64,000 nucleotides of DNA from Halorhabdus sp. CBA1104 (GCF_009690625.1 NZ_CP033878.1:868001-932000); one strand, 5' to 3'. Shown: positions 1 to 64,000, counted from the first letter of the stretch. Made by a program: numbers and translations. Notes: generated by a model from the letters alone, not told the origin.

Positions 1-1928
1 CCGGGCTTCGTAACCATGTTCGGCTGCCCCTCGACGTTCTCATCTATCCACTGGATCGCGTCGTACTCGTTGGGATGGTACGTTTCGGCGAACGCGAGCG
101 CGTCGAGTGTCGGGTCGTCAGTCTGGGCGTACCCACCATCCGCCCGGAAGTGGTTCGCCATAGCCAGGCCACCGTATATCGATGTCGACACCAACAAGAT
201 GGCCGCCAGGACGCTGAAACCACGTCGCCAACGCGGTCCATCGAAGCCAAGTGATGGGCGTCGATCGGCGAACAGCCCGACCAGTGCAACTCCCATGGCC
301 GTCGCCAGGAGTACCCAGATCTGCATGTAGGTTTTGAAGACGGTGTTCATTCGGCCCGGCCCGGCCTGTTCTTTGACGTAGACGAACTCGACGAGCAGCG
401 CCAGCCCGATCCCACCGAGAATCAGGACCGTCTCGAATCCGGGCGTCGGCAACTCGTCGTACTCGCCGAGTCGTCTGAGTAGCCACCCGACGATCAGCAG
501 GGGCACGAACAGCGCGACGGCTGCAGCATCGACGACCACCGAAAGGATGACGATCATGCCCACCAGCCCTACTGCCCGGAGCGGTCGACGGAGCTGTGGT
601 CTCGCGTAGCGAGCGTAATACAGCGCGAAAACTGCCAGGAACGCCCCGTGGACGATCACGAGGACGCCCAGCCCACTGCGCTCCGGGAGCCAGCCGATCC
701 CGCGCTGGCCACTGGCTGCCTGTAGCCAGAAGGGCAGGGATACCACGCCCCCGATCGCCAGCACGCCGACGCCGGTGATGACCGCGAGGGTGTGTCGAGT
801 GAGTTCATCTCGGACCCAGCCACCGGCGTCGGTCAGCTTCTTCGCCCGTGTGGGGAGCAACGACGTCGGGCTGGCCGGCGCGAGGGCAACTGTCAGCACA
901 GTCAAGCCGCCGATCGAGGGGAACGACCACGTGTTCACGACGGCGAGCATCGCTGCCAGTGGCCCAAGCGCTCCGAGTAGTCCGAGCCGACGACCCCGGG
1001 ACTCGGCGGGCGTCCGGTAGTAGCCGTACAGTATCGTCGCGCCTAGCAACAGGAAGGGCGTACTCATCATGTGGGCGTGCATGTCGCCGTTGAGCCAGCC
1101 GAACAGCGGGAACTCGTTGATCGTCCCTGGGATGATGCGACTCGCCGTCCAGTAGTTGAACTCGCTGAGACTGATCGCCACGCCCCGCAGTTCGAACCCG
1201 AGTATCCCAGCGACCGCCTCCGAGATCGCTCCTGGCAATACCAGGAGGATCAGCTTCGCGGGAACGAGCAGGTTACTCGCAAAGCCGACGAAAAGCGCCG
1301 ACGCGCCGCCGGCGAGACGTGCGGGGTAGCCCCGATGTGCAGCGATAGACTTCCCCAGTCCGTAGGCTGCCGTGACCACCATCGCGTAGAAGCCCGCGTG
1401 TGCGAGATTGTATGCAAATCGCGCCGAGGTGTTGGTCAGCCGCGCCAGCAACGACGCCACCAGATGCCCGCCGTAGTAGTACTGCACCGACTCGCCTGCG
1501 AACCACATGTCTTCCGGTGGGAGCGTGTTCGCCCGCAGCAGCGACTGGAGTAGCCCGAAATCCAGGAACTTCTCGCCACCGCCGGGATGAACGGCTGGGT
1601 CGACTGCTCTGACCGCCACCATGAACAGAAATGCGACGGTGAACACAGCCGCCGTTTCGAGATATATCGAGCGGTCGATCTCGGAGCCACGCAGACGGGC
1701 GACGATAGCGAGCCCACCCAACACGGCGATCCCAGCCAACAGCCCAGTGTCGATCGACACACGCCCGAGTACGTAGGTCACGATCCAGACGATCGCAATC
1801 GCCGCTGGGATCGCAACGCCGGCACCGCGATCGTCGAGGCGCGACAACACCGCACCAGTGATCGACATACCGATAGCGAGCAGTCCCAGATAGGCGACCA
1901 GCCAGACGACGACGGACCCGAATTCCAT
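1..1928 (-). CDS. DUF2298 (YYY-type) multi-pass membrane protein, 3' end outside window
   Basis: About 642 codons are visible and the gene continues past the window edge. The N-terminus is a string of hydrophobic helices. The family hallmarks follow: a GGGEKFLDFG-like stretch, then the tyrosine triplet in VQYYYGGHL (near residue 156) and GDMHAHMMS further on. These identify the archaeal/Chloroflexi DUF2298 family of large membrane proteins, thought to be glycosyltransferase-like. The reaction is unknown. The ATG at 1928 is preceded by a CCCTAAACG box about 27 nt upstream, as expected for a leaderless start. It is divergent from a GT2 glycosyltransferase and GtrA pair, which supports a role in surface glycosylation or lipid-linked sugar transfer (inference). 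Confidence 0.85.
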   Translation of the reverse strand, partial: MEFGSVVVWLVAYLGLLAIGMSITGAVLSRLDDRGAGVAIPAAIAIVWIVTYVLGRVSIDTGLLAGIAVLGGLAIVARLRGSEIDRSIYLETAAVFTVAFLFMVAVRAVDPAVHPGGGEKFLDFGLLQSLLRANTLPPEDMWFAGESVQYYYGGHLVASLLARLTNTSARFAYNLAHAGFYAMVVTAAYGLGKSIAAHRGYPARLAGGASALFVGFASNLLVPAKLILLVLPGAISEAVAGILGFELRGVAISLSEFNYWTASRIIPGTINEFPLFGWLNGDMHAHMMSTPFLLLGATILYGYYRTPAESRGRRLGLLGALGPLAAMLAVVNTWSFPSIGGLTVLTVALAPASPTSLLPTRAKKLTDAGGWVRDELTRHTLAVITGVGVLAIGGVVSLPFWLQAASGQRGIGWLPERSGLGVLVIVHGAFLAVFALYYARYARPQLRRPLRAVGLVGMIVILSVVVDAAAVALFVPLLIVGWLLRRLGEYDELPTPGFETVLILGGIGLALLVEFVYVKEQAGPGRMNTVFKTYMQIWVLLATAMGVALVGLFADRRPSLGFDGPRWRRGFSVLAAILLVSTSIYGGLAMANHFRADGGYAQTDDPTLDALAFAETYHPNEYDAIQWIDENVEGQPNMVTKP

Positions 1929-1950
1929 CACACGCGACAACGAGGAAGTT

Positions 1951-2010
1951 CCCTAAACGTCTTGTGAAGTCCCCGCCGAGTGTGGTCGGGAATTCGAACT
2001 GTTTTTACTC
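1951..2010. promoter_or_regulatory. Divergent promoter pair (DUF2298 / GT2)
   Basis: Two A/T-rich boxes sit back to back in the 103-nt gap: CTAAACG (1953-1959, serving the minus-strand gene starting at 1928) and GTTTTTAC (2001-2008, serving the plus-strand gene starting at 2032). Each is centred about 27 nt from its start codon, the spacing expected for a TATA box driving a leaderless haloarchaeal transcript. Confidence 0.5.
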
Positions 2011-2031
2011 GTTCCCGTGAACGCACAGTCA

Positions 2032-2802
2032 ATGAGTCGGTCCGTCGGACTCGTCGTGCCGGCCTATCGCCCTGACGTCCCTGCCCTCGAATCGTACGTG
2101 GCCGCCATCCGTTCTGAGGTCGATCTCGCGACTGTGCGTATCGAGATCGACGACCCGCGCGAGGAGACGATCGAGCAGCTTGACGCCCTCGACGTCAGTG
2201 TCAACGCCGTCCCGTACCGACGCGGGAAGGGTGCGGCAATCACCACGGGGTTCGAAGCCCTCGAAACGGATGTCTTCGCCTTCGCCGACGCCGACGGGTC
2301 GACGCCTGCTGAGTCGCTCGCAGCCGTCATCGAACCGGTGGCGGCTGATCAGGTCGACCTTGCGGCTGGATCGCGCCGCCATCCTGAAGCCACTATCCAG
2401 TCACATCAGACGTTCGCCCGGCGCTTTCTCGGCGATGGGTTCGCGTGGTTCGCTCGTCGAATGCTCGATGCCGAACTCCACGATTACCAGTGTGGGGCCA
2501 AGGCACTCTCAGCCTCGGCGTGGGCAGACGTTCGGGGCCATCTCTTCGAGCCTGGCTTTGCCTGGGATGTCGAACTGGTGGCGATCGCTGGTGCATTAGA
2601 CCTCCGCATCGCGGAAGTGCCGATCACTTGGGAGGACAAGCCCGGATCGACAGTCTCGCCTGTTCGGACATCGCTCGATCTAGCTGGGGCCGTCTTCGCG
2701 GCTAGACATCGCGCCAAGCGGCTCAGAGACAGTCGTCTGCACCAGATGATCGCCTCACAGCGAAGTGACGCAACCGCACTCATCGACCGGGAGAGTCAAT
2801 GA
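2032..2802 (+). CDS. Family 2 glycosyltransferase (dolichol-phosphate sugar transferase type)
   Basis: A 256-residue GT-A fold protein. It starts with a typical VGLVVPAYR strand, and DADGS at residues 86-90 is the DXD metal and nucleotide-sugar site. The middle contains the H/R-rich and CGAKA segments seen in DPG/DPM synthase-like enzymes (AglD/AglJ-like core). It has no C-terminal membrane domain of its own. The ATG at 2032 is chosen over the GTG at 2017 because a T-rich box lies 27 nt upstream of the ATG. The stop overlaps the next gene (ATGA), so the two are translationally coupled. It likely loads a sugar on dolichyl phosphate; the sugar cannot be read from sequence. Confidence 0.85.
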   Translation: MSRSVGLVVPAYRPDVPALESYVAAIRSEVDLATVRIEIDDPREETIEQLDALDVSVNAVPYRRGKGAAITTGFEALETDVFAFADADGSTPAESLAAVIEPVAADQVDLAAGSRRHPEATIQSHQTFARRFLGDGFAWFARRMLDAELHDYQCGAKALSASAWADVRGHLFEPGFAWDVELVAIAGALDLRIAEVPITWEDKPGSTVSPVRTSLDLAGAVFAARHRAKRLRDSRLHQMIASQRSDATALIDRESQ

Positions 2803-3296
2803 CTGACGCTGATTCGCGATTCGGTCGGCACGTCGCATCGCTCCTTTCGGGGGCTCGGTTCGGAAAATTCGTTTCAGTCGGCGTGATCGGGGCGATCAGC
2901 GACAACACTGTCCTGGCCATCCTCGGGCTCGGCTTTGCAGTCCCCGAGATGTGGGCCAAGGCAGCAGGAATCGAAACGGCCATCCTCGTTATGTTCGCGG
3001 TCAACGAGCGCTGGACGTTCGCCACCGAAGGGACCTCGGGAACGCGAGCGCTTCTCGGGCGCCTCGTGCGATCTCATCTGGTTCGGTCCGGTGGCGTCGC
3101 CGTCCAGTTGAGCATCTACTGGGTGTTGACACAGCATCTCGCAGTGACGTTGTACGTCTTCGGGACGGACCTGTGGTTCCTCGCTGCGAGTCCGATCGCC
3201 ATCGCCGTTGCGATGGTCGTCAATTACGTTTTCGAGAGCCTGTTCACTTGGCAAGTCCACCGTGACGGGGAGGTTGCCGAGCACGGGAAGAAGTAA
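2799..3296 (+). CDS. GtrA-family membrane protein
   Basis: 165 residues with about four transmembrane helices. The N-terminal FGKFVSVGVIGAISDN stretch is typical of GtrA/DPMS-associated proteins, which are proposed to flip or stabilise polyprenyl-phosphate sugars. It overlaps the preceding glycosyltransferase by 4 nt (ATGA). In many genomes GtrA domains are fused to or adjacent to such GT2 enzymes, so the pair probably makes and moves one lipid-linked sugar. The basic tail (RDGEVAEHGKK) is cytoplasmic by the positive-inside rule. Confidence 0.82.
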   Translation: MTDADSRFGRHVASLLSGARFGKFVSVGVIGAISDNTVLAILGLGFAVPEMWAKAAGIETAILVMFAVNERWTFATEGTSGTRALLGRLVRSHLVRSGGVAVQLSIYWVLTQHLAVTLYVFGTDLWFLAASPIAIAVAMVVNYVFESLFTWQVHRDGEVAEHGKK

Positions 3297-3320
3297 CGGA
3301 CGGCATCCGAATCACAACCC

Positions 3321-3327
3321 TTAATGC
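3321..3327 (+). promoter_or_regulatory. Promoter of initiator tRNA
   Basis: The TTAATGC box lies about 27 nt upstream of the tRNA 5' end at 3350, the standard archaeal TATA position. Confidence 0.4.
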
Positions 3328-3349
3328 TCGACCGGGAATACCAAAAGAT

Positions 3350-3424
3350 AGCGGGATGGGATAGCCAGGAGATTCCGGCGGGCTCATAACCCGCAGATCG
3401 GTAGTTCAAATCTACCTCCCGCTA
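3350..3424 (+). tRNA. Initiator tRNA-Met (CAT)
   Basis: A full cloverleaf. The acceptor stem AGCGGGA pairs with TCCCGCT (3417-3423), followed by discriminator A. The anticodon stem-loop GCGGG-CTCATAA-CCCGC has the three consecutive G-C pairs next to the loop that mark initiator tRNAs, and the A1-U72 acceptor end is also initiator-like. The T arm is GGTAG-TTCAAAT-CTACC. There is no encoded CCA and no intron in the anticodon loop. A T-rich run (ACTTTT) follows and probably terminates transcription. Confidence 0.95.
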
Positions 3425-3571
3425 TACTTTTGCCGCTCACAAACTCGTGGGCGACGAATATTTCATGGAGTCGATTTGAAGTAGACGACGAGAAAGCGAA
3501 GCGACCGCCGTTCGGGCAGTTCAGATCGACCGCCCGCTATTTTCTGTCCCGCACAACATCGTGAGCGACGA
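3400..3571 (+). repeat. Direct repeat of tRNA-Met 3' end plus flank (two copies, 115 bp apart)
   Basis: Copy A (3400-3457) is the T arm and acceptor 3' strand of the tRNA plus 33 nt downstream. Copy B (3515-3571) repeats it at about 80% identity: GTTCAGATCGACCGCCCGCT mirrors the tRNA end, followed by a matching T-rich stretch and GTGAGCGACGA against GTGGGCGACGA. Copy B has no matching 5' tRNA half, so it is not a tRNA gene. It is either a decayed attachment-site copy left by an integrated element or an old tandem duplication. Confidence 0.65.
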
Positions 3572-3670
3572 GGGGGGTTGCGTCCAGGCTGTGCGAGTCG
3601 ACCGGGACTAACGGTTCAGGTCGGTAGTGCAGGTACCGATCGGTCCCCTTCGAACGAAACGGTAGGAGTC

Positions 3671-4240
3671 TTATCCGTCGCCGTTCTCGTCGATGACGAC
3701 GACTTCCATGTCTTCGACGTCGACGTTGATGAGCGTCTTGACGTCGAGGTCCGAATCTGCAACCTTGTTTTCGCCACCGACTTTCTTGATGACGGCAACG
3801 ATGTCGACGATATCGGCACCGATCTCTTCGAGCGCGCCGGTAATGCCGACGAGCGTGCCGCCAGTCGAGAGCACGTCGTCGAGAACGAGCACCTTGTCGC
3901 CCTCGTAGACGTCGTTGACGTACATCTCGCTCTCGGAGTAGCCGGTGACCTGCTGTAGGGAGACCTCTCCCTCGAGGCCATATTGGCGCTTGCGGATGAC
4001 TACGAGCGGGATGTCAGTCATCAGCGAGACAGCCGTCGAGATGTGGATGCCCATCGCTGCGGGCGTGACGATCTTGTCGACGTCTTCGAGTTCGGCCTTC
4101 CGGATGATCCGGATGACGATTTCCCGAAGGAGTTCGGGCCGAAGCATCGGGACGCCATCACTGATCGGGTGGATGAAGTACTGGTACTCTCCTTTCTCGA
4201 TGACCGGAGCGTCGAGCAACGACTGCTTGAGCCGATCCAT
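3671..4240 (-). CDS. hpt: Hypoxanthine/guanine phosphoribosyltransferase (archaeal Hpt)
   Basis: 189 residues, the normal length for archaeal HGPRTase-like enzymes of the APRT superfamily. The PRPP-binding loop [13 protein letters not shown] is at residues 117-129, and [10 protein letters not shown] near residue 57 and the RKRQYG segment form the base and pyrophosphate sites. It salvages hypoxanthine or guanine with PRPP to IMP or GMP in the cytoplasm. It is monocistronic. The start at 4240 is supported by an AATTAAAAG box centred about 27 nt upstream. The gene is convergent with the tRNA region. Confidence 0.92.
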
Positions 4241-4261
4241 GCTGGCGATACTGTACCCGCA

Positions 4262-4270
4262 ATTAAAAGT
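4262..4270 (-). promoter_or_regulatory. hpt promoter TATA box
   Basis: On the minus strand this reads CTTTTAATT, centred 26-27 nt upstream of the hpt ATG, consistent with a leaderless transcript. Confidence 0.45.
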
Positions 4271-4347
4271 ACCACGTAATCAATCGAGATTTCCGAAGCG
4301 TGGGAACGAGACCTTTGACCGCGGCCAGACCAACCGACGGATCGCGA

Positions 4348-6174
4348 TTAGAGCAACGCCACGACTACTAATCCGAGCGTAACGAGTCCTGCCAACACGA
4401 GAATGCCGATTCCGATTCCTGCACGTAGGTAGATCCGCGCCGGGGGTTCCTGGCCACGCCAGTTGTCGCTTACTGCCCCCGCAGGCAGCGTCCGCGCAGC
4501 GCGGTGGACAAACACGTCGGGGTTGCGAGCGGTCCACATCGCCGTCTCGGCGGTCCGGACGACGAGGCGATCGACCGCGGCGTAGGTTTCAGTGACGCCC
4601 ACGACAAGGGCACGGATGCCGTAGAATGTGCCGGGGTTGTACAGCGCGTCGATATCCGGGACGGCCCCGCCGACTTTTTCCAGAGGCTTCTTCAGGACGA
4701 TGAAGCCCACGACGCCGGCCACGGCGAGCGCGACGCCTTCGACGATGTGATCGACTGTGTAGGTCTGATAGACGTGTGAGACGACGTCACCGTCTGTCAC
4801 GTCGAAGGGCAGCAGGGCGAACAGTGCACCGTCGAAGACACCGAAGAAGACACACAACGCGGCGACGACGACCATCGCGGCGCTCTGACCGAGGTTGGCA
4901 TCGGCAACGGGGCCGTCGTACTCACCGTGCAAGAATGCGTAGTAGCCAAACTTGATGAAGGATAGGAACGTACCGATCCCGCCCAACAGGAGGAGCCACT
5001 CGAGGGTGTGGAAGTCGCCGAATGCGAGTGGTCCCGCCGGGAAGTCGTAGTGACTGCCAGAGATAATCATCCCTTTGCTGACGAACCCGTTGAACAGGGG
5101 GAACCCGGCGATCGACAACGCGGCGACGGTGAAGGCGACGGCGGTCAGGGGCATCTCCTTGCCCAGTCCGCCCAGCTTCTTGAGGTTCTCGCGGCCGGTC
5201 CGGTAGATTACGACGCCGGCAGTCATGAACAGCAGGCCCTTATAGAGGATGTGGTTGAAGACGTGGGCGAACGCCCCAGCCTGGGCCAGGGCCGTCCCGA
5301 TGCCGACGCCGGCAACCATGTAGCCGACCTGCGATTGGATGTGATAGGACAGCAGTCGGCGCATGTCGTTTTGCAGTAGGGCCATCCCGGCCCCGAAGAC
5401 GGCCATCACGCCGCCCATGTAGGCGATCGCGAGTTCGCCCTCGGGGAACGCGCGGTACATGCCGTAGACGCCAGTCTTGGTCGTGTAGACACACAGGAAG
5501 ACGCTGGCGGCGACGTGCGGGCGCGGGTAGGTATCGGGCAGCCAGGCGTGCAGACCGACGAACCCGACGTTGACGCCGATGCCCAGTGCTGCCAGTGCGG
5601 CCGGGAGCCCGGCGGTGATGCCCGCGGTCTCGGGACCGCCCGGGACGGCGGCGAACAGGAAGGTTCCGGTCTCGACGAAGTGCCAGACGATGGCGGCCAT
5701 GAACAGGCTACCGCCCAGGCCATGCAGGAGAGCGTATCGGAAGCCTGCCCGGACGGCCCGGCCGCCGTAGTCCCAGACCAGCAGCGTGCTCGTGATGGCC
5801 ATCAACTCCCAGAAAAACAGCAGCGTGAGCCAGTCGCCCGCGAAGACCGCCCCGAGGCTCGTCGCGACGTAGGAAAGCGCGAAGGCGGTCTGGCGGGTCT
5901 CGGCGTCGCTGGCCCAGGAATACAGCACGGCGACGGTCCCGATAAATCCGAAGATCAGGCCCATCAGCCGGGAGAACGAATCGACGTGCAACAGGACGGC
6001 CTCAAAGCCCAGGAACGGGACCTGGTAGTAGGTCCCTGCGGGCACGAGCCAGGCCCAGCCAGTGACGGCGGCGGTCGCGAGCGCACCGAGAGCGTGACCC
6101 GTCCGTCTACCTAGCCACGGGACGATCAGCGCGACGGCGAACACCACAACTCCCGGGACGACAGCATCCAGCAT
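4348..6174 (-). CDS. Mrp/Mnh-type cation antiporter subunit D, paralogue 3
   Basis: A 608-residue NuoL/M/N-family proton-translocating membrane protein with about 14-16 helices. The conserved glutamate of the discontinuous helix region is in FFWELMAITST (E123). The GLHAWLPDTYP and lysine-containing helices typical of this family follow. It is the last gene of the operon and overlaps the previous gene by 1 nt. Its C-terminal part (roughly residues 480-608) extends beyond the shared core and ends in another hydrophobic helix. It is one of three D-type subunits here; which ones carry protons and which Na+ cannot be told from sequence. Confidence 0.88.
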   Translation of the reverse strand: MLDAVVPGVVVFAVALIVPWLGRRTGHALGALATAAVTGWAWLVPAGTYYQVPFLGFEAVLLHVDSFSRLMGLIFGFIGTVAVLYSWASDAETRQTAFALSYVATSLGAVFAGDWLTLLFFWELMAITSTLLVWDYGGRAVRAGFRYALLHGLGGSLFMAAIVWHFVETGTFLFAAVPGGPETAGITAGLPAALAALGIGVNVGFVGLHAWLPDTYPRPHVAASVFLCVYTTKTGVYGMYRAFPEGELAIAYMGGVMAVFGAGMALLQNDMRRLLSYHIQSQVGYMVAGVGIGTALAQAGAFAHVFNHILYKGLLFMTAGVVIYRTGRENLKKLGGLGKEMPLTAVAFTVAALSIAGFPLFNGFVSKGMIISGSHYDFPAGPLAFGDFHTLEWLLLLGGIGTFLSFIKFGYYAFLHGEYDGPVADANLGQSAAMVVVAALCVFFGVFDGALFALLPFDVTDGDVVSHVYQTYTVDHIVEGVALAVAGVVGFIVLKKPLEKVGGAVPDIDALYNPGTFYGIRALVVGVTETYAAVDRLVVRTAETAMWTARNPDVFVHRAARTLPAGAVSDNWRGQEPPARIYLRAGIGIGILVLAGLVTLGLVVVALL

Positions 6175-7856
6175 CAGACCAGCACCCCCGTGGCAGCCTC
6201 AACGATGTCGACGACGAGTTCGAGGAAGACCGCCTGTGAAGGGACGATCCCGAGGATGACGGCCCCGGTGGCCACCCCCAGAATCGGCCCGAGCATGAAC
6301 CACGTCGTCTCGGTCATCGGCGTGCGGCGCTCCCAGCCGCCTTCCGGCGGGCCGCCGTGGTGGCCGTCGGCGACGTGATCGACGTGTTCGGGGTGCTCGT
6401 CGGCGTCAGATACGTCCTCGACGTGCTCCCCTTCGATCTTCTCACCCCCGCCGTCTGCGACCTGCCCGCCGTCAGCCACTGCCCGCCCGCCCAGCGGGTT
6501 CTCGATCAGGGGCTTGGTCCCAACGGCGTCCTCGCTCTCGAAGAAGGCCTGGTAGACGATCGGCCAGAAGTACGCGATGTTGAGCACGCCCGAGACCAGC
6601 AACGCCAGCGCGAACACGACCTGATCGGCCTGGAGACTGCCGATCAGGAGGTACCACTTGCTGACGAACCCGGCCAGCAGGGGGATCCCGGCCATGCCCA
6701 GCGCGGCAACGCCGAAGGCGGCCATCGTCGCGGGCATGCGCTTGCCGATGCCGGCCATCTCGCTGATATCGTCAGTGTGGGTCTCGACGTGGATCGCGCC
6801 CGCACAGAAGAACAGTGTGAGCTTCATGAATGCGTGAGCAGGGATGTGTAGCAGTCCGCCGACCAGAGCGTAGGGGCCGAGCACGCCCAGCCCGAGAACG
6901 ATGTATGACAGCTGGCTGATCGTCGAATAGGCCAGCCGGCGCTTGAGGTTGTCCTGGCGGAGCGCGATCACGCTCGCCGTGAGCAAGGTAAAGGCTGCGA
7001 CGGCTGCGAGCACGACGCCAACGCCCAGATCCGCGACGGCCTCGGGGCCAAAGACATCCAGCACGACCCGGGCGATGCCAAAGACACCGCTCTTGACGAC
7101 GGCGACAGCGTGTAACAGTCCGGAGACGGGCGTCGGCGCGACCATGGCGTCGGGCAGCCAGGAGTGAATCGGCATCAGCGCCGCCTTGACGCCGAAGCCG
7201 GTCGCAAGCAGTGCAAAGGCCACCCGCGCGAGCGCCGGGTCCGCTGCGATATCGGCGATCCCGCCCGCGGTGAAGGCGACGGTGCCGGTCATCGTGTAGA
7301 CCAGCACTGTCCCAGCCAGGGCGGCGACGCCCCCACCGAAGGTGTAGGCGAGATACTTCCGGCCAGCCGCCCGTGCCTCGCTCGTCTCGTCGTGGGTGAC
7401 TAAGGGGTAAGTCATCACCGTCAGCAACTCATAGAAGACGTACAGGACCACCAGGTTCGGGGCGAAGGCGACCCCGACGGCCGCCGAGAGGCTGCCCGCG
7501 AAGGAAGCGAAGTACCGCGTCTGGGCGTGTTCCTCGAGGCCACGCATGTAGCCGATACTGTAGAAACTCGTCGCGATCCAGAGCATGCTCGCGAGTAGCG
7601 CAAAGAGCACACCCAGCGCGTCCGCCCGGAGGGCGAACTCGATCCCGGGAACGATTTCGCCGAGGTTCGTCACGTACGTGTCGCCGGCGAGGACGCCCGG
7701 GACCATGCTCCCGATCAGTCCGAACTTGAGCACGGCGACGAGGATCGTCCAGGATTCCCGGACGTTGGGTCGTTTCCCGGACGCCAAGATTACGAGTGCT
7801 CCGAGTGCCGATACGAGGACGGCCGCAAGCGGTCGCAACGAGAGTATCTCGGTCAT
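6174..7856 (-). CDS. Mrp/Mnh-type cation antiporter subunit D, paralogue 2
   Basis: A 560-residue NuoN/MrpD-like protein with the conserved glutamate in YVFYELLTVMTY (E143) and the core helices LMPIHSWLPDAM and KLTLFFCAGAIH. An acidic, histidine-rich insert of about 70 residues (near residues 430-505, rich in D, E, H and G) interrupts the C-terminal helices. This may be an adaptation to high salt or a metal or ion sensing loop (inference). It lies 19 nt after the upstream D gene and shares 1 nt with the next, in a tight operon. Confidence 0.88.
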   Translation of the reverse strand: MTEILSLRPLAAVLVSALGALVILASGKRPNVRESWTILVAVLKFGLIGSMVPGVLAGDTYVTNLGEIVPGIEFALRADALGVLFALLASMLWIATSFYSIGYMRGLEEHAQTRYFASFAGSLSAAVGVAFAPNLVVLYVFYELLTVMTYPLVTHDETSEARAAGRKYLAYTFGGGVAALAGTVLVYTMTGTVAFTAGGIADIAADPALARVAFALLATGFGVKAALMPIHSWLPDAMVAPTPVSGLLHAVAVVKSGVFGIARVVLDVFGPEAVADLGVGVVLAAVAAFTLLTASVIALRQDNLKRRLAYSTISQLSYIVLGLGVLGPYALVGGLLHIPAHAFMKLTLFFCAGAIHVETHTDDISEMAGIGKRMPATMAAFGVAALGMAGIPLLAGFVSKWYLLIGSLQADQVVFALALLVSGVLNIAYFWPIVYQAFFESEDAVGTKPLIENPLGGRAVADGGQVADGGGEKIEGEHVEDVSDADEHPEHVDHVADGHHGGPPEGGWERRTPMTETTWFMLGPILGVATGAVILGIVPSQAVFLELVVDIVEAATGVLV

Positions 7857-7875
7857 GCAGGTCCCTCCATTGTCG

Positions 7876-9390
7876 TCATACGATCACCCTCTCGAGCGTC
7901 GGTTCGAGCAGCGATTCGAAGATCGGTCCGGCGAACCCGAGCGCGACGGCCAGAATGGCCGCCAGAACGACGACGCCGATCATACCGAGCGAGACCGGGC
8001 GGTCGTCGGCCGATTCGACGCCGCCGTCGGCAGCGACGTCGGTGTCCTCAGCAACGGCTGCCTCCGCGGTGTCTTCGAGGGGCTCGGCGACGAACATCCG
8101 TTCGAGCAGGCGGCCGAAGTACGCGAGCGTCAACAGTGCGCTGGAGACGAGGACCGGGGCGACGACCCAGGCCCCGCCCTCGACCGCGCCGAGGACGATG
8201 TTCCACTTCCCGAGGAACCCGACCGTCGGTGGGACGCCGACCATCGCGATGGCCAGGACGGCAAAGGCCACCGCAGGGACGGGCGCCCGCCGAGCCAGTC
8301 CGCGGTACCCGTCGACGGTCCGTGCACCGGTCGACAGTGCGATCACGCCGGCAGCGAGGAACAGCCCCCCCTTCATGATCGCGTGACCGACGAGGTGGAT
8401 CGTCCCGCCCAGAACCGCGGTCTCGTTGGCGATCGCGAACGCGGCGATCACCAGCCCGAACTGCGAGACCGAGGAGTACGCGAGCATGCGCTTGACCTCC
8501 GTCTGCATCACCGCCAGGGCGCTGCCAGCGATCACGCTGAGTGCGGCGATCCAGACGACGGCAGTCTGGAGGATCGGGTTCGCTGCGAGGAACTCGACGG
8601 TAAAGACCGTGAGGATCGTCCGCGCGAGTGCGTAGGCCGACACTGTCGAGACCAGCGCCGCGACGTACGCGGAGACGCTGTCCGGGGCGAACCTGTAGGC
8701 GTCAGGTTGCCAGACGTGCAGCGGATAGATCGCGGTCTTGACCGCCAGGCCGCCGACCATCAACACGAACGCCGCCTGGACGAGCGTCGCGTCGTAGCCG
8801 ACAGCGGCCAGCTGGTCGGCGAGGTCGATCATGTTCAGGGTCCCCGTCGCGATGAACGCGTAGCCGACCCCGAGCAGGTAGATCGACGCACCGACTGTCC
8901 CGATGATGAGGTACTTCAGCGCGGCGACGGCCGCCCGACCGGACTCCCCGCTCGCGATCAGTGCGTAGGTAGCCAGGCCGGTGATCTCTAAGAAGACGTA
9001 GAGGTTGAACGCGTCGCCGGTCAGGGCCATTCCGGAGAGTCCTGCCAGCAATAGCAGGTACTCGGCGTAGAAGGCCGACGAACGCGGCCCGGCCCGGCGA
9101 GCGTAGACGAGCACACCAGCAGCGACAACCGCGACCAGCAGTGCCACGATCGCCGAGAGGCCGTCGACGACGAGTTCGATGCCCGCGGGCGGGGCGAACC
9201 CGGCGAGTTCGTACCGGATGCGTCCACCGGTCGCGACAAGCCAGGCCAGGGTCGCTGTGACGGCGACCTGTCCGATGGCGACGACGGCGGCGATCGGCCA
9301 GCCGACCCGATCGAAGCGGATCCCGACCGCGATAGCCAGCGCCGCCCCGACGATCGGGAGCGCGACCGGCAGCACAGCGAGATCACTCAT
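7876..9390 (-). CDS. mnhD: Na+/H+ antiporter subunit D, paralogue 1 (MnhD)
   Basis: 504 residues, close to canonical MrpD/MnhD length. The conserved glutamate is in YVFLEITGLATY (E135), followed by the KTAIYPLHVWQPDAY segment. The start overlaps the mnhC stop by 8 nt. It ends in an acidic loop (rich in E, D and A) and a final helix. With MnhB, C, E, F and G it forms the membrane complex that exchanges Na+ for H+. It is the D subunit directly after C, as in bacterial mrp operons, so the symbol fits this copy best. Confidence 0.88.
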   Translation of the reverse strand: MSDLAVLPVALPIVGAALAIAVGIRFDRVGWPIAAVVAIGQVAVTATLAWLVATGGRIRYELAGFAPPAGIELVVDGLSAIVALLVAVVAAGVLVYARRAGPRSSAFYAEYLLLLAGLSGMALTGDAFNLYVFLEITGLATYALIASGESGRAAVAALKYLIIGTVGASIYLLGVGYAFIATGTLNMIDLADQLAAVGYDATLVQAAFVLMVGGLAVKTAIYPLHVWQPDAYRFAPDSVSAYVAALVSTVSAYALARTILTVFTVEFLAANPILQTAVVWIAALSVIAGSALAVMQTEVKRMLAYSSVSQFGLVIAAFAIANETAVLGGTIHLVGHAIMKGGLFLAAGVIALSTGARTVDGYRGLARRAPVPAVAFAVLAIAMVGVPPTVGFLGKWNIVLGAVEGGAWVVAPVLVSSALLTLAYFGRLLERMFVAEPLEDTAEAAVAEDTDVAADGGVESADDRPVSLGMIGVVVLAAILAVALGFAGPIFESLLEPTLERVIV

Positions 9391-9748
9391 TGGCCAGTAC
9401 CTCCCGGAGGGTGTCTTCCTCCAAGGTCCCGTACTCCCGATAGATCCGGACGATCAACGAGAGTGCGACGGCTGTCAGGCTCACACCGACGACGATCGCC
9501 GTCAGAATGAGGACGTGCGGAAGCGGACTGACGTAGGTCGCCTCCGCGCCGCCGTGGCCGACGATCGCCGGCACGCCATCCTCGACGTAGGCCGAAGAGA
9601 TGAAAAACAGGAAGATGCCCGTCTGAAAGATGTTCATCCCGATGACCTTCTTGACGAGGTTCGGCGACCGGATCATCACGTAGACCCCGATCGCGAGCAA
9701 CACGACCATCGCCACGTACCCGTACCGGGCGAGTAATGCGTCGATCAT
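9383..9748 (-). CDS. mnhC: Na+/H+ antiporter subunit C (MnhC, NuoK-like)
   Basis: 121 residues with three hydrophobic helices, a NuoK/MrpC homologue. The signature segment is KKVIGMNIFQTGIFLFFIS, and PHVLILTAIVVGVSLTAVAL is the conserved last helix. It overlaps mnhB by 4 nt (ATGA type) and mnhD by 8 nt, so all three are translationally coupled. Confidence 0.92.
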   Translation of the reverse strand: MIDALLARYGYVAMVVLLAIGVYVMIRSPNLVKKVIGMNIFQTGIFLFFISSAYVEDGVPAIVGHGGAEATYVSPLPHVLILTAIVVGVSLTAVALSLIVRIYREYGTLEEDTLREVLANE

Positions 9749-10200
9749 GCCTCATCGACCTCCTCGGAGACGCCTGCAGCGAGCAGGAAGAACAACGACG
9801 TGATCACGCCTGCGACGGTCGCACCGATCCCGAGTTCGACGAGTTCGATCCCGTACTTGCTGGCGTGATGGATGCCGTAGACGGGATACTCGAGAAAGCT
9901 ACCGCCGAGAACGATCGCACCGAGTCCGACGACGGCGAAGACGACGACGCCGGTGACGGCCGCGATCGCGAGCAGCGAGGACCCGAGCCACTCGCGGGTC
10001 GGTTCGATTCCGTAGGCAAAGGCGAGCATGAGGATCACTGCGCCGGCGATCACGCCGCCCTGGAACCCCCCGCCAGCGGATTCGGCACCGTGGAACATCA
10101 CGAACAGGCCAAAGGCGAGGACGAACGGGGCGACGACTCTGACGGTCGTCATGATGATCGGACTCTCGACGTACGTCGAGGGCGTTTCCTCACTACTCAT
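9745..10200 (-). CDS. mnhB: Na+/H+ antiporter subunit B (MnhB)
   Basis: 151 residues with four helices, matching the MnhB domain. The family's GGGFQGG motif is present in GAESAGGGFQGGVIAGA near residues 39-55. It overlaps both neighbours by 4 nt. It is a structural membrane subunit of the Mrp-type antiporter. Confidence 0.92.
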   Translation of the reverse strand: MSSEETPSTYVESPIIMTTVRVVAPFVLAFGLFVMFHGAESAGGGFQGGVIAGAVILMLAFAYGIEPTREWLGSSLLAIAAVTGVVVFAVVGLGAIVLGGSFLEYPVYGIHHASKYGIELVELGIGATVAGVITSLFFLLAAGVSEEVDEA

Positions 10201-10733
10201 GCAAACACCTCCCGTTTGAGGACGACCAGCAGTGCTGTCCCGGCGGCGAAGACGACGACCACCTCGCCGAAGGTATCGAATCCACGATAGGCTGCCAACA
10301 CGGCTGTGACGACGTTCTCGACGCCGGTCGCACTGTATGCGTCCGCGAGATAGGTCGTCGTGACGGCATCGGCCGGTACTGCAGCGTTCGGGTCGCCGAT
10401 CCGGGGCAGTGCCGGGACAGTCGCGCCGATCGCCAGCGCGAACGCACCGGCGACCGTCAGTGGACCGAGTTTGACGCGCTCGACCAATCGGTCCCCGGGC
10501 GCACGGACCGTCTTCGCGATCGTTACCAACAGGAGGATCGTCATCGCGCCGGCGCCGACCGCCGCCTCGGTGAGGGCCACGTCGGGTGCCTGCAGGAGTA
10601 CCCAGATGACCGACACGCCGAGGCTGTAGGCCGCAAAGGCGATGATCGCGGCAAGGACGTCACGCAGCAGCGCAGTGACCAGTGCCGTCAGGATCACGAA
10701 GACGAGCACTGTCGCCATCAGCGGCGACAGCAT
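10197..10733 (-). CDS. Antiporter subunit with fused MbhD (DUF4040) and MbhE-like parts
   Basis: 178 residues. The first half is a DUF4040/MbhD domain (SLGVSVIWVLLQAPDVALTE is the typical segment). The second half carries AYRGFDTFGEVVVVFAAG, as in MbhE and the C-terminus of bacterial MrpA. The operon therefore encodes the MrpA C-terminal portion as a separate small subunit, with no full MrpA. It overlaps mnhB by 4 nt and abuts mnhG by 1 nt. Confidence 0.85.
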   Translation of the reverse strand: MLSPLMATVLVFVILTALVTALLRDVLAAIIAFAAYSLGVSVIWVLLQAPDVALTEAAVGAGAMTILLLVTIAKTVRAPGDRLVERVKLGPLTVAGAFALAIGATVPALPRIGDPNAAVPADAVTTTYLADAYSATGVENVVTAVLAAYRGFDTFGEVVVVFAAGTALLVVLKREVFA

Positions 10734-11053
10734 CAGGATTCACCCCCTTCGTCGTCGGTCGTCCACGGTTCGATCCCTTGGTCGTCGGCCGCCCGGACGA
10801 TGGCGTGGGCAGCCGTCGGGTTCGTGATGAACATGAACACGAGCAACAACAGCGTCTTGACGGTCGGTGTGTGTGGCCCGAAGGCGAGAGCCACGGCAGC
10901 GAGTGTCAGCACGGCTCCGAGCGTGTCGCTCTTGGAGGTAGCGTGGGCTCGCGTGTAGAGATCCGGCAGACGCAACACGCCGACCACTGCGACGAACCCG
11001 AAGAACGCCCCGCCCGCGACAAGCGCGACGATGAGGTATTCGACGGGCGTCAT
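10733..11053 (-). CDS. mnhG: Na+/H+ antiporter subunit G (MnhG)
   Basis: 106 residues with three helices. GVLRLPDLYTRAHATSKSDT is the MnhG/PhaG signature, followed by FMFITNPTAAHAI. It overlaps mnhF by 4 nt and the next gene by 1 nt. Confidence 0.92.
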   Translation of the reverse strand: MTPVEYLIVALVAGGAFFGFVAVVGVLRLPDLYTRAHATSKSDTLGAVLTLAAVALAFGPHTPTVKTLLLLVFMFITNPTAAHAIVRAADDQGIEPWTTDDEGGES

Positions 11054-11340
11054 ATGACCCCTCCGCGTTCGACGGTGAACTTCGAGATGGCAATACTCAT
11101 AAGGAAGTTCAGCAGGGCGTAGACGAGGGCGATATCGAGGAAGCCGGGTTCACCAAGTGCCGCGGCTATCAGTGCAATCGCGACGACCGTGTTCGAGCCG
11201 ATGAGATTGACCGCGATAACCCGGTCTTGCATGGTCGGCCCCTGCCAGACCCGATAGAGGGTGATCACGGCAAAGGCGATGAATGCGGCCGCCGTCCCGA
11301 GTAGTGCGCCCGTCACCACCGGATCGAGTCCCGACGCCAT
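11050..11340 (-). CDS. mnhF: Na+/H+ antiporter subunit F (MnhF)
   Basis: 96 residues with three helices. RVWQGPTMQDRVIAVNLIG is the characteristic MnhF/PhaF motif, and DIALVYALLNFLMSIA forms the last helix. It shares 1 nt with mnhE and overlaps mnhG by 4 nt. Confidence 0.92.
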   Translation of the reverse strand: MASGLDPVVTGALLGTAAAFIAFAVITLYRVWQGPTMQDRVIAVNLIGSNTVVAIALIAAALGEPGFLDIALVYALLNFLMSIAISKFTVERGGVI

Positions 11341-12455
11341 TAGGCTGACACCTCCGCGGAATCGGTTTCGTCGTCTGGGGATTCGTCTATATCGCCCCGT
11401 TCACGAGGTGAGGGGATCCGGGCCGCCGACCGGCCGTAAAACACGAACCGGATGGCACGTTCAAGTCCCCCATCGAAGAGGTCAGACCGGGCCGAGGCCG
11501 TCAACGAATGGACGTGGAACTCCTGATCGTCGACGTCGACCGTCAGCGTCCCCGGCGTCATCGTGATACTGTTTGCCAGTCCCGTCACCGAGAGCTCGTC
11601 CCAGACCATCGCGTCGAAGCCGACGGTCTTCGGGTCGATCGGAAGTTTCGGATCGAGTATCACTTTCGCGAGGGCGACGTTGGCCTTGGCGATCTCCCAG
11701 AGGAAGTAGGGAACGAACAGCAGCCCCCGGACGAAGATCCGCGGCCACCGCCGCCAGACTGGTGGCCGGGAAAACGTAACTCGCGAGAGGAGACCGGCAA
11801 CGATGCCGGCGCTGATCGCCCCGGTCGCGAGGTCGAACGTCCCCGCGAACCCACCGATTACAAGGTAAAATAGATACGAGACGCCGAACACCGCCAGAAA
11901 CTGCCCGATCCCGCTACTCCGGACGAGACGGGTGCGGCGAGCCGCCCGATCGATCGGTGCCTCCTCGACAGTGAGGCCAGCGTCCCTGAGCCCTTGCTCT
12001 AACGGACGCAAGAGTGGAACCCGGCCGCCGGGGGCGTATTCCGGGTCGACAACGACGCGTTCGAGTCCGTGTTGCCGGGCGTAGTCGGTGATCACCTGGG
12101 CGAAGTCGTCCGGCCGGAACAGGTACTCATCCACACCGAGGACTGCTGTTTCGATCGCGATCGATTCCGGCCGATCGTCTTCGTCGACGTCGGCGTCCTC
12201 TCGGGCCCAGACAGTCGCCCGTTCGAGGAGGTCAGCGCCGTCCGAGCGCTCTTCCTGGAACGTTCGACGACCCTGTGCGTAGACGAAGTGAACAGTGGCC
12301 TGACGGCCACGTTCGCCGGCTCGTTCCCGGGCGTCCCGTACCGCGTAGGCGACGGCGTTCCGGAGCGTCTCCGACGGTGCCACCGGAACCAGGACGTCGA
12401 GTGGTCGATCGTCGGGCGGCTCCTCAGCCTCCACGACGCGCTGGGCGTTGGTCAT
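11340..12455 (-). CDS. mnhE: Na+/H+ antiporter subunit E with N-terminal Usp-like domain
   Basis: 371 residues, about twice the usual MnhE length. Residues 1 to about 175 look like a universal-stress-protein-type alpha/beta domain (PLDVLVPVAPSETLRNAV, then GLERVVVDPEYAPGG). Residues 190 to 350 are MnhE, with RGLLFVPYFLWEIAKANVAL and the NSITMTPGTLTVDV motif. It is the first gene of the operon, whose promoter should lie in 12456-12500, where a minus-strand GTTTTCTTT stretch sits about 27-35 nt upstream. The Usp fusion could couple antiporter assembly or activity to a nucleotide or stress signal (inference). Confidence 0.9.
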   Translation of the reverse strand: MTNAQRVVEAEEPPDDRPLDVLVPVAPSETLRNAVAYAVRDARERAGERGRQATVHFVYAQGRRTFQEERSDGADLLERATVWAREDADVDEDDRPESIAIETAVLGVDEYLFRPDDFAQVITDYARQHGLERVVVDPEYAPGGRVPLLRPLEQGLRDAGLTVEEAPIDRAARRTRLVRSSGIGQFLAVFGVSYLFYLVIGGFAGTFDLATGAISAGIVAGLLSRVTFSRPPVWRRWPRIFVRGLLFVPYFLWEIAKANVALAKVILDPKLPIDPKTVGFDAMVWDELSVTGLANSITMTPGTLTVDVDDQEFHVHSLTASARSDLFDGGLERAIRFVFYGRSAARIPSPRERGDIDESPDDETDSAEVSA

Positions 12456-12617
12456 TGGCTACGTATCCGTCACATTACAGTCCCCAAAGAAAACTACTGC
12501 GTTCTTCCTCGCTCGATCGGATTGACAGGTTTCTCTCCCGGAGCAGTTTGGCATTTTACTCGTTTTGGACGTCTGCTTGGGGCGCCCACGACCGATATCG
12601 AATAGGCTGCTCGACCC

Positions 12618-13774
12618 TCACGACAACGTTCGGCTTAGCTCGTCGGCAATGCGCCCGCCAAGCGCCGCTTTCGACCCGCTGAATTCGGTAACAGCGTCGT
12701 CCTCGACCAACAGCGCCCGCGTCTTTTCGCCCCCGGCGGCCCCAGTGTCGTTTGCGACGACAAGAGAGAGGGCTACCCGCTCGAGGAGATCGCGCGCTGC
12801 CTCGATCATCTCGTCGTCGTCAGCGCCGGGTTCGAGCTTGAAACCGATCATCGGCAAGTCGGGGGCCCGCTGTCTGACCTGATCGAGAAGCTTCGGTGTC
12901 GGCTGTAGTTCGAGCGTCAGTCTGTCCTGTCCGGAGCGGATTTTCTCGTCACGGCGCTCGACCGTGTAATCGCCGATCGCTGCTGCCGAGACGAGCGCGT
13001 CGGCACCAGCGGCACACTCTTGGGCGGCAGCGACCATCTCGGCTGCCGTCTCGACGTTCTCGACGGTCGCGTAGGGGACGTCCGGCCCGTCGTGCAACAG
13101 TGTCACGTCTGCACCCCGGACGTAGCAGGCTTTCGCGATCGCCCGGCCGGTCTTTCCCGACGCCCGGTTCGAGAGTGTTCGTATCGGATCGACTGCCTCC
13201 GTCGTCGCGCCGCCGGTGACGACGATCGACTCACCCGCAAGCGGCCGCTCGCCCGCGGCGCGTGCCGTTTCGAGAACGATCGCTTCCTCGCTTGCGATTT
13301 TTGCCTTCGACTCCTCGATGCGCGGATCGGCGAAGGCGACACCCCACGAGTCCAGGCGTTCGATGGCGTCTAAGACACCCGGATGATCGTACATCGGTTC
13401 GTGCATCGCAGGCGCGATCACGACGGGGATGCCTGCCCCGAGCGCTGTCGTCGCGCAGGTCGTTACCGGCGTATCGTCGATCGCCGCGGCGATTTTCCCA
13501 CCGTGTTGGCTGTCGAGGGTGCGATCAACAGCACGTCTCCCCACGGGTCCTCGCCGAAGAACGTAACGTGCTCGACACTGCCGCCGATCTCCGTGATGAC
13601 ATCGCCGTCAGTCGCCAGTTCGACCGCCCAGGGATGGATGATATTCGTCGCTGATTCGGTCATGATCGCCCGGACTGTCGCCCCACGGCGCCGGAGTTCG
13701 TGGGCCAATTCGACGGTCTTGACCGCTGCGATAGACCCTGTCACTCCGAGGACGACGTTCGTATCTTCGAGCAT
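12618..13774 (-). pseudogene. coaBC: coaBC (dfp), interrupted by a one-base frameshift
   Basis: Bifunctional phosphopantothenoylcysteine decarboxylase / phosphopantothenate-cysteine ligase, which makes 4'-phosphopantetheine for CoA. The N-terminal flavoprotein part begins at 13774 with VVLGVTGSIAAVKTVELA. It reads correctly to LLIAPSTANTVGK, then runs off frame. The homologous continuation IAAAIDDTPVTTCATTALG is found in the -1 frame, and the ligase domain (VVTGGATTEAVDPIRTLSNR) is complete to 12618. One base is missing in the GGGAAAA run at 13493-13499. Restored, the protein is 385 residues, normal for the family. CoaBC is normally needed for CoA, so a sequencing or assembly indel is the simplest explanation. 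Confidence 0.85.
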
Positions 13775-14193
13775 TGCTCGGCGATTCGAGAGCCGGTCGC
13801 AAAAGTCATTCCACCGCGCCCCGATAGCTGACGGACCACCGAAAGCGGGCGCCCCCCAAGCGACGGCATCTTCTTCTCGCCTTGGCCACCGAAAGCGAAT
13901 GGGTTCGTCTCGTCGTCACTCTTCTCGGCGCGTTGTTTGGCTATCGGTCGCCTGTGGCTCGTCTCCGAGGCCGGAACGATGCCGTCGGGCGGACGCAACG
14001 TCAAGACGCTTCGAGCGTTGCTGTCATCTGCTGCTCGCTGACGTACCTGCCCGCCCAGACTTGCCACGTCCGGATAACGCTGCTCACTGACAGTGTGACG
14101 GATCAGTCCCACAGCTTCCATCGACGTGGCGCATACTGAACGATCTACCTGCACTGCCAAACGAACGAACAGAAAATGACCTAGTGAGCCGAT
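13775..14193. other. Gene-poor 419-nt gap upstream of coaBC
   Basis: No convincing gene seen. The open frames here give Arg/Ser-rich, noncoding-looking translations. A 12-bp direct repeat CCACCGAAAGCG occurs twice, at about 13831 and 13887. The stretch holds the coaBC promoter region and the pilin gene's 3' flank. Confidence 0.4.
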
Positions 14194-14604
14194 CTAGGGC
14201 CAAGTGGCCAGCGTTGCACTCTTGTCACCGCTCGGTTCTTTCCAGATAACCTGGACTTCATCACCGTTGGTTTGATTAACTCCACCAATCCCTATCGAGT
14301 CTCCAGCCGTTATCTCTCCGTCTGTGCCGGCATTGATAGTGAAGTTGGCATTGTCACCAGTAACGGAGATCGTTTCCTCGTCAAGTGTCTCTCCTCCGGT
14401 ATGCGTTGCGGTCAGGTTGTCGCTTGTCTCGTTGTAATCAAACGAGAAACTCGCCTGTGGGGCCGTGCTGCTGATTTGTTCACCGAGACCGAGAACGAAT
14501 GTCGCAATGACGGCTGCGAGAATTACCGTAATCGCGACCATCAGGATGACCCCGATGACCGGACTTACTGCATTGTCGTCGTCGAAGAGTTCTTTCAGTT
14601 GCAT
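14194..14604 (-). CDS. Archaeal type IV pilin (PilA-like)
   Basis: 136 residues. The N-terminus MQLKELFDDDNAVSPVIGVI is a class III (PibD-processed) signal. The basic and acidic leader is followed by DDNAVSPVIGV and an unbroken hydrophobic helix (LMVAITVILAAVIATFVLG) that drives pilus assembly. The rest is a small beta-rich, Thr/Asn-rich extracellular domain with NQT and NYS-like sequons for N-glycosylation. Adhesion or biofilm pili are the likely role. It is monocistronic with an apparent 5' leader. Confidence 0.88.
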   Translation of the reverse strand: MQLKELFDDDNAVSPVIGVILMVAITVILAAVIATFVLGLGEQISSTAPQASFSFDYNETSDNLTATHTGGETLDEETISVTGDNANFTINAGTDGEITAGDSIGIGGVNQTNGDEVQVIWKEPSGDKSATLATWP

Positions 14605-14694
14605 GGTTGTGTTCCGTTTATATCGCCGCCACTGACGGACAGCTGCGTGTCCATCGCCATGGCAGCTTCTACCCGTATATCGGTCTCGTCAACG

Positions 14695-14700
14695 TATAAA
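14695..14700 (-). promoter_or_regulatory. Probable pilin promoter (TTTATA)
   Basis: On the minus strand the box reads TTTATA, about 93 nt from the pilin ATG. This predicts a roughly 65-nt 5' leader, unlike most genes here. A second TATA-like stretch at 14616-14624 is too close to the ATG. Confidence 0.35.
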
Positions 14701-14831
14701 GGTTCGTGGTGGGTTATTGGGGCTGATAATACCGGAAGGCGTGTGATAATCGCTGTCTAGTCTCGGGATTGTCCGGCGATCCGCCGCGGGACGTTCCTAT
14801 CTCGAATCTGCTCGAACCAGCGGCGAAGACG

Positions 14832-15473
14832 TCAGGATTCGTCGCCGTAATCGCCGCCGTACTTCATGAAGAAGTACGTACATCCAAGCACTGCCGTCAT
14901 GACGAAGCCACTAGAGACGCCGAGCAGTTTGGCACTTTCAGGGACGACTGGTCCCGTGTTGCCACCGGTCGAGACGGTCGGATAGTCTTCACCGACGACG
15001 ACGGCACCCTTCATCCCGACCGAGAGGTGGGGATCGCAGTAGTACTTGTGAATCCCGGCCTCGTCGAAGGTCCGTTCGAACGTGGTGCCGGCCTCGCCCG
15101 TCGAGGGGCCAGAGGAGTAATCGTCGTTTTCGCCGACGACGTTGTGGCCGCCGCCCTGGCCTGTCCACTCCCAGACGACGGTCGTTCCCGTGTCGACATA
15201 CATGGCCGGTGGGCCAAACGCCCAGTAATCGCCGTTGCCCTCGACGCCGACTTCCACCGTCACCTCGTCTTGCCCACGGAAGTCTTCGGTCGTCGAGAAG
15301 TTGCCCACGTCGGACAGCCAACCGCCGTAATCCGGTTTGCCGCCACCGCCGCCACCGTCTTCTTCTTGGGCGGCGGCAGTGCCGGCCGCGCCAGCGGCCG
15401 CCGTGCCGCCGGCGACCGTGCCCGCCGATCGCAGGAACGCCCGGCGAGATCGCTCGGGAGCGTCGTCGGTCAT
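14832..15473 (-). CDS. Halocyanin A (membrane-anchored blue copper protein)
   Basis: 213 residues. A Tat signal (SRRAFLRSAGTVAGG) is followed by a Gly-rich linker and a plastocyanin-like domain with type 1 copper ligands His110 (GGGHNVVGEN), Cys146, His149 and Met154 (CDPHLSVGM). A C-terminal helix (near residues 185-205) would anchor it in the membrane with the copper domain outside. It carries electrons between respiratory complexes. The copper domain is nearly identical in DNA to halocyanin B at 21885-22535, while the C-terminal anchors differ. A weak AACATATTC box lies about 30 nt upstream of the start. Confidence 0.9.
   Translation of the reverse strand: MTDDAPERSRRAFLRSAGTVAGGTAAAGAAGTAAAQEEDGGGGGGKPDYGGWLSDVGNFSTTEDFRGQDEVTVEVGVEGNGDYWAFGPPAMYVDTGTTVVWEWTGQGGGHNVVGENDDYSSGPSTGEAGTTFERTFDEAGIHKYYCDPHLSVGMKGAVVVGEDYPTVSTGGNTGPVVPESAKLLGVSSGFVMTAVLGCTYFFMKYGGDYGDES
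14989..15356. repeat. Copy 1 of 368-bp near-identical halocyanin core
   Basis: Aligns base for base, with offset 7077 and no gaps, to 22066-22433. I count five mismatches. A second short match covers the Tat-signal codons (about 15396-15434 against 22476-22515). Sequence outside these blocks diverges quickly. Confidence 0.9.
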
Positions 15474-15565
15474 ATCTGCGGGTTCGTGGCCCCGGATAGT
15501 GAATATGTTGGTCGGGACAATGGTGGCCGGTTGGAATCGTCTGCCCGTTCGTCATCTGGGGCCGA

Positions 15566-16630
15566 TCACTGCTCGCGTTCGACGACGAACGTCGTGAATT
15601 CTTTGAGGTGCGCTGCGGGATCCGGTTCGAGATCAACACGGTCTAACTGTTCGCGAGCCTCTGCAGCCAGCGTGAGCGCTCGTTGACGAGCGTATTCGAC
15701 ACTCCCCGTCGACTGGAGGATCTCGATCGCGTCCATGATCTCCTCGTCGGTGTTGTCCTCGGCCTGGAGGATCGCTTCGAGGCGGGCGACATCCTCGGCC
15801 GGCGCGTTTTCAGCGGCGTGAATCACCATCAACGTCTTCTTGCCTTCCCGAATGTCGTTGCCGAACTCCTTGCCGAAATCGCCGGCCTGATCGAGGGTGT
15901 TTTCGACGTCGAGAATGTCGTCACCGATCTGGAAAGCGATCGACATCCGCTCGGCGTAAGTCGCAACTGCGCGTTCGACGGCTTCGGGTTGATTGGTGAC
16001 GATCGCTGCTAGACGGGCGACAATCCGGGCGAGACAACCCGTCTTACAGGCACACATCTCGTAGTACTGCTGTTCGTCGATCCGGACCATCGACTCGTTG
16101 TGCCAGTGGATGTCCATGCCCTGGCCGAGATGCGTGCGGTTGAGTTCGTCCATGAGCATCTCGTAGGCGGCCAGTCGGGTCTGGGCGTCGAGGTCGGCTG
16201 GATTCCGCCTGATGATTTTCAACGGCAGGAAGTACATCGCGTTGCCAGCGTTCAGCGCCACGTCGACGCCGTGGCCTCGATGTAAGGCCGTCTCGCCACG
16301 GCGCATCGACGCCCCGTCCTCGACGTCGTCGACGATAATCGTCCCGTTGTGTAGCACTTCCGGGATACAGGCGTAGGGAAGGTATTCTTCGGGTTCCTCG
16401 CCGAACCCCTCGACGAGAATGAGAAAGAGAATCGCCCGCCAGCGCTTGCCGCCCCGGTCGAGCAAGTCCCACACCGGGTCGGCCAGCGCTCGCTGAATCG
16501 CTTCTGGATCGTACTCGTAGGTCGGTTCTCCGAAGAACTCTTGGAGATAGTCGTCGTCGACGGCACGCGGGAGCAACGCTGCTATCGCATCGTCGACGAC
16601 CGGTCGCCACTCTGCAAGTAGGTCCCGCAT
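15566..16630 (-). CDS. Polyprenyl (geranylgeranyl-type) diphosphate synthase
   Basis: 354 residues, all-alpha trans-prenyltransferase. The first aspartate-rich motif is DDVED at 101-105 in IIVDDVEDGASMRRGE, and the second is DDILD at 237-241. The GGKRWR lysine/arginine site is near residue 60. It condenses IPP with allylic diphosphates to supply C20 or longer chains for archaeal lipids or quinones; product length cannot be set from sequence alone. A CTAAAAA box lies 27 nt upstream of the ATG at 16630. It is followed 92 nt later by halocyanin A, which seems to have its own promoter. Confidence 0.88.
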   Translation of the reverse strand: MRDLLAEWRPVVDDAIAALLPRAVDDDYLQEFFGEPTYEYDPEAIQRALADPVWDLLDRGGKRWRAILFLILVEGFGEEPEEYLPYACIPEVLHNGTIIVDDVEDGASMRRGETALHRGHGVDVALNAGNAMYFLPLKIIRRNPADLDAQTRLAAYEMLMDELNRTHLGQGMDIHWHNESMVRIDEQQYYEMCACKTGCLARIVARLAAIVTNQPEAVERAVATYAERMSIAFQIGDDILDVENTLDQAGDFGKEFGNDIREGKKTLMVIHAAENAPAEDVARLEAILQAEDNTDEEIMDAIEILQSTGSVEYARQRALTLAAEAREQLDRVDLEPDPAAHLKEFTTFVVEREQ

Positions 16631-16727
16631 GACTCCCCACTCGGCATGCGGGCCTAAAAAACTCCCTTCCCCAGCCCGAGAGTGGAGTGCGGAGGGTTTT
16701 TGCCCGGGAACAGCGTGGTCTCGTGTG

Positions 16728-17612
16728 ATGAGTCCGGAGCCCAGAAACGGGCCTGTTGCGGTTGTCGGTGACGATGGTGGCGCCGTGGTAGAACTCGTCG
16801 AATCGATGGGGCTGCGAACGGTGTCGGGCGAGCCAACGGATCACGAGGAGGCCACTGTCGCTATCGCAATCGGCGAGCCGGCGCTTTTCGAGGTCGCTCG
16901 TGAGTGGCCAACGACACCGATCCTGCCGGTCGACGTTTCGGCAGGCCACCAAGCTGTCCCTCCAGGGGCGCTCCAGTCTGCCCTCGGGCACTTAGCCGAC
17001 GGGACCTACACGATCCAAAACCAACCGCTACTGTCGGTCACTCTCGACGGTGATCCCGTTGGGACTGCTGTATCGGACGTGATGCTGGTGACTGCCGAGC
17101 CGGCACATATTTCGGAATACACTGTCGAGCGGCCGGCCGAATCGATTTCGACGTTCCGCGCAGACGGCGTCGTCGTTGCGACGCCAGCCGGCAGTGCTGG
17201 GTATGCCCGACAGGTCGGTGGGCCGATCCTTAGCCCGGATGTCGCGGCGCTCTCTGTCGTCCCGATCGGTGCGTTCAAAACCGAACGTGATCACTGGGTC
17301 GTCTCTGTTCCCGAGGAGACGTGGGCACTCAATCTATCGGTCGAACGGGAGGAAGCTCCCGTGTCGCTGCTAGTTGACGGCCACGATACTCGTCGAGTCG
17401 CGGCCGACGAGCAGTTGACACTCGCGCACGGTGGGGTGATCTCGCTGATGTCGGTCCCCGAAAGTGAGTCGGTCTATCGACCGCTCGGGGATCGCCCTCA
17501 CACGACACGCACCGTGGACGACCGTGGCAGTACCGATTTCGCATCGTCTCCCGAAACCCAGAGCAGCGAGGAGTCCGCGAGACTTCCGGATGCGTCGTTT
17601 CCCCGCGAGTGA
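16728..17612 (+). CDS. NAD kinase paralogue with degenerate catalytic motif
   Basis: 294 residues. The C-terminal half is clearly NAD kinase-like: VVATPAGSAGYARQVGGPI at 150-168 matches the TPTGSTAY nucleotide-binding loop, followed by LSVVPIGAF. The N-terminal GGDGT motif, whose aspartate is essential in known NAD kinases, is replaced by AIAIGEPALF (residues 46-54). The protein may therefore be inactive or regulatory, or may use an altered mechanism. An acidic, Ser-rich tail follows residue 255. The ATG at 16728 is supported by a GTTTTT box about 28 nt upstream. Confidence 0.8.
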   Translation: MSPEPRNGPVAVVGDDGGAVVELVESMGLRTVSGEPTDHEEATVAIAIGEPALFEVAREWPTTPILPVDVSAGHQAVPPGALQSALGHLADGTYTIQNQPLLSVTLDGDPVGTAVSDVMLVTAEPAHISEYTVERPAESISTFRADGVVVATPAGSAGYARQVGGPILSPDVAALSVVPIGAFKTERDHWVVSVPEETWALNLSVEREEAPVSLLVDGHDTRRVAADEQLTLAHGGVISLMSVPESESVYRPLGDRPHTTRTVDDRGSTDFASSPETQSSEESARLPDASFPRE

Positions 17613-17677
17613 CCGATTGGCCTCGCGGGAGTGCCGGTTTGGAAACACTCTAATGGATACCGTTCGTGGGGTCGGGT

Positions 17678-18115
17678 ATGCCACCGGTTTCGCTCTTTGG
17701 CCCCCTCGATGCGCTGGTCGGCGACCACATCGAGTACGTCTTACTCGCTGTCGTCCTCGCGAATCAGGTAACACGGATACTCGCCCACCGGCAACACGTC
17801 CAGCAAGCCGCCCAAGGGGGCGCAGACGCGATGACGCGCTCTCTCCCACATACTGTCTCGAACGTCCTCCTCGTGCTGGTGTCGTTTTACTATCTGACGT
17901 TGCACCACCACGGCGGCATCGTCGCCTCGGTACTCGTGTTGGGGCTGTTCATCACGGACTTCTTCGAGTTCGAGGCTCGCAAGGTCGAAGCGCGTCGTGA
18001 CATCCCGCTCGAACGGCCGAAAGGGGCTATCGCCGCCTCGCTGCTTACGTTGACGTACGTCGGGTACCAGAGTCTCTTTTTCGTCGTCGAACCGATCTGG
18101 ACGGCACTGGTCTAA
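17678..18115 (+). CDS. Conserved haloarchaeal small membrane protein, function unknown
   Basis: 145 residues with about four hydrophobic segments: YVLLAVVLANQVTRILA, VSNVLLVLVSFYYLTLHH, GIVASVLVLGLFITDFFEF and ASLLTLTYVGYQSLFFVV. A histidine cluster (LHHHGG) sits between helices 2 and 3. The ATG at 17678 fits a CTCTAATGG box about 27 nt upstream better than the GTG at 17666. I do not recognise a functional family. Confidence 0.7.
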   Translation: MPPVSLFGPLDALVGDHIEYVLLAVVLANQVTRILAHRQHVQQAAQGGADAMTRSLPHTVSNVLLVLVSFYYLTLHHHGGIVASVLVLGLFITDFFEFEARKVEARRDIPLERPKGAIAASLLTLTYVGYQSLFFVVEPIWTALV

Positions 18116-18418
18116 AGCGACGATACTGCCGGTGTGTTCGCCACGCTAGTAACATCACAACGAACAGTTTGCTAGCACAACACTCGTCAGTATGCCTGCC
18201 CTGGCCTGGACGTATCGCTTCGCTGCGGTGACCTTGCTTGCTCTCCTCGTGGGAGCCGTTAGCCTGTGCCGAACCGACGAATCGGTACCACGCAGACTGT
18301 TGGGGTGCTGTTCGTCAACCCCGATACCGTCTCAAAATACAGTGCTCCAGGCCTGTTAGTCGGGGACGACTCAACTCCGTGCGAAATCTTCGGACCGACT
18401 TCGATCAGGGCAGGGAAG
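18116..18418. other. 303-nt gap with one possible very small gene
   Basis: Between two convergent transcription units. Apart from the 55-residue open frame listed separately, I see no gene, repeat or clear hairpin. Confidence 0.35.
18192..18359 (+). CDS. Possible 55-residue membrane or secreted peptide
   Basis: The open frame starts MPALAWTYRFAAVTLLALLV, a plausible signal or membrane helix, and ends with a Cys-containing polar tail. A weak CAGTTTGC box sits about 27 nt upstream, matching the local leaderless pattern. No family is recognised; it could be chance. Confidence 0.25.
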   Translation: MPALAWTYRFAAVTLLALLVGAVSLCRTDESVPRRLLGCCSSTPIPSQNTVLQAC

Positions 18419-18682
18419 TCACGACCGGTCGTTGTACGCTTCACGAGCTTCGTTGATCGCAGGCACGAGCACCCAGAAGGCAAGCGTCCCGAAGATCGCG
18501 AAGTAGAACATCCCCTCACCGGCAATGATGGCGATTTGGCTGAAGACGTCCGGACTTTCGGGATACGTGCCGAGTAGCTGGGGGCCTTCGAAGGCTGGTG
18601 TCTTGTACCAGCCCGCGATGACCAACCAACCCAGGCTCGCAGTCACGAAGATCGCGAACCCTTTCATGAACTCGTCAGCCAT
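18419..18682 (-). CDS. Small membrane protein of the cytochrome bc-like operon
   Basis: 87 residues starting MADEFMKGFAIFVTAS, with two helices (IFVTASLGWLVIAGWY and GMFYFAIFGTLAFWVLVPA). It is the last gene of the bc-like operon, overlapping the preceding gene by 8 nt. It may be a small accessory subunit of the complex (inference from co-transcription only). Confidence 0.72.
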   Translation of the reverse strand: MADEFMKGFAIFVTASLGWLVIAGWYKTPAFEGPQLLGTYPESPDVFSQIAIIAGEGMFYFAIFGTLAFWVLVPAINEAREAYNDRS

Positions 18683-19040
18683 CGGTCTCACCTCCGTCCG
18701 GTCCCATGCCAGCTGTGCGAAACCGCGTCGAGAACGCGTAGACGACCGCGCCAAGGACCATTACGCCGAGTCCGACGAGTGCGACCAGTGGGTCGACGGC
18801 AGCCAGATCCGCCGTCCCGCGGTTGGTCGCTGCATCGAGCGTGACGAACCCGACGACGATCGCGAGGATGGCAAACAGCGTCGAGAACACCGAGACGGCC
18901 TTGTAGACGCGAAGCGGCACGACGACGTCTCGGCGACCGGCGGTCGTGTCCTCGGGGCCGACTGTCTCGTTTTCTGTCGCGGTCTCTTCGCTCGTCGATT
19001 CCGCCGATGCGTTGGAGTGGGTTGCGTAGCTCATGATCAC
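18675..19040 (-). CDS. Membrane protein of the cytochrome bc-like operon
   Basis: 121 residues from a GTG that overlaps the upstream stop by 4 nt (GTGA); an ATG two codons later (19034) is the alternative. An acidic Ser/Thr-rich N-terminus precedes two helices (VSVFSTLFAILAIVVGFV and PLVALVGLGVMVLGAVVYA). Function unknown. Its place between cytochrome b and another small membrane protein suggests an accessory subunit. Confidence 0.72.
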   Translation of the reverse strand: MIMSYATHSNASAESTSEETATENETVGPEDTTAGRRDVVVPLRVYKAVSVFSTLFAILAIVVGFVTLDAATNRGTADLAAVDPLVALVGLGVMVLGAVVYAFSTRFRTAGMGPDGGETDG

Positions 19041-19804
19041 TTCGGTGGTCGGAGCCGGTAGTACCGGCGATTGAGTTCGAACATGTATCCCTCGCGCATC
19101 GACTTCAACACGGCGTAGGTGATGAACGCGCCGACGAACGGCAGGAGGAACGTTAGATCGAACGTGAGGTGGGAGTCGATCGGCAGGAGGTTCTTGACCG
19201 AAAGCGCCGCCAGTGTCACCGAGAGGATGACGCCAAAGACGCCGACCGACGCCCAGAAGGGCTGTTCGACCGGCCGGCGCGCACTGCCCTTGTTGAGGAA
19301 CGGGACGATCGCGATCGCCCCGACGACGACGAGATTTGCCAGCACCCCGAACGTCCGGTCTGCCATCAGCTTCTGGCCGCCGAGCAACGCGAGATCGGGG
19401 TTGAGCGGGCCGAGTTTCAGCAGGCCAAACGACCAGTAGAGATACCAGTCCGGCAGGATGATCGGCGGCGTCACCCCGGAGTTGGCCGGCGCGCCGATGT
19501 GTGGCGGGAGCGTCGCCGCCAGAAAGATGATCATCCCGACGAAGAAACTCGTCAGCGCCAGGTTGCGGATCATCTCGTGGGGCCAGGTCGGAAAGCCCAG
19601 CACGTCTCGTTCAACGTAGTCTGATTCCTGGCGCAGGTCCTGGTCTTCCCGGCGCGCTCGCTCGAAGTACTCGTAGGTCGTCCGTGCCAGACCCTGCTTG
19701 CGTGCCTTGCGCTCACTCCAGGACGGCGTCTCGTCGTCCGGTGGGACGATACCTGTCTCGCCCCCGTCGGTGCGTACCTCGGAGGTATCTGTGTTTCCTG
19801 TCAT
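19037..19804 (-). CDS. Cytochrome b C-terminal subunit (subunit IV-like)
   Basis: 255 residues. A long charged cytoplasmic N-terminus of about 78 residues precedes three or more helices matching the C-terminal domain of cytochrome b or b6f subunit IV. The quinol-oxidation motif appears as PDWY at 118-121 (PEWY in most complexes), in ILPDWYLYWSFGLLK. It pairs with the N-terminal cytochrome b encoded 3 nt upstream. Together with the Rieske protein they form a quinol oxidase of the bc1/b6f type feeding halocyanin. Confidence 0.9.
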   Translation of the reverse strand: MTGNTDTSEVRTDGGETGIVPPDDETPSWSERKARKQGLARTTYEYFERARREDQDLRQESDYVERDVLGFPTWPHEMIRNLALTSFFVGMIIFLAATLPPHIGAPANSGVTPPIILPDWYLYWSFGLLKLGPLNPDLALLGGQKLMADRTFGVLANLVVVGAIAIVPFLNKGSARRPVEQPFWASVGVFGVILSVTLAALSVKNLLPIDSHLTFDLTFLLPFVGAFITYAVLKSMREGYMFELNRRYYRLRPPK

Positions 19805-19807
19805 GGG

Positions 19808-20611
19808 TCAGTGTGGTTCGGCGATGCCTTGCATCCAGACGATCGCGATGTGGATAGCGATCAACGCCGTCACGAGGAACGGCAGGAAGAAGACGTGTAA
19901 GATGTACATCCGCTGGAGGGTCGCGGGGTTTGGCGTGAAGCCGCCGAAGATCAACTGGGCGGCCCACTCGCCGATCAGCGGGATCGAGAGAGCCATCTCG
20001 ACGCCGATCTGGCCGGCCCAGAAGGCCAGCTGATCCCACGGCAGGAGGTAGCCCGTGTATCCAAACAGGAGCGTGAGACTGATCAGGACGATTCCGATGA
20101 GCCAGTTGAGTTCCCGTGGCTCCTTGTAGGCCCCGGTGAAGTACACGCGAAGCATGTGCAAGAACACCGCAGCGACCATCACCTGGGCCGACCAGCGGTG
20201 GATACTCCGGAGCATGAACCCGAAGTTCAGGTCCGTCATGATCATCGTGATCGACTCGTAGGCGATCGTGGGGTTGCCCGAAGCGCCCGAGGCTGCAGGC
20301 GCATAGTAGAAGCCCAGTAATGCGCCCGAAATGGCCGCGACGATGTAGGCGATCGTCGAGAACGAGCCCAGCGCGTACAGCGGGTACCAGTACCAGAACT
20401 TGTTGTCCAGCCCGTACTGTTCGGTGTGGCTCTTTGGCATCTGCATGTTGACCTTGTAGTAGAGATTCTCCAGAATCTCGAGATAATCGACGATCCGGAG
20501 GCGCTTATCGAGCCACACCAGGACGGTCAGATACACCGTCTCTAAGCGCGTAAACTCCCGGTCCTCGATCCAGGCTTCGTGGTCGTGGTCGTCTTTGCGT
20601 TCGAGGCTCAT
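19808..20611 (-). CDS. Cytochrome b N-terminal subunit (b6-like)
   Basis: 267 residues with four core helices. Heme ligand histidines are His138 and His152 on helix B (RSIHRWSAQVMVAAVFLHM) and His239 and His254 on helix D. The second pair is 15 residues apart, the b6f-like rather than the mitochondrial bc1 spacing. The gene is split from the C-terminal half as in b6f complexes. It lies 4 nt after the Rieske gene. Confidence 0.93.
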   Translation of the reverse strand: MSLERKDDHDHEAWIEDREFTRLETVYLTVLVWLDKRLRIVDYLEILENLYYKVNMQMPKSHTEQYGLDNKFWYWYPLYALGSFSTIAYIVAAISGALLGFYYAPAASGASGNPTIAYESITMIMTDLNFGFMLRSIHRWSAQVMVAAVFLHMLRVYFTGAYKEPRELNWLIGIVLISLTLLFGYTGYLLPWDQLAFWAGQIGVEMALSIPLIGEWAAQLIFGGFTPNPATLQRMYILHVFFLPFLVTALIAIHIAIVWMQGIAEPH

Positions 20612-20614
20612 CGG

Positions 20615-21484
20615 TCAGTCACCCGGGCGCGGGAGCGCCGTGAATTGCTTTTTGACGGGCTGGAACGGGTCGTACACCGACTGGTGGCACTGACAGTAGA
20701 CTTCGTTTTCGGCGTTGAACCGTTCACTCCCGGGATAGGCCTTGAATCCAGGGACACAACAGAAGTGCGTACACTTGTTGAGCCAGGCCATCACGTCGTC
20801 TTCTGTGGCCGCCTCGAGGAATTGTCGGACGTCACCCGAGAGATCACTGTAATCGCCTTCTCCGTTGACCATCTTCGACACTTCCGGACTCCGGAGTACC
20901 TGGACAGGAATGGTCTGGACGTCCGCTTTCTGTGAGCGCCAACTGGCCTTGGCTGGTTTGCCAAAGCCGCCTTCACCGATGTCGTTACTCCAGGTCTCGT
21001 AATCGTCGAACTCCGAGAGCGTCAGTGCGTCGCCGGCCTCCATATCACCTTGCCAGTCGTACGTCCCCGGCACGGCCCGGAAGGCGTTGTCCGCATCGGC
21101 CCCCGGATCGATGCCCGCGTACGTCTGGACGCCGCAGTACTGGAACCACGACGAACTGTAGCTCGTCCCACCCACATCCATCTCGGCGATCGTCACGTCC
21201 TGTCCTTGGACGGTCTCGGTCCGCGTGTCCGGCCAGATACCAGCGATCGTCCCATCGTCCTGAATTTCGACCGGGACGATCGGCATCGCTCGGGGGGCTG
21301 GTCCGTCGGTGTTCGCGATACCGAAGTATTCCGTGATCCCGCCCCCGACGCCGGTCTGTGAGGTTACCAGTCCGACGGCGGTCGCACCGCCTGTCGCAAC
21401 GCTCCCGAGGGCGGCGGACCCGACGACGCCTTTCACGAACCGTCGTCGACCTGATTCGGTCGGATATTTGTCTTCGTTTGGCAT
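20615..21484 (-). CDS. Rieske iron-sulfur protein
   Basis: 289 residues. A Tat-type N-terminus (GRRRFVKGVVGSAALG) is followed by a long haloarchaeal insert (residues 50-230) and the 2Fe-2S motif C238-T-H240 ... C264-x-C266-H267. Cys243 and Cys266 are placed to form the family's stabilising disulfide. It passes electrons from quinol to the halocyanin. It is 2 nt from the gene before it and 3 nt from cytochrome b. Confidence 0.93.
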   Translation of the reverse strand: MPNEDKYPTESGRRRFVKGVVGSAALGSVATGGATAVGLVTSQTGVGGGITEYFGIANTDGPAPRAMPIVPVEIQDDGTIAGIWPDTRTETVQGQDVTIAEMDVGGTSYSSSWFQYCGVQTYAGIDPGADADNAFRAVPGTYDWQGDMEAGDALTLSEFDDYETWSNDIGEGGFGKPAKASWRSQKADVQTIPVQVLRSPEVSKMVNGEGDYSDLSGDVRQFLEAATEDDVMAWLNKCTHFCCVPGFKAYPGSERFNAENEVYCQCHQSVYDPFQPVKKQFTALPRPGD

Positions 21485-21486
21485 GG

Positions 21487-21885
21487 TTATCGTTTCATGT
21501 ACGGATAGAGTGCGCGTTTGAGGCTCTCGGTCGCCCCGTCGGTCATCGATTCGCCGTCGACGTCATCTTCGCGGATGTAGAGGTCCTCCCACTTCCGGCG
21601 TCGCTTCTTGACGATCATGACGTCCGGGAGGAACTCCTTGCGGTACAACAGCAGAATGAACGCGAGGTTGACGAACATGGCCGCCATGACCGTTCCCAGA
21701 AACATGTTCCCGAAGCCGCCGTCCAGAGAGGCGATCCCCCAGCCCTTGATCAGGCCGTAGGTGAAGACGCCCACGAAGATGATTTCGACGACCGTGAGTA
21801 ACACGATAGCGAGCGCTGCGGCCGTACTTTCCCGTGGTGGTTCGTACCGATGAATGTCGCCGTACGTGCTTCCCGAGGAGGACAT
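21487..21885 (-). CDS. Membrane protein between halocyanin B and Rieske genes
   Basis: 132 residues with two helices (AALAIVLLTVVEIIFVGVFTYGL and MFLGTVMAAMFVNLAFILLLY) and a basic cytoplasmic patch (KKRRRKWEDLY). It shares 1 nt with halocyanin B. I know of no biochemical function. Its fixed position in the operon suggests an assembly or anchoring subunit. Confidence 0.75.
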   Translation of the reverse strand: MSSSGSTYGDIHRYEPPRESTAAALAIVLLTVVEIIFVGVFTYGLIKGWGIASLDGGFGNMFLGTVMAAMFVNLAFILLLYRKEFLPDVMIVKKRRRKWEDLYIREDDVDGESMTDGATESLKRALYPYMKR

Positions 21886-22535
21886 CAGTCTGACCCTCCT
21901 TTCGAATGGGGCGTTTCGCCGTACTTGAGCAGGTAGAACGTAAACGCCAGCGACGCCGAAATCCCCAGTACCGTCGCGATGCCGACGTAGTGTGCCTGAA
22001 TGGGGACTCCCATGTGCTCGGGATTGACTGGCGTCGAAGCCCCGGCTGACACACTTGGGTAGTCATCACCGACGACGACGGCACCTTTCATCCCGACCGA
22101 GAGGTGGGGATCGCAGTAGTACTTGTGAATCCCGGCCTCGTCGAAGGTCCGTTCGAACGTGGTGCCGGCCTCGCCCGTCGAGGGGCCAGAGGAGTAATCG
22201 TCGTTTTCGCCGACGACGTTGTGGCCGCCGCCCTGGCCTGTCCACTCCCAGATGACGGTCGTTCCCGTGTCGACATACATGGCCGGTGGGCCAAACGCCC
22301 AGTAATCGCCGTTGCCCTCGACGCCGACTTCCACCGTCACCTCGTCTTGCCCACGGTAGTCTTCGGTCGCCGAGAAGTTGCCCACGTCGGACAGCCAACC
22401 GCCGTAATCCGGTTGGCCGCCACCGCCGCCACCACCGTCACCGTCCTCGGCAGCGGCGGCGGAACCTGCTGCGCCGGCGGCCGCCGTGCCGCCGGCGACC
22501 GTGCCCGCCGATCGCAGAAATTCCCGCCTGTGCAT
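21885..22535 (-). CDS. Halocyanin B, first gene of the bc-like operon
   Basis: 216 residues from the ATG at 22535 (an ATG at 22544 is also in frame). The 22535 start is preferred because the TTTATA box at 22562-22567 predicts transcription start near 22538. It has a Tat signal HRREFLRSAGTVAGG, Gly-rich linker, plastocyanin-like domain with GGGHNVVGEN and CDPHLSVGM ligands, and a C-terminal helix. Likely electron acceptor of the complex encoded downstream. The core is almost identical in DNA to halocyanin A, with a different C-terminal anchor. Confidence 0.9.
   Translation of the reverse strand: MHRREFLRSAGTVAGGTAAAGAAGSAAAAEDGDGGGGGGGQPDYGGWLSDVGNFSATEDYRGQDEVTVEVGVEGNGDYWAFGPPAMYVDTGTTVIWEWTGQGGGHNVVGENDDYSSGPSTGEAGTTFERTFDEAGIHKYYCDPHLSVGMKGAVVVGDDYPSVSAGASTPVNPEHMGVPIQAHYVGIATVLGISASLAFTFYLLKYGETPHSKGGSD
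22066..22433. repeat. Copy 2 of 368-bp near-identical halocyanin core
   Basis: Partner of 14989-15356. Same orientation, 7,077 bp apart, five mismatches by eye, including one-base changes at codons that alter Val/Ile, Tyr/Phe, Ala/Thr and Gln/Lys. Confidence 0.9.
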
Positions 22536-22561
22536 ATGCAACATGCTGAGAGGCGTATTTG

Positions 22562-22567
22562 TATAAA
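22562..22567 (-). promoter_or_regulatory. Promoter of the bc-like operon
   Basis: Minus-strand TTTATA within TTTATACAAATA, about 27-30 nt upstream of the ATG at 22535. It should drive the whole run from halocyanin B to 18419, where gaps are 4 nt or less. Confidence 0.55.
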
Positions 22568-22655
22568 CCCACCGGAAGCCCCAATCTCGGTGCCTTTTGC
22601 CGGTTATCCGGCCGAATTTGACTGCAGACTTGGCGAGCGGGTTCGTGAGACATTC

Positions 22656-23525
22656 TCAAGCGTCATCAGCGGCCTGCTCGCCGCCTGCTGCACCCGATGG
22701 CCGATCCGGGACTGTCTCGCCCGAATCGGGGACGAACGCTGGCCGCTCGTCGGAAGCCCCTCCCATTGCCCGAAGGCGATCCCGGTACTGTTCGGCCCGG
22801 AAAGCGTCCGAGAGTCGGGCGTTGGCGACCACAGCAAGCAACAGCAGGCCAATCACGAGGAACCCGAGACCGGCAACGAACGCAATAGCGTTGCCACCAG
22901 TCACGCCAAACCCTAGCAACGCGAGTGCGGCGAGTAATTGCGCCATTGCCAGCAGCTGGACCACGATGTTCCCGAGTTCACCGTCTCCTTCCCGGACGTC
23001 TTCGGGCGCTGGTAACAGCTCCCCGTTCGGAGGAGTAGGCACTTCGTAGGAGTCCATCGAACAGAGTGCCACTGACGGTTTGACGTCTCGCAGCACGGTC
23101 CCTTCGCCTTCGACGGTCCCGTCGGGATGGACGATCGCGTAACTCTCGTCGGAGTAAGCTACTAGCCGCTTCTCTTCGCGCTCGATCCGGGCGAAGACGT
23201 CCCGATCGGCGACCCGCTGGCGGAGGTCGGCTTCGAGCCGTTCGAGGAGCTTCTCGCCCGTGATCCAGGTGTCCGGATCGAACGCGGCTTCCCACTCTTC
23301 GGGCTCCATGTCGGCCATCTCGGCTGGGCCAAAAGAGTCGAAGTCGTACTCGTCTTCGACCTGTTCACGGAGTTCTGCCAGCGATGGGTCCCCGTCGTCG
23401 CCGGCCCCTGTCGCTGTCTTGTCTCCCTCGGCTGCATCGCTACCAGCCCCGTTCTCGGCAGTCCCATCGCCCACTGGCCGCTCGTCACCGCCGTGCTCGT
23501 CGTCAGCGGACTCGGCGGGGGTCAT
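22656..23525 (-). CDS. Haloarchaeal membrane protein upstream of the bc-like operon
   Basis: 289 residues. The N-terminal 60 residues are acidic and low-complexity. A cytoplasmic region (residues 65-165, with LDEKLLERLEADLRQRV-like charged helices) precedes two adjacent helices (VVQLLAMAQLLAALALLGFGV and AFVAGLGFLVIGLLLLAVVA). No known fold recognised. It is co-oriented with the bc operon and 120 nt upstream, so it may be functionally linked. Confidence 0.7.
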   Translation of the reverse strand: MTPAESADDEHGGDERPVGDGTAENGAGSDAAEGDKTATGAGDDGDPSLAELREQVEDEYDFDSFGPAEMADMEPEEWEAAFDPDTWITGEKLLERLEADLRQRVADRDVFARIEREEKRLVAYSDESYAIVHPDGTVEGEGTVLRDVKPSVALCSMDSYEVPTPPNGELLPAPEDVREGDGELGNIVVQLLAMAQLLAALALLGFGVTGGNAIAFVAGLGFLVIGLLLLAVVANARLSDAFRAEQYRDRLRAMGGASDERPAFVPDSGETVPDRPSGAAGGEQAADDA

Positions 23526-23675
23526 TGGGGGACGTTAGACTCCCGTCGGCTTACCGGTTCTGGTCGTCGTCGGCCAGTTTGGGACAGTCTCGTGGCCCGT
23601 GCCGGTGTCGATGGTCGGGCAGCGATCGGCCCCGGCTTCGGCACGTTTTAGCGACTGCCCGCCGAAAGGCCCCCG

Positions 23676-24170
23676 ATGGTCGGATCTGGCACGATCGCGG
23701 CGCTGGTCGTCGTTTCGGTGACGCTTAGCCTGCCTTGCTTTCTGTACGGTGCCTGGTTGATGATCGTCAGTGACCCGATCACCTGGCGCATCCTCAAACG
23801 ACACCTCGTCGTCGTCGGCCTGGGTCTCCTGTTAACGACAGTCCCGCTCGTGGGCTGGATGATCCCGAAATTCTGGAGCCAGTACACTGGGCTGGCTGTC
23901 GTCCACGCGTTCCTCGGCGTTCAAGCCTACGCCTTCTTCCTGTTGGCAGCGACTGGGATCGTCCGGATCTTGCGCGCGAAGTGGGCCTCGACTGAATTTC
24001 GCCAGGCGGACGATTTCGACCTCGATGCACTCGACGACTCGACTCAAGACCTTGGCCACTGGCGTGCGCGACTGCGGATCGGCGTCGTCGGCTACACGGT
24101 GCTCTGGCTGCTGGCCTACGTCACTGGTGTCGCTCGATACGTGTCCAAGTACACTGATATCCTGGGCTGA
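23676..24170 (+). CDS. Four-helix membrane protein near the bc-like operon
   Basis: 164 residues with four helices separated by short loops, plus conserved-looking histidines in KRHLVVVG and VVHAFLGVQAYAFF, a layout reminiscent of small membrane cytochromes or DUF420-like proteins. Heme binding is only a suggestion. A CGTTTTAGC box is centred 27 nt upstream of the ATG at 23676. It is divergent from the 289-residue membrane protein. Confidence 0.68.
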   Translation: MVGSGTIAALVVVSVTLSLPCFLYGAWLMIVSDPITWRILKRHLVVVGLGLLLTTVPLVGWMIPKFWSQYTGLAVVHAFLGVQAYAFFLLAATGIVRILRAKWASTEFRQADDFDLDALDDSTQDLGHWRARLRIGVVGYTVLWLLAYVTGVARYVSKYTDILG

Positions 24171-24221
24171 CGATCCTGGTTGCTTCGGAGCAATCACCGT
24201 CGCGTTACGTTCCGAGCCAAC

Positions 24222-24911
24222 TCAGGCATCCCACGGCTCGCCACTGGCCATATCGACGTCGCGATCCAGTTGTGATGAGGGACAGTGATCTTCGAGCAGA
24301 CACGCGTCACAATCGGGCGACCGTGCCGTACACACCTCGCGGCCGTGGCTGATAAACAGGTGTGTAATCTCTTGCCAGTCCCCTCGCGGGACGAGTTCCT
24401 GCAGGTCTGGTTCGATGGCTTCCGGGCGTTCGTTGTCGGTCAATCCAAGTCGCCGGGAGAGGCGCTGAACGTGCGTATCCACGACGACGCCCTCGACGAC
24501 ATCGTGGCCGTGCTGGAGGACGACGTTGGCTGTTTTCCGCCCCACACCAGGCAGAGCCGTCAGCGCGTCCATCGTGTCCGGGACCTCGCCGTCGTGCTCT
24601 TCGAGGAGGCGTTGGCCGATTCCTTTCAGGTATCCCGCCTTGTTGTTGTGAAACGTGATACCGTAGATGTCGTCGGCCAGTTGGGCCTCCTCGGCCTCGG
24701 CGTAGTCCGCTGGCGTCTCGTATTTCTCGAAGAGGTCCTCGGTGACGTCGTTGACGCGCTCGTCGGTACACTGAGCCGAGAGGACAACGGCGACGAGCAA
24801 CTCGAGACGGTTCGAGAAGGTCAGCGAGATCGTCGCGTCGGGGTATTCCTCGTGCAACCGTTCGATGACCACCGCCGCCTGCTCCTCGCGGTCTGCCAGT
24901 GGCGTTCCCAT
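24222..24911 (-). CDS. nth: Endonuclease III (DNA glycosylase/AP lyase)
   Basis: 229 residues. The helix-hairpin-helix LPGVGRKTANVV carries catalytic Lys126, the catalytic aspartate is Asp145 in VVDTHVQR, and the 4Fe-4S loop is Cys194-x6-Cys201-x2-Cys204-x5-Cys210, all standard. It removes oxidised pyrimidines and nicks AP sites in base excision repair. Monocistronic. Confidence 0.94.
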   Translation of the reverse strand: MGTPLADREEQAAVVIERLHEEYPDATISLTFSNRLELLVAVVLSAQCTDERVNDVTEDLFEKYETPADYAEAEEAQLADDIYGITFHNNKAGYLKGIGQRLLEEHDGEVPDTMDALTALPGVGRKTANVVLQHGHDVVEGVVVDTHVQRLSRRLGLTDNERPEAIEPDLQELVPRGDWQEITHLFISHGREVCTARSPDCDACLLEDHCPSSQLDRDVDMASGEPWDA

Positions 24912-24980
24912 GTTCCCGAGGCCGGGCCGGACTCCCTTTGCCCTGTCGGGTTCACGCGGGTCCCCCGGCTGGCGAATCCG

Positions 24981-25391
24981 TCACCACGGAGGGTCGGCCT
25001 TGAGTGCATAGCCGAGCATGGCTATTGCCCACCCGAGCGTGCCGATGAGGACGTACTCGAAGGGGACGGGATACCCGAGATTCCACGCGAGCACGAGACC
25101 ATGCAACACGCCCATGAACGCTAGCGTCGAAACTGCGACGACCTGGGGGACCCGGTGATTCTCGGGCGGGTCCAGACGCATCCCTGCCCGAAGGATCCCC
25201 ATAGTGAGGACCATCACGGCTGGCATGAGCAAGATGCCGACGGCCCGTGGGACGAAATTGTCGGGCGATCCGCCCGCGGTGAAGTGGATCGCCATCTCCT
25301 CGGGGAGTCGCGGCCAGGCGGCAACACCACCCACCGCAGTTAGCGCCACGATCGTCCACGAGAGGCGCCTCCAACCGTTCAAGCTTGCCAT
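24981..25391 (-). CDS. DUF1648-type membrane protein
   Basis: 136 residues with four helices. LPEEMAIHFTAGGSPDNFV near residues 29-47 is the DUF1648 motif (the LP...HF/W....PD segment also found in SdpI-like proteins). Function unknown; related domains occur in bacteriocin-immunity and signalling proteins. Confidence 0.78.
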   Translation of the reverse strand: MASLNGWRRLSWTIVALTAVGGVAAWPRLPEEMAIHFTAGGSPDNFVPRAVGILLMPAVMVLTMGILRAGMRLDPPENHRVPQVVAVSTLAFMGVLHGLVLAWNLGYPVPFEYVLIGTLGWAIAMLGYALKADPPW

Positions 25392-25487
25392 CGTCGGCGA
25401 CTAGCGTGTAGGTTCCCTAAACGTTGCGACGGCCCGCAGTGGACACCTGTCGATAGGTTTTTGCGACAGAGCAGTGACCGATAACGC

Positions 25488-26021
25488 ATGCCAGGCCCGA
25501 CGTTCCTTCGCGGTGACCGCGTGACGCTGCGACCGATCGAAGCCGAAGACGCCGAGTTCCTCGCCGAGACGATCAACCACCCAGACGTCTGGCCGATGCT
25601 GGCGGCCTACGCCCCGAAGAACACGGACGAGGAACAGGCGTGGATCGAAACCATCGGGGACAGTGCGGACGTCCATCTGTTGATCTGTGCTGATGGCGAT
25701 CCAGTCGGAACGGTCGGGCTCAATCAACTCAACGACGCCTGGGGGATCGCGGAACTGGGCTACTACGTCCACCCCGACGCCCAAGGCAACGGCTACGCGA
25801 CTGATGCCACTGCACGGATCGTCCGGTACAGTTTCGAGGACCGCCGCTTAGAGAAAGTGTACGCCAACGTCCTGGCCGGCAACGAGGCCTCTCGGCGGGT
25901 GCTCGAATCCGTCGGCTTCCAACAGGAAGGGACCTTTCGGGAGCACGCACACATGCGCGGTGAACGCGTCGACGTGTTCCGCTACGGCCTGCTTGCAAGC
26001 GAGTTCGAGACGGGCGAGTGA
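25488..26021 (+). CDS. GNAT acetyltransferase (RimJ/RimL-like)
   Basis: 177 residues. It begins with the RimJ-type strand DRVTLRPIEAEDAEFLAETI and contains ELGYYVHPDAQGNGYATDAT (acetyl-CoA pyrophosphate-binding motif A, Q/RxxGxG/A as QGNGYA). The end VLESVGFQQEGTFREH is the standard motif B region. It is an N-acetyltransferase, substrate unknown. A GGTTTTTG box is centred 27 nt upstream of the ATG. Confidence 0.88.
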   Translation: MPGPTFLRGDRVTLRPIEAEDAEFLAETINHPDVWPMLAAYAPKNTDEEQAWIETIGDSADVHLLICADGDPVGTVGLNQLNDAWGIAELGYYVHPDAQGNGYATDATARIVRYSFEDRRLEKVYANVLAGNEASRRVLESVGFQQEGTFREHAHMRGERVDVFRYGLLASEFETGE

Positions 26022-26112
26022 GTCGAAGGTACGTCGATCGAACGGTGCCGGGGTGGCTGGCGTCTCGTCGGCTGACAGAAAACCTTTACCGGCCCCGTCG
26101 CCCCGCCTACAT

Positions 26113-26910
26113 ATGGCGCTTCGCCAGTTGTTACGAGGACAGATCGCCTGGCCCCGGCTGGAAGCAGCCGCGAAAGCTGTCTTGGAGCGCTACGACGAGC
26201 CGGCGGGCCGCGTGGAGTTTCTGGACGCGAACAACTGGCTGTCGACACCGATGGTCATCAACGATCGGTACTTCGTGAAGGTCATCTCCGAGCAACACTC
26301 GCTGGTCCACGCGTTGCTCACGACAGGCCGGAACATCGGGGCTTTCACCAGCGGGACAGCAGGCTTCTTCGAGCACTTCGGAACACCACTGCAGATGGCC
26401 GAACACGAGCGAGACGCCACAAAAGAGATGCAGGCCGTCGGCCTCAGTGTCCCAGAACCGCTGGAGGCCTTCGAAGTCGAGGGGCTGGGGGTTCTCGTCC
26501 TCGAATACCTCCCCGAATTTCGAACGCTGGGCGAACTCGACGAGCCGGCGGTGAGAGCGATCGCCCCGACCCTCTATGCCGCGCTCGATCGCATGCACGG
26601 GGCTGAACTCGCCCACGGCGATCTCCGCGCTGAGAACGTTCTGGTTGCCGATAGCGAACTGTACTTCATCGACGCGACCAGCGTCAGGGACGGTATCGGC
26701 GAAGCCAGAGCCTACGATCTCGCCTGTGCGCTCGGTGTTCTTGCGCCGTTGATCGGGCCTCGCGACGCCGTTTCTCTGGCCTCAGAGCACTTCGAGACCG
26801 AAACACTGCTTCAGGCCAGGGAGTTTCTGGATTTCGTCACGATCCGGCCGGACCACGACTTCGACGCCGGGGCGGTCAAAGCCGAGATCGAGAACCGCGC
26901 AACCCGGTGA
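26113..26910 (+). CDS. Bud32/RIO-like protein kinase
   Basis: 265 residues. Kinase-like core: the ATP-binding lysine in YFVKVISEQ (near residue 56), catalytic loop HGDLRAENVLV (Asp and Asn present), and metal-binding aspartate in LYFIDATS. It lacks a clear glycine-rich loop, as in RIO and Bud32 families. It is a small atypical kinase of unknown target. The ATG at 26113 is supported by CCTTTACC centred 27 nt upstream. Confidence 0.8.
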   Translation: MALRQLLRGQIAWPRLEAAAKAVLERYDEPAGRVEFLDANNWLSTPMVINDRYFVKVISEQHSLVHALLTTGRNIGAFTSGTAGFFEHFGTPLQMAEHERDATKEMQAVGLSVPEPLEAFEVEGLGVLVLEYLPEFRTLGELDEPAVRAIAPTLYAALDRMHGAELAHGDLRAENVLVADSELYFIDATSVRDGIGEARAYDLACALGVLAPLIGPRDAVSLASEHFETETLLQAREFLDFVTIRPDHDFDAGAVKAEIENRATR

Positions 26911-26913
26911 CGA

Positions 26914-27828
26914 TCACAGGTCGTCTCCGTTCGGTCGTGCTCGCGCCGTGAGAGAGATCCCAGTCAGAACGACGACACCGCCAACGATGGTCACGGTGTC
27001 GGGCACTTCGGCCAGCAAGACCAGCGCGAGGACGGATGCACCGATCGGTTCGGCCAGCAAGGAGACGCTGACGACGCTCGATTCGACGTGGGCAAGCGCC
27101 CAGTTGAGGACTGTATGTCCGAACACGCCTGGGCCGACAGCCATCCCGAGAAACAGGAGCCACTCCCGTGGTGGATACCCGGACAGGGCTGCACCCTGGA
27201 CCGCCACCACGGCGAGTAACCCGATCGAACAGACGGCGTAGACGACGAGGACGTACGGCAGTAGGGCCACGCGCTGGCGGATCGACCGGCCCGCGAGGAC
27301 GTACGCCGCGGCCGCGACTGCCCCCAACAGCGCCAGCCCGTTTCCGTACGTTGGGTCCGCCTCGACAGTAGTCCCACCGAGAAGGTCAGGTACCGACATG
27401 ATGGCGATGCCGACGATCGCGACGAGGATACCGACGACGGTGCCGCCGGTGACCCGTTCGTCTAACAGTAGCGCCGCGCCCACAGCGACCAACAGCGGCT
27501 GTGACTGGACGATCGTCACGGACGCGGCCACGCTCGTCCAGGCAAGACTCTCGAACCAGGCGGCAAAGTGGACCGACAGCGCCAGCCCGGCAAGTGTCGC
27601 CCCGAGCAAGTGGCTCCGCTGGAAGGAAGCGAACGGATTGCGATGGCGAGCGAACGCGAGTGGCGCGAGCAACGATGTCGTCAACACCACGCGATAGAAC
27701 GCCGCGACGATCGAGGGGGCTTCACTCCAGCGGACGAGGATCGCACTGGTACTCACGGCGACGATTGCCACGGACAGCCCTGTGAGCGGCGATATCTGGC
27801 CAGATAGTTCCGCATTCGACTCGGCCAC
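26914..27828 (-). CDS. EamA-family drug/metabolite transporter
   Basis: 304 residues with ten predicted helices arranged as two EamA repeats (first beginning GLSVAIVAVSTSAILVRWSE, second beginning YGNGLALLGAVAAAAYVLAG). Probably exports amino acids or small metabolites; the substrate is not readable. It is convergent with the kinase gene, 3 nt apart. Confidence 0.88.
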   Translation of the reverse strand: MAESNAELSGQISPLTGLSVAIVAVSTSAILVRWSEAPSIVAAFYRVVLTTSLLAPLAFARHRNPFASFQRSHLLGATLAGLALSVHFAAWFESLAWTSVAASVTIVQSQPLLVAVGAALLLDERVTGGTVVGILVAIVGIAIMSVPDLLGGTTVEADPTYGNGLALLGAVAAAAYVLAGRSIRQRVALLPYVLVVYAVCSIGLLAVVAVQGAALSGYPPREWLLFLGMAVGPGVFGHTVLNWALAHVESSVVSVSLLAEPIGASVLALVLLAEVPDTVTIVGGVVVLTGISLTARARPNGDDL

Positions 27829-27882
27829 GGGCGAGCACTCGTGGCGGGCAGGCTTACGCGTTTTGTCGTCGCGAAGCTGGAA

Positions 27883-30353
27883 TCACAATGCAACCGCGTC
27901 TTTCCCGGCCAGAGAATCCGGCACGACGATCGTCGCCGTCGTGGTCGTTCCCGACTCCGTGGTGAACGTGAGCTGACCTTGCGTTCCAGCGTCGAGTCGA
28001 GCACCGAAGCCGTCGCCGGGCGAAAAGACGAGTTGTGCCCGGTCTTCGGGACTGTTGAGCGTCCCCGAACTTTGAATCGAGTTATCGTCGTCTCTGATGG
28101 CCTCGATAGTGAACTGGCCGTCACCACCACCGACACCGTCGGCGACCAGCACGTACGTACCGCTGGAGCCGACCCACTGGACGGTCGTCTCGGTGACGTC
28201 GATCGGCCCGGACCCAGGCGCGAGTTTGACCGTCATCGAGACAGTCCCGACGGATTCGTTTTCGATGTTCGATCCGACAGTGTTGACCACCGCAATCCGA
28301 TCAGCTGTCGGGGCCGGCGTGTTCGTTTCAGTTACGACGGTCGGGTTGGTCTGGAGAAACCCACCTGTCTGTAACAACACACTCGTCAGGGTCCCAACCG
28401 ATTCCGGATCGGCCGCCATCTCGATACGTACCGTCGAGCCCTCCCGCTGGACGGTCGTCTGTGCGAGGGCGTCTGCGCCGGAACTGAACTGGTTTGAGTC
28501 CCGGAGATCCTCGGTCAGCGGGCCGATCGTTCCGTCGACGTTGTTTGCGATCGCGCTTGCCGTCTCGGGATCCGGCGTGTACACCGTCGACTGGACTGAG
28601 ACAGCCGAACCAGCCGCCCCGTAGCTCGCTGTGAGGACGTCTGCTCGACCGAGCCCGTCGGCCCCGAACTGCTCGGCCGGGAGACGCGTCGCCAGGCGGA
28701 TCGGGTCCGCGCCCATCGACTCGAAGCGTTCGCGCAAGCGGCCGTCCCAGGCCGCGGTGTCGCCGTTTCGAACGTCGAGTGCATCTTTGACTGCCGGTGC
28801 GTACCCGACGATGACGACCCCCTCCGCAGGCGAGGTCACCCACTGCTCGACGCCGTCCGGTCGGGCCTTGCCGGCCTGGTAGACGGTCGTTCCCGCGTAC
28901 GTTGTCTGTTCGACACTGTCCGGCGTGACCGTCTCTGCAACCGAACGCGGCGACGCTTGGTCAGCAAGCTGCAGTTCCATCGCGACGGCTGGTCTCGATT
29001 GCTCCATGCGGCCGAAGACGACGGCCTGTTCGATCCGGTTCGGCTCGATGCCCGTGGTGGCCTGGAACTGTGCGAGTCCACTGGACACAGAATCGAACGG
29101 CGTCCCGCCGGGCTGTACTGCGGTTTCGACGAGCGTTCGCGTCACCTCGTCGTCGGTCACCGCGGGATCGATCGCGAGCACGTAATCGACGGTTTGTGGA
29201 ATCGTCCCGTCCGACGGTGCTGCCAGGTTCGTTCCACCAGGCTCGTCTACGGAATCGCCGATCAATCCGAGTTGCCAGGCACCGGCGGCTGCCGCCCCAC
29301 CGACGACCACCACCAGTACGACGAGCGGGAGTGCCGACCGGCGGAGTCGATCGAACGCCTGGCTGGGTCCGGTTCGTTCCTTGGCCGGCCCGGGTTGGCC
29401 CGGCTGTCTGTTCGGACCAGCGTTTGGCGGGCCACCGCCGGCTGGCCGGCCCTGCTGTGACTGGTCCTCTCTTGGCTGGCCAGGAGGTGGCTGGCTAGAA
29501 GCAGGTCCGCTCTGGGGAGGATTCCCCCCGGAGGCTGAGTGGCAGGTTCCCCGCCACGTTGGGGCTGTTGAGCCTGTGGCGAGCGGTCGCCGTCTCCGGG
29601 TATCCCCTGTTGTGGCTGTTCCTGTTGTCGGTGACCAGCCTGTTGTGGCTGCCCTCCCTGTGGTTGATGGGATCCTTGTTGGGGTGGCTGTTGTGACCGT
29701 GGCTGTCCACCACGCTGAGACTGTGCAGGTGACGGGTGGTCGTCCCGAACGTGTTGGTCCGTCTGTGGCCCGTCCTGTCGCTGTGACGTCTCCGCCCGTT
29801 CTTCCTGTGGAGGTGGTTCGTGACTCTGGCTTCCGGGCAGCCGTTCGTCAGCTGGTGGCTGCTGGGTCTCCGGCTGTGCTTGTTCTCGATCGTCTGGAGC
29901 CGGCGTGTCACTGCCGGTGTCCGTCACCTCTTTGGCGGCAGTCGCCGCCTCAGCACTGTCCTCGGAGATATCTCCATGCGTCGCAAGCACTGTTTCGGTC
30001 ACGCCCGCTGCCTCGATGGCGTCGACAATACCGTCGAAATCGAGATATTCGACCCCATCGGGAACGTCGTCGATCGGTTCACCGGTCGCGTTCGTGACGA
30101 TTCCGCGATCGGCACCAAGATCGTCGACGAGTGCGGGGAATTTCTCTAGACGGTCGGTCGTCGGCGTTTCTTCTGTACAGATCCAGGCGACTCCTTTCGA
30201 ATCGTCGGTTCCTTTGAACAATACGAAAACGTGGGACCCACGCGTCTGGACAGCTGCATCGTCACCGTCGGCCCGGCGCACGGCACACACGACCGCAGCG
30301 AGCGCCTCGTCGTCCATCTTCTCGACACACGCTCGGAGTCGCTCGCTGGCCAT
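27883..30353 (-). pseudogene. Mosaic membrane protein: nuclease-fold-like N-terminus, Q/P-rich linker, secreted domain; frameshifted
   Basis: Two frames form one gene. From 30353 (MASERLRACVEKMD) about 130 residues resemble a restriction-endonuclease-like (Mrr-type) alpha/beta fold, though I cannot confirm the catalytic residues. A Gln/Pro/Gly/His-rich linker follows. At 29524-29529 a run of six G's (minus strand) shifts the frame. In the other frame the linker continues (PPQSGPASSQPPPGQPRED), then a helix (LPLVVLVVVVGGAAAAGAW) and a 450-residue extracellular domain rich in Thr, Ser and Asp, ending at 27883. With one extra G the protein would be 823 residues. It could be an indel error or a variable tract. 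Promoter box CAAAAATTC is centred about 27 nt upstream. Confidence 0.7.
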
Positions 30354-30414
30354 AGTTGGTTTTATCGGGAACGTGCCAAAAATTCTGCCCCCAGTTCCGG
30401 GGCCCTCCAGGCGG

Positions 30415-30894
30415 CTATTCGAGCGCAGCTTTCGTCCGTCGGTGGCGATACCGAAACATCGGCGCGAAGCCGACGACGGCAAGCGGGCCGGCGAGGCGCC
30501 CGAGCGAGCCACCGGCGAGTCGATATTCGACGTGATCCGTTATGCGCGTTCCGCCCGTGACAGCCTCGAACTTGTGCGTATGTCGCCAGTGGGCGAACGG
30601 ACCACCCGACATTTCGTCGACGAAGTACCCAGTGTCTCCGTCGCGCTCGCGCTCGATGATCGTCGTCGTCATTTGCTGGCGCGGCCCGACGCCAAACGGC
30701 CGGACTGAGGCCTCCGCTGTCGCGCCTGCATCCATCACGTCGGGATCGGTCTCACCGTCCGGACCGCGAACTGTCTCAACACGCAAGTTGAACCACTCCG
30801 GTGTCAGTGCTTCTAGCCCGTCGATCGCGGAGTGAAAATCCCAGACGGCGTCGAAGGCGGCGTCGACTTGCACCGACCGCTTGTAGGTGGCCAT
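30415..30894 (-). CDS. SRPBCC (START-like) ligand-binding protein
   Basis: 159 residues. The N-terminus MATYKRSVQVDAAFDAVWDF and the end RHRRTKAALE fit the coenzyme Q-binding/polyketide-cyclase-like helix-grip fold. FAHWRHTHKFEAVTGGTRITDHVEY is the typical central strand pair. It probably binds a hydrophobic ligand. It sits 40 nt after gdh in the same direction and may share its transcript. Confidence 0.82.
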   Translation of the reverse strand: MATYKRSVQVDAAFDAVWDFHSAIDGLEALTPEWFNLRVETVRGPDGETDPDVMDAGATAEASVRPFGVGPRQQMTTTIIERERDGDTGYFVDEMSGGPFAHWRHTHKFEAVTGGTRITDHVEYRLAGGSLGRLAGPLAVVGFAPMFRYRHRRTKAALE

Positions 30895-30934
30895 GAGTTA
30901 CATACGAACTCGCTCGACAAAACGACGCGGGCTC

Positions 30935-32191
30935 TCAGTGCCAGCTACTGGCTTGCTGGCGTGCCTCGATGACTCGCCGGAGTGCCACGACGTATGCCGC
31001 GACGCGGAGCGTCGCAAGGTTCTCTTGCTCGTATGCCGTGACGAGATCGTCGAACGACTCGACGATGATGTCTTCCAGTTCCTCGTTGACGCGCTGTTCG
31101 CTCCAGTAGTTCCGGGTGCGGTTTTGCACCCACTCGAAGTACGAGACTGTGACGCCACCGGCGTTGGCGAGGATATCCGGGATGACCAGCGTGTCAGTGT
31201 CCGCGAGGATGTCGTCGGCCTCGGGCGTCAGTGGGCCGTTTGCGGCCTCGACGATCACGTCCGCACTCACGTCTTTTGCAAGATCGCCGTCGATCGCGTT
31301 CTCCAGAGCAGCCGGGACAAGGATGTCGACATCGAGCGTCAGTAGCTCTTCGTTGGTGAGTTCGCTGTCCGCTCCGGCATAGCCGACGACGCTTCCCGTC
31401 TCGCGTTTGTGCTCTTTGACCGCACGCGGGTCGAACCCGTCCGCAGCTTCGATTGCGCCCGAGGAGTCAGAAACGGCAACTACGGACGCGCCGAGGTCGT
31501 CGAGGAGGTCGGCCGTGATCCAGCCGGCGTTCCCGTACCCCTGGACTGCGACAGTCGCCTCGGCGATGTCTCGATCGAGATACTCGAAGGCTTCGCGGGC
31601 GACCAGCATCGACGACCGTCCCGTTGCCTCGACGCGCCCTTCGCTGCCGCCACTGGCGAGGGATTTGCCCGTGACGACGCCCGGCTCGGTCGTGTTCTCT
31701 GCGGTCTCGTAGGTGTCTTTGATCCAGTTCATCTCCCGCTGGCCCGTGTTCACGTCGGGGGCCGGGACGTCTCGGTCCTCACCGATCAACGGACGGAGTT
31801 CGGTCGCGAACGCGCGGGTGATCCGTTCCAGTTCCGCCTCGGAGTACTCGGCTGGGTCGATGACGATGCCGCCCTTGCCGCCACCGAGCGGGATCCCGAC
31901 GGTGGCACATTTGTAGACCATCCATCCCGAGAGTGCCTTCACTTCGTCCCGAGAGACGCCGGGGTGGTACCGGATCCCGCCCTTGTATGGCCCGCGCGCG
32001 TCGTCGAACTGCGAGCGGAACGCTTTGAACGTCTCGTAAGAGCCATCGTCCATCTCGACGGTGAGGTTCGTTTCGAGCACTCGCTGTGGCCGTTTCAGCG
32101 CTTCAATCACGTCGTCACTGGCCTCGATCGACGACGATGCGTCGTCGATCTGGTCTTGCAGACTCTCGAACGGATTGACTGAATCTGACAT
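30935..32191 (-). CDS. gdh: Glutamate dehydrogenase
   Basis: 418 residues. Substrate-binding [14 protein letters not shown] (residues 67-80), catalytic lysine in PLGGGKGGI (Lys106) and the nucleotide-binding [10 protein letters not shown] loop are intact. It interconverts glutamate and 2-oxoglutarate plus ammonia; NAD or NADP preference is not determined. The start at 32191 is chosen because a CCTTTATTAA box is centred 26 nt upstream. Confidence 0.94.
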
Positions 32192-32318
32192 ACGTCCAAT
32201 CTCACCCTGCCCTTTATTAAGCCCATCGGGATAGACACAACATACCAGACTATCGATCGTTCGAGATTGATCGGGTGGGATCCAAATGACTTTGCCCACG
32301 GGACCCAGACCCAGGGGT

Positions 32319-32816
32319 ATGGCGGATGCGATCGACAATGCAAGCAATCTGCGGGGAGGAACCGCTACGGGGGCGCTCGCGTGGATTCTGGGTGTCGCCA
32401 TCGCACTCGTCTTCCTGGCGCTGTTCTCGACGGTCGACGGTGGGTTCCTCGACCTGCTTGCCACCAGTGTCGTCTTCTACTACACCTTTCACCTGTGGCC
32501 ACTCATCCTCGTCCCTGCGGATTTGAGTGCCAGTGCCGCCGTCTTCGCTCCGATCGCGATGCTGGTACTGTTTTGGGCTGGCTTCCGTGCAGCGCTTCGG
32601 GCTGGGGCCAACGGTGGCCGTGACGGCTTCGTTCGTGGTGCTGAGGTCGCTGTCGGGTACCTCGGGATGGTGATCCTCTCGCTGCCAGCGTTCGCGATCT
32701 CCGTCGACGGATCTCTCCTCGCCGACCCACTCGTCACCGCCGTGATCGTCGGGACGACTGGGCTCGCCTTTCCACTCGTCTTTGGCGGCCTCGGTGGCTG
32801 GATCGCGGGTCGCTGA
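32319..32816 (+). CDS. Haloarchaeal membrane protein, function unknown
   Basis: 165 residues with about five helices ([58 protein letters not shown] and two more). It ends with [10 protein letters not shown], as in transporter-like membrane proteins. Divergent from gdh. The ATG at 32319 was chosen over the one at 32286 as the closer fit to a short leader. Confidence 0.68.
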
Positions 32817-32886
32817 GCCATCTCGGGTGTCACGGGGAGCCCAAGCGACCGACAACTACGATATGATCGCGCCCTGAGAGAGGGCC

Positions 32887-33162
32887 ATGTCCGAGCAGAC
32901 ACTCACTGCTGGTGGGATCACCGCACGGTACTTCGAGACCGACGGCGAACGGATTCTTTCTTTCCAGGGCGAGAGAGGCGATGCAGCGATCGCACAAAAC
33001 ATCGAGGGCTACGCGATGTTGAAGGTCCGGCCTGGCCCCGACGGCGACGAACTCGAACGGTACTACGGGTTCGATATGGCCGTCGATCACGCCGCAGAAC
33101 TGTTGGGCGTCGAGCCATCGGCGCTCCCGATCCCGGAGCCCGCCAAAGACATGGGGATGTAA
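32887..33162 (+). CDS. Small acidic haloarchaeal protein, function unknown
   Basis: 91 residues, soluble and acidic, with no Cys. ERILSFQGERGDAAIAQNIEGYAMLKV suggests an alpha/beta fold. Codon use matches its neighbours, so it is probably real. A TACGATATGA box precedes the ATG by about 27 nt. No family recognised. Confidence 0.65.
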   Translation: MSEQTLTAGGITARYFETDGERILSFQGERGDAAIAQNIEGYAMLKVRPGPDGDELERYYGFDMAVDHAAELLGVEPSALPIPEPAKDMGM

Positions 33163-33187
33163 CGTCTCAGCTTCCTCACGAGTCGAC

Positions 33188-34117
33188 TCAGGCGTCGAAG
33201 TCGCCAGTCACCACGTCGACGAATTTCTCGGGATGCTCGACGTGGGGGAGGAGTTTCGCGTCCTCGAAGACGACGAGGCGTGCGTCCGCCCGGTCGGCGA
33301 GTTCCCGTCCAGCCTCGACCGGGGTCGTGTCGGTGTCTCGTCCCCACACGAGGGTGATCGGCACGTCGAGAGACGCGAGGTGCTCGCCGAGTTCCTCGTC
33401 GGGGTCGAGATACCCCCCGAGAAAAGAGGCAGGGGCATAGCGACTGCCCGGCTGGTGGGCACTCCGCCACTCGTAAGCCAGCGTCTCGTCCGTGAGATTG
33501 GCCATGTCCGCATAGCCGTGGTCGTCGTGGAAGTGTCGCAAGCTCGGCTTGCTGGCCAGCAGATTGAACAGGCCGGTACCGACGACCGGCGATCGCAACA
33601 GCGCCCGCACCAAGGGCCGCCGTCCGTCGCCCATCGTCTCGTCGGTCGGGCTGATCAACACCAGCGACTCGACTGCTGTGTCGTTCGATCCGGCGGCCGC
33701 GTACGCACCCGAAAGCGACGACGCGACGACTATCGGTTCGTCGACGAGATCGTCGATCACGTCACCGAGGAACGTCTCGTAGAGCGACGCCGAGTACAGT
33801 AGTGGCGGGCGATCCGAGCGACCGAATCCAGGGAGGTCGGGCGCAACGACGTGATAATCTTTCGAGAGGGCTTCGATCACGTCGACGAACTCGCGACTGG
33901 AGGAAGCGGCCGAAACACCGTGTACCGCCAGGAGGTCCGGATCGTCCGGGTCACCGGCTTCCGTGTACGCGACCTCGAAGCCGCGCCAGTGGTACGTCCC
34001 GGAGACGCCCGGGAACGGCGCTTCGAGTTCGCCCGCTTCGCGACTGAGTAGTCGGTTGATCCCCGTTGCCACACCGGCGGTCCCGATGGCAGCCCCCAGG
34101 GCCGTTCGAAGCTTCAT
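33188..34117 (-). CDS. Alpha/beta hydrolase
   Basis: 309 residues. It has a short hydrophobic N-terminus, the [11 protein letters not shown] oxyanion loop, a nucleophile elbow ASSLSGAYA (Ser134), an acid in [10 protein letters not shown] and a histidine in [11 protein letters not shown]. Its layout matches haloalkane-dehalogenase or epoxide-hydrolase-like esterases; the substrate is unknown. A GCTTATAGG box is centred 27 nt upstream of the ATG at 34117. Confidence 0.88.
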
Positions 34118-34162
34118 ATGCGATTCGACGCGCGTGAGTGGCTTATAGGTGATGCCACTTGG

Positions 34163-34975
34163 CTACCGGAAGACGAACCGACTCGCGACCGCCAACGGGC
34201 CGATCGTCCACATGGCCAATCCGAGCATCGCCCAGACTGGATGAACACCGCCGGCGATGGGCTCGGCAGCGATCGGGGCTACGACGAGTTCCAGCACGAG
34301 CCCCCGGAACGCCGAGAGGGGACTGACCGCAAGGAGCGCCTCGAGTGTTCCAGCCCCGATCAGGTCAGTGGCGAGTCCAGCGACGAGGCCGAAGTCAAGG
34401 CCCACCAAGAGTGTGAGGACAGCGCCCATCGACAGTGCGATTCCGCTAGCGCGGGACCCAGCCAGCGCGGAGACGCCGATCGCGACCGCCAGGGCTGTCG
34501 CGGCGAAAGCGGCTGTCAGTACGAACAACCGGACGTAGGCGATGGGCGTGTCGACGGTCCCGTGAGATGCGATAACCGAGACGGACTCTTCCTGGAAGAA
34601 CACAACGACGCCCGAGGCAAGGACAAGTGGTACCAACACGGCGACCAGCAGCGCGGCCAGCCGACCCAGATACACGCCGAGGACGTAGGACCGACCGGAG
34701 AGCGGGTAGGTCCGGAAGACGGCGAGTTCCCCGCGAGTGCGATCGCCCAGAATCGAGTGATACCCGACGGCGAAAGCAACCAGTGGGACCAGCACTTCCA
34801 GTGGCGTCAACAGATTGAGCGAGAGGGCGAGATACCCGCCACCACTGCTCACCCAGGCGAACCCGACTATCGCGAGGGCGTACCCTACAGCGACAACAAC
34901 GAGCGTTCGATTTCGCAAGACTGACTCGAAGGATCGCTGGGCGACCGACAGGGTTCGCCGGCGCTGGTCAGTCAT
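34163..34975 (-). CDS. nosY: ABC transporter permease, NosY-like
   Basis: 270 residues with six helices. GDRTRGELAVFRTYPLSGRS is the hallmark loop of ABC-2/NosY permeases. It overlaps nosF by 8 nt. With NosF and NosD it makes a complex that in denitrifiers matures the copper site of N2O reductase. No nosZ is present here, so the substrate protein may differ. Confidence 0.85.
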   Translation of the reverse strand: MTDQRRRTLSVAQRSFESVLRNRTLVVVAVGYALAIVGFAWVSSGGGYLALSLNLLTPLEVLVPLVAFAVGYHSILGDRTRGELAVFRTYPLSGRSYVLGVYLGRLAALLVAVLVPLVLASGVVVFFQEESVSVIASHGTVDTPIAYVRLFVLTAAFAATALAVAIGVSALAGSRASGIALSMGAVLTLLVGLDFGLVAGLATDLIGAGTLEALLAVSPLSAFRGLVLELVVAPIAAEPIAGGVHPVWAMLGLAMWTIGPLAVASRFVFR

Positions 34976-35714
34976 CTGTCTCACCGCCCGCGCTTGCGCG
35001 AACGCCGACCAGTCCGTCCCTCTCGAGGATCGCGTCGAAGGCCCCTTCCAGAGAGTCCGTGTCGGCTTGCTCGCGTAAGTGTGCCGGACTACCCCGGGCG
35101 ACGATCGAACCGCCGTCGAGGACGAGAATCTCGTCGGCAATACGCTCGGCCGCAGCCAGGTCGTGTGTCGCCAGGAGGACTGCCGTGCCATCCCCAGCGA
35201 TGTCGACAATCACATCCGCGATGTGATGGCGGAGTTGTGGGTCGAGTCCGCTCGCGGGTTCGTCGAGCGTCAGGAGTGGGGGCTCCCCGATCGTCGCCTG
35301 GGCGAGGCCGAGCAGGCGAACCATCCCGCCCGAGAGGGCCGGGATGTGGCGGTCCGCGACGGCCGTCAATCCGACGCGATCCAGAACTGCCGGGACATCG
35401 ACAGCCCCCGAGACGAGTGTCCCGTAGAATTCGATCGTCTCGGCGACACTGAACTGTGGGCGAAAGGCCGGTCGCTGGGGCACGTATCCGACTGTCCGGG
35501 CGGCGGCCTGTCTACGGGAAACTGACCCGGAATCTGGATCGCGGAGTCCCGTGGCGATCGACAACAGCGTCGTCTTCCCCGACCCATTTGGCCCGAGCAA
35601 GGCGACGACCGAGCCACGTTCGACCGTGACTGAAACGTCCTCGAGGACCGATACGTCGCCGTAGGCGTGTGTGATGTCGCGTACTTCGAGTGCTGAGGTG
35701 TGATCTTCGCTCAT
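34968..35714 (-). CDS. nosF: ABC transporter ATPase, NosF-like
   Basis: 248 residues. Walker A GPNGSGKTT at 41-49, Q loop YVPQRPAF, signature LSGGM at 127-131, Walker B LLTLDEPASGLDP with the catalytic glutamate at 152, and H-loop ATHDL. It overlaps nosD and nosY by 4 and 8 nt, so the three are coupled. Confidence 0.92.
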   Translation of the reverse strand: MSEDHTSALEVRDITHAYGDVSVLEDVSVTVERGSVVALLGPNGSGKTTLLSIATGLRDPDSGSVSRRQAAARTVGYVPQRPAFRPQFSVAETIEFYGTLVSGAVDVPAVLDRVGLTAVADRHIPALSGGMVRLLGLAQATIGEPPLLTLDEPASGLDPQLRHHIADVIVDIAGDGTAVLLATHDLAAAERIADEILVLDGGSIVARGSPAHLREQADTDSLEGAFDAILERDGLVGVRASAGGETDD

Positions 35715-37609
35715 GGGTGTCCCGCTCGTGTGGTCGTTGCATTTCGGGCGGCCGTCAGTTCCTCGTGTCGAACCGGCTGGCTGCGTGGCGCGTCGTCGAC
35801 GACGTTGGCACTTCGCAGTCCGCGGACCGACGCCTGGAATTGCTGGAGGACGGCCACGGCCGGCGAGCGGGCAAGTGTCCCGCTACCGTCGCTCGTTCCG
35901 ACGGCTCGATCGACGACCCCACTCGGGCGGAAGGGGCGTGCGATCGTCCCGTCACTGTCACGATCCCGGCCCGGGATCGGCCCCCAGTAGTTCCCCGACC
36001 AGAGTCGCACCGGTCCGCGCCCCGTCGAGACGTAGCGGTCGTTGTCGACAATATCGTTTGCCGTGACGTGGTTCGTCGGCACGATCGTCCCGGTCCGTAA
36101 TCCGGCCTCGTTGCCGAGGAGGACGTTCCGTGCGTACACCGATCGCTGGGTACCCAGATCCAGTCCGTACTGATTGTCGAGAAGGACGTTCCCGGTGGTC
36201 AGCGACGCACTCCCCGACATCGAGACGCCGACACCGCTGTCGGTAACGCGATTGTCGAGGACGGCATTCGAACGGGGCCGGGTCATCACGACGATACCGA
36301 TGTTCGTCTCGCTGACGGTATTGTTGGCAACGAGCGACCGTGATGTGAACATCTCGTGGACGCCAAAACGCATCCCAGTCATTCGGTTGTCTCGTACGAC
36401 GATTCCGTCTGCGTGGTGAGTGTACACAGCGTCACGCCCGCCCTGGAACGTGCTGTTTTGCACGACCATCCGGGACTCGATCGCGAGCACGCTCATGAAT
36501 CCCTCGCGCCACGTCTGGCTCCCCTCGATTGAGACGTTTCCCACGACGACCCCGTCGCTGTCACGGGCGATGATGCCGTTTGCAGGCGTCTCGATGACGA
36601 CTCCAGCAACCAGCGAGCGGTTGGCTGCATCGAGACCGACAGCAGCGTCACCGTAGCCGTACGTGTTCCGGATCGTCTCGTCCCAGGAGCCGTTTGCCCC
36701 TGCATCGGGCGGTGAGCCGGTGTTGTCGCTCCCACCACCCGTGATCGAGAGGTCCAGCAGGGCCGTTCGCGGAGACCGCACGCGTAGGACAGTCCCGTTT
36801 CCGTCCCCGACGATGCGTGTCTCAGCCCCCGAACCACGAATCGTCAGAGGCTTGTCGATCGTTAGGTTCGCCCGATACGTCCCGGACGGCAGTCGAACGG
36901 TCGTGTTCGGTGGCGCTGCCTCGATGGCGTCCGACAGCGTCGGAGCGTCCTCGCCGACGACGATCGACGTCCGCCGATCGAGCAAGTCACCACGATCATC
37001 GACCGTCCGACTTGCCCACTCTCGTCGGTCTGTTACCTGGTTTTCGACGGCGACTGCTGGCTCGGTATCGTCTCGGCTCCGAAGGTCCGTCCACTGGCGA
37101 ATCTCGCCGCCGTATTCGGTAGCGAACGATCGAGCAGCCACGCGGTTGCCAAACGGAACGATCGCCGGGCCGGCCGGCGTCCGGGCCGCGCTATCGACGA
37201 CAAAGTACGCTGTCGAGGCCCTCGACCAGTCTACTGCCGGATCAGAGGCGACAGTCAGATACCCCGCCTCGGTCACAGACGGGCCGGCGTCAGCGAAATC
37301 CGTCACGAACACGCCCACGGGGCGGCCAAACTGTCGCGTCGTACGATCGGCCGTGACTTCGCTGACTGCCGACTGTACTCCATAGTAGCCACGGACGTAC
37401 TGATATTCCGAAAAGAAGACTTCGACGCGGGGGACCTCGTAGCCGGCGTCTTCGGCTTGCCGGACGTCGACCCCCGTCAGGCCGGTGGTGAGGGTCTCGG
37501 AGAACGCGACTGGCTCGACCGTGACGCCCGATGCGGGGTGGACGGCAAAGGCCAAGCTCCCGCCGGCAAGAACCACCGCCAGGCCCGCAAGGACGACGAC
37601 GACGCGCAT
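35711..37609 (-). CDS. nosD: NosD-like beta-helix protein with N-terminal NosL-like domain
   Basis: 632 residues. A signal or anchor helix (1-24) is followed by about 120 residues (near 60-178) that resemble the adjacent NosL (FVVDSAARTP...VPFGNRVAARSFATEYGG against FVVDSRVEGA...GFGTDEAARAFQDEYGG) but lack the CxxCGM copper motif. Residues 215-580 are a right-handed parallel beta-helix (NosD/CASH repeats, with many NxxxSxxGI-like turns). It lies outside the membrane and probably scaffolds copper delivery. It starts 1 nt upstream of the nosL stop side, in one operon. Confidence 0.85.
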   Translation of the reverse strand: MRVVVVLAGLAVVLAGGSLAFAVHPASGVTVEPVAFSETLTTGLTGVDVRQAEDAGYEVPRVEVFFSEYQYVRGYYGVQSAVSEVTADRTTRQFGRPVGVFVTDFADAGPSVTEAGYLTVASDPAVDWSRASTAYFVVDSAARTPAGPAIVPFGNRVAARSFATEYGGEIRQWTDLRSRDDTEPAVAVENQVTDRREWASRTVDDRGDLLDRRTSIVVGEDAPTLSDAIEAAPPNTTVRLPSGTYRANLTIDKPLTIRGSGAETRIVGDGNGTVLRVRSPRTALLDLSITGGGSDNTGSPPDAGANGSWDETIRNTYGYGDAAVGLDAANRSLVAGVVIETPANGIIARDSDGVVVGNVSIEGSQTWREGFMSVLAIESRMVVQNSTFQGGRDAVYTHHADGIVVRDNRMTGMRFGVHEMFTSRSLVANNTVSETNIGIVVMTRPRSNAVLDNRVTDSGVGVSMSGSASLTTGNVLLDNQYGLDLGTQRSVYARNVLLGNEAGLRTGTIVPTNHVTANDIVDNDRYVSTGRGPVRLWSGNYWGPIPGRDRDSDGTIARPFRPSGVVDRAVGTSDGSGTLARSPAVAVLQQFQASVRGLRSANVVDDAPRSQPVRHEELTAARNATTTRAGHP

Positions 37610-37610
37610 C

Positions 37611-38276
37611 TCAACGTTGGGCCAGTCCCGCGATCATCGACCGTGTCACGTCGTCGAACGTCGCCAATGACCCGCCGTACTCGTCTTGGAAGGCCCTGGC
37701 AGCCTCGTCCGTGCCGAATCCGATCAGATCACGGCCCATCGCGCCCTCGACGCGAGAATCGACGACGAACGTGACGTCCTCGGCCAGTGTGAATGCCGCC
37801 GCTTCCGGGTGTGTCGAAATGAGTGTCCGCTCGCCCTCGCTGAATATCTCGTAGTCGACGGCGGCGTAATCGGTGACGTAGAAGGCCGCCCGCGTCCAGC
37901 CCCGATCGAGTCGCTGGAAGTCGTACTCGAAGGCCTCCCAGGTACTATCGAAGCGGGCCGGATTCTCGTGTCCGGACGGATCTTTGTTCCGGTAGAATAC
38001 CTCGGCGCTTGGACCTGGATGGTGCGGAATCACCATCCCACAGACGTCACACGCGTCCCCGTCAGTCAGCGCGACCGGAGCGGGCGTCTCCGCGCTCAAA
38101 CAGCCGGCAAGTCCCATTGCTGTCCCCGCGCCTGCGAGTTTGACTACGCGCCGCCGCGTCAGCGACGAGTGTTGCGTGCCTGTCTGTGGCCCATTCGCAG
38201 GTGAGCGAACGGACGCCTGGTGGACGTCAGCGACTAGATCCTGCCCCCATTCGATCACAGACTCGCCTTTTCTCAT
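37611..38276 (-). CDS. nosL: NosL-like copper-binding lipoprotein
   Basis: 221 residues from the ATG at 38276. A Tat motif (TRRRVVKLAGAG) runs into lipobox GLAGC with Cys59, so it is a Tat lipoprotein. The Cu(I) site is CDVCGM at 76-81. The end TFVVDSRVEGAMGRDLIGFG is the usual NosL core. The 40 residues before the Tat motif are unusually long, so a later start is possible. The minus-strand CCTCTTTA box is centred about 28 nt upstream of this ATG. Confidence 0.88.
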   Translation of the reverse strand: MRKGESVIEWGQDLVADVHQASVRSPANGPQTGTQHSSLTRRRVVKLAGAGTAMGLAGCLSAETPAPVALTDGDACDVCGMVIPHHPGPSAEVFYRNKDPSGHENPARFDSTWEAFEYDFQRLDRGWTRAAFYVTDYAAVDYEIFSEGERTLISTHPEAAAFTLAEDVTFVVDSRVEGAMGRDLIGFGTDEAARAFQDEYGGSLATFDDVTRSMIAGLAQR

Positions 38277-38300
38277 TGTCGATAGCTTCGCAGCCAGCAC

Positions 38301-38434
38301 TAAAGAGGCAGTGATTCGACTATCGAACATTGCCCAACCGAGAGGCCTTCGCGATGGTGGAGACACGGATCGAATGGGCGTCCCAACCAGTAGAGAATCG
38401 TGCAAGACACGCCCAATAGCGAACGGTTTAATGC
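38301..38434. promoter_or_regulatory. Divergent promoters of nosL operon and sco1 operon
   Basis: TAAAGAGG at 38301-38308 (minus strand CCTCTTTA) is 28 nt from the nosL ATG. GGTTTAATGC at 38425-38434 is 27 nt from the sco1 GTG at 38456, which makes that GTG start convincing. The 116 nt between them could hold shared regulatory sites; I see no clear palindrome. Confidence 0.5.
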
Positions 38435-38455
38435 GCTGGGCTGTGAGACGAAATC

Positions 38456-39121
38456 GTGCATCGACGCGCGTATCTGGGCTCGCTTTCCGGCGGGGTCGCT
38501 GCGCTGACGGCGGGGTGTCTCGGTACCAGCGGCACTGCGGAGACGTATCTCGCCGAACCGGATCGTGAGTACGACTCGTCTGCCGTTCAATATCCCGCGT
38601 ACGGCCAGCAACTGCCCGAGGCCACCATTGCGGATCCGATTGCTGGCGAGGCGATCGAGACGACGGGCGGTAACGGCGATCAGTTGCTAACGTTCTTTTA
38701 CAGCCACTGTCAGACGGTCTGTCCGCGGCTCATTTCGGCACTCCGGGGCGTCCAAGCGAAAGCCATCGAAACGGGAATGGTCGACAACGTACGCTTCCGG
38801 GCAGTCACGTTCGATCCGGATCGTGACGACGCCGAACGGCTCCGCCAATACGCCAAGCGCATGGACGTGTCGTTGTCCGAAAACTGGCGGTTCCTCCGGC
38901 CGGACACGCCGGACGACGCCAAATCCATCGTCGAAGACACCTTCGGCGTCGGCTTCGAGCGGACCCATCCCGAAGACATGGCCCAGTACATGTTCACGCA
39001 CTTCGCGTTGATCCTGTTGGTCAACGCCGACGATTACGTCGAGCGAGCCTATACCGGGAAAGCCCCACAGTGGCAACCGATCTACGAGGACCTCCAGACC
39101 CTTCGCAACCGGGAGGGGTGA
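38456..39121 (+). CDS. SCO1/SenC copper chaperone lipoprotein
   Basis: 221 residues, GTG start. Lipobox LTAGC (Cys21), thioredoxin-like fold with the copper motif CQTVC (Cys85, Cys89) and the third ligand His182 in FTHFALIL, all as in Sco proteins. It delivers copper to, or maintains thiols of, the CuA site of cytochrome oxidase. First gene of an apparent four-gene run with tlpA, ccdA and a DUF420 protein. Confidence 0.9.
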   Translation: MHRRAYLGSLSGGVAALTAGCLGTSGTAETYLAEPDREYDSSAVQYPAYGQQLPEATIADPIAGEAIETTGGNGDQLLTFFYSHCQTVCPRLISALRGVQAKAIETGMVDNVRFRAVTFDPDRDDAERLRQYAKRMDVSLSENWRFLRPDTPDDAKSIVEDTFGVGFERTHPEDMAQYMFTHFALILLVNADDYVERAYTGKAPQWQPIYEDLQTLRNREG

Positions 39122-39633
39122 CCGTGCGACGCCGAGACTTGCTTGCCGGAGTTGGCGGGGCAGCGGTCGTCGCTACCGGCGGCTACGTTGCTCTCTCGGG
39201 GACCAGTGGAGACGTCGATCCAGTTGCCGTCGATCTGTTCGAGACCGCCGCCAGCCCAGGCGGGACGATGCAGGTTCCGACTCCCGGCGAGGTGACCGTT
39301 CTGGACCTCTTTGCGACGACCTGCCCACCCTGTGTCCCAGCGCTCGACGCGCTGAGCGATGCCCAGGGTGACGCCAGTGAGGTCCAGTTCGTCTCGGTCA
39401 CCAGTGAGTATCTCGGCGGCGGCCGGACGCGTGCAGACGTCATCGACTGGTGGGCCGACCACGGCGGACCCTGGCCAGTCGGGTACGACGAACAAGGTCG
39501 TCTCATGCAACAGCTCGATGTCGGCTCGCTGCCCCACACCGTCGTGATCGACTCCGGAGGGAACGCCGCATGGTCACATACCGGTGTCCCGGACGCGAAC
39601 CGCGTTCGCGAGGCGATCGAGCAGGTTCGCTGA
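39118..39633 (+). CDS. TlpA/ResA-like thioredoxin
   Basis: 171 residues from a GTG overlapping the sco1 stop by 4 nt (GTGA). A Tat-type N-terminus (VRRRDLLAGVGGAAVVATGG) is followed by a thioredoxin fold with CPPC (Cys69, Cys72) and cis-proline LPHTVVID. It is an extracytoplasmic thiol-disulfide reductase, fed by the CcdA encoded next, likely keeping Sco or CuA cysteines reduced. Confidence 0.88.
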   Translation: MTVRRRDLLAGVGGAAVVATGGYVALSGTSGDVDPVAVDLFETAASPGGTMQVPTPGEVTVLDLFATTCPPCVPALDALSDAQGDASEVQFVSVTSEYLGGGRTRADVIDWWADHGGPWPVGYDEQGRLMQQLDVGSLPHTVVIDSGGNAAWSHTGVPDANRVREAIEQVR

Positions 39634-40304
39634 TGAGCACGATCGCGTTGGGGGCCACGGTCTCGTTCGCGTTCGGGGCCGGCATCACGACGTTCTTTGC
39701 ACCGTGTGCGTACCCACTCTTGCCGGGATACGTCGGCTATTACTTGCGTGAGCGCCCGGCCGAGGCGAAATCACCAGTTACCGGCGCGCTCTTGGGTGGG
39801 GTCGCTGCGAGTGTCGGAATCGTTGCGACGTTCGCTGTGCTTGGCGCATTGACGGCGACAATCGGCCAGACGTTGACCCAGTACGTCTCGACGCTGGAGG
39901 TGGGTGTCGGACTCACGTTGGTCGTCCTCGGCGTCATCACGCTCGCCGAGTGGTCGCCCGGCTGGCGAGTCAGGCTCCCACAACGGCGGGCGACGATCAC
40001 TGGCTTCGCTGCTTTCGGTGGGCTGTACGCCATCGCCGCGACCGGCTGTCTCGCCCCGGTTTTCCTGGGGCTCGTCTCCCAGGCGCTAACGTTCTCCGTG
40101 CCCGGGACGATCGCCGTACTCGGTGCCTATGCAACCGGGATGGCCGTCATGATGATTGCAGCGACAGTCGCTATCGCCGTCGGCGTCGATGCTGGGCGCG
40201 CTCGCCTGCCGGGTGTTGCTGAACGGGCAAGCCAACTCGCTGGTGTCGTGCTCGTGATCGCCGGGGGTGCCCAGATTGTCCTCGCGGTGTTCGTGTATAG
40301 TTGA
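39633..40304 (+). CDS. ccdA: CcdA/DsbD-like electron carrier
   Basis: 223 residues with six helices. Two membrane cysteines, Cys25 in FFAPCAYPLLPGY and Cys139 in AATGCLAPV, are the thiol pair that moves electrons across the membrane. The TGATG overlap with tlpA couples the two. It supplies reducing power from the cytoplasm to the TlpA and Sco proteins. Confidence 0.9.
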   Translation: MSTIALGATVSFAFGAGITTFFAPCAYPLLPGYVGYYLRERPAEAKSPVTGALLGGVAASVGIVATFAVLGALTATIGQTLTQYVSTLEVGVGLTLVVLGVITLAEWSPGWRVRLPQRRATITGFAAFGGLYAIAATGCLAPVFLGLVSQALTFSVPGTIAVLGAYATGMAVMMIAATVAIAVGVDAGRARLPGVAERASQLAGVVLVIAGGAQIVLAVFVYS

Positions 40305-40408
40305 TCGCCCGCTACCGAGTGGGACGGTGCCCCGAAACACAGGGACGGACTGTCGAATCGTCGGCCCGAGGGCCAACGCACATACTTCCGGCACTCGATG
40401 GGCCAACT

Positions 40409-41068
40409 ATGCGTATGAGTTCTCGTCTCAGACAGTTGGGTCGTGAGCGCCCTGTTGCCATCACCGCTGTCGTTTCGGCGATCGGGTACGCGCTCGTTGC
40501 TGGGGCCTTTACCGGTATGATCCCGCTGTTTCCGGCGCTTGGTCGTGACACTGTGTTGCTGTTTGGCCACCTCATCGCGGCCGTCAACACGGCGGCCCTC
40601 GGTGCGATCCTGCTCGGGGTGCGGTACATCAAACGCGACGAAGTCGAAAAACACCGCGCGGCGATGCTCGTGGCCTTTGCCCTGATATTGGTCTTTCTCG
40701 TCCTGTACCTCTGGAAAGTCGGTGGCGGCTTCGAGAAGTCGATTACCGCGAGTGGCTTACCCAAGATTGCCTACCTCCTGATGCTCGCCGTTCACATCCT
40801 CCTGTCCGTCGTCGCCGTGCCAGTGGTCCTCTATGCGGTCGTCCTCGGACTGTCACATACGCCTGCCGAACTCCGTGACACCCACCACGCTCGCGTCGGT
40901 CGGATCGCCGTCGCCACCTGGTCGGTGAGTCTGGCGCTTGGCGTCATCACGTACGTCCTGCTCAATCACGTCTATGGGTGGGAACCACGACATGCAACCG
41001 TTCTCGCGTTAGTAGGGGTTCGGCCGGCCGTCGATCGGATCGTGTCGGCACTCGATCCGACCGCGTGA
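40409..41068 (+). CDS. DUF420 membrane protein
   Basis: 219 residues with five helices. HLIAAVNTAALGAILLGVRYIKRDEVEKHR and LMLAVHILLSVVAVPVVLYA with THHARVGRIAVATW match DUF420, a family found near cytochrome oxidase assembly genes; the histidines suggest heme or copper handling. It lies 104 nt downstream of ccdA in the same direction. Confidence 0.82.
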   Translation: MRMSSRLRQLGRERPVAITAVVSAIGYALVAGAFTGMIPLFPALGRDTVLLFGHLIAAVNTAALGAILLGVRYIKRDEVEKHRAAMLVAFALILVFLVLYLWKVGGGFEKSITASGLPKIAYLLMLAVHILLSVVAVPVVLYAVVLGLSHTPAELRDTHHARVGRIAVATWSVSLALGVITYVLLNHVYGWEPRHATVLALVGVRPAVDRIVSALDPTA

Positions 41069-41121
41069 GCCGGGCTCTCGGATTCGGCGACAGCTCGGAC
41101 TATGCCAACCCGGACCATTAA

Positions 41122-41454
41122 ATGGTTCTGACGTACATGACCGACGGCATCGTCGAGATGTGCCTCAACGAGGAACTCGTCGAAGACGCCCTCATCAAGC
41201 AAATCCGCGTCCGGAAAGTGAGCGGTGTCCTCACGTACCCGGAGTGGAGTGCCTACGAGTACACTAGCGGCCAGGGCAGCGTTCTGTTCAACCCGCTCGA
41301 GGAGATGGCCGACAGTCGCCAGGCGGCCCTCGATGCCTTCGACGGCGGTGACAGTATCGAGTCCACCGAGAAAGAGACACTGCAGATCGATCGGTCACGT
41401 TCTGACCAAGCAGAGACGAGCGAACGACCAACGGAACGCGATACTGACAGCTGA
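41122..41454 (+). CDS. Haloarchaeal protein of unknown function
   Basis: 110 residues. The first 70 look structured (VLTYMTDGIVEMCLNEELVE, then VLTYPEWSAYEYTSG). The rest is an acidic, disordered Ser/Glu tail. Unrecognised. It is soluble, with no motif. Confidence 0.6.
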   Translation: MVLTYMTDGIVEMCLNEELVEDALIKQIRVRKVSGVLTYPEWSAYEYTSGQGSVLFNPLEEMADSRQAALDAFDGGDSIESTEKETLQIDRSRSDQAETSERPTERDTDS

Positions 41455-41608
41455 GGCTGTTGGGTTACCTGAGCGCGTGCTCTCGGAGCATCGTTACTAC
41501 GCCGATGGATGGGGGTTGTAGGACAGGACCGCTTTCGAACCGGTTCGTTCAATCAGCGGGAGAAACGAGTGGACCGCTCTGTGATTGGGAAGCGATTCGA
41601 GGAGACGA

Positions 41609-43717
41609 TTAGTCGCGACGCTGGCGACCGATGATACCCAGCGATAGTGCGAACAGTGCCGTTACCGTCAGCACTGCGGTAAACCCTGGGCCGCTGGTTG
41701 TCGTCGTTTCGGGAGTCGTGTCCGTCTGCTCGGTCGTCTCCGTCGGTGTCGCGGTCGTCGTTTCCGTCTGCGTTTCTGTTTCGGTTTCCGTTTCTGTCGG
41801 TTCGGGTTCGTCGTCGACTTCGATCATCGCATCTGCGTTGAGAACCGAGTTCTCGCGGCCGTTGCGGAGTTCGTCGATCTCACTGTCCGCGTAGTGACCG
41901 TAGACGTCGACAACGTCACTCGTCGTCGAGAGTTCTTCGAGCGGTTCCGTCTCGACGGTGACCGCGAGGGTGCCGTCCTCGAGGGTCACGTCCTCGACGG
42001 GGGCTGTCTGTGAAGTTTCGTTCATCACGGTGAACGTCGAGGCGTTGATCTCGCTGACGGCAGCCGGAACGTCGTAGGTCAGCGTCGTCAGGTCGCCGTC
42101 GGTCGACACTGACGGGTCTTCGAGCATGCGGGTCGCGCGGCGGATGCGGTCCTCCGCTGGTGGCGTGATCGTCCCGCGCTCTTCGATGTAGTTGACGACA
42201 GCGGTACCGTACAGCGTGTAGTCTTCACTGACTGTCGGCAAGGTGCTGAGGTCGTCCCAGCCAGCCATGTAGGAGTTGACCGTCACGTTGTAGGTCGCGT
42301 CCGGATCGAGCCGTTCGCCGTCGACGAAGATGTCGCCGACCGCCGTCGAGGCATTTGGCTGATCGATGAATTCGTACGTCACGCCACCGACCTGGAGCTG
42401 TGCCTGTGCCCCGTAGTTGTCAGTCGGCGCGGTGACTTGACTCGCGAGGAGATTCTCGAGTTGCTCGCCAGTCATCTCCTTGGTGACGAGCGTGTTACCG
42501 AACGGCAGGGACGTGTATACGTCGTCGTACGTGACGTTGCCCTCGTCGATGACGAAGTTCCCGCGGACACCGCCCGCGTTGGTCACGGCTACGTCAGAAT
42601 CAGTCTGCTCGATGAACGCATCACCGATGATGCGTCCCCAGTTGGTGTCGTCTGCGTAGTTCCGGCCCGTCGAATCGAGTGCTTCCGTGGTTTTGCCGGC
42701 CACCTGCGAAAGATCCGCACTGAGTCCGGCTTCGACGACGTTTTTGGCCGATTCGTTTACCGTCCAGTTGCCCTCGCCGAGATTGTAGAGCTGGCCATCG
42801 TTGAAGCCGACGCCATCGTCACTGACGGTGACGTTGACTTCGCCGAGGTACTCGGCGTTGCCACCGGCCTCGACGATGACCGACCCGGACGTGACTTTCG
42901 GCCCGTACGTCACCTCGTCGTCACCGGAGACGATTACGTCGATGTTGTTCGTCTTATTGGCGAGCTCTTTGGATTCGGGGATTCCAGTGTGTGTGAGCGC
43001 AACGACTACGTCGACGTTCTCTTCTTCGCGTAGCGTTTCGGCGACCTGGGTGCCGGCTTTCGAGAAGTCAGTTACTTTGTAGCCGTTTTCTTCGAAGTCG
43101 ATTGCCGTCTTCGATTTGACGGCGTCGTCGACCAGACCGAGGAGGCCGATTTTCACGCCATCGCGTGTGACGGTCGTGTAGTTCTTTGTCCCGGGGATGT
43201 TCTGGCCGTCTTCGCTCCGAATGTTAGCGACGAGCCACGGGAAGTCGGATTCGTCACTGAAGTCAGCGACTGGCCCGAACCCGTAGTCGAGGTCGTGGTT
43301 CCCGATGACCTCGGCAGCCGGATCGATGACGTTCAACGCGTCCGTTGGCACACGCCATTGGGAGACCGCCGAGAGGGAACTCGGGCTTACCTCGTCACCG
43401 CCACCCACGACGAGCGTCGGATTGTCGAGGGCGGCCTGTCGATCGGTGATCGCCCCTTGAAGCGTGCCGATCGCTGTGGGGTTGGCCATCGCTGTCTGGA
43501 CGTCGTTATACTGGAGAATGGTTAGATTCGTCCCGTTACTGGGCGCGACAGATTCGTTAATCTCAGCTGGCGCCGTGTCCGCCGACAGTTCCGCACCGAC
43601 GACCGCTCCCGACAGTGCCGTCAGAACAACCAGCGCTGCCAGGATCGCGGTCCCGGAGAGCGCTACGGTGGCTGTGGGTCTTCCGTCCGATTCTGGATTA
43701 CTTCTTTTTAAGTCCAT
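41609..43717 (-). CDS. 5'-nucleotidase/UshA-like cell-surface protein with PGF-CTERM
   Basis: 702 residues. A hydrophobic N-terminus (residues 18-42) precedes a metallophosphoesterase domain with EVIGNHDLDYGFGPV and VVALTHTG intact. The first metal motif, normally DxH, is NDVQ, and the usual GHxH is SGDDE, so some metal ligands are lost. The C-terminal 5'-nucleotidase domain follows (residues 355-530). A Thr/Glu-rich stalk ends in GPGFTAVLTVTALFALSLG and RQRRD, the archaeosortase (ArtA) PGF-CTERM sorting signal. A surface phosphoesterase of possibly changed chemistry. Confidence 0.85.
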   Translation of the reverse strand: MDLKRSNPESDGRPTATVALSGTAILAALVVLTALSGAVVGAELSADTAPAEINESVAPSNGTNLTILQYNDVQTAMANPTAIGTLQGAITDRQAALDNPTLVVGGGDEVSPSSLSAVSQWRVPTDALNVIDPAAEVIGNHDLDYGFGPVADFSDESDFPWLVANIRSEDGQNIPGTKNYTTVTRDGVKIGLLGLVDDAVKSKTAIDFEENGYKVTDFSKAGTQVAETLREEENVDVVVALTHTGIPESKELANKTNNIDVIVSGDDEVTYGPKVTSGSVIVEAGGNAEYLGEVNVTVSDDGVGFNDGQLYNLGEGNWTVNESAKNVVEAGLSADLSQVAGKTTEALDSTGRNYADDTNWGRIIGDAFIEQTDSDVAVTNAGGVRGNFVIDEGNVTYDDVYTSLPFGNTLVTKEMTGEQLENLLASQVTAPTDNYGAQAQLQVGGVTYEFIDQPNASTAVGDIFVDGERLDPDATYNVTVNSYMAGWDDLSTLPTVSEDYTLYGTAVVNYIEERGTITPPAEDRIRRATRMLEDPSVSTDGDLTTLTYDVPAAVSEINASTFTVMNETSQTAPVEDVTLEDGTLAVTVETEPLEELSTTSDVVDVYGHYADSEIDELRNGRENSVLNADAMIEVDDEPEPTETETETETQTETTTATPTETTEQTDTTPETTTTSGPGFTAVLTVTALFALSLGIIGRQRRD

Positions 43718-44041
43718 TACAATATAAGCACCAGGCCCCGAGCCACATATAATTTTTTGTGTGGAAATCTACCGTTGGGAAGAGACTGGCTGCAGGCGAG
43801 GTGATTTTCCCGCTAAGTCATCGTTTGTCGACACGCATACAGAGGAAAAATATTATTCATTGACGCGTGTTTATATGAAGTTATATTACACATCCTCTCA
43901 CGATACAGTCGAACTGATGGGTGTGAGTCCCGTCCTGGCGAGACCTGTCGCACGGAATTGACTCTCACATCTGTCGCCCGGTGCCAGTGGCACTAGTCGA
44001 GTCAGTCTACGGACCGATCGACTGGTTGCTCGCCCTGACCG
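43718..44041. other. 324-nt AT-rich gap
   Basis: Contains the minus-strand promoter of the 5'-nucleotidase gene (TATAAT-like at 43748-43753, about 30 nt from its ATG). A notably AT-rich stretch follows at about 43835-43895 (AAAATATTATT, TTTATATGAAGTTATATTAC). No convincing coding frame; a 66-codon plus-strand frame at 43761 has no recognisable features. Confidence 0.4.
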
Positions 44042-45319
44042 TCATAGCGTCACGCAGATGTGGGAGACCGGCGGTGTGTCGGCCTCGATATCGAAGTGGT
44101 CGGCGAGCAGTCCAGTGACGAGTTCCCGCGGGAGCGATTGCTCGTCGTCGGGCAGCACTTTGGAAAGTTCGATCTCACCGGGTAGCTGCTCACGTTCGGC
44201 AAGTGCCGACGAGAGTGACGCTGCGTCCGAAACCTCGTCGGCGAGGTCCGCGGCCAACGCCGACAGCCCGAGGTACGCTTCGATAGTCGCAACCAGATAC
44301 TCGCGGGCGCGGGCGACAGGATTCGACAAGGACGTGATCGTCGAGAGGTAATCCGCGGCACTCGTTTCAGCCAGGTCGACTTCCTCATCGACCCAGGCCT
44401 CGATGGCCGGGCGACCCGCGTCGGGATCCAGTGCCGCCACAGCGTCGGCACAGATGTCGGCTTCCTCAGTGGCAATCTCGTGGAAGATATTCCCGACGAC
44501 CACGGCGTCCGCACCGGCGTCACGCATCGCCTGGGCGTTCTCTCGGTCGTCGAGGCCACCGCCATACCAGATTCGCGACCACTCGATCCCGTCGTCGACG
44601 GCGTCGAGAATGTCCGCGGCTTCCTCGCCACCGAACGTTCCCGAGTACTCTAGGTAGATGATCTCGGCCTCGTGATAGCGTTCGGCCGCCATCGCACGCT
44701 GTTTGGCCGCCGTCGGTTCGAGTAGATCCGCTGTCCCGACGTTGGCCTCTCGTGCAGCTGCACTGTCGGGGTTCTGGATGATGTACGCCTCGAAGATCGA
44801 CTCCTCGAGCATCCACGTCGTGGCGGCGCGACTCAGCCGATTCTCGATAGTCTCACCCAACGGAATCGGCAATTTCTCTGCGAGCATCGTCGGGGCGATT
44901 TCCTCCTCGATATGCTCGACGCCGCGGCCGAGTTGTCCGACCAGCGATTCCGCATCGCCGTTGAGCACTTCCGGAATGGCAAGAAACTCAGCCTGTTTTC
45001 GCGTTTCGTCGGTCACCTGGGCCGGCCCGGACGGCTCCTGGAAGGCTGGAGCGGGTCGATCGGCTACCAGTGAGAGTGTCTCTTGTGTGTTATTCCCGGT
45101 GACGTCCTTCGAGCCACCGACTTCCAGAGCACTCGTGTGCTGGAGATAGAGCGGATAGAGCAAGGGAAGCTCTTTCTCGTCTTCGGGGTCGATCTTCGTG
45201 ATATGCGTCCAGTCTGCCGGGACCGGGTTGGTGTCTACCGAGAAGAGGTCCCGACTCGCGATCGTCGCCGCGGCGGCGGCCGATTCGAGCCGTTTCGCGA
45301 TGTCGACGAGCGTCGTCAT
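44042..45319 (-). CDS. GGGP-synthase (PcrB/heptaprenylglyceryl phosphate synthase-like) protein with C-terminal extension
   Basis: 425 residues. Residues 1-295 match the TIM-barrel GGGPS family: DPEDEKE near residue 45, YLEYSGTFGG at 222-231 and WYGGGLDDRENAQAMRDAGADAVVVGN, the phosphate-binding end. Known GGGPS enzymes are about 230-260 residues; this has an extra 130-residue, helical, Ala/Leu-rich tail (295-425). It would link glycerol-1-phosphate to geranylgeranyl diphosphate, or act as a divergent paralogue. TATAAA (45344-45349) sits 27 nt upstream. Confidence 0.82.
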   Translation of the reverse strand: MTTLVDIAKRLESAAAAATIASRDLFSVDTNPVPADWTHITKIDPEDEKELPLLYPLYLQHTSALEVGGSKDVTGNNTQETLSLVADRPAPAFQEPSGPAQVTDETRKQAEFLAIPEVLNGDAESLVGQLGRGVEHIEEEIAPTMLAEKLPIPLGETIENRLSRAATTWMLEESIFEAYIIQNPDSAAAREANVGTADLLEPTAAKQRAMAAERYHEAEIIYLEYSGTFGGEEAADILDAVDDGIEWSRIWYGGGLDDRENAQAMRDAGADAVVVGNIFHEIATEEADICADAVAALDPDAGRPAIEAWVDEEVDLAETSAADYLSTITSLSNPVARAREYLVATIEAYLGLSALAADLADEVSDAASLSSALAEREQLPGEIELSKVLPDDEQSLPRELVTGLLADHFDIEADTPPVSHICVTL

Positions 45320-45343
45320 TACCCTAACTGTGTAAGCCACCGG

Positions 45344-45349
45344 TATAAA
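45344..45349 (-). promoter_or_regulatory. Promoter of GGGPS-like gene
   Basis: Minus strand TTTATA in CTTTTATACCGG, centred 27 nt upstream of the ATG at 45319; a clear leaderless promoter. Confidence 0.6.
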
Positions 45350-45415
45350 AGCGTGTCACAACGGTGACGCCACCAGTCCAGATCGGGCACCGAGCCGGCC
45401 CGGCCCGTCGGGCCA

Positions 45416-46645
45416 CTATTCGTGACCCGGCAACACACTCGGGTCGCCCGAGCGATAGATGTACTCGGCGGCGATCCCCGTCAATGGCGAGTCAGTTTCG
45501 GTCGCGTACTCGGCGGCAAGGTCCAGATAGCGTTCGCTTATCTGGACGATCGCCTCGTAGGCATCCCGATCGTCCGCGGCGAGGACGTACTCGGCAGTTG
45601 CAGGTGTCAACTGGTTATCGACACGATCCGCGACGAAATCGTCGACGTCGTCCAGCCAGATCTGTGCCCCGATTATCGCCAGAACGATCGAGCGCTTGAA
45701 GGCGTCGTCGACTGGGAGTCCCGCCCGACGGTACATCTCGATCATCCCGTCGTAGATGACGCCGACCCGGGCATATTGGGTCTTCAGATAGGGTAGCTCC
45801 TCGATCCCAGCAAACCGGTCGACAGCGATATCGAGGTCAGTGATCGGAGCGTCACGATACGTCTCGCGAATCCGGTCACGAGCCTGCTGGTCGCCGGCCT
45901 GGGCGTCTGCGAGCAGCTCCCGGAACTGTGGGTCCCGCTCTTGGTGTCGCTCGGAGATGTCGACCGCCCAGCCGTATATCGCTTCGATTTCGTCCGGCAA
46001 CCGGTCGAAGGCCGCGTCCAATTCCGATTGCAACGTCGACTGGGCAATTTCGGCGACGCGTTCACGCTCGCCGGGTTCGAGCCTGAACGAGACGCCAAAG
46101 TCTTCGAACTCCTCGTCGTTGATCGCGTCACGCATGTCGCCGTCGATCAGCGCGGCGATCACCAGCCGCGTCAGGTACTCCCCACGGTCGACGATTTCCT
46201 GGGCGTCGGTCGGGCCGTCCTCCCACGCCGTCTCAGTGATCGGCCGTCGGAAGCGGATCGGACCGACGGCATCGGATCCGTCGACCTCGCTCGTCGTCGC
46301 GTTGTCCGCCCAGACGCTCAACGCGACCGGATCGGTACCGTCGCCGGCTCGCTCGCGAGCGGCCCGGTATAGCTGCCCCAGTGTCAACTCTGCCGGGAGC
46401 GTGAGTTTGGTATCGTACTCGAAGGTGACGTCCTCGACATCGAAAGCCGCCGCGAGTTCGTCTTCGACGGGCTCGAACGCGTCACGAATCATCGCTTCAG
46501 TCCGCTCATCGACCAGTCGCTTGAGCTGAATGCTTTCTCTGTCGAATACGCCCGTGTCGGCGTAATACCCGAAGACAGCTTGTCCGGCGGTTGGAACGAT
46601 CTCTCGATTTGCCAGCCAGCCAGCGAGTCGTCTGCGCATAGCCAT
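45416..46645 (-). CDS. Unknown protein of lipid-like cluster with DDVDD motif
   Basis: 409 residues from the ATG at 46645 (ATGs at 46675 and 46639 are alternatives). Mainly helical and acidic. QIWLDDVDDFVADR puts a DDxxD motif at residues 332-336, like the metal site of isoprenoid synthases or UbiA enzymes, but I see no second aspartate-rich motif and no membrane helices. It lies 96 nt upstream of the GGGPS-like gene in the same direction and divergent from geranylgeranyl reductase. A role in lipid tail handling is a guess from context. Confidence 0.65.
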   Translation of the reverse strand: MAMRRRLAGWLANREIVPTAGQAVFGYYADTGVFDRESIQLKRLVDERTEAMIRDAFEPVEDELAAAFDVEDVTFEYDTKLTLPAELTLGQLYRAARERAGDGTDPVALSVWADNATTSEVDGSDAVGPIRFRRPITETAWEDGPTDAQEIVDRGEYLTRLVIAALIDGDMRDAINDEEFEDFGVSFRLEPGERERVAEIAQSTLQSELDAAFDRLPDEIEAIYGWAVDISERHQERDPQFRELLADAQAGDQQARDRIRETYRDAPITDLDIAVDRFAGIEELPYLKTQYARVGVIYDGMIEMYRRAGLPVDDAFKRSIVLAIIGAQIWLDDVDDFVADRVDNQLTPATAEYVLAADDRDAYEAIVQISERYLDLAAEYATETDSPLTGIAAEYIYRSGDPSVLPGHE

Positions 46646-46783
46646 TGGATCACCGCGACGGCCGATCGTGGCCATCGCCTGCTCCAGCCTGCGTTCGGCC
46701 CGACCATGACACTTTCGTCACGACGACGGCCGAACTATCGGTACACGGCAGGTTTTTGTGACCGCCAAAACAACCCACGGCCA

Positions 46784-48151
46784 ATGTCTACAGAGGCCTA
46801 TGATATCGTCGTCGTTGGGGGCGGGACTGCCGGAACCTTCGCCGCGGCGACCGCTGCCCAGCAGGGGCTCGACGTTGTTCTTCTCGAACGGAAACCCGAA
46901 GACGAGGCCGGCCACATCGCCTGTGGTGACGCGATCAAAGGCAAGAGTACGTTCCCCGATGTTATCGATCTCGAGTATCTCCGTGACGAATCGTTCACCA
47001 ACGAGAACATCAACCACGCACTGTTCGAGATCCCGGACGGCGAGACGATCGACTATCCGTTCGATACCGGCTCCGGGGCTATCGTCGACCGCAAACGCTA
47101 CGGTGACGTATTGCTCGAAGAGGCCGATCGCGTCGGCGCGGAAATTCACTACAATACGGTCGTCCGCGACGTCATCCAGAACGGCCGGGTCGAGGGCGTC
47201 GAGGCAACCCGAGAGGGCAATCACTATCGCTACGAAGCCGACATCGTTATCGACGCTGCCGGTGTGCTGTCGATCCTGCAGGACAAAGCCGACCTCGATG
47301 GAGCCACGTTCGACACGAACGTCAACTACCAGCAGTTTTGCTCTGCCTATCGGGAGGTCATCGAGGTCGAGGAACCCGTCGATTGGGACGACGCGATCGT
47401 CTTCAAACCGACCGAGGAACTGGGCTATCTCTGGTACTTCCCGCGGACGCCCACGGAAATCAACGTGGGTCTCGGCTTCCAGATGGATCGAGAGCCGATG
47501 GAACTGGTCGAGGTACTCCGGGAAGACCTCCGAAACCGTCCCGAGTTCGAGAACGCGACCGTCAAAGACAAGCTCGGAGCCGCGTTGCCGACCCGACGAC
47601 CGTACGATTCCGCGACGGCCCCGGGACTGATCGCCGTCGGCGACGCCGCCGGACACGTCAATCCGACGACCGGGGGCGGCATTCCCGGCGCGGCCAAAGC
47701 CGGTCACTGGGCGGCCGACGTTGCCGCTGACGCCATTGCCGAGGGCGACGTCAGCGAAGCCGCGCTGTGGGAGTACAACCGCCGTGTCCAGACCGACTTC
47801 GGGAAGCGCTTTGCCGCCATGGATCTGTACAATATCTTCGGCGGCACGCACTCGATCGAGGATCTCACCGAGGTCCTGTCGGCGTTGCCCGCCCAGCAGC
47901 TCATCGACATCTTGGGCCGGTCGGGTACGGCTTCGATGAGCCTCGGCCTGAAGCTCAAGACGTTGAAAGATACCTTCGGCCACTGGCAGACGTTGTACGA
48001 CGCCTACAAGGTCAACAAGCGGGCGAGTGAACTCAAAGCCATCTACGACGATTACCCGACACTTCCCGAGAACTTCGACGCCTGGCAGGAGCGCCGCGAC
48101 ACGTTTATGGAGCGCTTTTTCGCCGAGTTCGACGCTGACCCGAAGTACTGA
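46784..48151 (+). CDS. Geranylgeranyl reductase family protein
   Basis: 455 residues. N-terminal FAD motif VVVGGGTAGTFAAATAA (9-25), then ERKPEDEAGHIACGDAI, YFPRTPTEINVGLGFQ and the second FAD motif IAVGDAAGHVNPTTGGGIPGA, all typical of GGR. It saturates the geranylgeranyl chains of archaeal lipids (or quinones). The promoter box GGTTTTTG is centred 27 nt upstream of the ATG. Confidence 0.9.
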   Translation: MSTEAYDIVVVGGGTAGTFAAATAAQQGLDVVLLERKPEDEAGHIACGDAIKGKSTFPDVIDLEYLRDESFTNENINHALFEIPDGETIDYPFDTGSGAIVDRKRYGDVLLEEADRVGAEIHYNTVVRDVIQNGRVEGVEATREGNHYRYEADIVIDAAGVLSILQDKADLDGATFDTNVNYQQFCSAYREVIEVEEPVDWDDAIVFKPTEELGYLWYFPRTPTEINVGLGFQMDREPMELVEVLREDLRNRPEFENATVKDKLGAALPTRRPYDSATAPGLIAVGDAAGHVNPTTGGGIPGAAKAGHWAADVAADAIAEGDVSEAALWEYNRRVQTDFGKRFAAMDLYNIFGGTHSIEDLTEVLSALPAQQLIDILGRSGTASMSLGLKLKTLKDTFGHWQTLYDAYKVNKRASELKAIYDDYPTLPENFDAWQERRDTFMERFFAEFDADPKY

Positions 48152-48209
48152 GCCCCGATCGATTTCGCCCTCGTAGCAATTATACGCGCCCGTACCAAAG
48201 CTCCGGGAC

Positions 48210-48953
48210 ATGTCGGGCGGGAACGCGTCGGGACTGGTCGCCGGTATCAGCATCGACCTCAAACGGCTCCACGAGACGTGGATGGAGATCGTCTATCCGC
48301 GCCAGGTTGACGCAGACGAGACTGTCCTCGGGAAGTGGACACCCAGTTCTCGGCGGAGCCGAATTACCTACCGCCTCTGGGGTATCGCTGGCGTGCCGGT
48401 CATCGGCCTGCTGTACCCATTCGTGCTGCTGGGGTACGTGGTCCGTGCCCAGGCCGATCGCCTGGACGGTGTCGCGGCCCGTCTCGGCGCGATCGGTGTC
48501 GTCGGTGCCCTCGCGGTACTCTGGGGCGGGCTGTCGATCGTCGCCTGGGACCAGTTCACCAGAGCCGGATTCATCGCCGTGCTGGCCGCGAGTCTCGTTG
48601 CCGTCGTCGCTGGCTTGCTTGCTTACCTGTTTCGCCGCGTCGGCGGGCGATTCACCACGGTGTTGGTGGCCTATCCCCTCGGCGTGACAGCACTGTTTTT
48701 GCCACCGGTCGTCGCTGCGCTGTACTCGCCGACGATTGCCGACGTCGTCTTTGCCCAGAGTGAGGCCGTCGCGAAGTGGATCAACACCAACCTTCTCGAC
48801 GTCTTCGACATCAACGATCGGTTGCGCCGGACCTACGACCTCCGCGGGGTTGCCCACGTTGGGATGTGGGTCGGTATCTCGGTCCCGGTCGGCTGGCTCG
48901 TCGGATTTGTCGTCACGTTGGCGAATCTCGTTCGTCCGAGTCGTCCTGAATAA
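48210..48953 (+). CDS. Haloarchaeal multi-pass membrane protein, function unknown
   Basis: 247 residues with about five helices. A cytoplasmic start (LKRLHETWMEIVYPRQVDADETVLGKW) precedes VPVIGLLYPFVLLGYVV and later helices. An AATTATACG box is centred about 27 nt upstream of the ATG. The end overlaps the convergent gene by 41 nt. No family recognised. Confidence 0.7.
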   Translation: MSGGNASGLVAGISIDLKRLHETWMEIVYPRQVDADETVLGKWTPSSRRSRITYRLWGIAGVPVIGLLYPFVLLGYVVRAQADRLDGVAARLGAIGVVGALAVLWGGLSIVAWDQFTRAGFIAVLAASLVAVVAGLLAYLFRRVGGRFTTVLVAYPLGVTALFLPPVVAALYSPTIADVVFAQSEAVAKWINTNLLDVFDINDRLRRTYDLRGVAHVGMWVGISVPVGWLVGFVVTLANLVRPSRPE

Positions 48954-49689
48954 TCCGGTCGGGATCGACGCCGTTGTCACCGATCCGGACGGCAACGTCG
49001 TTGCCCCCAACGTGAATCGTTCCACCGACCACCAGTGGTGCGACGACGCCCCCCGCGATCGTGCCAGGGTGGCCCAACCTGGCGTCGATACTGATAGCGT
49101 CGCCTGCTTCGAGTTCGACGTCCTCGATGAAGGTCTGTGCGGCCCCGAGTAGTTCTTCGTGCGTATATTCCCTTGCCGTCGTGACGAGGGCAGCGTCAGG
49201 CGACACCGACTCGGGCGGAGCGATCGGGGTCTCGCTCCAGAATTCACTCTCGAAGTGGACGACTTCGGGGTCGGTCGGCGGGCCACCGTAGGCGAGTGTC
49301 GTACAGCCCGCACTCGTCTCGTAGGCCTCGCTCCAGGCCGCCGGACAGAGCAGCGCTCCGCCATCGAACGGCGGCGCTGGGTCGAACTGGACGTTCGCCC
49401 CGAGAGTCCCGGCCCCGACAAACGACAACAGTACTTCCGGAATGGGAGTTGTCGCCTGTCGTGTCGGATCCGTTGGCGGCTGTCCATCCGGCCGTTTCGG
49501 GGCATCGACGATGCCGACCGTTGTACCCGCGTGAACGCCGTACAACCGCAGTAGATTCGCCGTCTTCCAGGCGGTCGCACAGAAACTCTCGTAGGTGTGG
49601 GAACGCGCCCTGTCGTCGGCCCGACGATAGGCCAGTGCCTCGCTCCGGCGCTCGGGAGCGACGAGATCGCCAAGTACCTCCGGATCCAT
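48913..49689 (-). CDS. Truncated acyl-CoA synthetase-like (AMP-binding) protein
   Basis: 258 residues, about half the length of an acyl-CoA synthetase. The order resembles the N-terminal AMP-binding domain: SHTYESFCATAWKTANLL near the start, then AREYTHEELLGAAQTFIED and VAPLVVGGTIHVGG. It lacks the TSGTTG P-loop and the C-terminal lid. It may be a non-catalytic paralogue; its open frame is intact. A GGCAAAAAC box lies 27 nt upstream of the ATG at 49689. Overlaps the convergent neighbour by 41 nt. Confidence 0.68.
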   Translation of the reverse strand: MDPEVLGDLVAPERRSEALAYRRADDRARSHTYESFCATAWKTANLLRLYGVHAGTTVGIVDAPKRPDGQPPTDPTRQATTPIPEVLLSFVGAGTLGANVQFDPAPPFDGGALLCPAAWSEAYETSAGCTTLAYGGPPTDPEVVHFESEFWSETPIAPPESVSPDAALVTTAREYTHEELLGAAQTFIEDVELEAGDAISIDARLGHPGTIAGGVVAPLVVGGTIHVGGNDVAVRIGDNGVDPDRIIQDDSDERDSPT

Positions 49690-49805
49690 ACCCGTCCGGT
49701 CGGTGCCATCGGGCAAAAACGGGCGGGGTTTCCGATCGCTCTTTGGCCTGTCAGTCCGCGTCCGGGACCGGAACGCTCAACTCCCCGGCTCTCGGCTACC
49801 CGCTC

Positions 49806-50951
49806 ATGAACGAGTTCGTCAAAGACAACCCCGGCCGGGCGTGGCTCGCGACCTTCGCAGTCGCTGTCCTCGCGGTGGCCGGTGGGTCACTCGCGTTCAC
49901 CAAAACAGTCTGGGATCGGTTCATCTGGCAGTATTTCTGGGGACCAGTGTACGCTGATGCCCACAACGCCGCCTGTGCGATCAAGGCCCAGGGCGAGACG
50001 ACGCTCGTCAGTTGGTCGAATCAGGCCCAGTGTGCCATCCAAGGGAACGCCGTCGTCGCGGAGCCAGGGTACACCATCGTCTCCGAGGTCGGCTACATGA
50101 TCACTGCCTTTTTCTTCGTGATCGGGGTCTTCCTGCTGTTGCGACGGCTCGACCTCTCACTCGACAGAAACATGCTGTATGCGCTGGTGCCGTTCATGCT
50201 GTTCGGTGGGGCGCTGCGTGTCGTCGAGGACGCCACCGACGAAGTGCCAGCGGGCGTCGACTCGTTCCTGTCGTATCCGCTGAATTCGCTTTTCATCAGT
50301 CCCGTCATCTACTTCACCGTCTTTGCGATCGCCCTGACAGCACTCCTCGCGAGCGTCGAACTGGCCGATCGCGACATCGTCGAGACGACACACAAACCGC
50401 TCGCTGCGATGGGAATCGGCGTCTTGGCGGTCACGACGGCCTATCTGGGGATGCTCGGGCTCACTGCCGAGTACGTCGGGTTCTATCCACAAGTCATCGT
50501 TCTGACGGTCGGACTGGCGTCGCTGTTTGCCTACGGACTGTATGTCCTGGCAGATCGCTTCGCTCCCGAGATCAATCGCGGGACTGGCTACGCCGGCCTG
50601 GTTGTGCTGTGGGGCCAGGCTATCGACGGGGTTGCGAACGTGCTGATGGCCGACTGGATCCACGCCATCGGACTGCCCGAGGCGCTGACCTACTCGGCGA
50701 AACACCCTGCAAACGCGATCATTATCGACGTGACCAATACCGTGTTGCCACCAGGGGTCATCGACGTCATCGGGACGTCGTGGCCGTTCCTCCTGGTGAA
50801 ACTCGCCGTCCCACTCGGATTCGTCTGGCTGTTTACCGAGGAATTCGTCGAAGAGAGTCCGCGCTTCTCGTATCTCCTACTCGTGGCAGTGACCGCCGTC
50901 GGCCTCGGCCCCGGCACCCGTGACATGGTGCGTGCGGCCCTCGCGATCTAA
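49806..50951 (+). CDS. DUF63 family membrane protein
   Basis: 381 residues with about eight helices. MNEFVKDNPGRAWLATFAV, FMLFGGALRVVEDATDEVPAG, and VLWGQAIDGVANVLMADW are characteristic of the euryarchaeal DUF63 membrane family. Function unknown; charged residues inside helices suggest a transporter or enzyme within the membrane. Confidence 0.85.
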   Translation: MNEFVKDNPGRAWLATFAVAVLAVAGGSLAFTKTVWDRFIWQYFWGPVYADAHNAACAIKAQGETTLVSWSNQAQCAIQGNAVVAEPGYTIVSEVGYMITAFFFVIGVFLLLRRLDLSLDRNMLYALVPFMLFGGALRVVEDATDEVPAGVDSFLSYPLNSLFISPVIYFTVFAIALTALLASVELADRDIVETTHKPLAAMGIGVLAVTTAYLGMLGLTAEYVGFYPQVIVLTVGLASLFAYGLYVLADRFAPEINRGTGYAGLVVLWGQAIDGVANVLMADWIHAIGLPEALTYSAKHPANAIIIDVTNTVLPPGVIDVIGTSWPFLLVKLAVPLGFVWLFTEEFVEESPRFSYLLLVAVTAVGLGPGTRDMVRAALAI

Positions 50952-50957
50952 GGCCAC

Positions 50958-52670
50958 TCACGGGAACGGGTGGAAGGCGTTGTCCGGGCGCGGTTCGAAG
51001 CCCAGTTCCGGCGGCACCGATTCGAGCCGGTCGCCGAAGTACGGCTCCCCGAGGAACAACGGTTGGGCTTTCGGGACGAGGACACGGGTTGCTTCGAAAC
51101 CAAGCTCGTCGATATCGCGTGGCGTTAGCCGTGTCGCGTACGGCGTCATACCTGCTTTTGTGATACGCTCGACGACGGCTTCGAGTTCAGCTTGCCCTAC
51201 TGGCGGATCGGGCACCCCGACATCCGTCGCTGGCACCGTACTCGGGGCGTCGATGAACTGTTTGACGCGCTCGGGGAAAGATGCGTACTCGCCGATTGCT
51301 CCGCCGGCACTGGCGGCTTGCTCTGGCCCCATCCGGGACAGTTCGAGCCAATTCTGGGTGGCTTCCGAAAGGGCCGATCGGGCGGCCTCGGTCGGGTCGA
51401 GCTGCGCACTCGATCCGAGTGCGAACCGGGGCCACTGCTCGGCCCGGTGGACGGCACAGGCGACGACCGGGACATCGACGTCCTGGGTGAGCAGCAGCGT
51501 CGTGACCGACAACCCCTCGGCCTCCAATCGTCCAATCAGCGTCTGGAAGCTGTCGTCCTCGACGGACAACCCGAGGGGTTCGAACGTCGAGTACCACGAC
51601 AGCATTGCCGCATCGCGTTCGATAACCTCGTACAGGCCCGCAAGCATGGCTTCGATCGCGTCGTTTCCAAAGCCAAGGCCGGTGGTCGTTGCCGGCCGAA
51701 TCCGTTCGTTCGGTGGCGGGTAGACAGCCAGCGACGCCGGGAGTTGGACTGTTTGGCTCGTCGCGAGGTTCTCCCCGTCGATCCACGACCACGTGGCCTC
51801 TTTGGCCGGTTGCGACGGGCCGACGAACGACGACGGCGGGACCGGCGTCGCTACATCCGCTGGCGTGCCTTCCTGGAAGTTCGCTTGTCGATAGACGCCG
51901 GCTGCGTATCGCTCGTATACTTCACCGAACCCTTTCATCAGCGATGCGTTCCAGTCTAGGGCCACGCCCGCTGCCTGATTGGCCGCACTGGCGTCGCTGA
52001 ACCCACTGGTATCGGCGGACTGGGCCAGGTAGTACGGCAGCGGATAGGACGAGACTTCGCCCACTTCGCGGACGAGGCCAACCCGCTCGTCGAGACCGCG
52101 CTCGGCTCGTCCCAGAGACTCATCGACCTCGCGATCGACCCGTTCCCGGCCGATCGTCCGGTCCGGTTCCGTCCCGCACGCACAGTGAGGGACGGCCAAA
52201 ACTCGTCGTCGAGCGTGTGGTACCTCGATGACGGTCCCGAAGGGATCTGGGCCGTCTGTCCCGGGATCCAGGACGCTTGCGACGGCCCGGCCAGCGATTG
52301 CGCCTGCGTACCGAGCAGTCGCCGGGGGCTGGGCTCTGGTGGGCTGTTCGCTCGGATCGACGTTTGCACGGACTCGGGTCCCCAGACACTCATAACAGGC
52401 ACTATCGCTCCGAAAGCCAGTGATTGCCGCGTCGACCACCGGGACACCGCCGACCCCACCGAGCTCGACTGCAATCCAGGGCGTCTCTGCCTCCAGGGCA
52501 GTGTCGTTGGCGCGTTCGAAGGTCGTCGCACCGGCGACGTCGACCACGATACCCAGCTCGTCGGCCCCAGGATCGAGGGCCTGGCGCCGTTGTGTCTCTA
52601 CGTCGACGTCTTCGAGTGCGGCCTCGATGGCCGCGACGGCCGGCCCCGATCCGACGATACCTACAGCCAT
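50958..52670 (-). CDS. YcaO-domain protein with N-terminal E1-like region
   Basis: 570 residues from 52670. Residues 1-165 are Rossmann-like with paired cysteines (CYECLGTRV and CACG, four Cys for zinc), as in the degraded ThiF/E1-like domains of azoline-forming enzymes. Residues 200-570 are YcaO (FGNDAIEAMLAGLYEVIERDA is the ATP-binding core), ending FHPFP, a proline-rich end like that of TOMM cyclodehydratases. No precursor peptide is recognised nearby. It may modify a peptide or a protein or act as an ATP-dependent thioamide/azoline enzyme. A CAAAAAGG box lies about 27 nt upstream. Confidence 0.85.
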   Translation of the reverse strand: MAVGIVGSGPAVAAIEAALEDVDVETQRRQALDPGADELGIVVDVAGATTFERANDTALEAETPWIAVELGGVGGVPVVDAAITGFRSDSACYECLGTRVRANVDPSEQPTRAQPPATARYAGAIAGRAVASVLDPGTDGPDPFGTVIEVPHARRRVLAVPHCACGTEPDRTIGRERVDREVDESLGRAERGLDERVGLVREVGEVSSYPLPYYLAQSADTSGFSDASAANQAAGVALDWNASLMKGFGEVYERYAAGVYRQANFQEGTPADVATPVPPSSFVGPSQPAKEATWSWIDGENLATSQTVQLPASLAVYPPPNERIRPATTTGLGFGNDAIEAMLAGLYEVIERDAAMLSWYSTFEPLGLSVEDDSFQTLIGRLEAEGLSVTTLLLTQDVDVPVVACAVHRAEQWPRFALGSSAQLDPTEAARSALSEATQNWLELSRMGPEQAASAGGAIGEYASFPERVKQFIDAPSTVPATDVGVPDPPVGQAELEAVVERITKAGMTPYATRLTPRDIDELGFEATRVLVPKAQPLFLGEPYFGDRLESVPPELGFEPRPDNAFHPFP

Positions 52671-52707
52671 GCCTCTGGATGCTCGCGCGAACGGCAAAAA
52701 GGCCGCG

Positions 52708-53508
52708 TTACCGAAGCTGTGCCATCGCTTGCTCGGCCAGTTCGCTGGCGTCAGCTTCCCGGAGGGCGTCCGTGCCGAGTAACAACCGCAAGCGCGGGCG
52801 CCCGACGTCGATCGGTACCTTCTCCGTATCGAGGAGGCCTCGATCCTCGAGTTGGGTCTTCGTTCGCGAGAACGTGGCCTTACTGGCGAGCCCAACGTCT
52901 TCGCCCCACTTGCTGATGTCATAGAGCAGTTGCTCGTTGCGCGCTGCCACGAGCAGACTGATGGTCACTTCGTCGAGTCCGTCGCCGTCGCCACGGGCCA
53001 CGGAGAGCGAATCGAGGACGGCGTCGAAATCCGCGACTGTCTCAGCACCCAGCTCGTCTTCGAGGGTCGATCTGACGGCCGTGAGTGGCGGTGTTCGGAG
53101 CGTGAATGGATCGGCCTCGTCCCACCGTTCGTCGTAGAATGCACGCGTCGCCTCGACAAACGACTCCTCGGCAGTCCCGAGGCCTGCCGCTGTCGAACCG
53201 GCTTCGACGACCGAGACAACAGCCTCGCTCGTGACGAGCAAGGAGTTTACCGGCGGATCGTCGAGCACCCGGATTGTGAGGATATCTGCATCGATCAAAT
53301 CGGCAGCGAGGCTCCCGATCAAAAAGTCGTCCATTTCGTCTTTGAGTGCGCGTTCGTTGGCGAGGACGTCGACTGCAGGCGGCGCATCGAGTTCGTCGAG
53401 TGTCGTGACGAGTTCCCTGATCGTCTCCCGTGCCGGGTTGACGACGATGACGTTCTGGGCTGACCCCACCGTATCCGCGATAATCGTGCGTAGTGGTCGC
53501 CCTACCAT
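52708..53508 (-). CDS. tbsP: TbsP-family transcriptional regulator
   Basis: 266 residues from the ATG at 53508 (an ATG at 53523 is in frame). The N-terminal alpha/beta effector domain begins VGRPLRTIIADTVGSAQNV. A C-terminal winged helix follows (YDISKWGEDVGLASKATFSR and PIDVGRPRLRLLLG), which I recall as the haloarchaeal TbsP (DUF5821) layout. TbsP in Haloferax was reported to act with TrmB on gapII. The start is chosen because TTATATATAA (53531-53540) is centred 27 nt upstream of 53508. It lies 37 nt upstream of YcaO, same direction, so may be linked to it. Confidence 0.78.
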   Translation of the reverse strand: MVGRPLRTIIADTVGSAQNVIVVNPARETIRELVTTLDELDAPPAVDVLANERALKDEMDDFLIGSLAADLIDADILTIRVLDDPPVNSLLVTSEAVVSVVEAGSTAAGLGTAEESFVEATRAFYDERWDEADPFTLRTPPLTAVRSTLEDELGAETVADFDAVLDSLSVARGDGDGLDEVTISLLVAARNEQLLYDISKWGEDVGLASKATFSRTKTQLEDRGLLDTEKVPIDVGRPRLRLLLGTDALREADASELAEQAMAQLR

Positions 53509-53530
53509 ATTTTGAGTGCTCATGAGATAC

Positions 53531-53540
53531 TTATATATAA
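53531..53540 (-). promoter_or_regulatory. tbsP promoter TATA box
   Basis: TTATATATAA is a perfect A/T palindrome-like box. It is 27 nt from the ATG at 53508 and only about 12 nt from the one at 53523, which decides the start. Confidence 0.55.
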
Positions 53541-53738
53541 CAACCGCGAGTGTTTAATCTTATTCTCTAGGCAATCCTGTATCAGCTGGGTTGCATTATG
53601 TCAGGCGCGCTCTGGGTAGATCTGAGTCCATTCGTGTGTCTTCGGGTATCGCTGGTCTGGCGTGTGCTCGATCAGTCGACTGGGCTCTCCCAAACGCGGA
53701 CAGGTAGACCTTTTAGGAGGGGGCCGTCAGGGATAGAT

Positions 53739-54986
53739 ATGACCCACGAGACCGTCCGCGAGGTCGATCCAGAACTGGCGGCCGCCCTCGGTGGCGAGCG
53801 GGAGCGACAAGAAGACACGCTGGCGATGATCGCCAGTGAGAACCACGTCAGTGAGGCCGTCCTCGAAGCGCAGGGCTCGGCACTGACGAACATCTACGCC
53901 GAAGGCTATCCCGGCAAGCGCTATTATGCCGGCTGTGAGTACGCAGACGAAGTCGAGGAACTCGCGATCGAGCGTGCAACGGAGCTCTGGGGTGCCGAGC
54001 ACGTCAACGTCCAGCCCCACTCGGGCAGCCAGGCGAACATGGGCGTCTACCTCGGCGTCCTCGAACCAGGTGACAAGATTCTCTCACTCGATCTGACCCA
54101 CGGCGGCCACCTCTCCCATGGCCACCCCGCGAACTTCGCGGGCCAGGTCTACGACGTCGAGCAGTACGAGGTCGACGCCGAAACGGGCTACATCGACTAC
54201 GAGGGGCTCGCCGAGACGGCCGCGGAGTTCGACCCGGACATCATCGTCTCGGGGTATTCGGCCTATCCCCGCGAGGTCGAGTGGGAGACAATTCAGGACG
54301 TCGCCGACGACGTAGATGCCTACCACCTGGCCGACATCGCACACATCACCGGCCTGGTCGCGGCGGGTGTCCACGCCTCGCCGGTCGGTGTCGCCGACTT
54401 CGTGACGGGCTCGACCCACAAGACGATCCGGGCCGGTCGTGGCGGCATCATCATGTGCGACGAAGAATACGCCGACGACATCGATTCGGCGGTGTTCCCC
54501 GGCATGCAAGGCGGTCCACTGATGCACAACATCGCTGGCAAGGCCGTCGGGTTCAAGGAAGCCCTCGATCCCGATTTCGACGCGTACGCCGAACAGACTG
54601 TCGCGAACGCAGCTGCCCTGGCCGAGCGCCTGCAGGAACACGGACTCGAACTCGTCTCGGGCGGCACGGACAATCACCTCGTGTTGATCGACTTGCGGCC
54701 ATCACATCCCGACACGCCCGGGAAAGACGTCGAAGAAGCACTCGAAGACGCCGGCATCGTGCTCAACGCCAATACCGTCCCCGGCGAGACGCGCTCGGCG
54801 TTCAACCCCTCGGGGATCCGTGCTGGTACGCCCGGCCTGACGACGCGCGGATTCGACGAAGCAGCTTGTCGAGAAGTCGCAGACCTGATCTACGAGGTCG
54901 TCGACGCGCCCGACGACGAAGCCGTCATCGACGAGGTCAGCGAGCGCGTCGACGAACTGACTGACGAGTATCCCGTCTACGAGTAG
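53739..54986 (+). CDS. glyA: Serine hydroxymethyltransferase
   Basis: 415 residues, standard length. MIASENHVSEAV, THGGHLSHGHPANFAG and the PLP lysine in GSTHKTIRAGRGG (Lys228) are intact. It converts serine and tetrahydrofolate (or tetrahydromethanopterin-like pterin) to glycine and the methylene carrier. It is followed by folD, the next enzyme of the one-carbon pathway. CCTTTTAG at 53710-53716 is centred 27 nt upstream of the ATG. Confidence 0.95.
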   Translation: MTHETVREVDPELAAALGGERERQEDTLAMIASENHVSEAVLEAQGSALTNIYAEGYPGKRYYAGCEYADEVEELAIERATELWGAEHVNVQPHSGSQANMGVYLGVLEPGDKILSLDLTHGGHLSHGHPANFAGQVYDVEQYEVDAETGYIDYEGLAETAAEFDPDIIVSGYSAYPREVEWETIQDVADDVDAYHLADIAHITGLVAAGVHASPVGVADFVTGSTHKTIRAGRGGIIMCDEEYADDIDSAVFPGMQGGPLMHNIAGKAVGFKEALDPDFDAYAEQTVANAAALAERLQEHGLELVSGGTDNHLVLIDLRPSHPDTPGKDVEEALEDAGIVLNANTVPGETRSAFNPSGIRAGTPGLTTRGFDEAACREVADLIYEVVDAPDDEAVIDEVSERVDELTDEYPVYE

Positions 54987-55098
54987 TTGACTGGCCAGGC
55001 GCTCGTCTACTGAGTCCGGATCATCTGTTCTCGACGAGTGCATTTCGCTTCATATCGTTCCGGGACGTTCAAGAGGTGTCCCCACACCCGTCTACCTG

Positions 55099-55992
55099 AT
55101 GACTGAGATCATCGACGGGAACGCGGTCGCTCAACAAATTCGGGACGATCTTGGCGACGCCATCGACGCCCTGGCGGCCGCCGACGCCACCCCGACGCTC
55201 GCGACGGTGCTCATGAGTGACGACCCCGCAAGTGAGACGTACGTCTCGATGAAACAGGACGATTGTGCGGAGGTCGGCATCGAGGCCATCGACGTCGAGA
55301 TCGATCCGGACGCGCCAGCCCAGGACCTGTTCGACGAGATCGATCGACTCAACGCCGACGCCAACGTCGACGGGATTCTGGTCCAGATGCCGGTCCCCGA
55401 ACACGTCGACAAACAGTCGGTGCTGCGCCGGATCGATCCCGAAAAGGACGTCGACGGGTTCCACCCCGCAAACGTCGGCCGGTTGGTCGCCGGCGACGCC
55501 CGCTACAAGCCCTGTACCCCACACGGGATCCAGAAACTCCTCGAATCCGTCGACGTCGATCCGGAGGGGAAAGACGCCGTCATCGTCGGCCGCTCGGATA
55601 TCGTCGGCAAGCCGATGGCGAATCTCCTCGTTCAGAAGGCAGAGGGCGGGAACGCGACAGTCACGGTATGCCACTCGCGGACTGCCGATCTGGCGGAGAA
55701 GACCCGGGCGGCAGATATCGTCGTCGCTGCAGCGGGCGTCCCGGAGATGATCGACGGCGCGATGCTCTCGGATGGCGTCACCGTCGTCGACGTCGGTATC
55801 AATCGCGTCGATGCTGATACCGAGAAGGGCTACGAACTCGTGGGTGACGTCGACTTCGAGAGTGCAAAACAGAAAGCAAGCGCCATCACGCCTGTCCCGG
55901 GTGGTGTCGGACCGATGACCCGGGCGATGTTGTTGTACAACACGGTCAAAGCGGCCGGCCGCCACCACGACGTGTCCGTCTCACTCCCCTGA
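55099..55992 (+). CDS. folD: Methylenetetrahydrofolate dehydrogenase/cyclohydrolase
   Basis: 297 residues. ETYVSMKQDDCAEVGI contains the catalytic lysine (Lys52). ILVQMPVPEHVDKQ and DPEKDVDGFHPANVG are the substrate motifs, and VIVGRSDIVGKPMANLL the NAD(P) site. It oxidises methylene-THF to formyl-THF. It lies 112 nt after glyA, in the same direction. I see no clear TATA box, so it may be expressed with glyA. The stop overlaps the convergent zinc-ribbon gene by 12 nt. Confidence 0.95.
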   Translation: MTEIIDGNAVAQQIRDDLGDAIDALAAADATPTLATVLMSDDPASETYVSMKQDDCAEVGIEAIDVEIDPDAPAQDLFDEIDRLNADANVDGILVQMPVPEHVDKQSVLRRIDPEKDVDGFHPANVGRLVAGDARYKPCTPHGIQKLLESVDVDPEGKDAVIVGRSDIVGKPMANLLVQKAEGGNATVTVCHSRTADLAEKTRAADIVVAAAGVPEMIDGAMLSDGVTVVDVGINRVDADTEKGYELVGDVDFESAKQKASAITPVPGGVGPMTRAMLLYNTVKAAGRHHDVSVSLP

Positions 55993-56712
55993 GCGAGAGT
56001 CGTTCGGATCGAGTTCGTCGAGCAACTCCCTGGCCTTGTCGATCGATGTTGCTTCGTCCCGGAGAGCTGTACCAACGGCCCGTGTTGCGTCGATAAGTGC
56101 CTCGGCCTCACCCGGCGATACGTTCCCATCGAGAGCTTCGATCCGGGTCCGGTGGTCGTCGATCACGCCAAGCACGCGCCGGGCCTGCTCGTCTGGGTGC
56201 TCTTCTAGGTACCGAATAACGTCCCGACGATAGTCGTCGACAGCCGACGTGGCGGCGAGACCGTGTGCCGAACACAGCGAGTCCGGGACTGCCGCCGGCG
56301 ATGGGCGATCACCGTCTTTGGCACCGTCGAGTAGCGCGAGGAAATACGCCTCTGCCTGCTCGTCGACGCGGATCGATCGTGCGAGCTCTGTGCCGACGTG
56401 GCGGAGTTCCGTGGCGGCGAGAAATACCGAATCCAGCGCCTGGAGGTCGCCTGCGTGGATGAACCCGTACTGACGAACGAATTCGGCAGCCGCCTTGGCC
56501 CCCACGCGGGCAACTGTCGTCAGTGGTTCCGATTCCAGAGCTTCCCGGGCGGGCTGTAGATCCAGTGACTCGGCGCCGGCGGTGTGTTCCCGACGCTCTT
56601 CGAGCCCGACGCTTCGTTGACTGCCACAGTCGGGACACGCGACACTCCCGGTCTCGTAGTACGACCATCGGTTCCCACAGCGTTGACACTCCCGTTCCCC
56701 GCGGATCTTCAT
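55981..56712 (-). CDS. Haloarchaeal zinc-ribbon protein, function unknown
   Basis: 243 residues. The N-terminus MKIRGERECQRCGNRWSYYE with a second CPDC pair forms a four-cysteine zinc ribbon like that of TFIIB or rubredoxin. The rest is helical and acidic (residues 40-243). The ATG at 56712 has GGCTTAATCG centred 27 nt upstream. It could be a nucleic-acid or protein-binding adaptor; no further family recognised. Confidence 0.75.
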   Translation of the reverse strand: MKIRGERECQRCGNRWSYYETGSVACPDCGSQRSVGLEERREHTAGAESLDLQPAREALESEPLTTVARVGAKAAAEFVRQYGFIHAGDLQALDSVFLAATELRHVGTELARSIRVDEQAEAYFLALLDGAKDGDRPSPAAVPDSLCSAHGLAATSAVDDYRRDVIRYLEEHPDEQARRVLGVIDDHRTRIEALDGNVSPGEAEALIDATRAVGTALRDEATSIDKARELLDELDPNDSRSGE

Positions 56713-56863
56713 GTCTACACTGTTGGACCGTGTTGGCTTAATCGATGGGTTCGTCCTCGGTATCGTACACTCCAGTCCGGTCACGTTGGTACTGATTCAT
56801 CAATGCGTGAGGGATTCGAATGGAGGTCGGTAAACTTAAGTAAATCCGTCGCCCACAATCAAA

Positions 56864-56947
56864 TGACGCTTCGCTTGGAGGGCCGAAGCGTCAGCGGGGA
56901 CCAATTCAGGGCGGCAAGCGTTCGCGCGGGTTCCCGCGCGAACGCTT
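56864..56947 (+). ncRNA. Possible structured RNA: two hairpins in tandem
   Basis: Hairpin 1: TGACGCTTCG (56864-56873) pairs with CGAAGCGTCA (56884-56893), loop 10 nt. Hairpin 2: a 15-bp perfect inverted repeat with a TT centre (56916-56947). An A/T-rich box at 56834-56844 sits about 27 nt upstream of 56864. The second repeat is too perfect and short-looped to be a typical guide RNA, so a transcription-terminating or operator-like role is also possible. Confidence 0.3.
56916..56947. repeat. Perfect 15-bp inverted repeat with 2-bp centre
   Basis: The arms AAGCGTTCGCGCGGG and CCCGCGCGAACGCTT are exact reverse complements around a TT centre. Confidence 0.9.
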
Positions 56948-57251
56948 TCCACTCTTTCGAACGATACTCGGTAGAGACATTCAGTTCATCGTGTCTGGCT
57001 CGCGTTGCAACGAAGCTGCGTGCGGGCAATCTGGGCTCGGCACAGATGCTCTGGAAGTATAACTACCAGACACGATTGAGGACCACAACACTGACGTACC
57101 ACTTGGCAGACAGTCAGTCCACTTTTCTCATCCGTGTTATCTTTCTCGGTGCGCAGAAGACCCTCTTGCACCCCGATTGTCCAGTCGTTTCTCCGTCCGG
57201 AGGCAACATGTTTAAGGTAGTCGGATAATAACCTTCACCTGTACTTTACCG

Positions 57252-57527
57252 ATGTACGACCTGACAGGATTTCAGCGGGACCTCCTATATGTCATCGCTG
57301 GGGAGGAGGAACCGCATGGTTTGGCGATCAAGGAAGAACTCGAAGACTACTACGAGAAAGAGATCCACCACGGCCGGTTGTATCCGAACCTCGACACTCT
57401 CGTCGATAAAGGTCTCGTCGAGAAGGGACAACGTGACCGACGAACGAATTACTACAGCCTGACACGACGTGGCCGCCGGGAAATCGAGGCGCGCTACGAT
57501 TGGGAACAGCAGTACGTCGACTTGTAG
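57252..57527 (+). CDS. PadR-family transcriptional regulator
   Basis: 91 residues, a minimal winged-helix PadR domain: LTGFQRDLLYVIAGEEEPHG, then IHHGRLYPNLDTLVDKGLVEKG (the recognition helix and wing) and YYSLTRRGRREIEAR. No effector domain beyond the wing, so it probably acts as a small dimeric repressor. GGATAATAAC is centred about 25 nt upstream of the ATG. The 3' end overlaps the convergent gene. Confidence 0.9.
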   Translation: MYDLTGFQRDLLYVIAGEEEPHGLAIKEELEDYYEKEIHHGRLYPNLDTLVDKGLVEKGQRDRRTNYYSLTRRGRREIEARYDWEQQYVDL

Positions 57528-57868
57528 GTTCGAGCGCGCTCAGAACTGGTAGCGTCGATCGTCCGGATCACCGCTCCCGGTTTGGAAGCCGCCCCCGTCA
57601 TCTCGTCGAAGGTCATTCCCGAGAGATATTCGTCGTACGTGACGTCGTATTCGCTTCGGAGCTGGAAGTCAAGCGAGCCAGTTTCGACAGTACTCTGGAA
57701 GAACATGTGGATAGCCCGCCGGACCAGTTCGTCCGTCTCTGCTGGGTCGAGGGCTGCATCCAGCATCGCGAGTTCGTTTCGTGTCTCACGATCGAGGGTG
57801 ACCGAGAGGTCCTCGCCCAGGGCACTGTACTGGGACTGTACGTCGTCGGAGAGGTCATCGAGCGTCAT
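57494..57868 (-). CDS. Small haloarchaeal protein, function unknown
   Basis: 124 residues from the ATG at 57868 (an upstream ATG at 57913 would add 15). The MTLDDLSDDVQSQYSALGED start looks like a ribbon-helix-helix-flavoured or coiled-coil segment, followed by a helical domain. A Cys pair (YCCSQS) at the end is notable. No family recognised. It is convergent with the PadR gene, overlapping it by 34 nt. Confidence 0.6.
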   Translation of the reverse strand: MTLDDLSDDVQSQYSALGEDLSVTLDRETRNELAMLDAALDPAETDELVRRAIHMFFQSTVETGSLDFQLRSEYDVTYDEYLSGMTFDEMTGAASKPGAVIRTIDATSSERARTYKSTYCCSQS

Positions 57869-57944
57869 AACCAGTGGGTCGGTGAGCGTGGGAAAACGTC
57901 TTTCGGCCTCCATCGGTCGTCTAGCATGCCACGAGCAGTGCTGG

Positions 57945-58744
57945 TCACAGTGACGGCGGCGTGACCGTCGGCACTCCAGTGTCGTCGCGGACGGACCTGA
58001 GAAACTCCATGCGTGGTGCGTATTCCCCGGGATGATGGGAGTCTGTACCGATCGTGAACGCCACACCGTGCTCGCGGAGGACAGCGACAAACTCGGTTGT
58101 TGGATGCAGTTGTCCGGTCTCCCGGAGCGCACGACCAGCGTTGAGTTCCGGGACGGCCCGTGCGTTCGCGAGTGCATCGGCAACCCGTTCGTAGTGTTCG
58201 GTGCTCGCCCGCCCACGGAGGTGTGGATTGCGTTCGACGAGATCGGGGTGGGCAACGATGTCGAACAGACCCGAGTCGATCATCGCTGTGAGTTGCTCGA
58301 AGTACTCGTCGACGACCGCCTCGAGTTCTGCCTCGGTGTCGTCCGCGAAGTTCGGGGATACTGGATCGGCCGGTCCTCGACAGCGTGGACGCTACCGATG
58401 ACGTAATCGAAGCCAGCCACGTCGAGGAACTCGGCGATGCGATCCTCCTGGTGAGTGGCGTAATCCATCTCCACAGCGTCGTAGACCGCGATCGAGGACT
58501 CTTCGCGGACCGTCTCGATCCCGCGTCGGCGTCGCTCGTAGGTCACGTCGAGCGTGTGGCCGAGCGCGGCACGGGAATCGCGTACCGAATCGCTCTCCGG
58601 TAACTGACAGTGGTCGGCGATCCCGACACCGTCCAGGCCCGCCTCCTGTGCCGCCTGCACCATACTCCAGAGTACCTCGCCGTCCGAATAGTTGGAGTGG
58701 GAGTGAAAGTCGCGCACCCCCGCCACGAGGATGGGCTCGCTCAA
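57945..58744 (-). pseudogene. PHP-domain phosphoesterase, broken by a one-base frameshift
   Basis: N-terminal frame (58744 to about 58355) has HSHSNYSDGE (metal-binding His14 and His16), GIADHCQLPES and DYVIGSVHAVEDRPIQYP. After the CCCC run (minus strand, 58354-58357) the reading leaves frame. The other frame carries FADDTEAELEAVVDEYFEQL, then GLFDIVAHPDLVERNP and GTDSHHPGEY, the rest of the PHP fold (His and Asp ligands), to 57945. With one more C the protein is 266 residues and complete: a histidinol-phosphatase-like (HisJ/PHP) enzyme. An in-frame ATG at 58283 sits in an ATGA overlap and could hide the break as two genes. Confidence 0.82.
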
Positions 58745-58809
58745 AACAGTTGTGCGATCGAGTTCGCCAGACCGTCACGTCCAAACGCTGCCACCCGTAA
58801 TCCGAACCA

Positions 58810-59727
58810 ATGACGGAGTTGCCGGAGCGCGTTCCGGAGCGCTACGAGGCCGTCCAAGATGCGTTGATCGAGTGGTACGAGACGGGCCACCGCGCGTTCC
58901 CGTGGCGGGAGACCGACGACCCGTACGCGATCCTCGTCTCGGAAGTCATGAGCCAACAGACCCAGCTCGATCGCGTGGTCGACGCCTGGGCGGACTTTCT
59001 GGATCGGTGGCCGACCGTCGCGGACCTGGCGGCGGCCGACCGCGGGACGGTAGTCGCCTTCTGGTCGGATCACAGTCTCGGGTACAACAACCGAGCGAAG
59101 TACCTCCACGAGGCGGCAACCCAGATCGTCGAGGACCACGATGGGGAGTTTCCAGAATCACCGGCGGGACTGACCGACCTCATGGGTGTCGGCCCGTACA
59201 CCGCTAACGCCGTCGCCAGTTTCGCGTTCAACACCGGCGATGCCGTCGTAGATACCAACGTCAAGCGGGTGCTGTATCGGGCGTTCTCCATTCCCGACGA
59301 GGACGCGGCTTTCGAGGACGCCGCGAGTGCGCTCATGCCCGACGGCGAGTCCCGAGTCTGGAACAACGCCATCATGGAACTTGGCGGCGTGGCCTGTGAA
59401 AAGACGCCTGCCTGCGACCAGGCCCACTGTCCCTGGCGGGAGTGGTGTGACGCCTACGAGACGGGGGACTTTACCGCCCCGGACGTCCCAACCCAGCCCA
59501 GCTTCGAGGGGAGTCGCCGGCAGATGCGTGGACGGGCAATTGGGGCGTTGAAAGAGCACGACCGACTGGCCCTCGACGAGTTGGGGCCGAAAGTGCGGGT
59601 CGATTACGCCCCCGAAGGCGAGTACGGTCGCCAATGGCTCGTCGAACTGCTCGGTGATCTCGCTGACGACGGACTGGTCGAGCTCGACCATCGCGGCGAG
59701 CAGACGACGGCTCGGCTCCACCGGTAG
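58810..59727 (+). CDS. mutY: A/G-specific adenine DNA glycosylase (MutY)
   Basis: 305 residues. Catalytic Glu45 in SEVMSQQTQLDRV, HhH LMGVGPYTANAVASFAF, and Asp148 in VVDTNVKRVL are all present. The iron-sulfur loop Cys196-x5-Cys202-x4-Cys207-x5-Cys213 differs from the standard 6-2-5 spacing. It lacks the NUDIX-like C-terminal domain of bacterial MutY. It removes adenine opposite 8-oxoguanine. Confidence 0.93.
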   Translation: MTELPERVPERYEAVQDALIEWYETGHRAFPWRETDDPYAILVSEVMSQQTQLDRVVDAWADFLDRWPTVADLAAADRGTVVAFWSDHSLGYNNRAKYLHEAATQIVEDHDGEFPESPAGLTDLMGVGPYTANAVASFAFNTGDAVVDTNVKRVLYRAFSIPDEDAAFEDAASALMPDGESRVWNNAIMELGGVACEKTPACDQAHCPWREWCDAYETGDFTAPDVPTQPSFEGSRRQMRGRAIGALKEHDRLALDELGPKVRVDYAPEGEYGRQWLVELLGDLADDGLVELDHRGEQTTARLHR

Positions 59728-59843
59728 GTGGCCCCGTTGCTGGCCAAGGGCCAAACGCCACGCCACGATAGACGGGCGAGCAGATCAGCAACCTGCGTCC
59801 TCGACCGGTGTGATTTTGACGGCGCCCCTCCCAAACCGACGAT

Positions 59844-60422
59844 ATGACAGAGACCGACGTCGTCGGTATTTGTGGGAGTCTTCGAGACGACAGCCACACA
59901 CGGAAAGCACTCCGTCTCGCACTGCAAGCTGCCGCGGACGCCGGCGCGAGTACGGAGTTGCTCGATCTGCGGGAGTGGACGTTACCCGTCTTCGACGCCG
60001 ACGATGGGGACGCGGGTGATGCGCCGGCGTTTCGAGAACGCGTTCGCACGGCCGATACGGTGCTTCTGGGCACACCGGTCTATCACGGCTCGTTTGCGAC
60101 CCCTCTGAAGAACGCGCTCGATTACTGTGGTTTCGATGAGTTCGAACACACCACTATCGGCCTCCTCGCGGTTGCTGGCGGTCGTTTCCCGATCAGTGCC
60201 CTCGAACAGTTACGGACCGTCAGTCGCGCACTGGACGCGTGGGTCATCCCCCATCAGGTGGCGATCCCACGAGCGTCCTCAGTGTTCGATGGCGAACGAC
60301 TCCTCGACGACGAACTCCGGGAACTACTCGATGTCCTCGGCCGCGAGGCAGTCCAGTACGCACATATCGACCCCGATCCCGAATCCTTCCAGAGCGGCGA
60401 GAACGTCGGGGCGGACGATTAA
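59844..60422 (+). CDS. NADPH-dependent FMN reductase
   Basis: 192 residues. VVGICGSLRDDSHTRKAL is the FMN phosphate loop, GTPVYHGSFATPLKNALDY the flavodoxin-like second loop, and LLAVAGGRFP the third. It reduces FMN or other acceptors with NAD(P)H. The ATG has TGATTTTGAC centred about 27 nt upstream. Confidence 0.9.
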   Translation: MTETDVVGICGSLRDDSHTRKALRLALQAAADAGASTELLDLREWTLPVFDADDGDAGDAPAFRERVRTADTVLLGTPVYHGSFATPLKNALDYCGFDEFEHTTIGLLAVAGGRFPISALEQLRTVSRALDAWVIPHQVAIPRASSVFDGERLLDDELRELLDVLGREAVQYAHIDPDPESFQSGENVGADD

Positions 60423-60489
60423 CCCGGGTCGGCCGGTCTGGCTGTCCGGAACCCAAATCGACTAACGGGTAGCGGTCGTACCGCCGGCT

Positions 60490-61074
60490 GTGACACAGTG
60501 GGTTGATCCGGGCACGCGCGGGCGAAAGAAAGGCCCTCTCGGGCTCTTGTGGGCGTGGATCGGCGTGGTGACCACGCCGCGGCGATTTTTCCGTCGATCA
60601 GTCGCGCCCGGGGATCAGGCCCCTGGCCTCGTTTTCCTGCTCGTCGTCGTCGGGATCGAAGCGGGGAGTCGCTACATATTCCATCCGGAGACACGACCGG
60701 TCGTCGGCAGTCAGCCGGTGGTATCGGCCGTGCTTGTCTTGCTCGTGACTGTTCTGCTCGTTGCTCCCCTGGGTCTGCACGTCCTAGCGGCACTCCAGAC
60801 CGTCTTGTTGTGGCCGATCACTCCGGATCGGGCTGGCATCAGTGAGACGGTCCAAGTTCTCGCGTACGCGACCGCGCCGTGCGTGTTCGCGGGTATTCCA
60901 ATCCCGGCCGTCACGATTGTCGCTGCCAGCTACGGCGCCGTCTTACTCGTCGTTGGTCTCTCCACCGTCCACGATATCGACTACGCCCAGGGGGTGATTG
61001 CCGGAGCAGTTCCGATAGTCCTGGTTTATGGCGTTGTATTCGGTGGATTTGACGCGATCGCCACGCTCGTGTGA
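60490..61074 (+). CDS. Yip1-family membrane protein
   Basis: 194 residues, GTG start. WAWIGVVTTPRRFFRRSVA is the typical Yip1 opening (membrane-adjacent proline and arginines), followed by five helices. Prokaryotic Yip1 proteins have no defined function. It is close after the FMN reductase (67 nt). Confidence 0.8.
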   Translation: MTQWVDPGTRGRKKGPLGLLWAWIGVVTTPRRFFRRSVAPGDQAPGLVFLLVVVGIEAGSRYIFHPETRPVVGSQPVVSAVLVLLVTVLLVAPLGLHVLAALQTVLLWPITPDRAGISETVQVLAYATAPCVFAGIPIPAVTIVAASYGAVLLVVGLSTVHDIDYAQGVIAGAVPIVLVYGVVFGGFDAIATLV

Positions 61075-61147
61075 TGAGCCACCCTACCCGGACGTTGCCA
61101 GCAACGATTCGACAACCGTTTTAGGCGCGACATGCTTGCTTGATGCA

Positions 61148-63340
61148 ATGGGTTCGTGTATCATTTGCGGTACGTCTGTCGACGGCCACATTTGTGACGT
61201 CCACGAAGAAGATGCTGTCTTCGAGTTTCGCGGGAGTACGCCCGACCAACTCACGGCAGGGCGCTATTACCGCGGCTCGGTCGATGGCTTCGCGGAGTTC
61301 GGTGTGTTCGTCGACGTCGGAGAATCGGTAACTGGCTTGCTTCACGAAAGCGAGCTGGATCAACGCTTAGAGACACTCGACTGGCAACCAGGAGAGCGCG
61401 TCTACGTTCGCGTCACGAACGTTCGAGACAACGGTAACGTCGATCTCAGTTGGTCGATCCGGCAGGCCGACGACGAGTTCCGCGGCGTCTTGATCGACGA
61501 TCCTGACGCTGCCCACGAGCTACTCCCAGCGGAAGTTGATTCCGAACAGAAAGCAGAGACAGACGAGCAAACGACAGACCAGTCCGACGACCGCGGCGAC
61601 GACAGTGACGAGTCGGCGGCCGACGACGGCAAAGAAGAGCCAGCCCAGCCAGCGGCTGGTGCCGTCCGGGCGAGTGACCAAGAGAGTGCGACTGTCGGAT
61701 CGGTTGGTGACGCCGAGCAGGCGAGTGACTCGCCGGCCGACACCGAGGAGGCGGCTGACAGTGACGCCGCTCCCTCAGAACCACTCGACCGGGAACCTCC
61801 GGAAGCGCCGGCAGTCACCGTCGGTGAACTCGACGACTGGGTTGGCGAAACGATCCGCGTCACTGGCGAGATCGTCGACGCCCGACAGACCAGCGGACCG
61901 ACGGTGTTCGAGCTCCGAGACGGTACCGGAACGGTCGACTGTGCGGCCTTCGTCGAGGCGGGCGTTCGCGCTTACCCGAGTGTCGGAGACGGTGACGTCG
62001 TCCGGATCGACGGTGAAGTTCGTGAACGTCGCGGGGACTTACAGGTCGAGACCGAAGATCTCACCGTACTGGACGGGCCAGACCGCGAGGACGTCCTCGA
62101 CGAGATCGAGGCCGCGTTGCGCGAGCGAGCCCGTCCCGACGAGATAGACCCACTCGTCGACGACGATGCGATCGCCGCAGAGAGTGAACCGATCGCGGAT
62201 ATCGTCGAAGAGATCCGCCGAGCGATCATGGCAGATCGGCCGGTGATCGTCCGCCACAGCGCGACGACCGACGGCTACGTCGGCGCAGCCGCGATCGAAC
62301 GTGCCGTGTTGCCCCGCGTTCGTGACCGTCACAGCCGGCAAGACGCAGCGTATCATTACATCGACCGCCGCCCGCTGGAAGGTGACGTCTACGATCTATC
62401 CGATGCCACCACCGACGTGACACGGATGCTCTCGAACCGCGATCGTCACGACGAGAACCTCCCGTTGCTGGTGTTTGTCGGCGCTGGCGGGACCGAAGCC
62501 TCCCTGGATGGGTTCGAATTGCTCGACATCTACGATGCACAGCGAGTCGTCGTCGACACGGTGGTCGAACCCGCGATCGACGAGGCCGTCGAAACCACCC
62601 TTGCACCCCGGACCGACGCGGCCACTGTCGCGACCGCCGACGGACGGACTCGCGGGCCGACCGCGACGACGCTGGCCGCGACGGTTGCAGCCCACGTCAC
62701 AGCGGACGTCCGTGACGACCTCACCCATCTGCCGGCCGTGAGTTACTGGGGCGAAGTGCCCGAGACCTACGGTGATGCGGCAGCGCAAGCCGGGTACGAC
62801 GAAACTGCCGTTCAGGAGATTCGGGAAGCGGTTGCACTCGAGGCGTTCTATCAGTCCTACGAGGACAAGCGCGAACTGGTCACCGATCTGCTTTTCGACG
62901 GCCAAAGAGAGTCTGGCAAAGATGGCCGCGGCCTGGCGAGTCACGTCAGCGAGCAGTTCCGTGAGAAACTCGACGTGGCCGTCGAGACGGCCGAGGCCAA
63001 CCTGGCCCGCCGTGACGTCGCCGGCGAGACGGTCGGCGTTCTCGACATCGAACAGTTCACGCACGGCTATGACTTCCCGACGACGATGCTGCTGCTCGAT
63101 GCGCTGTATCGTCGGCTTGGGAGCGACTTCGCGGCGATCGTCGGCATCGACGAGGACGAACTCCACGTCCGGAGCGATCGCGCAGTCGACGTGGGCGAGC
63201 TGGCAGCCGCTGCCGAAGCTGCCGTCGAAGGGGCGGACCTCCAGCCCCTGAGTACACGGAGCCACCGCATCGAGTTCCTTGCCGGCCAGCGGTCGGCCGT
63301 CGAGGACGCCGTCGTCGAGGCCCTGGCCGAGTTCTTCTAG
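61148..63340 (+). CDS. DHH/OB-type phosphoesterase-like protein with zinc finger and S1 domains; degenerate DHH site
   Basis: 730 residues. The N-terminal zinc motif Cys4-x2-Cys7...Cys16-x2-His19 is followed by an S1 RNA-binding domain (33-115, GRYYRGSVDGFAEFGVFVDV), an acidic disordered linker (125-225), an OB fold (230-310) and a RecJ/DHH-like C-terminus (340-725). The DHH motif reads VVVDTVVEP, so the His pair is gone, and the first motif is HSATTDGYV, lacking the usual HxDxD. Probably a nucleic-acid-binding, nuclease-dead relative. TTTTAG is centred 25 nt upstream. Confidence 0.82.
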   Translation: MGSCIICGTSVDGHICDVHEEDAVFEFRGSTPDQLTAGRYYRGSVDGFAEFGVFVDVGESVTGLLHESELDQRLETLDWQPGERVYVRVTNVRDNGNVDLSWSIRQADDEFRGVLIDDPDAAHELLPAEVDSEQKAETDEQTTDQSDDRGDDSDESAADDGKEEPAQPAAGAVRASDQESATVGSVGDAEQASDSPADTEEAADSDAAPSEPLDREPPEAPAVTVGELDDWVGETIRVTGEIVDARQTSGPTVFELRDGTGTVDCAAFVEAGVRAYPSVGDGDVVRIDGEVRERRGDLQVETEDLTVLDGPDREDVLDEIEAALRERARPDEIDPLVDDDAIAAESEPIADIVEEIRRAIMADRPVIVRHSATTDGYVGAAAIERAVLPRVRDRHSRQDAAYHYIDRRPLEGDVYDLSDATTDVTRMLSNRDRHDENLPLLVFVGAGGTEASLDGFELLDIYDAQRVVVDTVVEPAIDEAVETTLAPRTDAATVATADGRTRGPTATTLAATVAAHVTADVRDDLTHLPAVSYWGEVPETYGDAAAQAGYDETAVQEIREAVALEAFYQSYEDKRELVTDLLFDGQRESGKDGRGLASHVSEQFREKLDVAVETAEANLARRDVAGETVGVLDIEQFTHGYDFPTTMLLLDALYRRLGSDFAAIVGIDEDELHVRSDRAVDVGELAAAAEAAVEGADLQPLSTRSHRIEFLAGQRSAVEDAVVEALAEFF

Positions 63341-63453
63341 ACGAGAGCCGTCGCGATTTCGGCACCGTTGTCGCGATTGCCGGCCAGTGATCCGGCCGGC
63401 GTCACCCCGAACGACACGCTTATTCGCACGAAACGGCGATCACAGACAACTGA

Positions 63454-64000
63454 ATGAGTTCCGACGCTGTGAGCGAACGCGACCCGTTCGAGGCTGCGTG
63501 CGAGGAGTTGATCGAACGGATTCTCGACGGCGACCTCGACCGTGACGGCCTCGAAGCTGCAAAGCGGGAGGTCTGTTCGACGTACAGCGCACAGAAAGTG
63601 CCAAAGAACTCCGCGTTACTCGACCGGGCGCCCGACGGGCGGCGTGAGGAACTGGCTGCCGTCGTTCGTCGCAAGCCGATGCGGACGGCCTCGGGGGTAT
63701 CGCCCGTGGCCGTGATGACCTCGCCCGAGAACTGCCCGCACGGGAAGTGTCTGTACTGTCCGGGCGGCCCGGATTCGGAATTCGAGAGTTCACAGAGCTA
63801 TACCGGCCAGGAACCGGCCGCAGCCAGGGGTGTCCAAAACGAGTACGACCCCTACGGGCAGGTGACGCTGCGCTTGCACCAACTGCGGAAAATCGGCCAT
63901 CCGATCGAGAAAGTCGAACTCATCTTGATGGGCGGGACGATGACTGCCCGCAGCCACGACTACCAGGAGTGGTTCGTCAAGCGTGCCCTGGCGGCGATGA
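63454..64000 (+). CDS. elp3: tRNA U34 carboxymethyltransferase Elp3, N-terminal part (window edge)
   Basis: 182 residues visible, the rest beyond the window. MRTASGVSPVAVMTSPENC, then the radical-SAM cluster Cys94-x4-Cys99-x2-Cys102 (CPHGKCLYC), GQVTLRLHQLRKIGHP and VELILMGGTMTARSHDYQEW are all characteristic of archaeal Elp3 (radical SAM plus GNAT). It modifies wobble uridine. CTTATTCG lies about 27-30 nt upstream of the ATG. Confidence 0.93.
   Translation, partial: MSSDAVSERDPFEAACEELIERILDGDLDRDGLEAAKREVCSTYSAQKVPKNSALLDRAPDGRREELAAVVRRKPMRTASGVSPVAVMTSPENCPHGKCLYCPGGPDSEFESSQSYTGQEPAAARGVQNEYDPYGQVTLRLHQLRKIGHPIEKVELILMGGTMTARSHDYQEWFVKRALAAM

Follow-up and report, generated by a model that had tools for sequence, protein, structure and literature searches.

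Why would a haloarchaeon whose genome holds no nitrous-oxide reductase keep the copper machine that matures this enzyme? In that maturation pathway, as one account summarizes it, NosL relays copper to NosD, which acts in complex with NosFY and passes the metal on to the reductase, NosZ (PMC13068155). Genes for all four maturation proteins, divergent from a second set of four, occur in the window analyzed here, a stretch of 64,000 nucleotides (C1:868001-932000) within a single contig, C1, of 2,628,395 bases that represents a ~99.99% complete haloarchaeal genome. The first-pass annotation of this DNA proposed that the two sets jointly load copper and control thiols for a cuproenzyme distinct from NosZ or additional to it, and offered a halocyanin or a CuA oxidase as the client. 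The core of that idea is supported, nosZ being absent, and the proposal as a whole stands in part: of the two clients, it is the CuA oxidase to which co-occurrence and gene neighborhood point.

Gene content of the divergent locus

The minus strand carries genes in the order NosL-NosD-NosF-NosY, with neighbors that overlap or are separated by a few bases. The first (37611..38276) encodes a NosL copper lipoprotein (PF05573, 132.9 bits) with an RRR signal peptide, a lipobox and a CDVCGM sequence that contains the CxM motif; it matches P. stutzeri NosL (7osf_H) at E=7.6e-10 in a phmmer search. There follow a 632-residue NosL-NosD fusion, which we call NosLD (35711..37609; PF05573, 44.2 bits over residues 76-177, and PF05048, 75.6 bits), a NosF-type ABC ATPase of 248 residues (34968..35714; PF00005, 97.5 bits) whose gene overlaps that of NosD by 4 nt, and a NosY-type ABC-2 permease of 270 residues (34163..34975; PF12679, 38.5 bits) whose gene overlaps nosF by 8 nt, in an order kept in relatives.

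On the plus strand lie genes for a Sco copper chaperone of the Tat/lipoprotein type (38456..39121; PF02630, 61.1 bits), with a CQTVC motif, a conserved His (within TH) and matches to Sco1 relatives in the PDB (E=1.3e-7); for a TlpA/ResA-like thiol reductase, a redoxin with a CPPC motif (39118..39633; PF08534, 42.3 bits); for a CcdA-like membrane electron carrier (39633..40304); and for a DUF420 membrane protein of the CtaM family (40415..41068, with an alternative longer start at 40301; PF04238, 108.2 bits). The CcdA-like protein scores 21.9 bits with the DsbD_TM profile (PF02683), below the Pfam cut-off of 27.1, and has two membrane-embedded cysteines (Cys 25 and Cys 139); its gene adjoins Sco in many genomes. 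The eight identities assigned at first pass all hold. The extent given for the module, 35711-41068, takes in six of the genes and leaves NosF and NosY outside.

The two gene sets are separated by 179 nt (38277..38455), the length first reported for the shared gap, between the predicted NosL start at 38276 and the Sco start at 38456. A BRE/TATA-like CGAACGGTTTAATG lies ahead of Sco, with TTTAAT at 38427-38432, and TTTAG is found ahead of NosL on the minus strand (38304-38300). The BRE/TATA-like GNGAACGGTTTARTGC, ~27 nt before the Sco start, is kept in all five genomes of the same genus. Scanning for sigma-70 promoters and terminators, a procedure unsuited to archaea, gave no match. The eight-gene arrangement is identical in 5/5 searched genomes of the genus, despite relatives that are 63-65% identical in NosD, and this shared layout is more than chance.

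The NosL-NosD fusion and its relation to NosZ systems

The gene initially called nosD does encode the NosD beta-helix, but the product is not a plain NosD: a degenerate NosL domain is fused to its N-terminus. This domain (residues 76-177) aligns to positions 39-127 only of the PF05573 profile, and hence the part that holds CxM is missing. Cysteine is absent from the whole of the window's NosLD and from 55 of 107 relatives, and both domains were found in every one of 36 relatives scanned. The predicted structure (mean pLDDT 76.6, with the beta-helix mostly >90) best matches P. stutzeri NosD in the NosDFY and NosDFYL complexes (7o0y_A and 7osf_A; Z 38.6 and 38.4, 364 residues), the next families following at Z 32. 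In this search, where the N-terminal domain was included within the full-length model, the beta-helix fills the match list and NosL chains are not among the matches listed. P. stutzeri NosD has a GVHxM stretch that the fused protein retains, with H418 and M420 nearly invariant. Because the fused NosL-like domain would not bind copper through CxM, it probably serves as a docking or positioning platform and not as a copper carrier.

Full-length fused NosLD is present in 111 of 194 Halobacteriales genomes, 73 of which have no NosZ, and public annotation describes one member as 'nitrous oxide reductase accessory protein NosL/NosD'. In a contig scan the family was confined to haloarchaea, with the exception of a single contig from a bacterial MAG, possibly a binning error.

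The absence of nosZ from the 64 kb, noted at first pass, extends to the whole genome. Searched with two NosZ models (TIGR04244 and TIGR04246), the 2.63-Mb contig gives only short matches, to cupredoxin domains in oxidase subunits and the nirK gene, so that the nosZ on the same replicon that would have spoken against the first-pass proposal was not found. By comparison, true NosZ scores 690-755 bits with TIGR04244 and occurs in 51/194 Halobacteriales genomes. Within the genus, all five genomes lack NosZ and retain the divergent layout.

What the locus has in common with P. stutzeri NosDFYL (7o0y, 7osf) is the NosD beta-helix (Z 38.6) with its GVHxM stretch, NosF, NosY and a NosL lipoprotein with CxM; it differs in having no NosZ client, in the fused NosL-like domain that lacks CxM, in an identity of 21-22%, and in that the NosLD module is found beside Sco and oxidase genes. 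Six haloarchaeal nosZ clusters (L230-L235) share the NosD-NosF-NosY order, sometimes NosL, and membership of the same archaeal order. Their own NosD, however, is unfused, 459-484 residues long, closer to the bacterial form and accompanied by NosF and NosY; NosZ lies upstream, often with a halocyanin gene, and Sco, TlpA, CcdA and DUF420 are missing from these clusters. The window's NosD scores 60 bits against P. stutzeri NosD, whereas NosZ-linked haloarchaeal NosD scores 213 bits, and the two haloarchaeal types are 28-30% identical over the beta-helix only. With TIGR04247 the window's NosD reaches 196.5 bits, below the cut-off of 300. These comparisons place NosLD in a family separate from the unfused, NosZ-linked haloarchaeal NosD. 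The locus has the NosD fold with NosF and NosY and the CxM lipoprotein expected for NosZ maturation, and lacks both the NosZ client and the NosZ-linked type of NosD.

The homology of NosL, NosD, NosF and NosY to N2O reductase maturation proteins could also mean that the module is a vestige of a NosZ system since lost, or that the NosZ it matures is encoded on a plasmid absent from the assembly, for which an assembly of one contig leaves room. Against this stand the distance of NosLD from NosZ-linked NosD, the 5/5 genomes of the genus in which NosZ is absent yet every gene is open and in order, the failure of NosLD to follow NosZ within genera (genus-stratified odds ratio (OR) 0.5, p=0.56), and the separate sites of NosLD and NosZ in genomes that have both. 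The two NosZ models, run across the genome, and the distinctness of the NosD family led us to reject a remnant or hidden nosZ; we regard this reading as largely refuted already, and as highly improbable.

Oxidases, NirK and halocyanins as clients

We surveyed 194 genomes, a sample of a larger order, with presence calls taken by hand from search tables. NosLD and ba3-type COX1, the latter present in 113/194 genomes, occur together in 94; 17 have NosLD only, 19 ba3 only and 64 neither (OR 18.6, p=1.9e-18). Stratified by genus, which limits the effect of shared ancestry and leaves seven informative genera only, the association has an OR of 12 (p=5e-4), and that of NosLD with NirK an OR of 1.6 (p=0.57). 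For Sco, the stratified OR is 25 with ba3 (p=8e-5) and 1.4 with NirK (p=0.97). In at least 29 of 87 genomes, from 16 genera, NosLD and Sco are no more than 10 kb apart, a lower bound set against 0.9 expected; NosLD and ba3 COX1 are equally close in 7 genomes from 6 genera (0.77 expected). The expected counts were calculated from copy numbers for a genome of 3.5 Mb, distances were taken between start coordinates, and the neighbor calls come from a simple gene finder of our own that is not effective on the low-GC genome G006. By their coordinates, Sco-CcdA pairs adjoin cox genes of the ba3 type in G118 and G004 and of the aa3 type in G015, G031, G061 and G125. The NosLD family as a whole co-occurs with, and sits near, CuA oxidase and Sco genes, and the survey suggests that the machine loads copper into oxygen-reducing enzymes instead of NosZ.

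PCuAC is the usual bacterial CuA chaperone, and some bacterial oxidase routes manage without it. In our survey PCuAC was found in 0/194 haloarchaeal genomes by a search that detected it in each of three bacterial controls, one of them a Thermus. The locus shares with the bacterial Sco/PCuAC/TlpA route to CuA a Sco with CxxxC and His, a TlpA-like CPPC protein, CcdA as its electron feeder and a CtaM-family protein; the haloarchaea differ in the missing PCuAC and in the NosDFYL-like ABC machine alongside. Given the bacterial routes that dispense with PCuAC, its absence lowers the identity with the Sco/PCuAC route only.

Exceptions to the oxidase link run in both directions. Nine of the 19 ba3 genomes without NosLD encode NosZ and so probably also the type of NosDFY that goes with it, a possible substitute for NosLD. 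Conversely, G006 has NosLD and NosL and none of COX1, COX2, NosZ or NirK. This genome would be explained if the relay supplied halocyanins or another blue-copper carrier, or distributed copper generally to exported cuproproteins: a halocyanin-like gene lies ~4 kb from its NosL gene, a halocyanin-type gene adjoins NosY in G158, and two more are found elsewhere in the window (14832-15473 and 21885-22535). However, blue-copper sites as a rule acquire their metal with no ABC machine involved, and halocyanin-type genes also occur in nosZ clusters and beside this genome's own ba3 genes, and so are not specific to the module. Beyond the genes just named, the halocyanin client proposed at first pass gained no specific support; we dropped halocyanin as sole client on that ground, and consider the wider reading, general distribution included, quite improbable.

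A whole-genome search for CuA oxidase subunits found two COX2 proteins with intact CuA motifs, a ba3-type COX2 encoded with COX1 at C1:1263347-1265551 (motif CNEYCGGGHHTM) and an aa3-type COX2 near C1:1625000 (motif CAEFCGAGHSGM). The ba3-type and aa3-type oxidases are the candidate clients in this organism. In a tree of 109 NosLD proteins, split by midpoint rooting into clades A and B with some genomes placed by genus, 68 of 70 clade B genomes have ba3, and the window's NosLD falls in clade A. Among genomes without clade B, clade A is associated with ba3 at an OR of 5.4 (stratified p=0.04) and with NirK at an OR of 10.2 (p=2e-7; stratified p=0.48). The ba3 link is thus weaker in clade A than in clade B, and NirK is tracked at least as well before stratification.

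This weaker link, together with the co-occurrence of nirK, makes NirK the main rival client: in clade A the relay might load this copper nitrite reductase, alone or besides oxidases. NirK was not among the options of the first-pass annotation. A nirK gene is present in this genome (C1:1814363-1815286), 13/15 clade-A genomes without ba3 have NirK, and a joint model gives clade A a coefficient of 2.1 for NirK (genus bootstrap 1.3-3.9) and 1.4 for ba3 (0.06-3.0). There is also a bacterial parallel in Parageobacillus thermoglucosidasius, where a locus with NosL, NosD and an ABC pair but no NosZ is proposed to serve another copper client, namely NirK; the accessible part of that report does not mention a fusion (PMC13068155). 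The within-genus signal for NirK is, however, absent, as the stratified p-value above indicates; Sco and DUF420 are oxidase factors; and no nirK was recognized near NosLD in the neighborhoods read, in which neighbors without a homologue in the window were partly identified.

Among the five genomes of the window's genus ba3 is present in 2, NirK in 4 and NosZ in 0, and all 5 encode an aa3-type COX2 whose CuA motif is intact. Three of the four relatives lack ba3 yet keep the locus and the aa3-type CuA oxidase, which rules out service to the ba3 oxidase alone. One of the genomes, G094, keeps the whole eight-gene locus with no NosZ, ba3 or NirK, so NirK does not accompany the locus in every genome. 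The CuA-bearing aa3-type COX2 is the only tested enzyme remaining in G094, and the aa3-type CuA site is therefore the sole tested client common to the genus. On balance we think it unlikely that the relay serves NirK, alone or besides oxidases, in clade A.

A copper relay proposed for CuA oxidases

We consider it probable, from gene content and distribution, that the products of this locus make up an extracytoplasmic copper relay, in which a NosDFYL-like ABC machine works with Sco, TlpA, CcdA and CtaM to mature CuA-type heme-copper oxidases. DUF420/CtaM would help copper to leave the cytosol. The lipoprotein NosL would bind Cu(I) through CxM and dock on the fused NosLD, copper being held by NosL and Sco. 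ATP hydrolysis by NosF, transmitted through NosY, might then drive hand-over of copper by NosLD, to Sco or directly to COX2, while TlpA, re-reduced by CcdA, would keep the cysteines of CuA and Sco as thiols. The relay would take the role that PCuAC has in bacteria, the surveyed haloarchaea being without this protein. Gene content, the fusion, the loss of CxM from it, the lack of nosZ and PCuAC, co-occurrence and neighborhood are observed; each of these copper-transfer steps, and the exact client, we infer from this purely comparative evidence.

Several elements of this scheme have precedents. The CxM motif of NosL has been named as its likely Cu(I) site, and when NosL is lost and copper is limiting, N2O reductase is left with both its CuA and its CuZ site empty (PMC6530538); NosL can therefore supply copper to a CuA site. 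Heme-copper oxidases do not function without CtaM (DUF420), which has been proposed to act in copper export towards Sco (PMC4958251, PMC13344008). Haloarchaeal nos maturation genes that lack their client are likewise on record: Haloferax volcanii has nosFY but no nosZ (PMC9240420, citing Zumft and Kroneck 2006), with no client, fusion or genome-wide association given in the passage concerned. Our search of the open-access literature turned up no study connecting NosLD or NosDFY with oxidases. Thus, orphan nosDFY genes were known before, and the oxidase link of the fused family appears to be new.

A broader proposal, which we put forward more tentatively and rate as somewhat short of probable, is that across Halobacteria a NosDFY-type machine with the NosL-NosD fusion switched from N2O reductase to respiratory CuA oxidases, replacing PCuAC. 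If true, the repurposing of NosDFY would constitute an ATP-driven route of copper insertion into cytochrome oxidases; we know of no organism for which such a route has been described. Annotation usually labels orphan nosDFYL genes as accessory to nitrous-oxide reductase, and surveys of N2O reduction can therefore miscount the genomes that carry them. Service to oxidases, if that is the module's role, would account for its retention in many haloarchaea that have no nosZ and for the filling of CuA in archaea that lack PCuAC, and NosDFY would be a copper insertase whose client can be switched.

NosLD and NosL across the surveyed genomes

An intact NosLD, the fusion of NosD to an N-terminal degenerate NosL domain (G006:C1:1894143-1895972), and the separate NosL (C1:1898129-1898557) are both kept in G006, a Halobacteriales genome in which no COX1, COX2, NosZ or NirK was found genome-wide. 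The region that holds them (locus L236) is low in GC (46%) and has a halocyanin-like gene nearby.

Elsewhere, several genera show repeated duplication of NosLD: tandem NosLD-NosF-NosY sets occur at loci L053, L089, L100 and L114, and the ABC pair is missing beside some copies, with lone NosLD genes lacking NosF and NosY at L092, L098, L102 and L103. The separate NosL also varies. Because HGM or GGM replaces CGM at its CxM motif in a subset (L076, L088, L089, L122, L126 and L136), the likely Cu(I) cysteine is lost from these proteins.

Neighbouring genes

In the genus of the window, NosY is followed by an alpha/beta hydrolase gene (window 33188-34117, minus strand), a homologue of which lies near the module in several further genomes of the family. 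All six haloarchaeal nosZ clusters read carry a gene of ~230-310 aa between nosZ and nosD (L230:10302-11054, L231:9891-10589, L232:7455-8174, L233:10349-11149, L234:10149-10856 and L235:9935-10861).

Oxidase and electron-transfer genes

A halocyanin-type gene stands ahead of the ba3 oxidase genes of the window's own genome (L037, G000:C1:1255000-1272000); in the other direction are genes for a P-type copper ATPase-like protein and for a membrane protein resembling TauE/SafE. Homologues of this membrane protein recur close to NosLD in other genomes. On its minus strand the window itself encodes a bc1-like cluster of the cytochrome b type that includes a halocyanin-type copper protein (18419-22535) and, near it, a second such protein (14832-15473); this cluster and the halocyanin-type proteins are likely electron-transfer partners for the oxidases.
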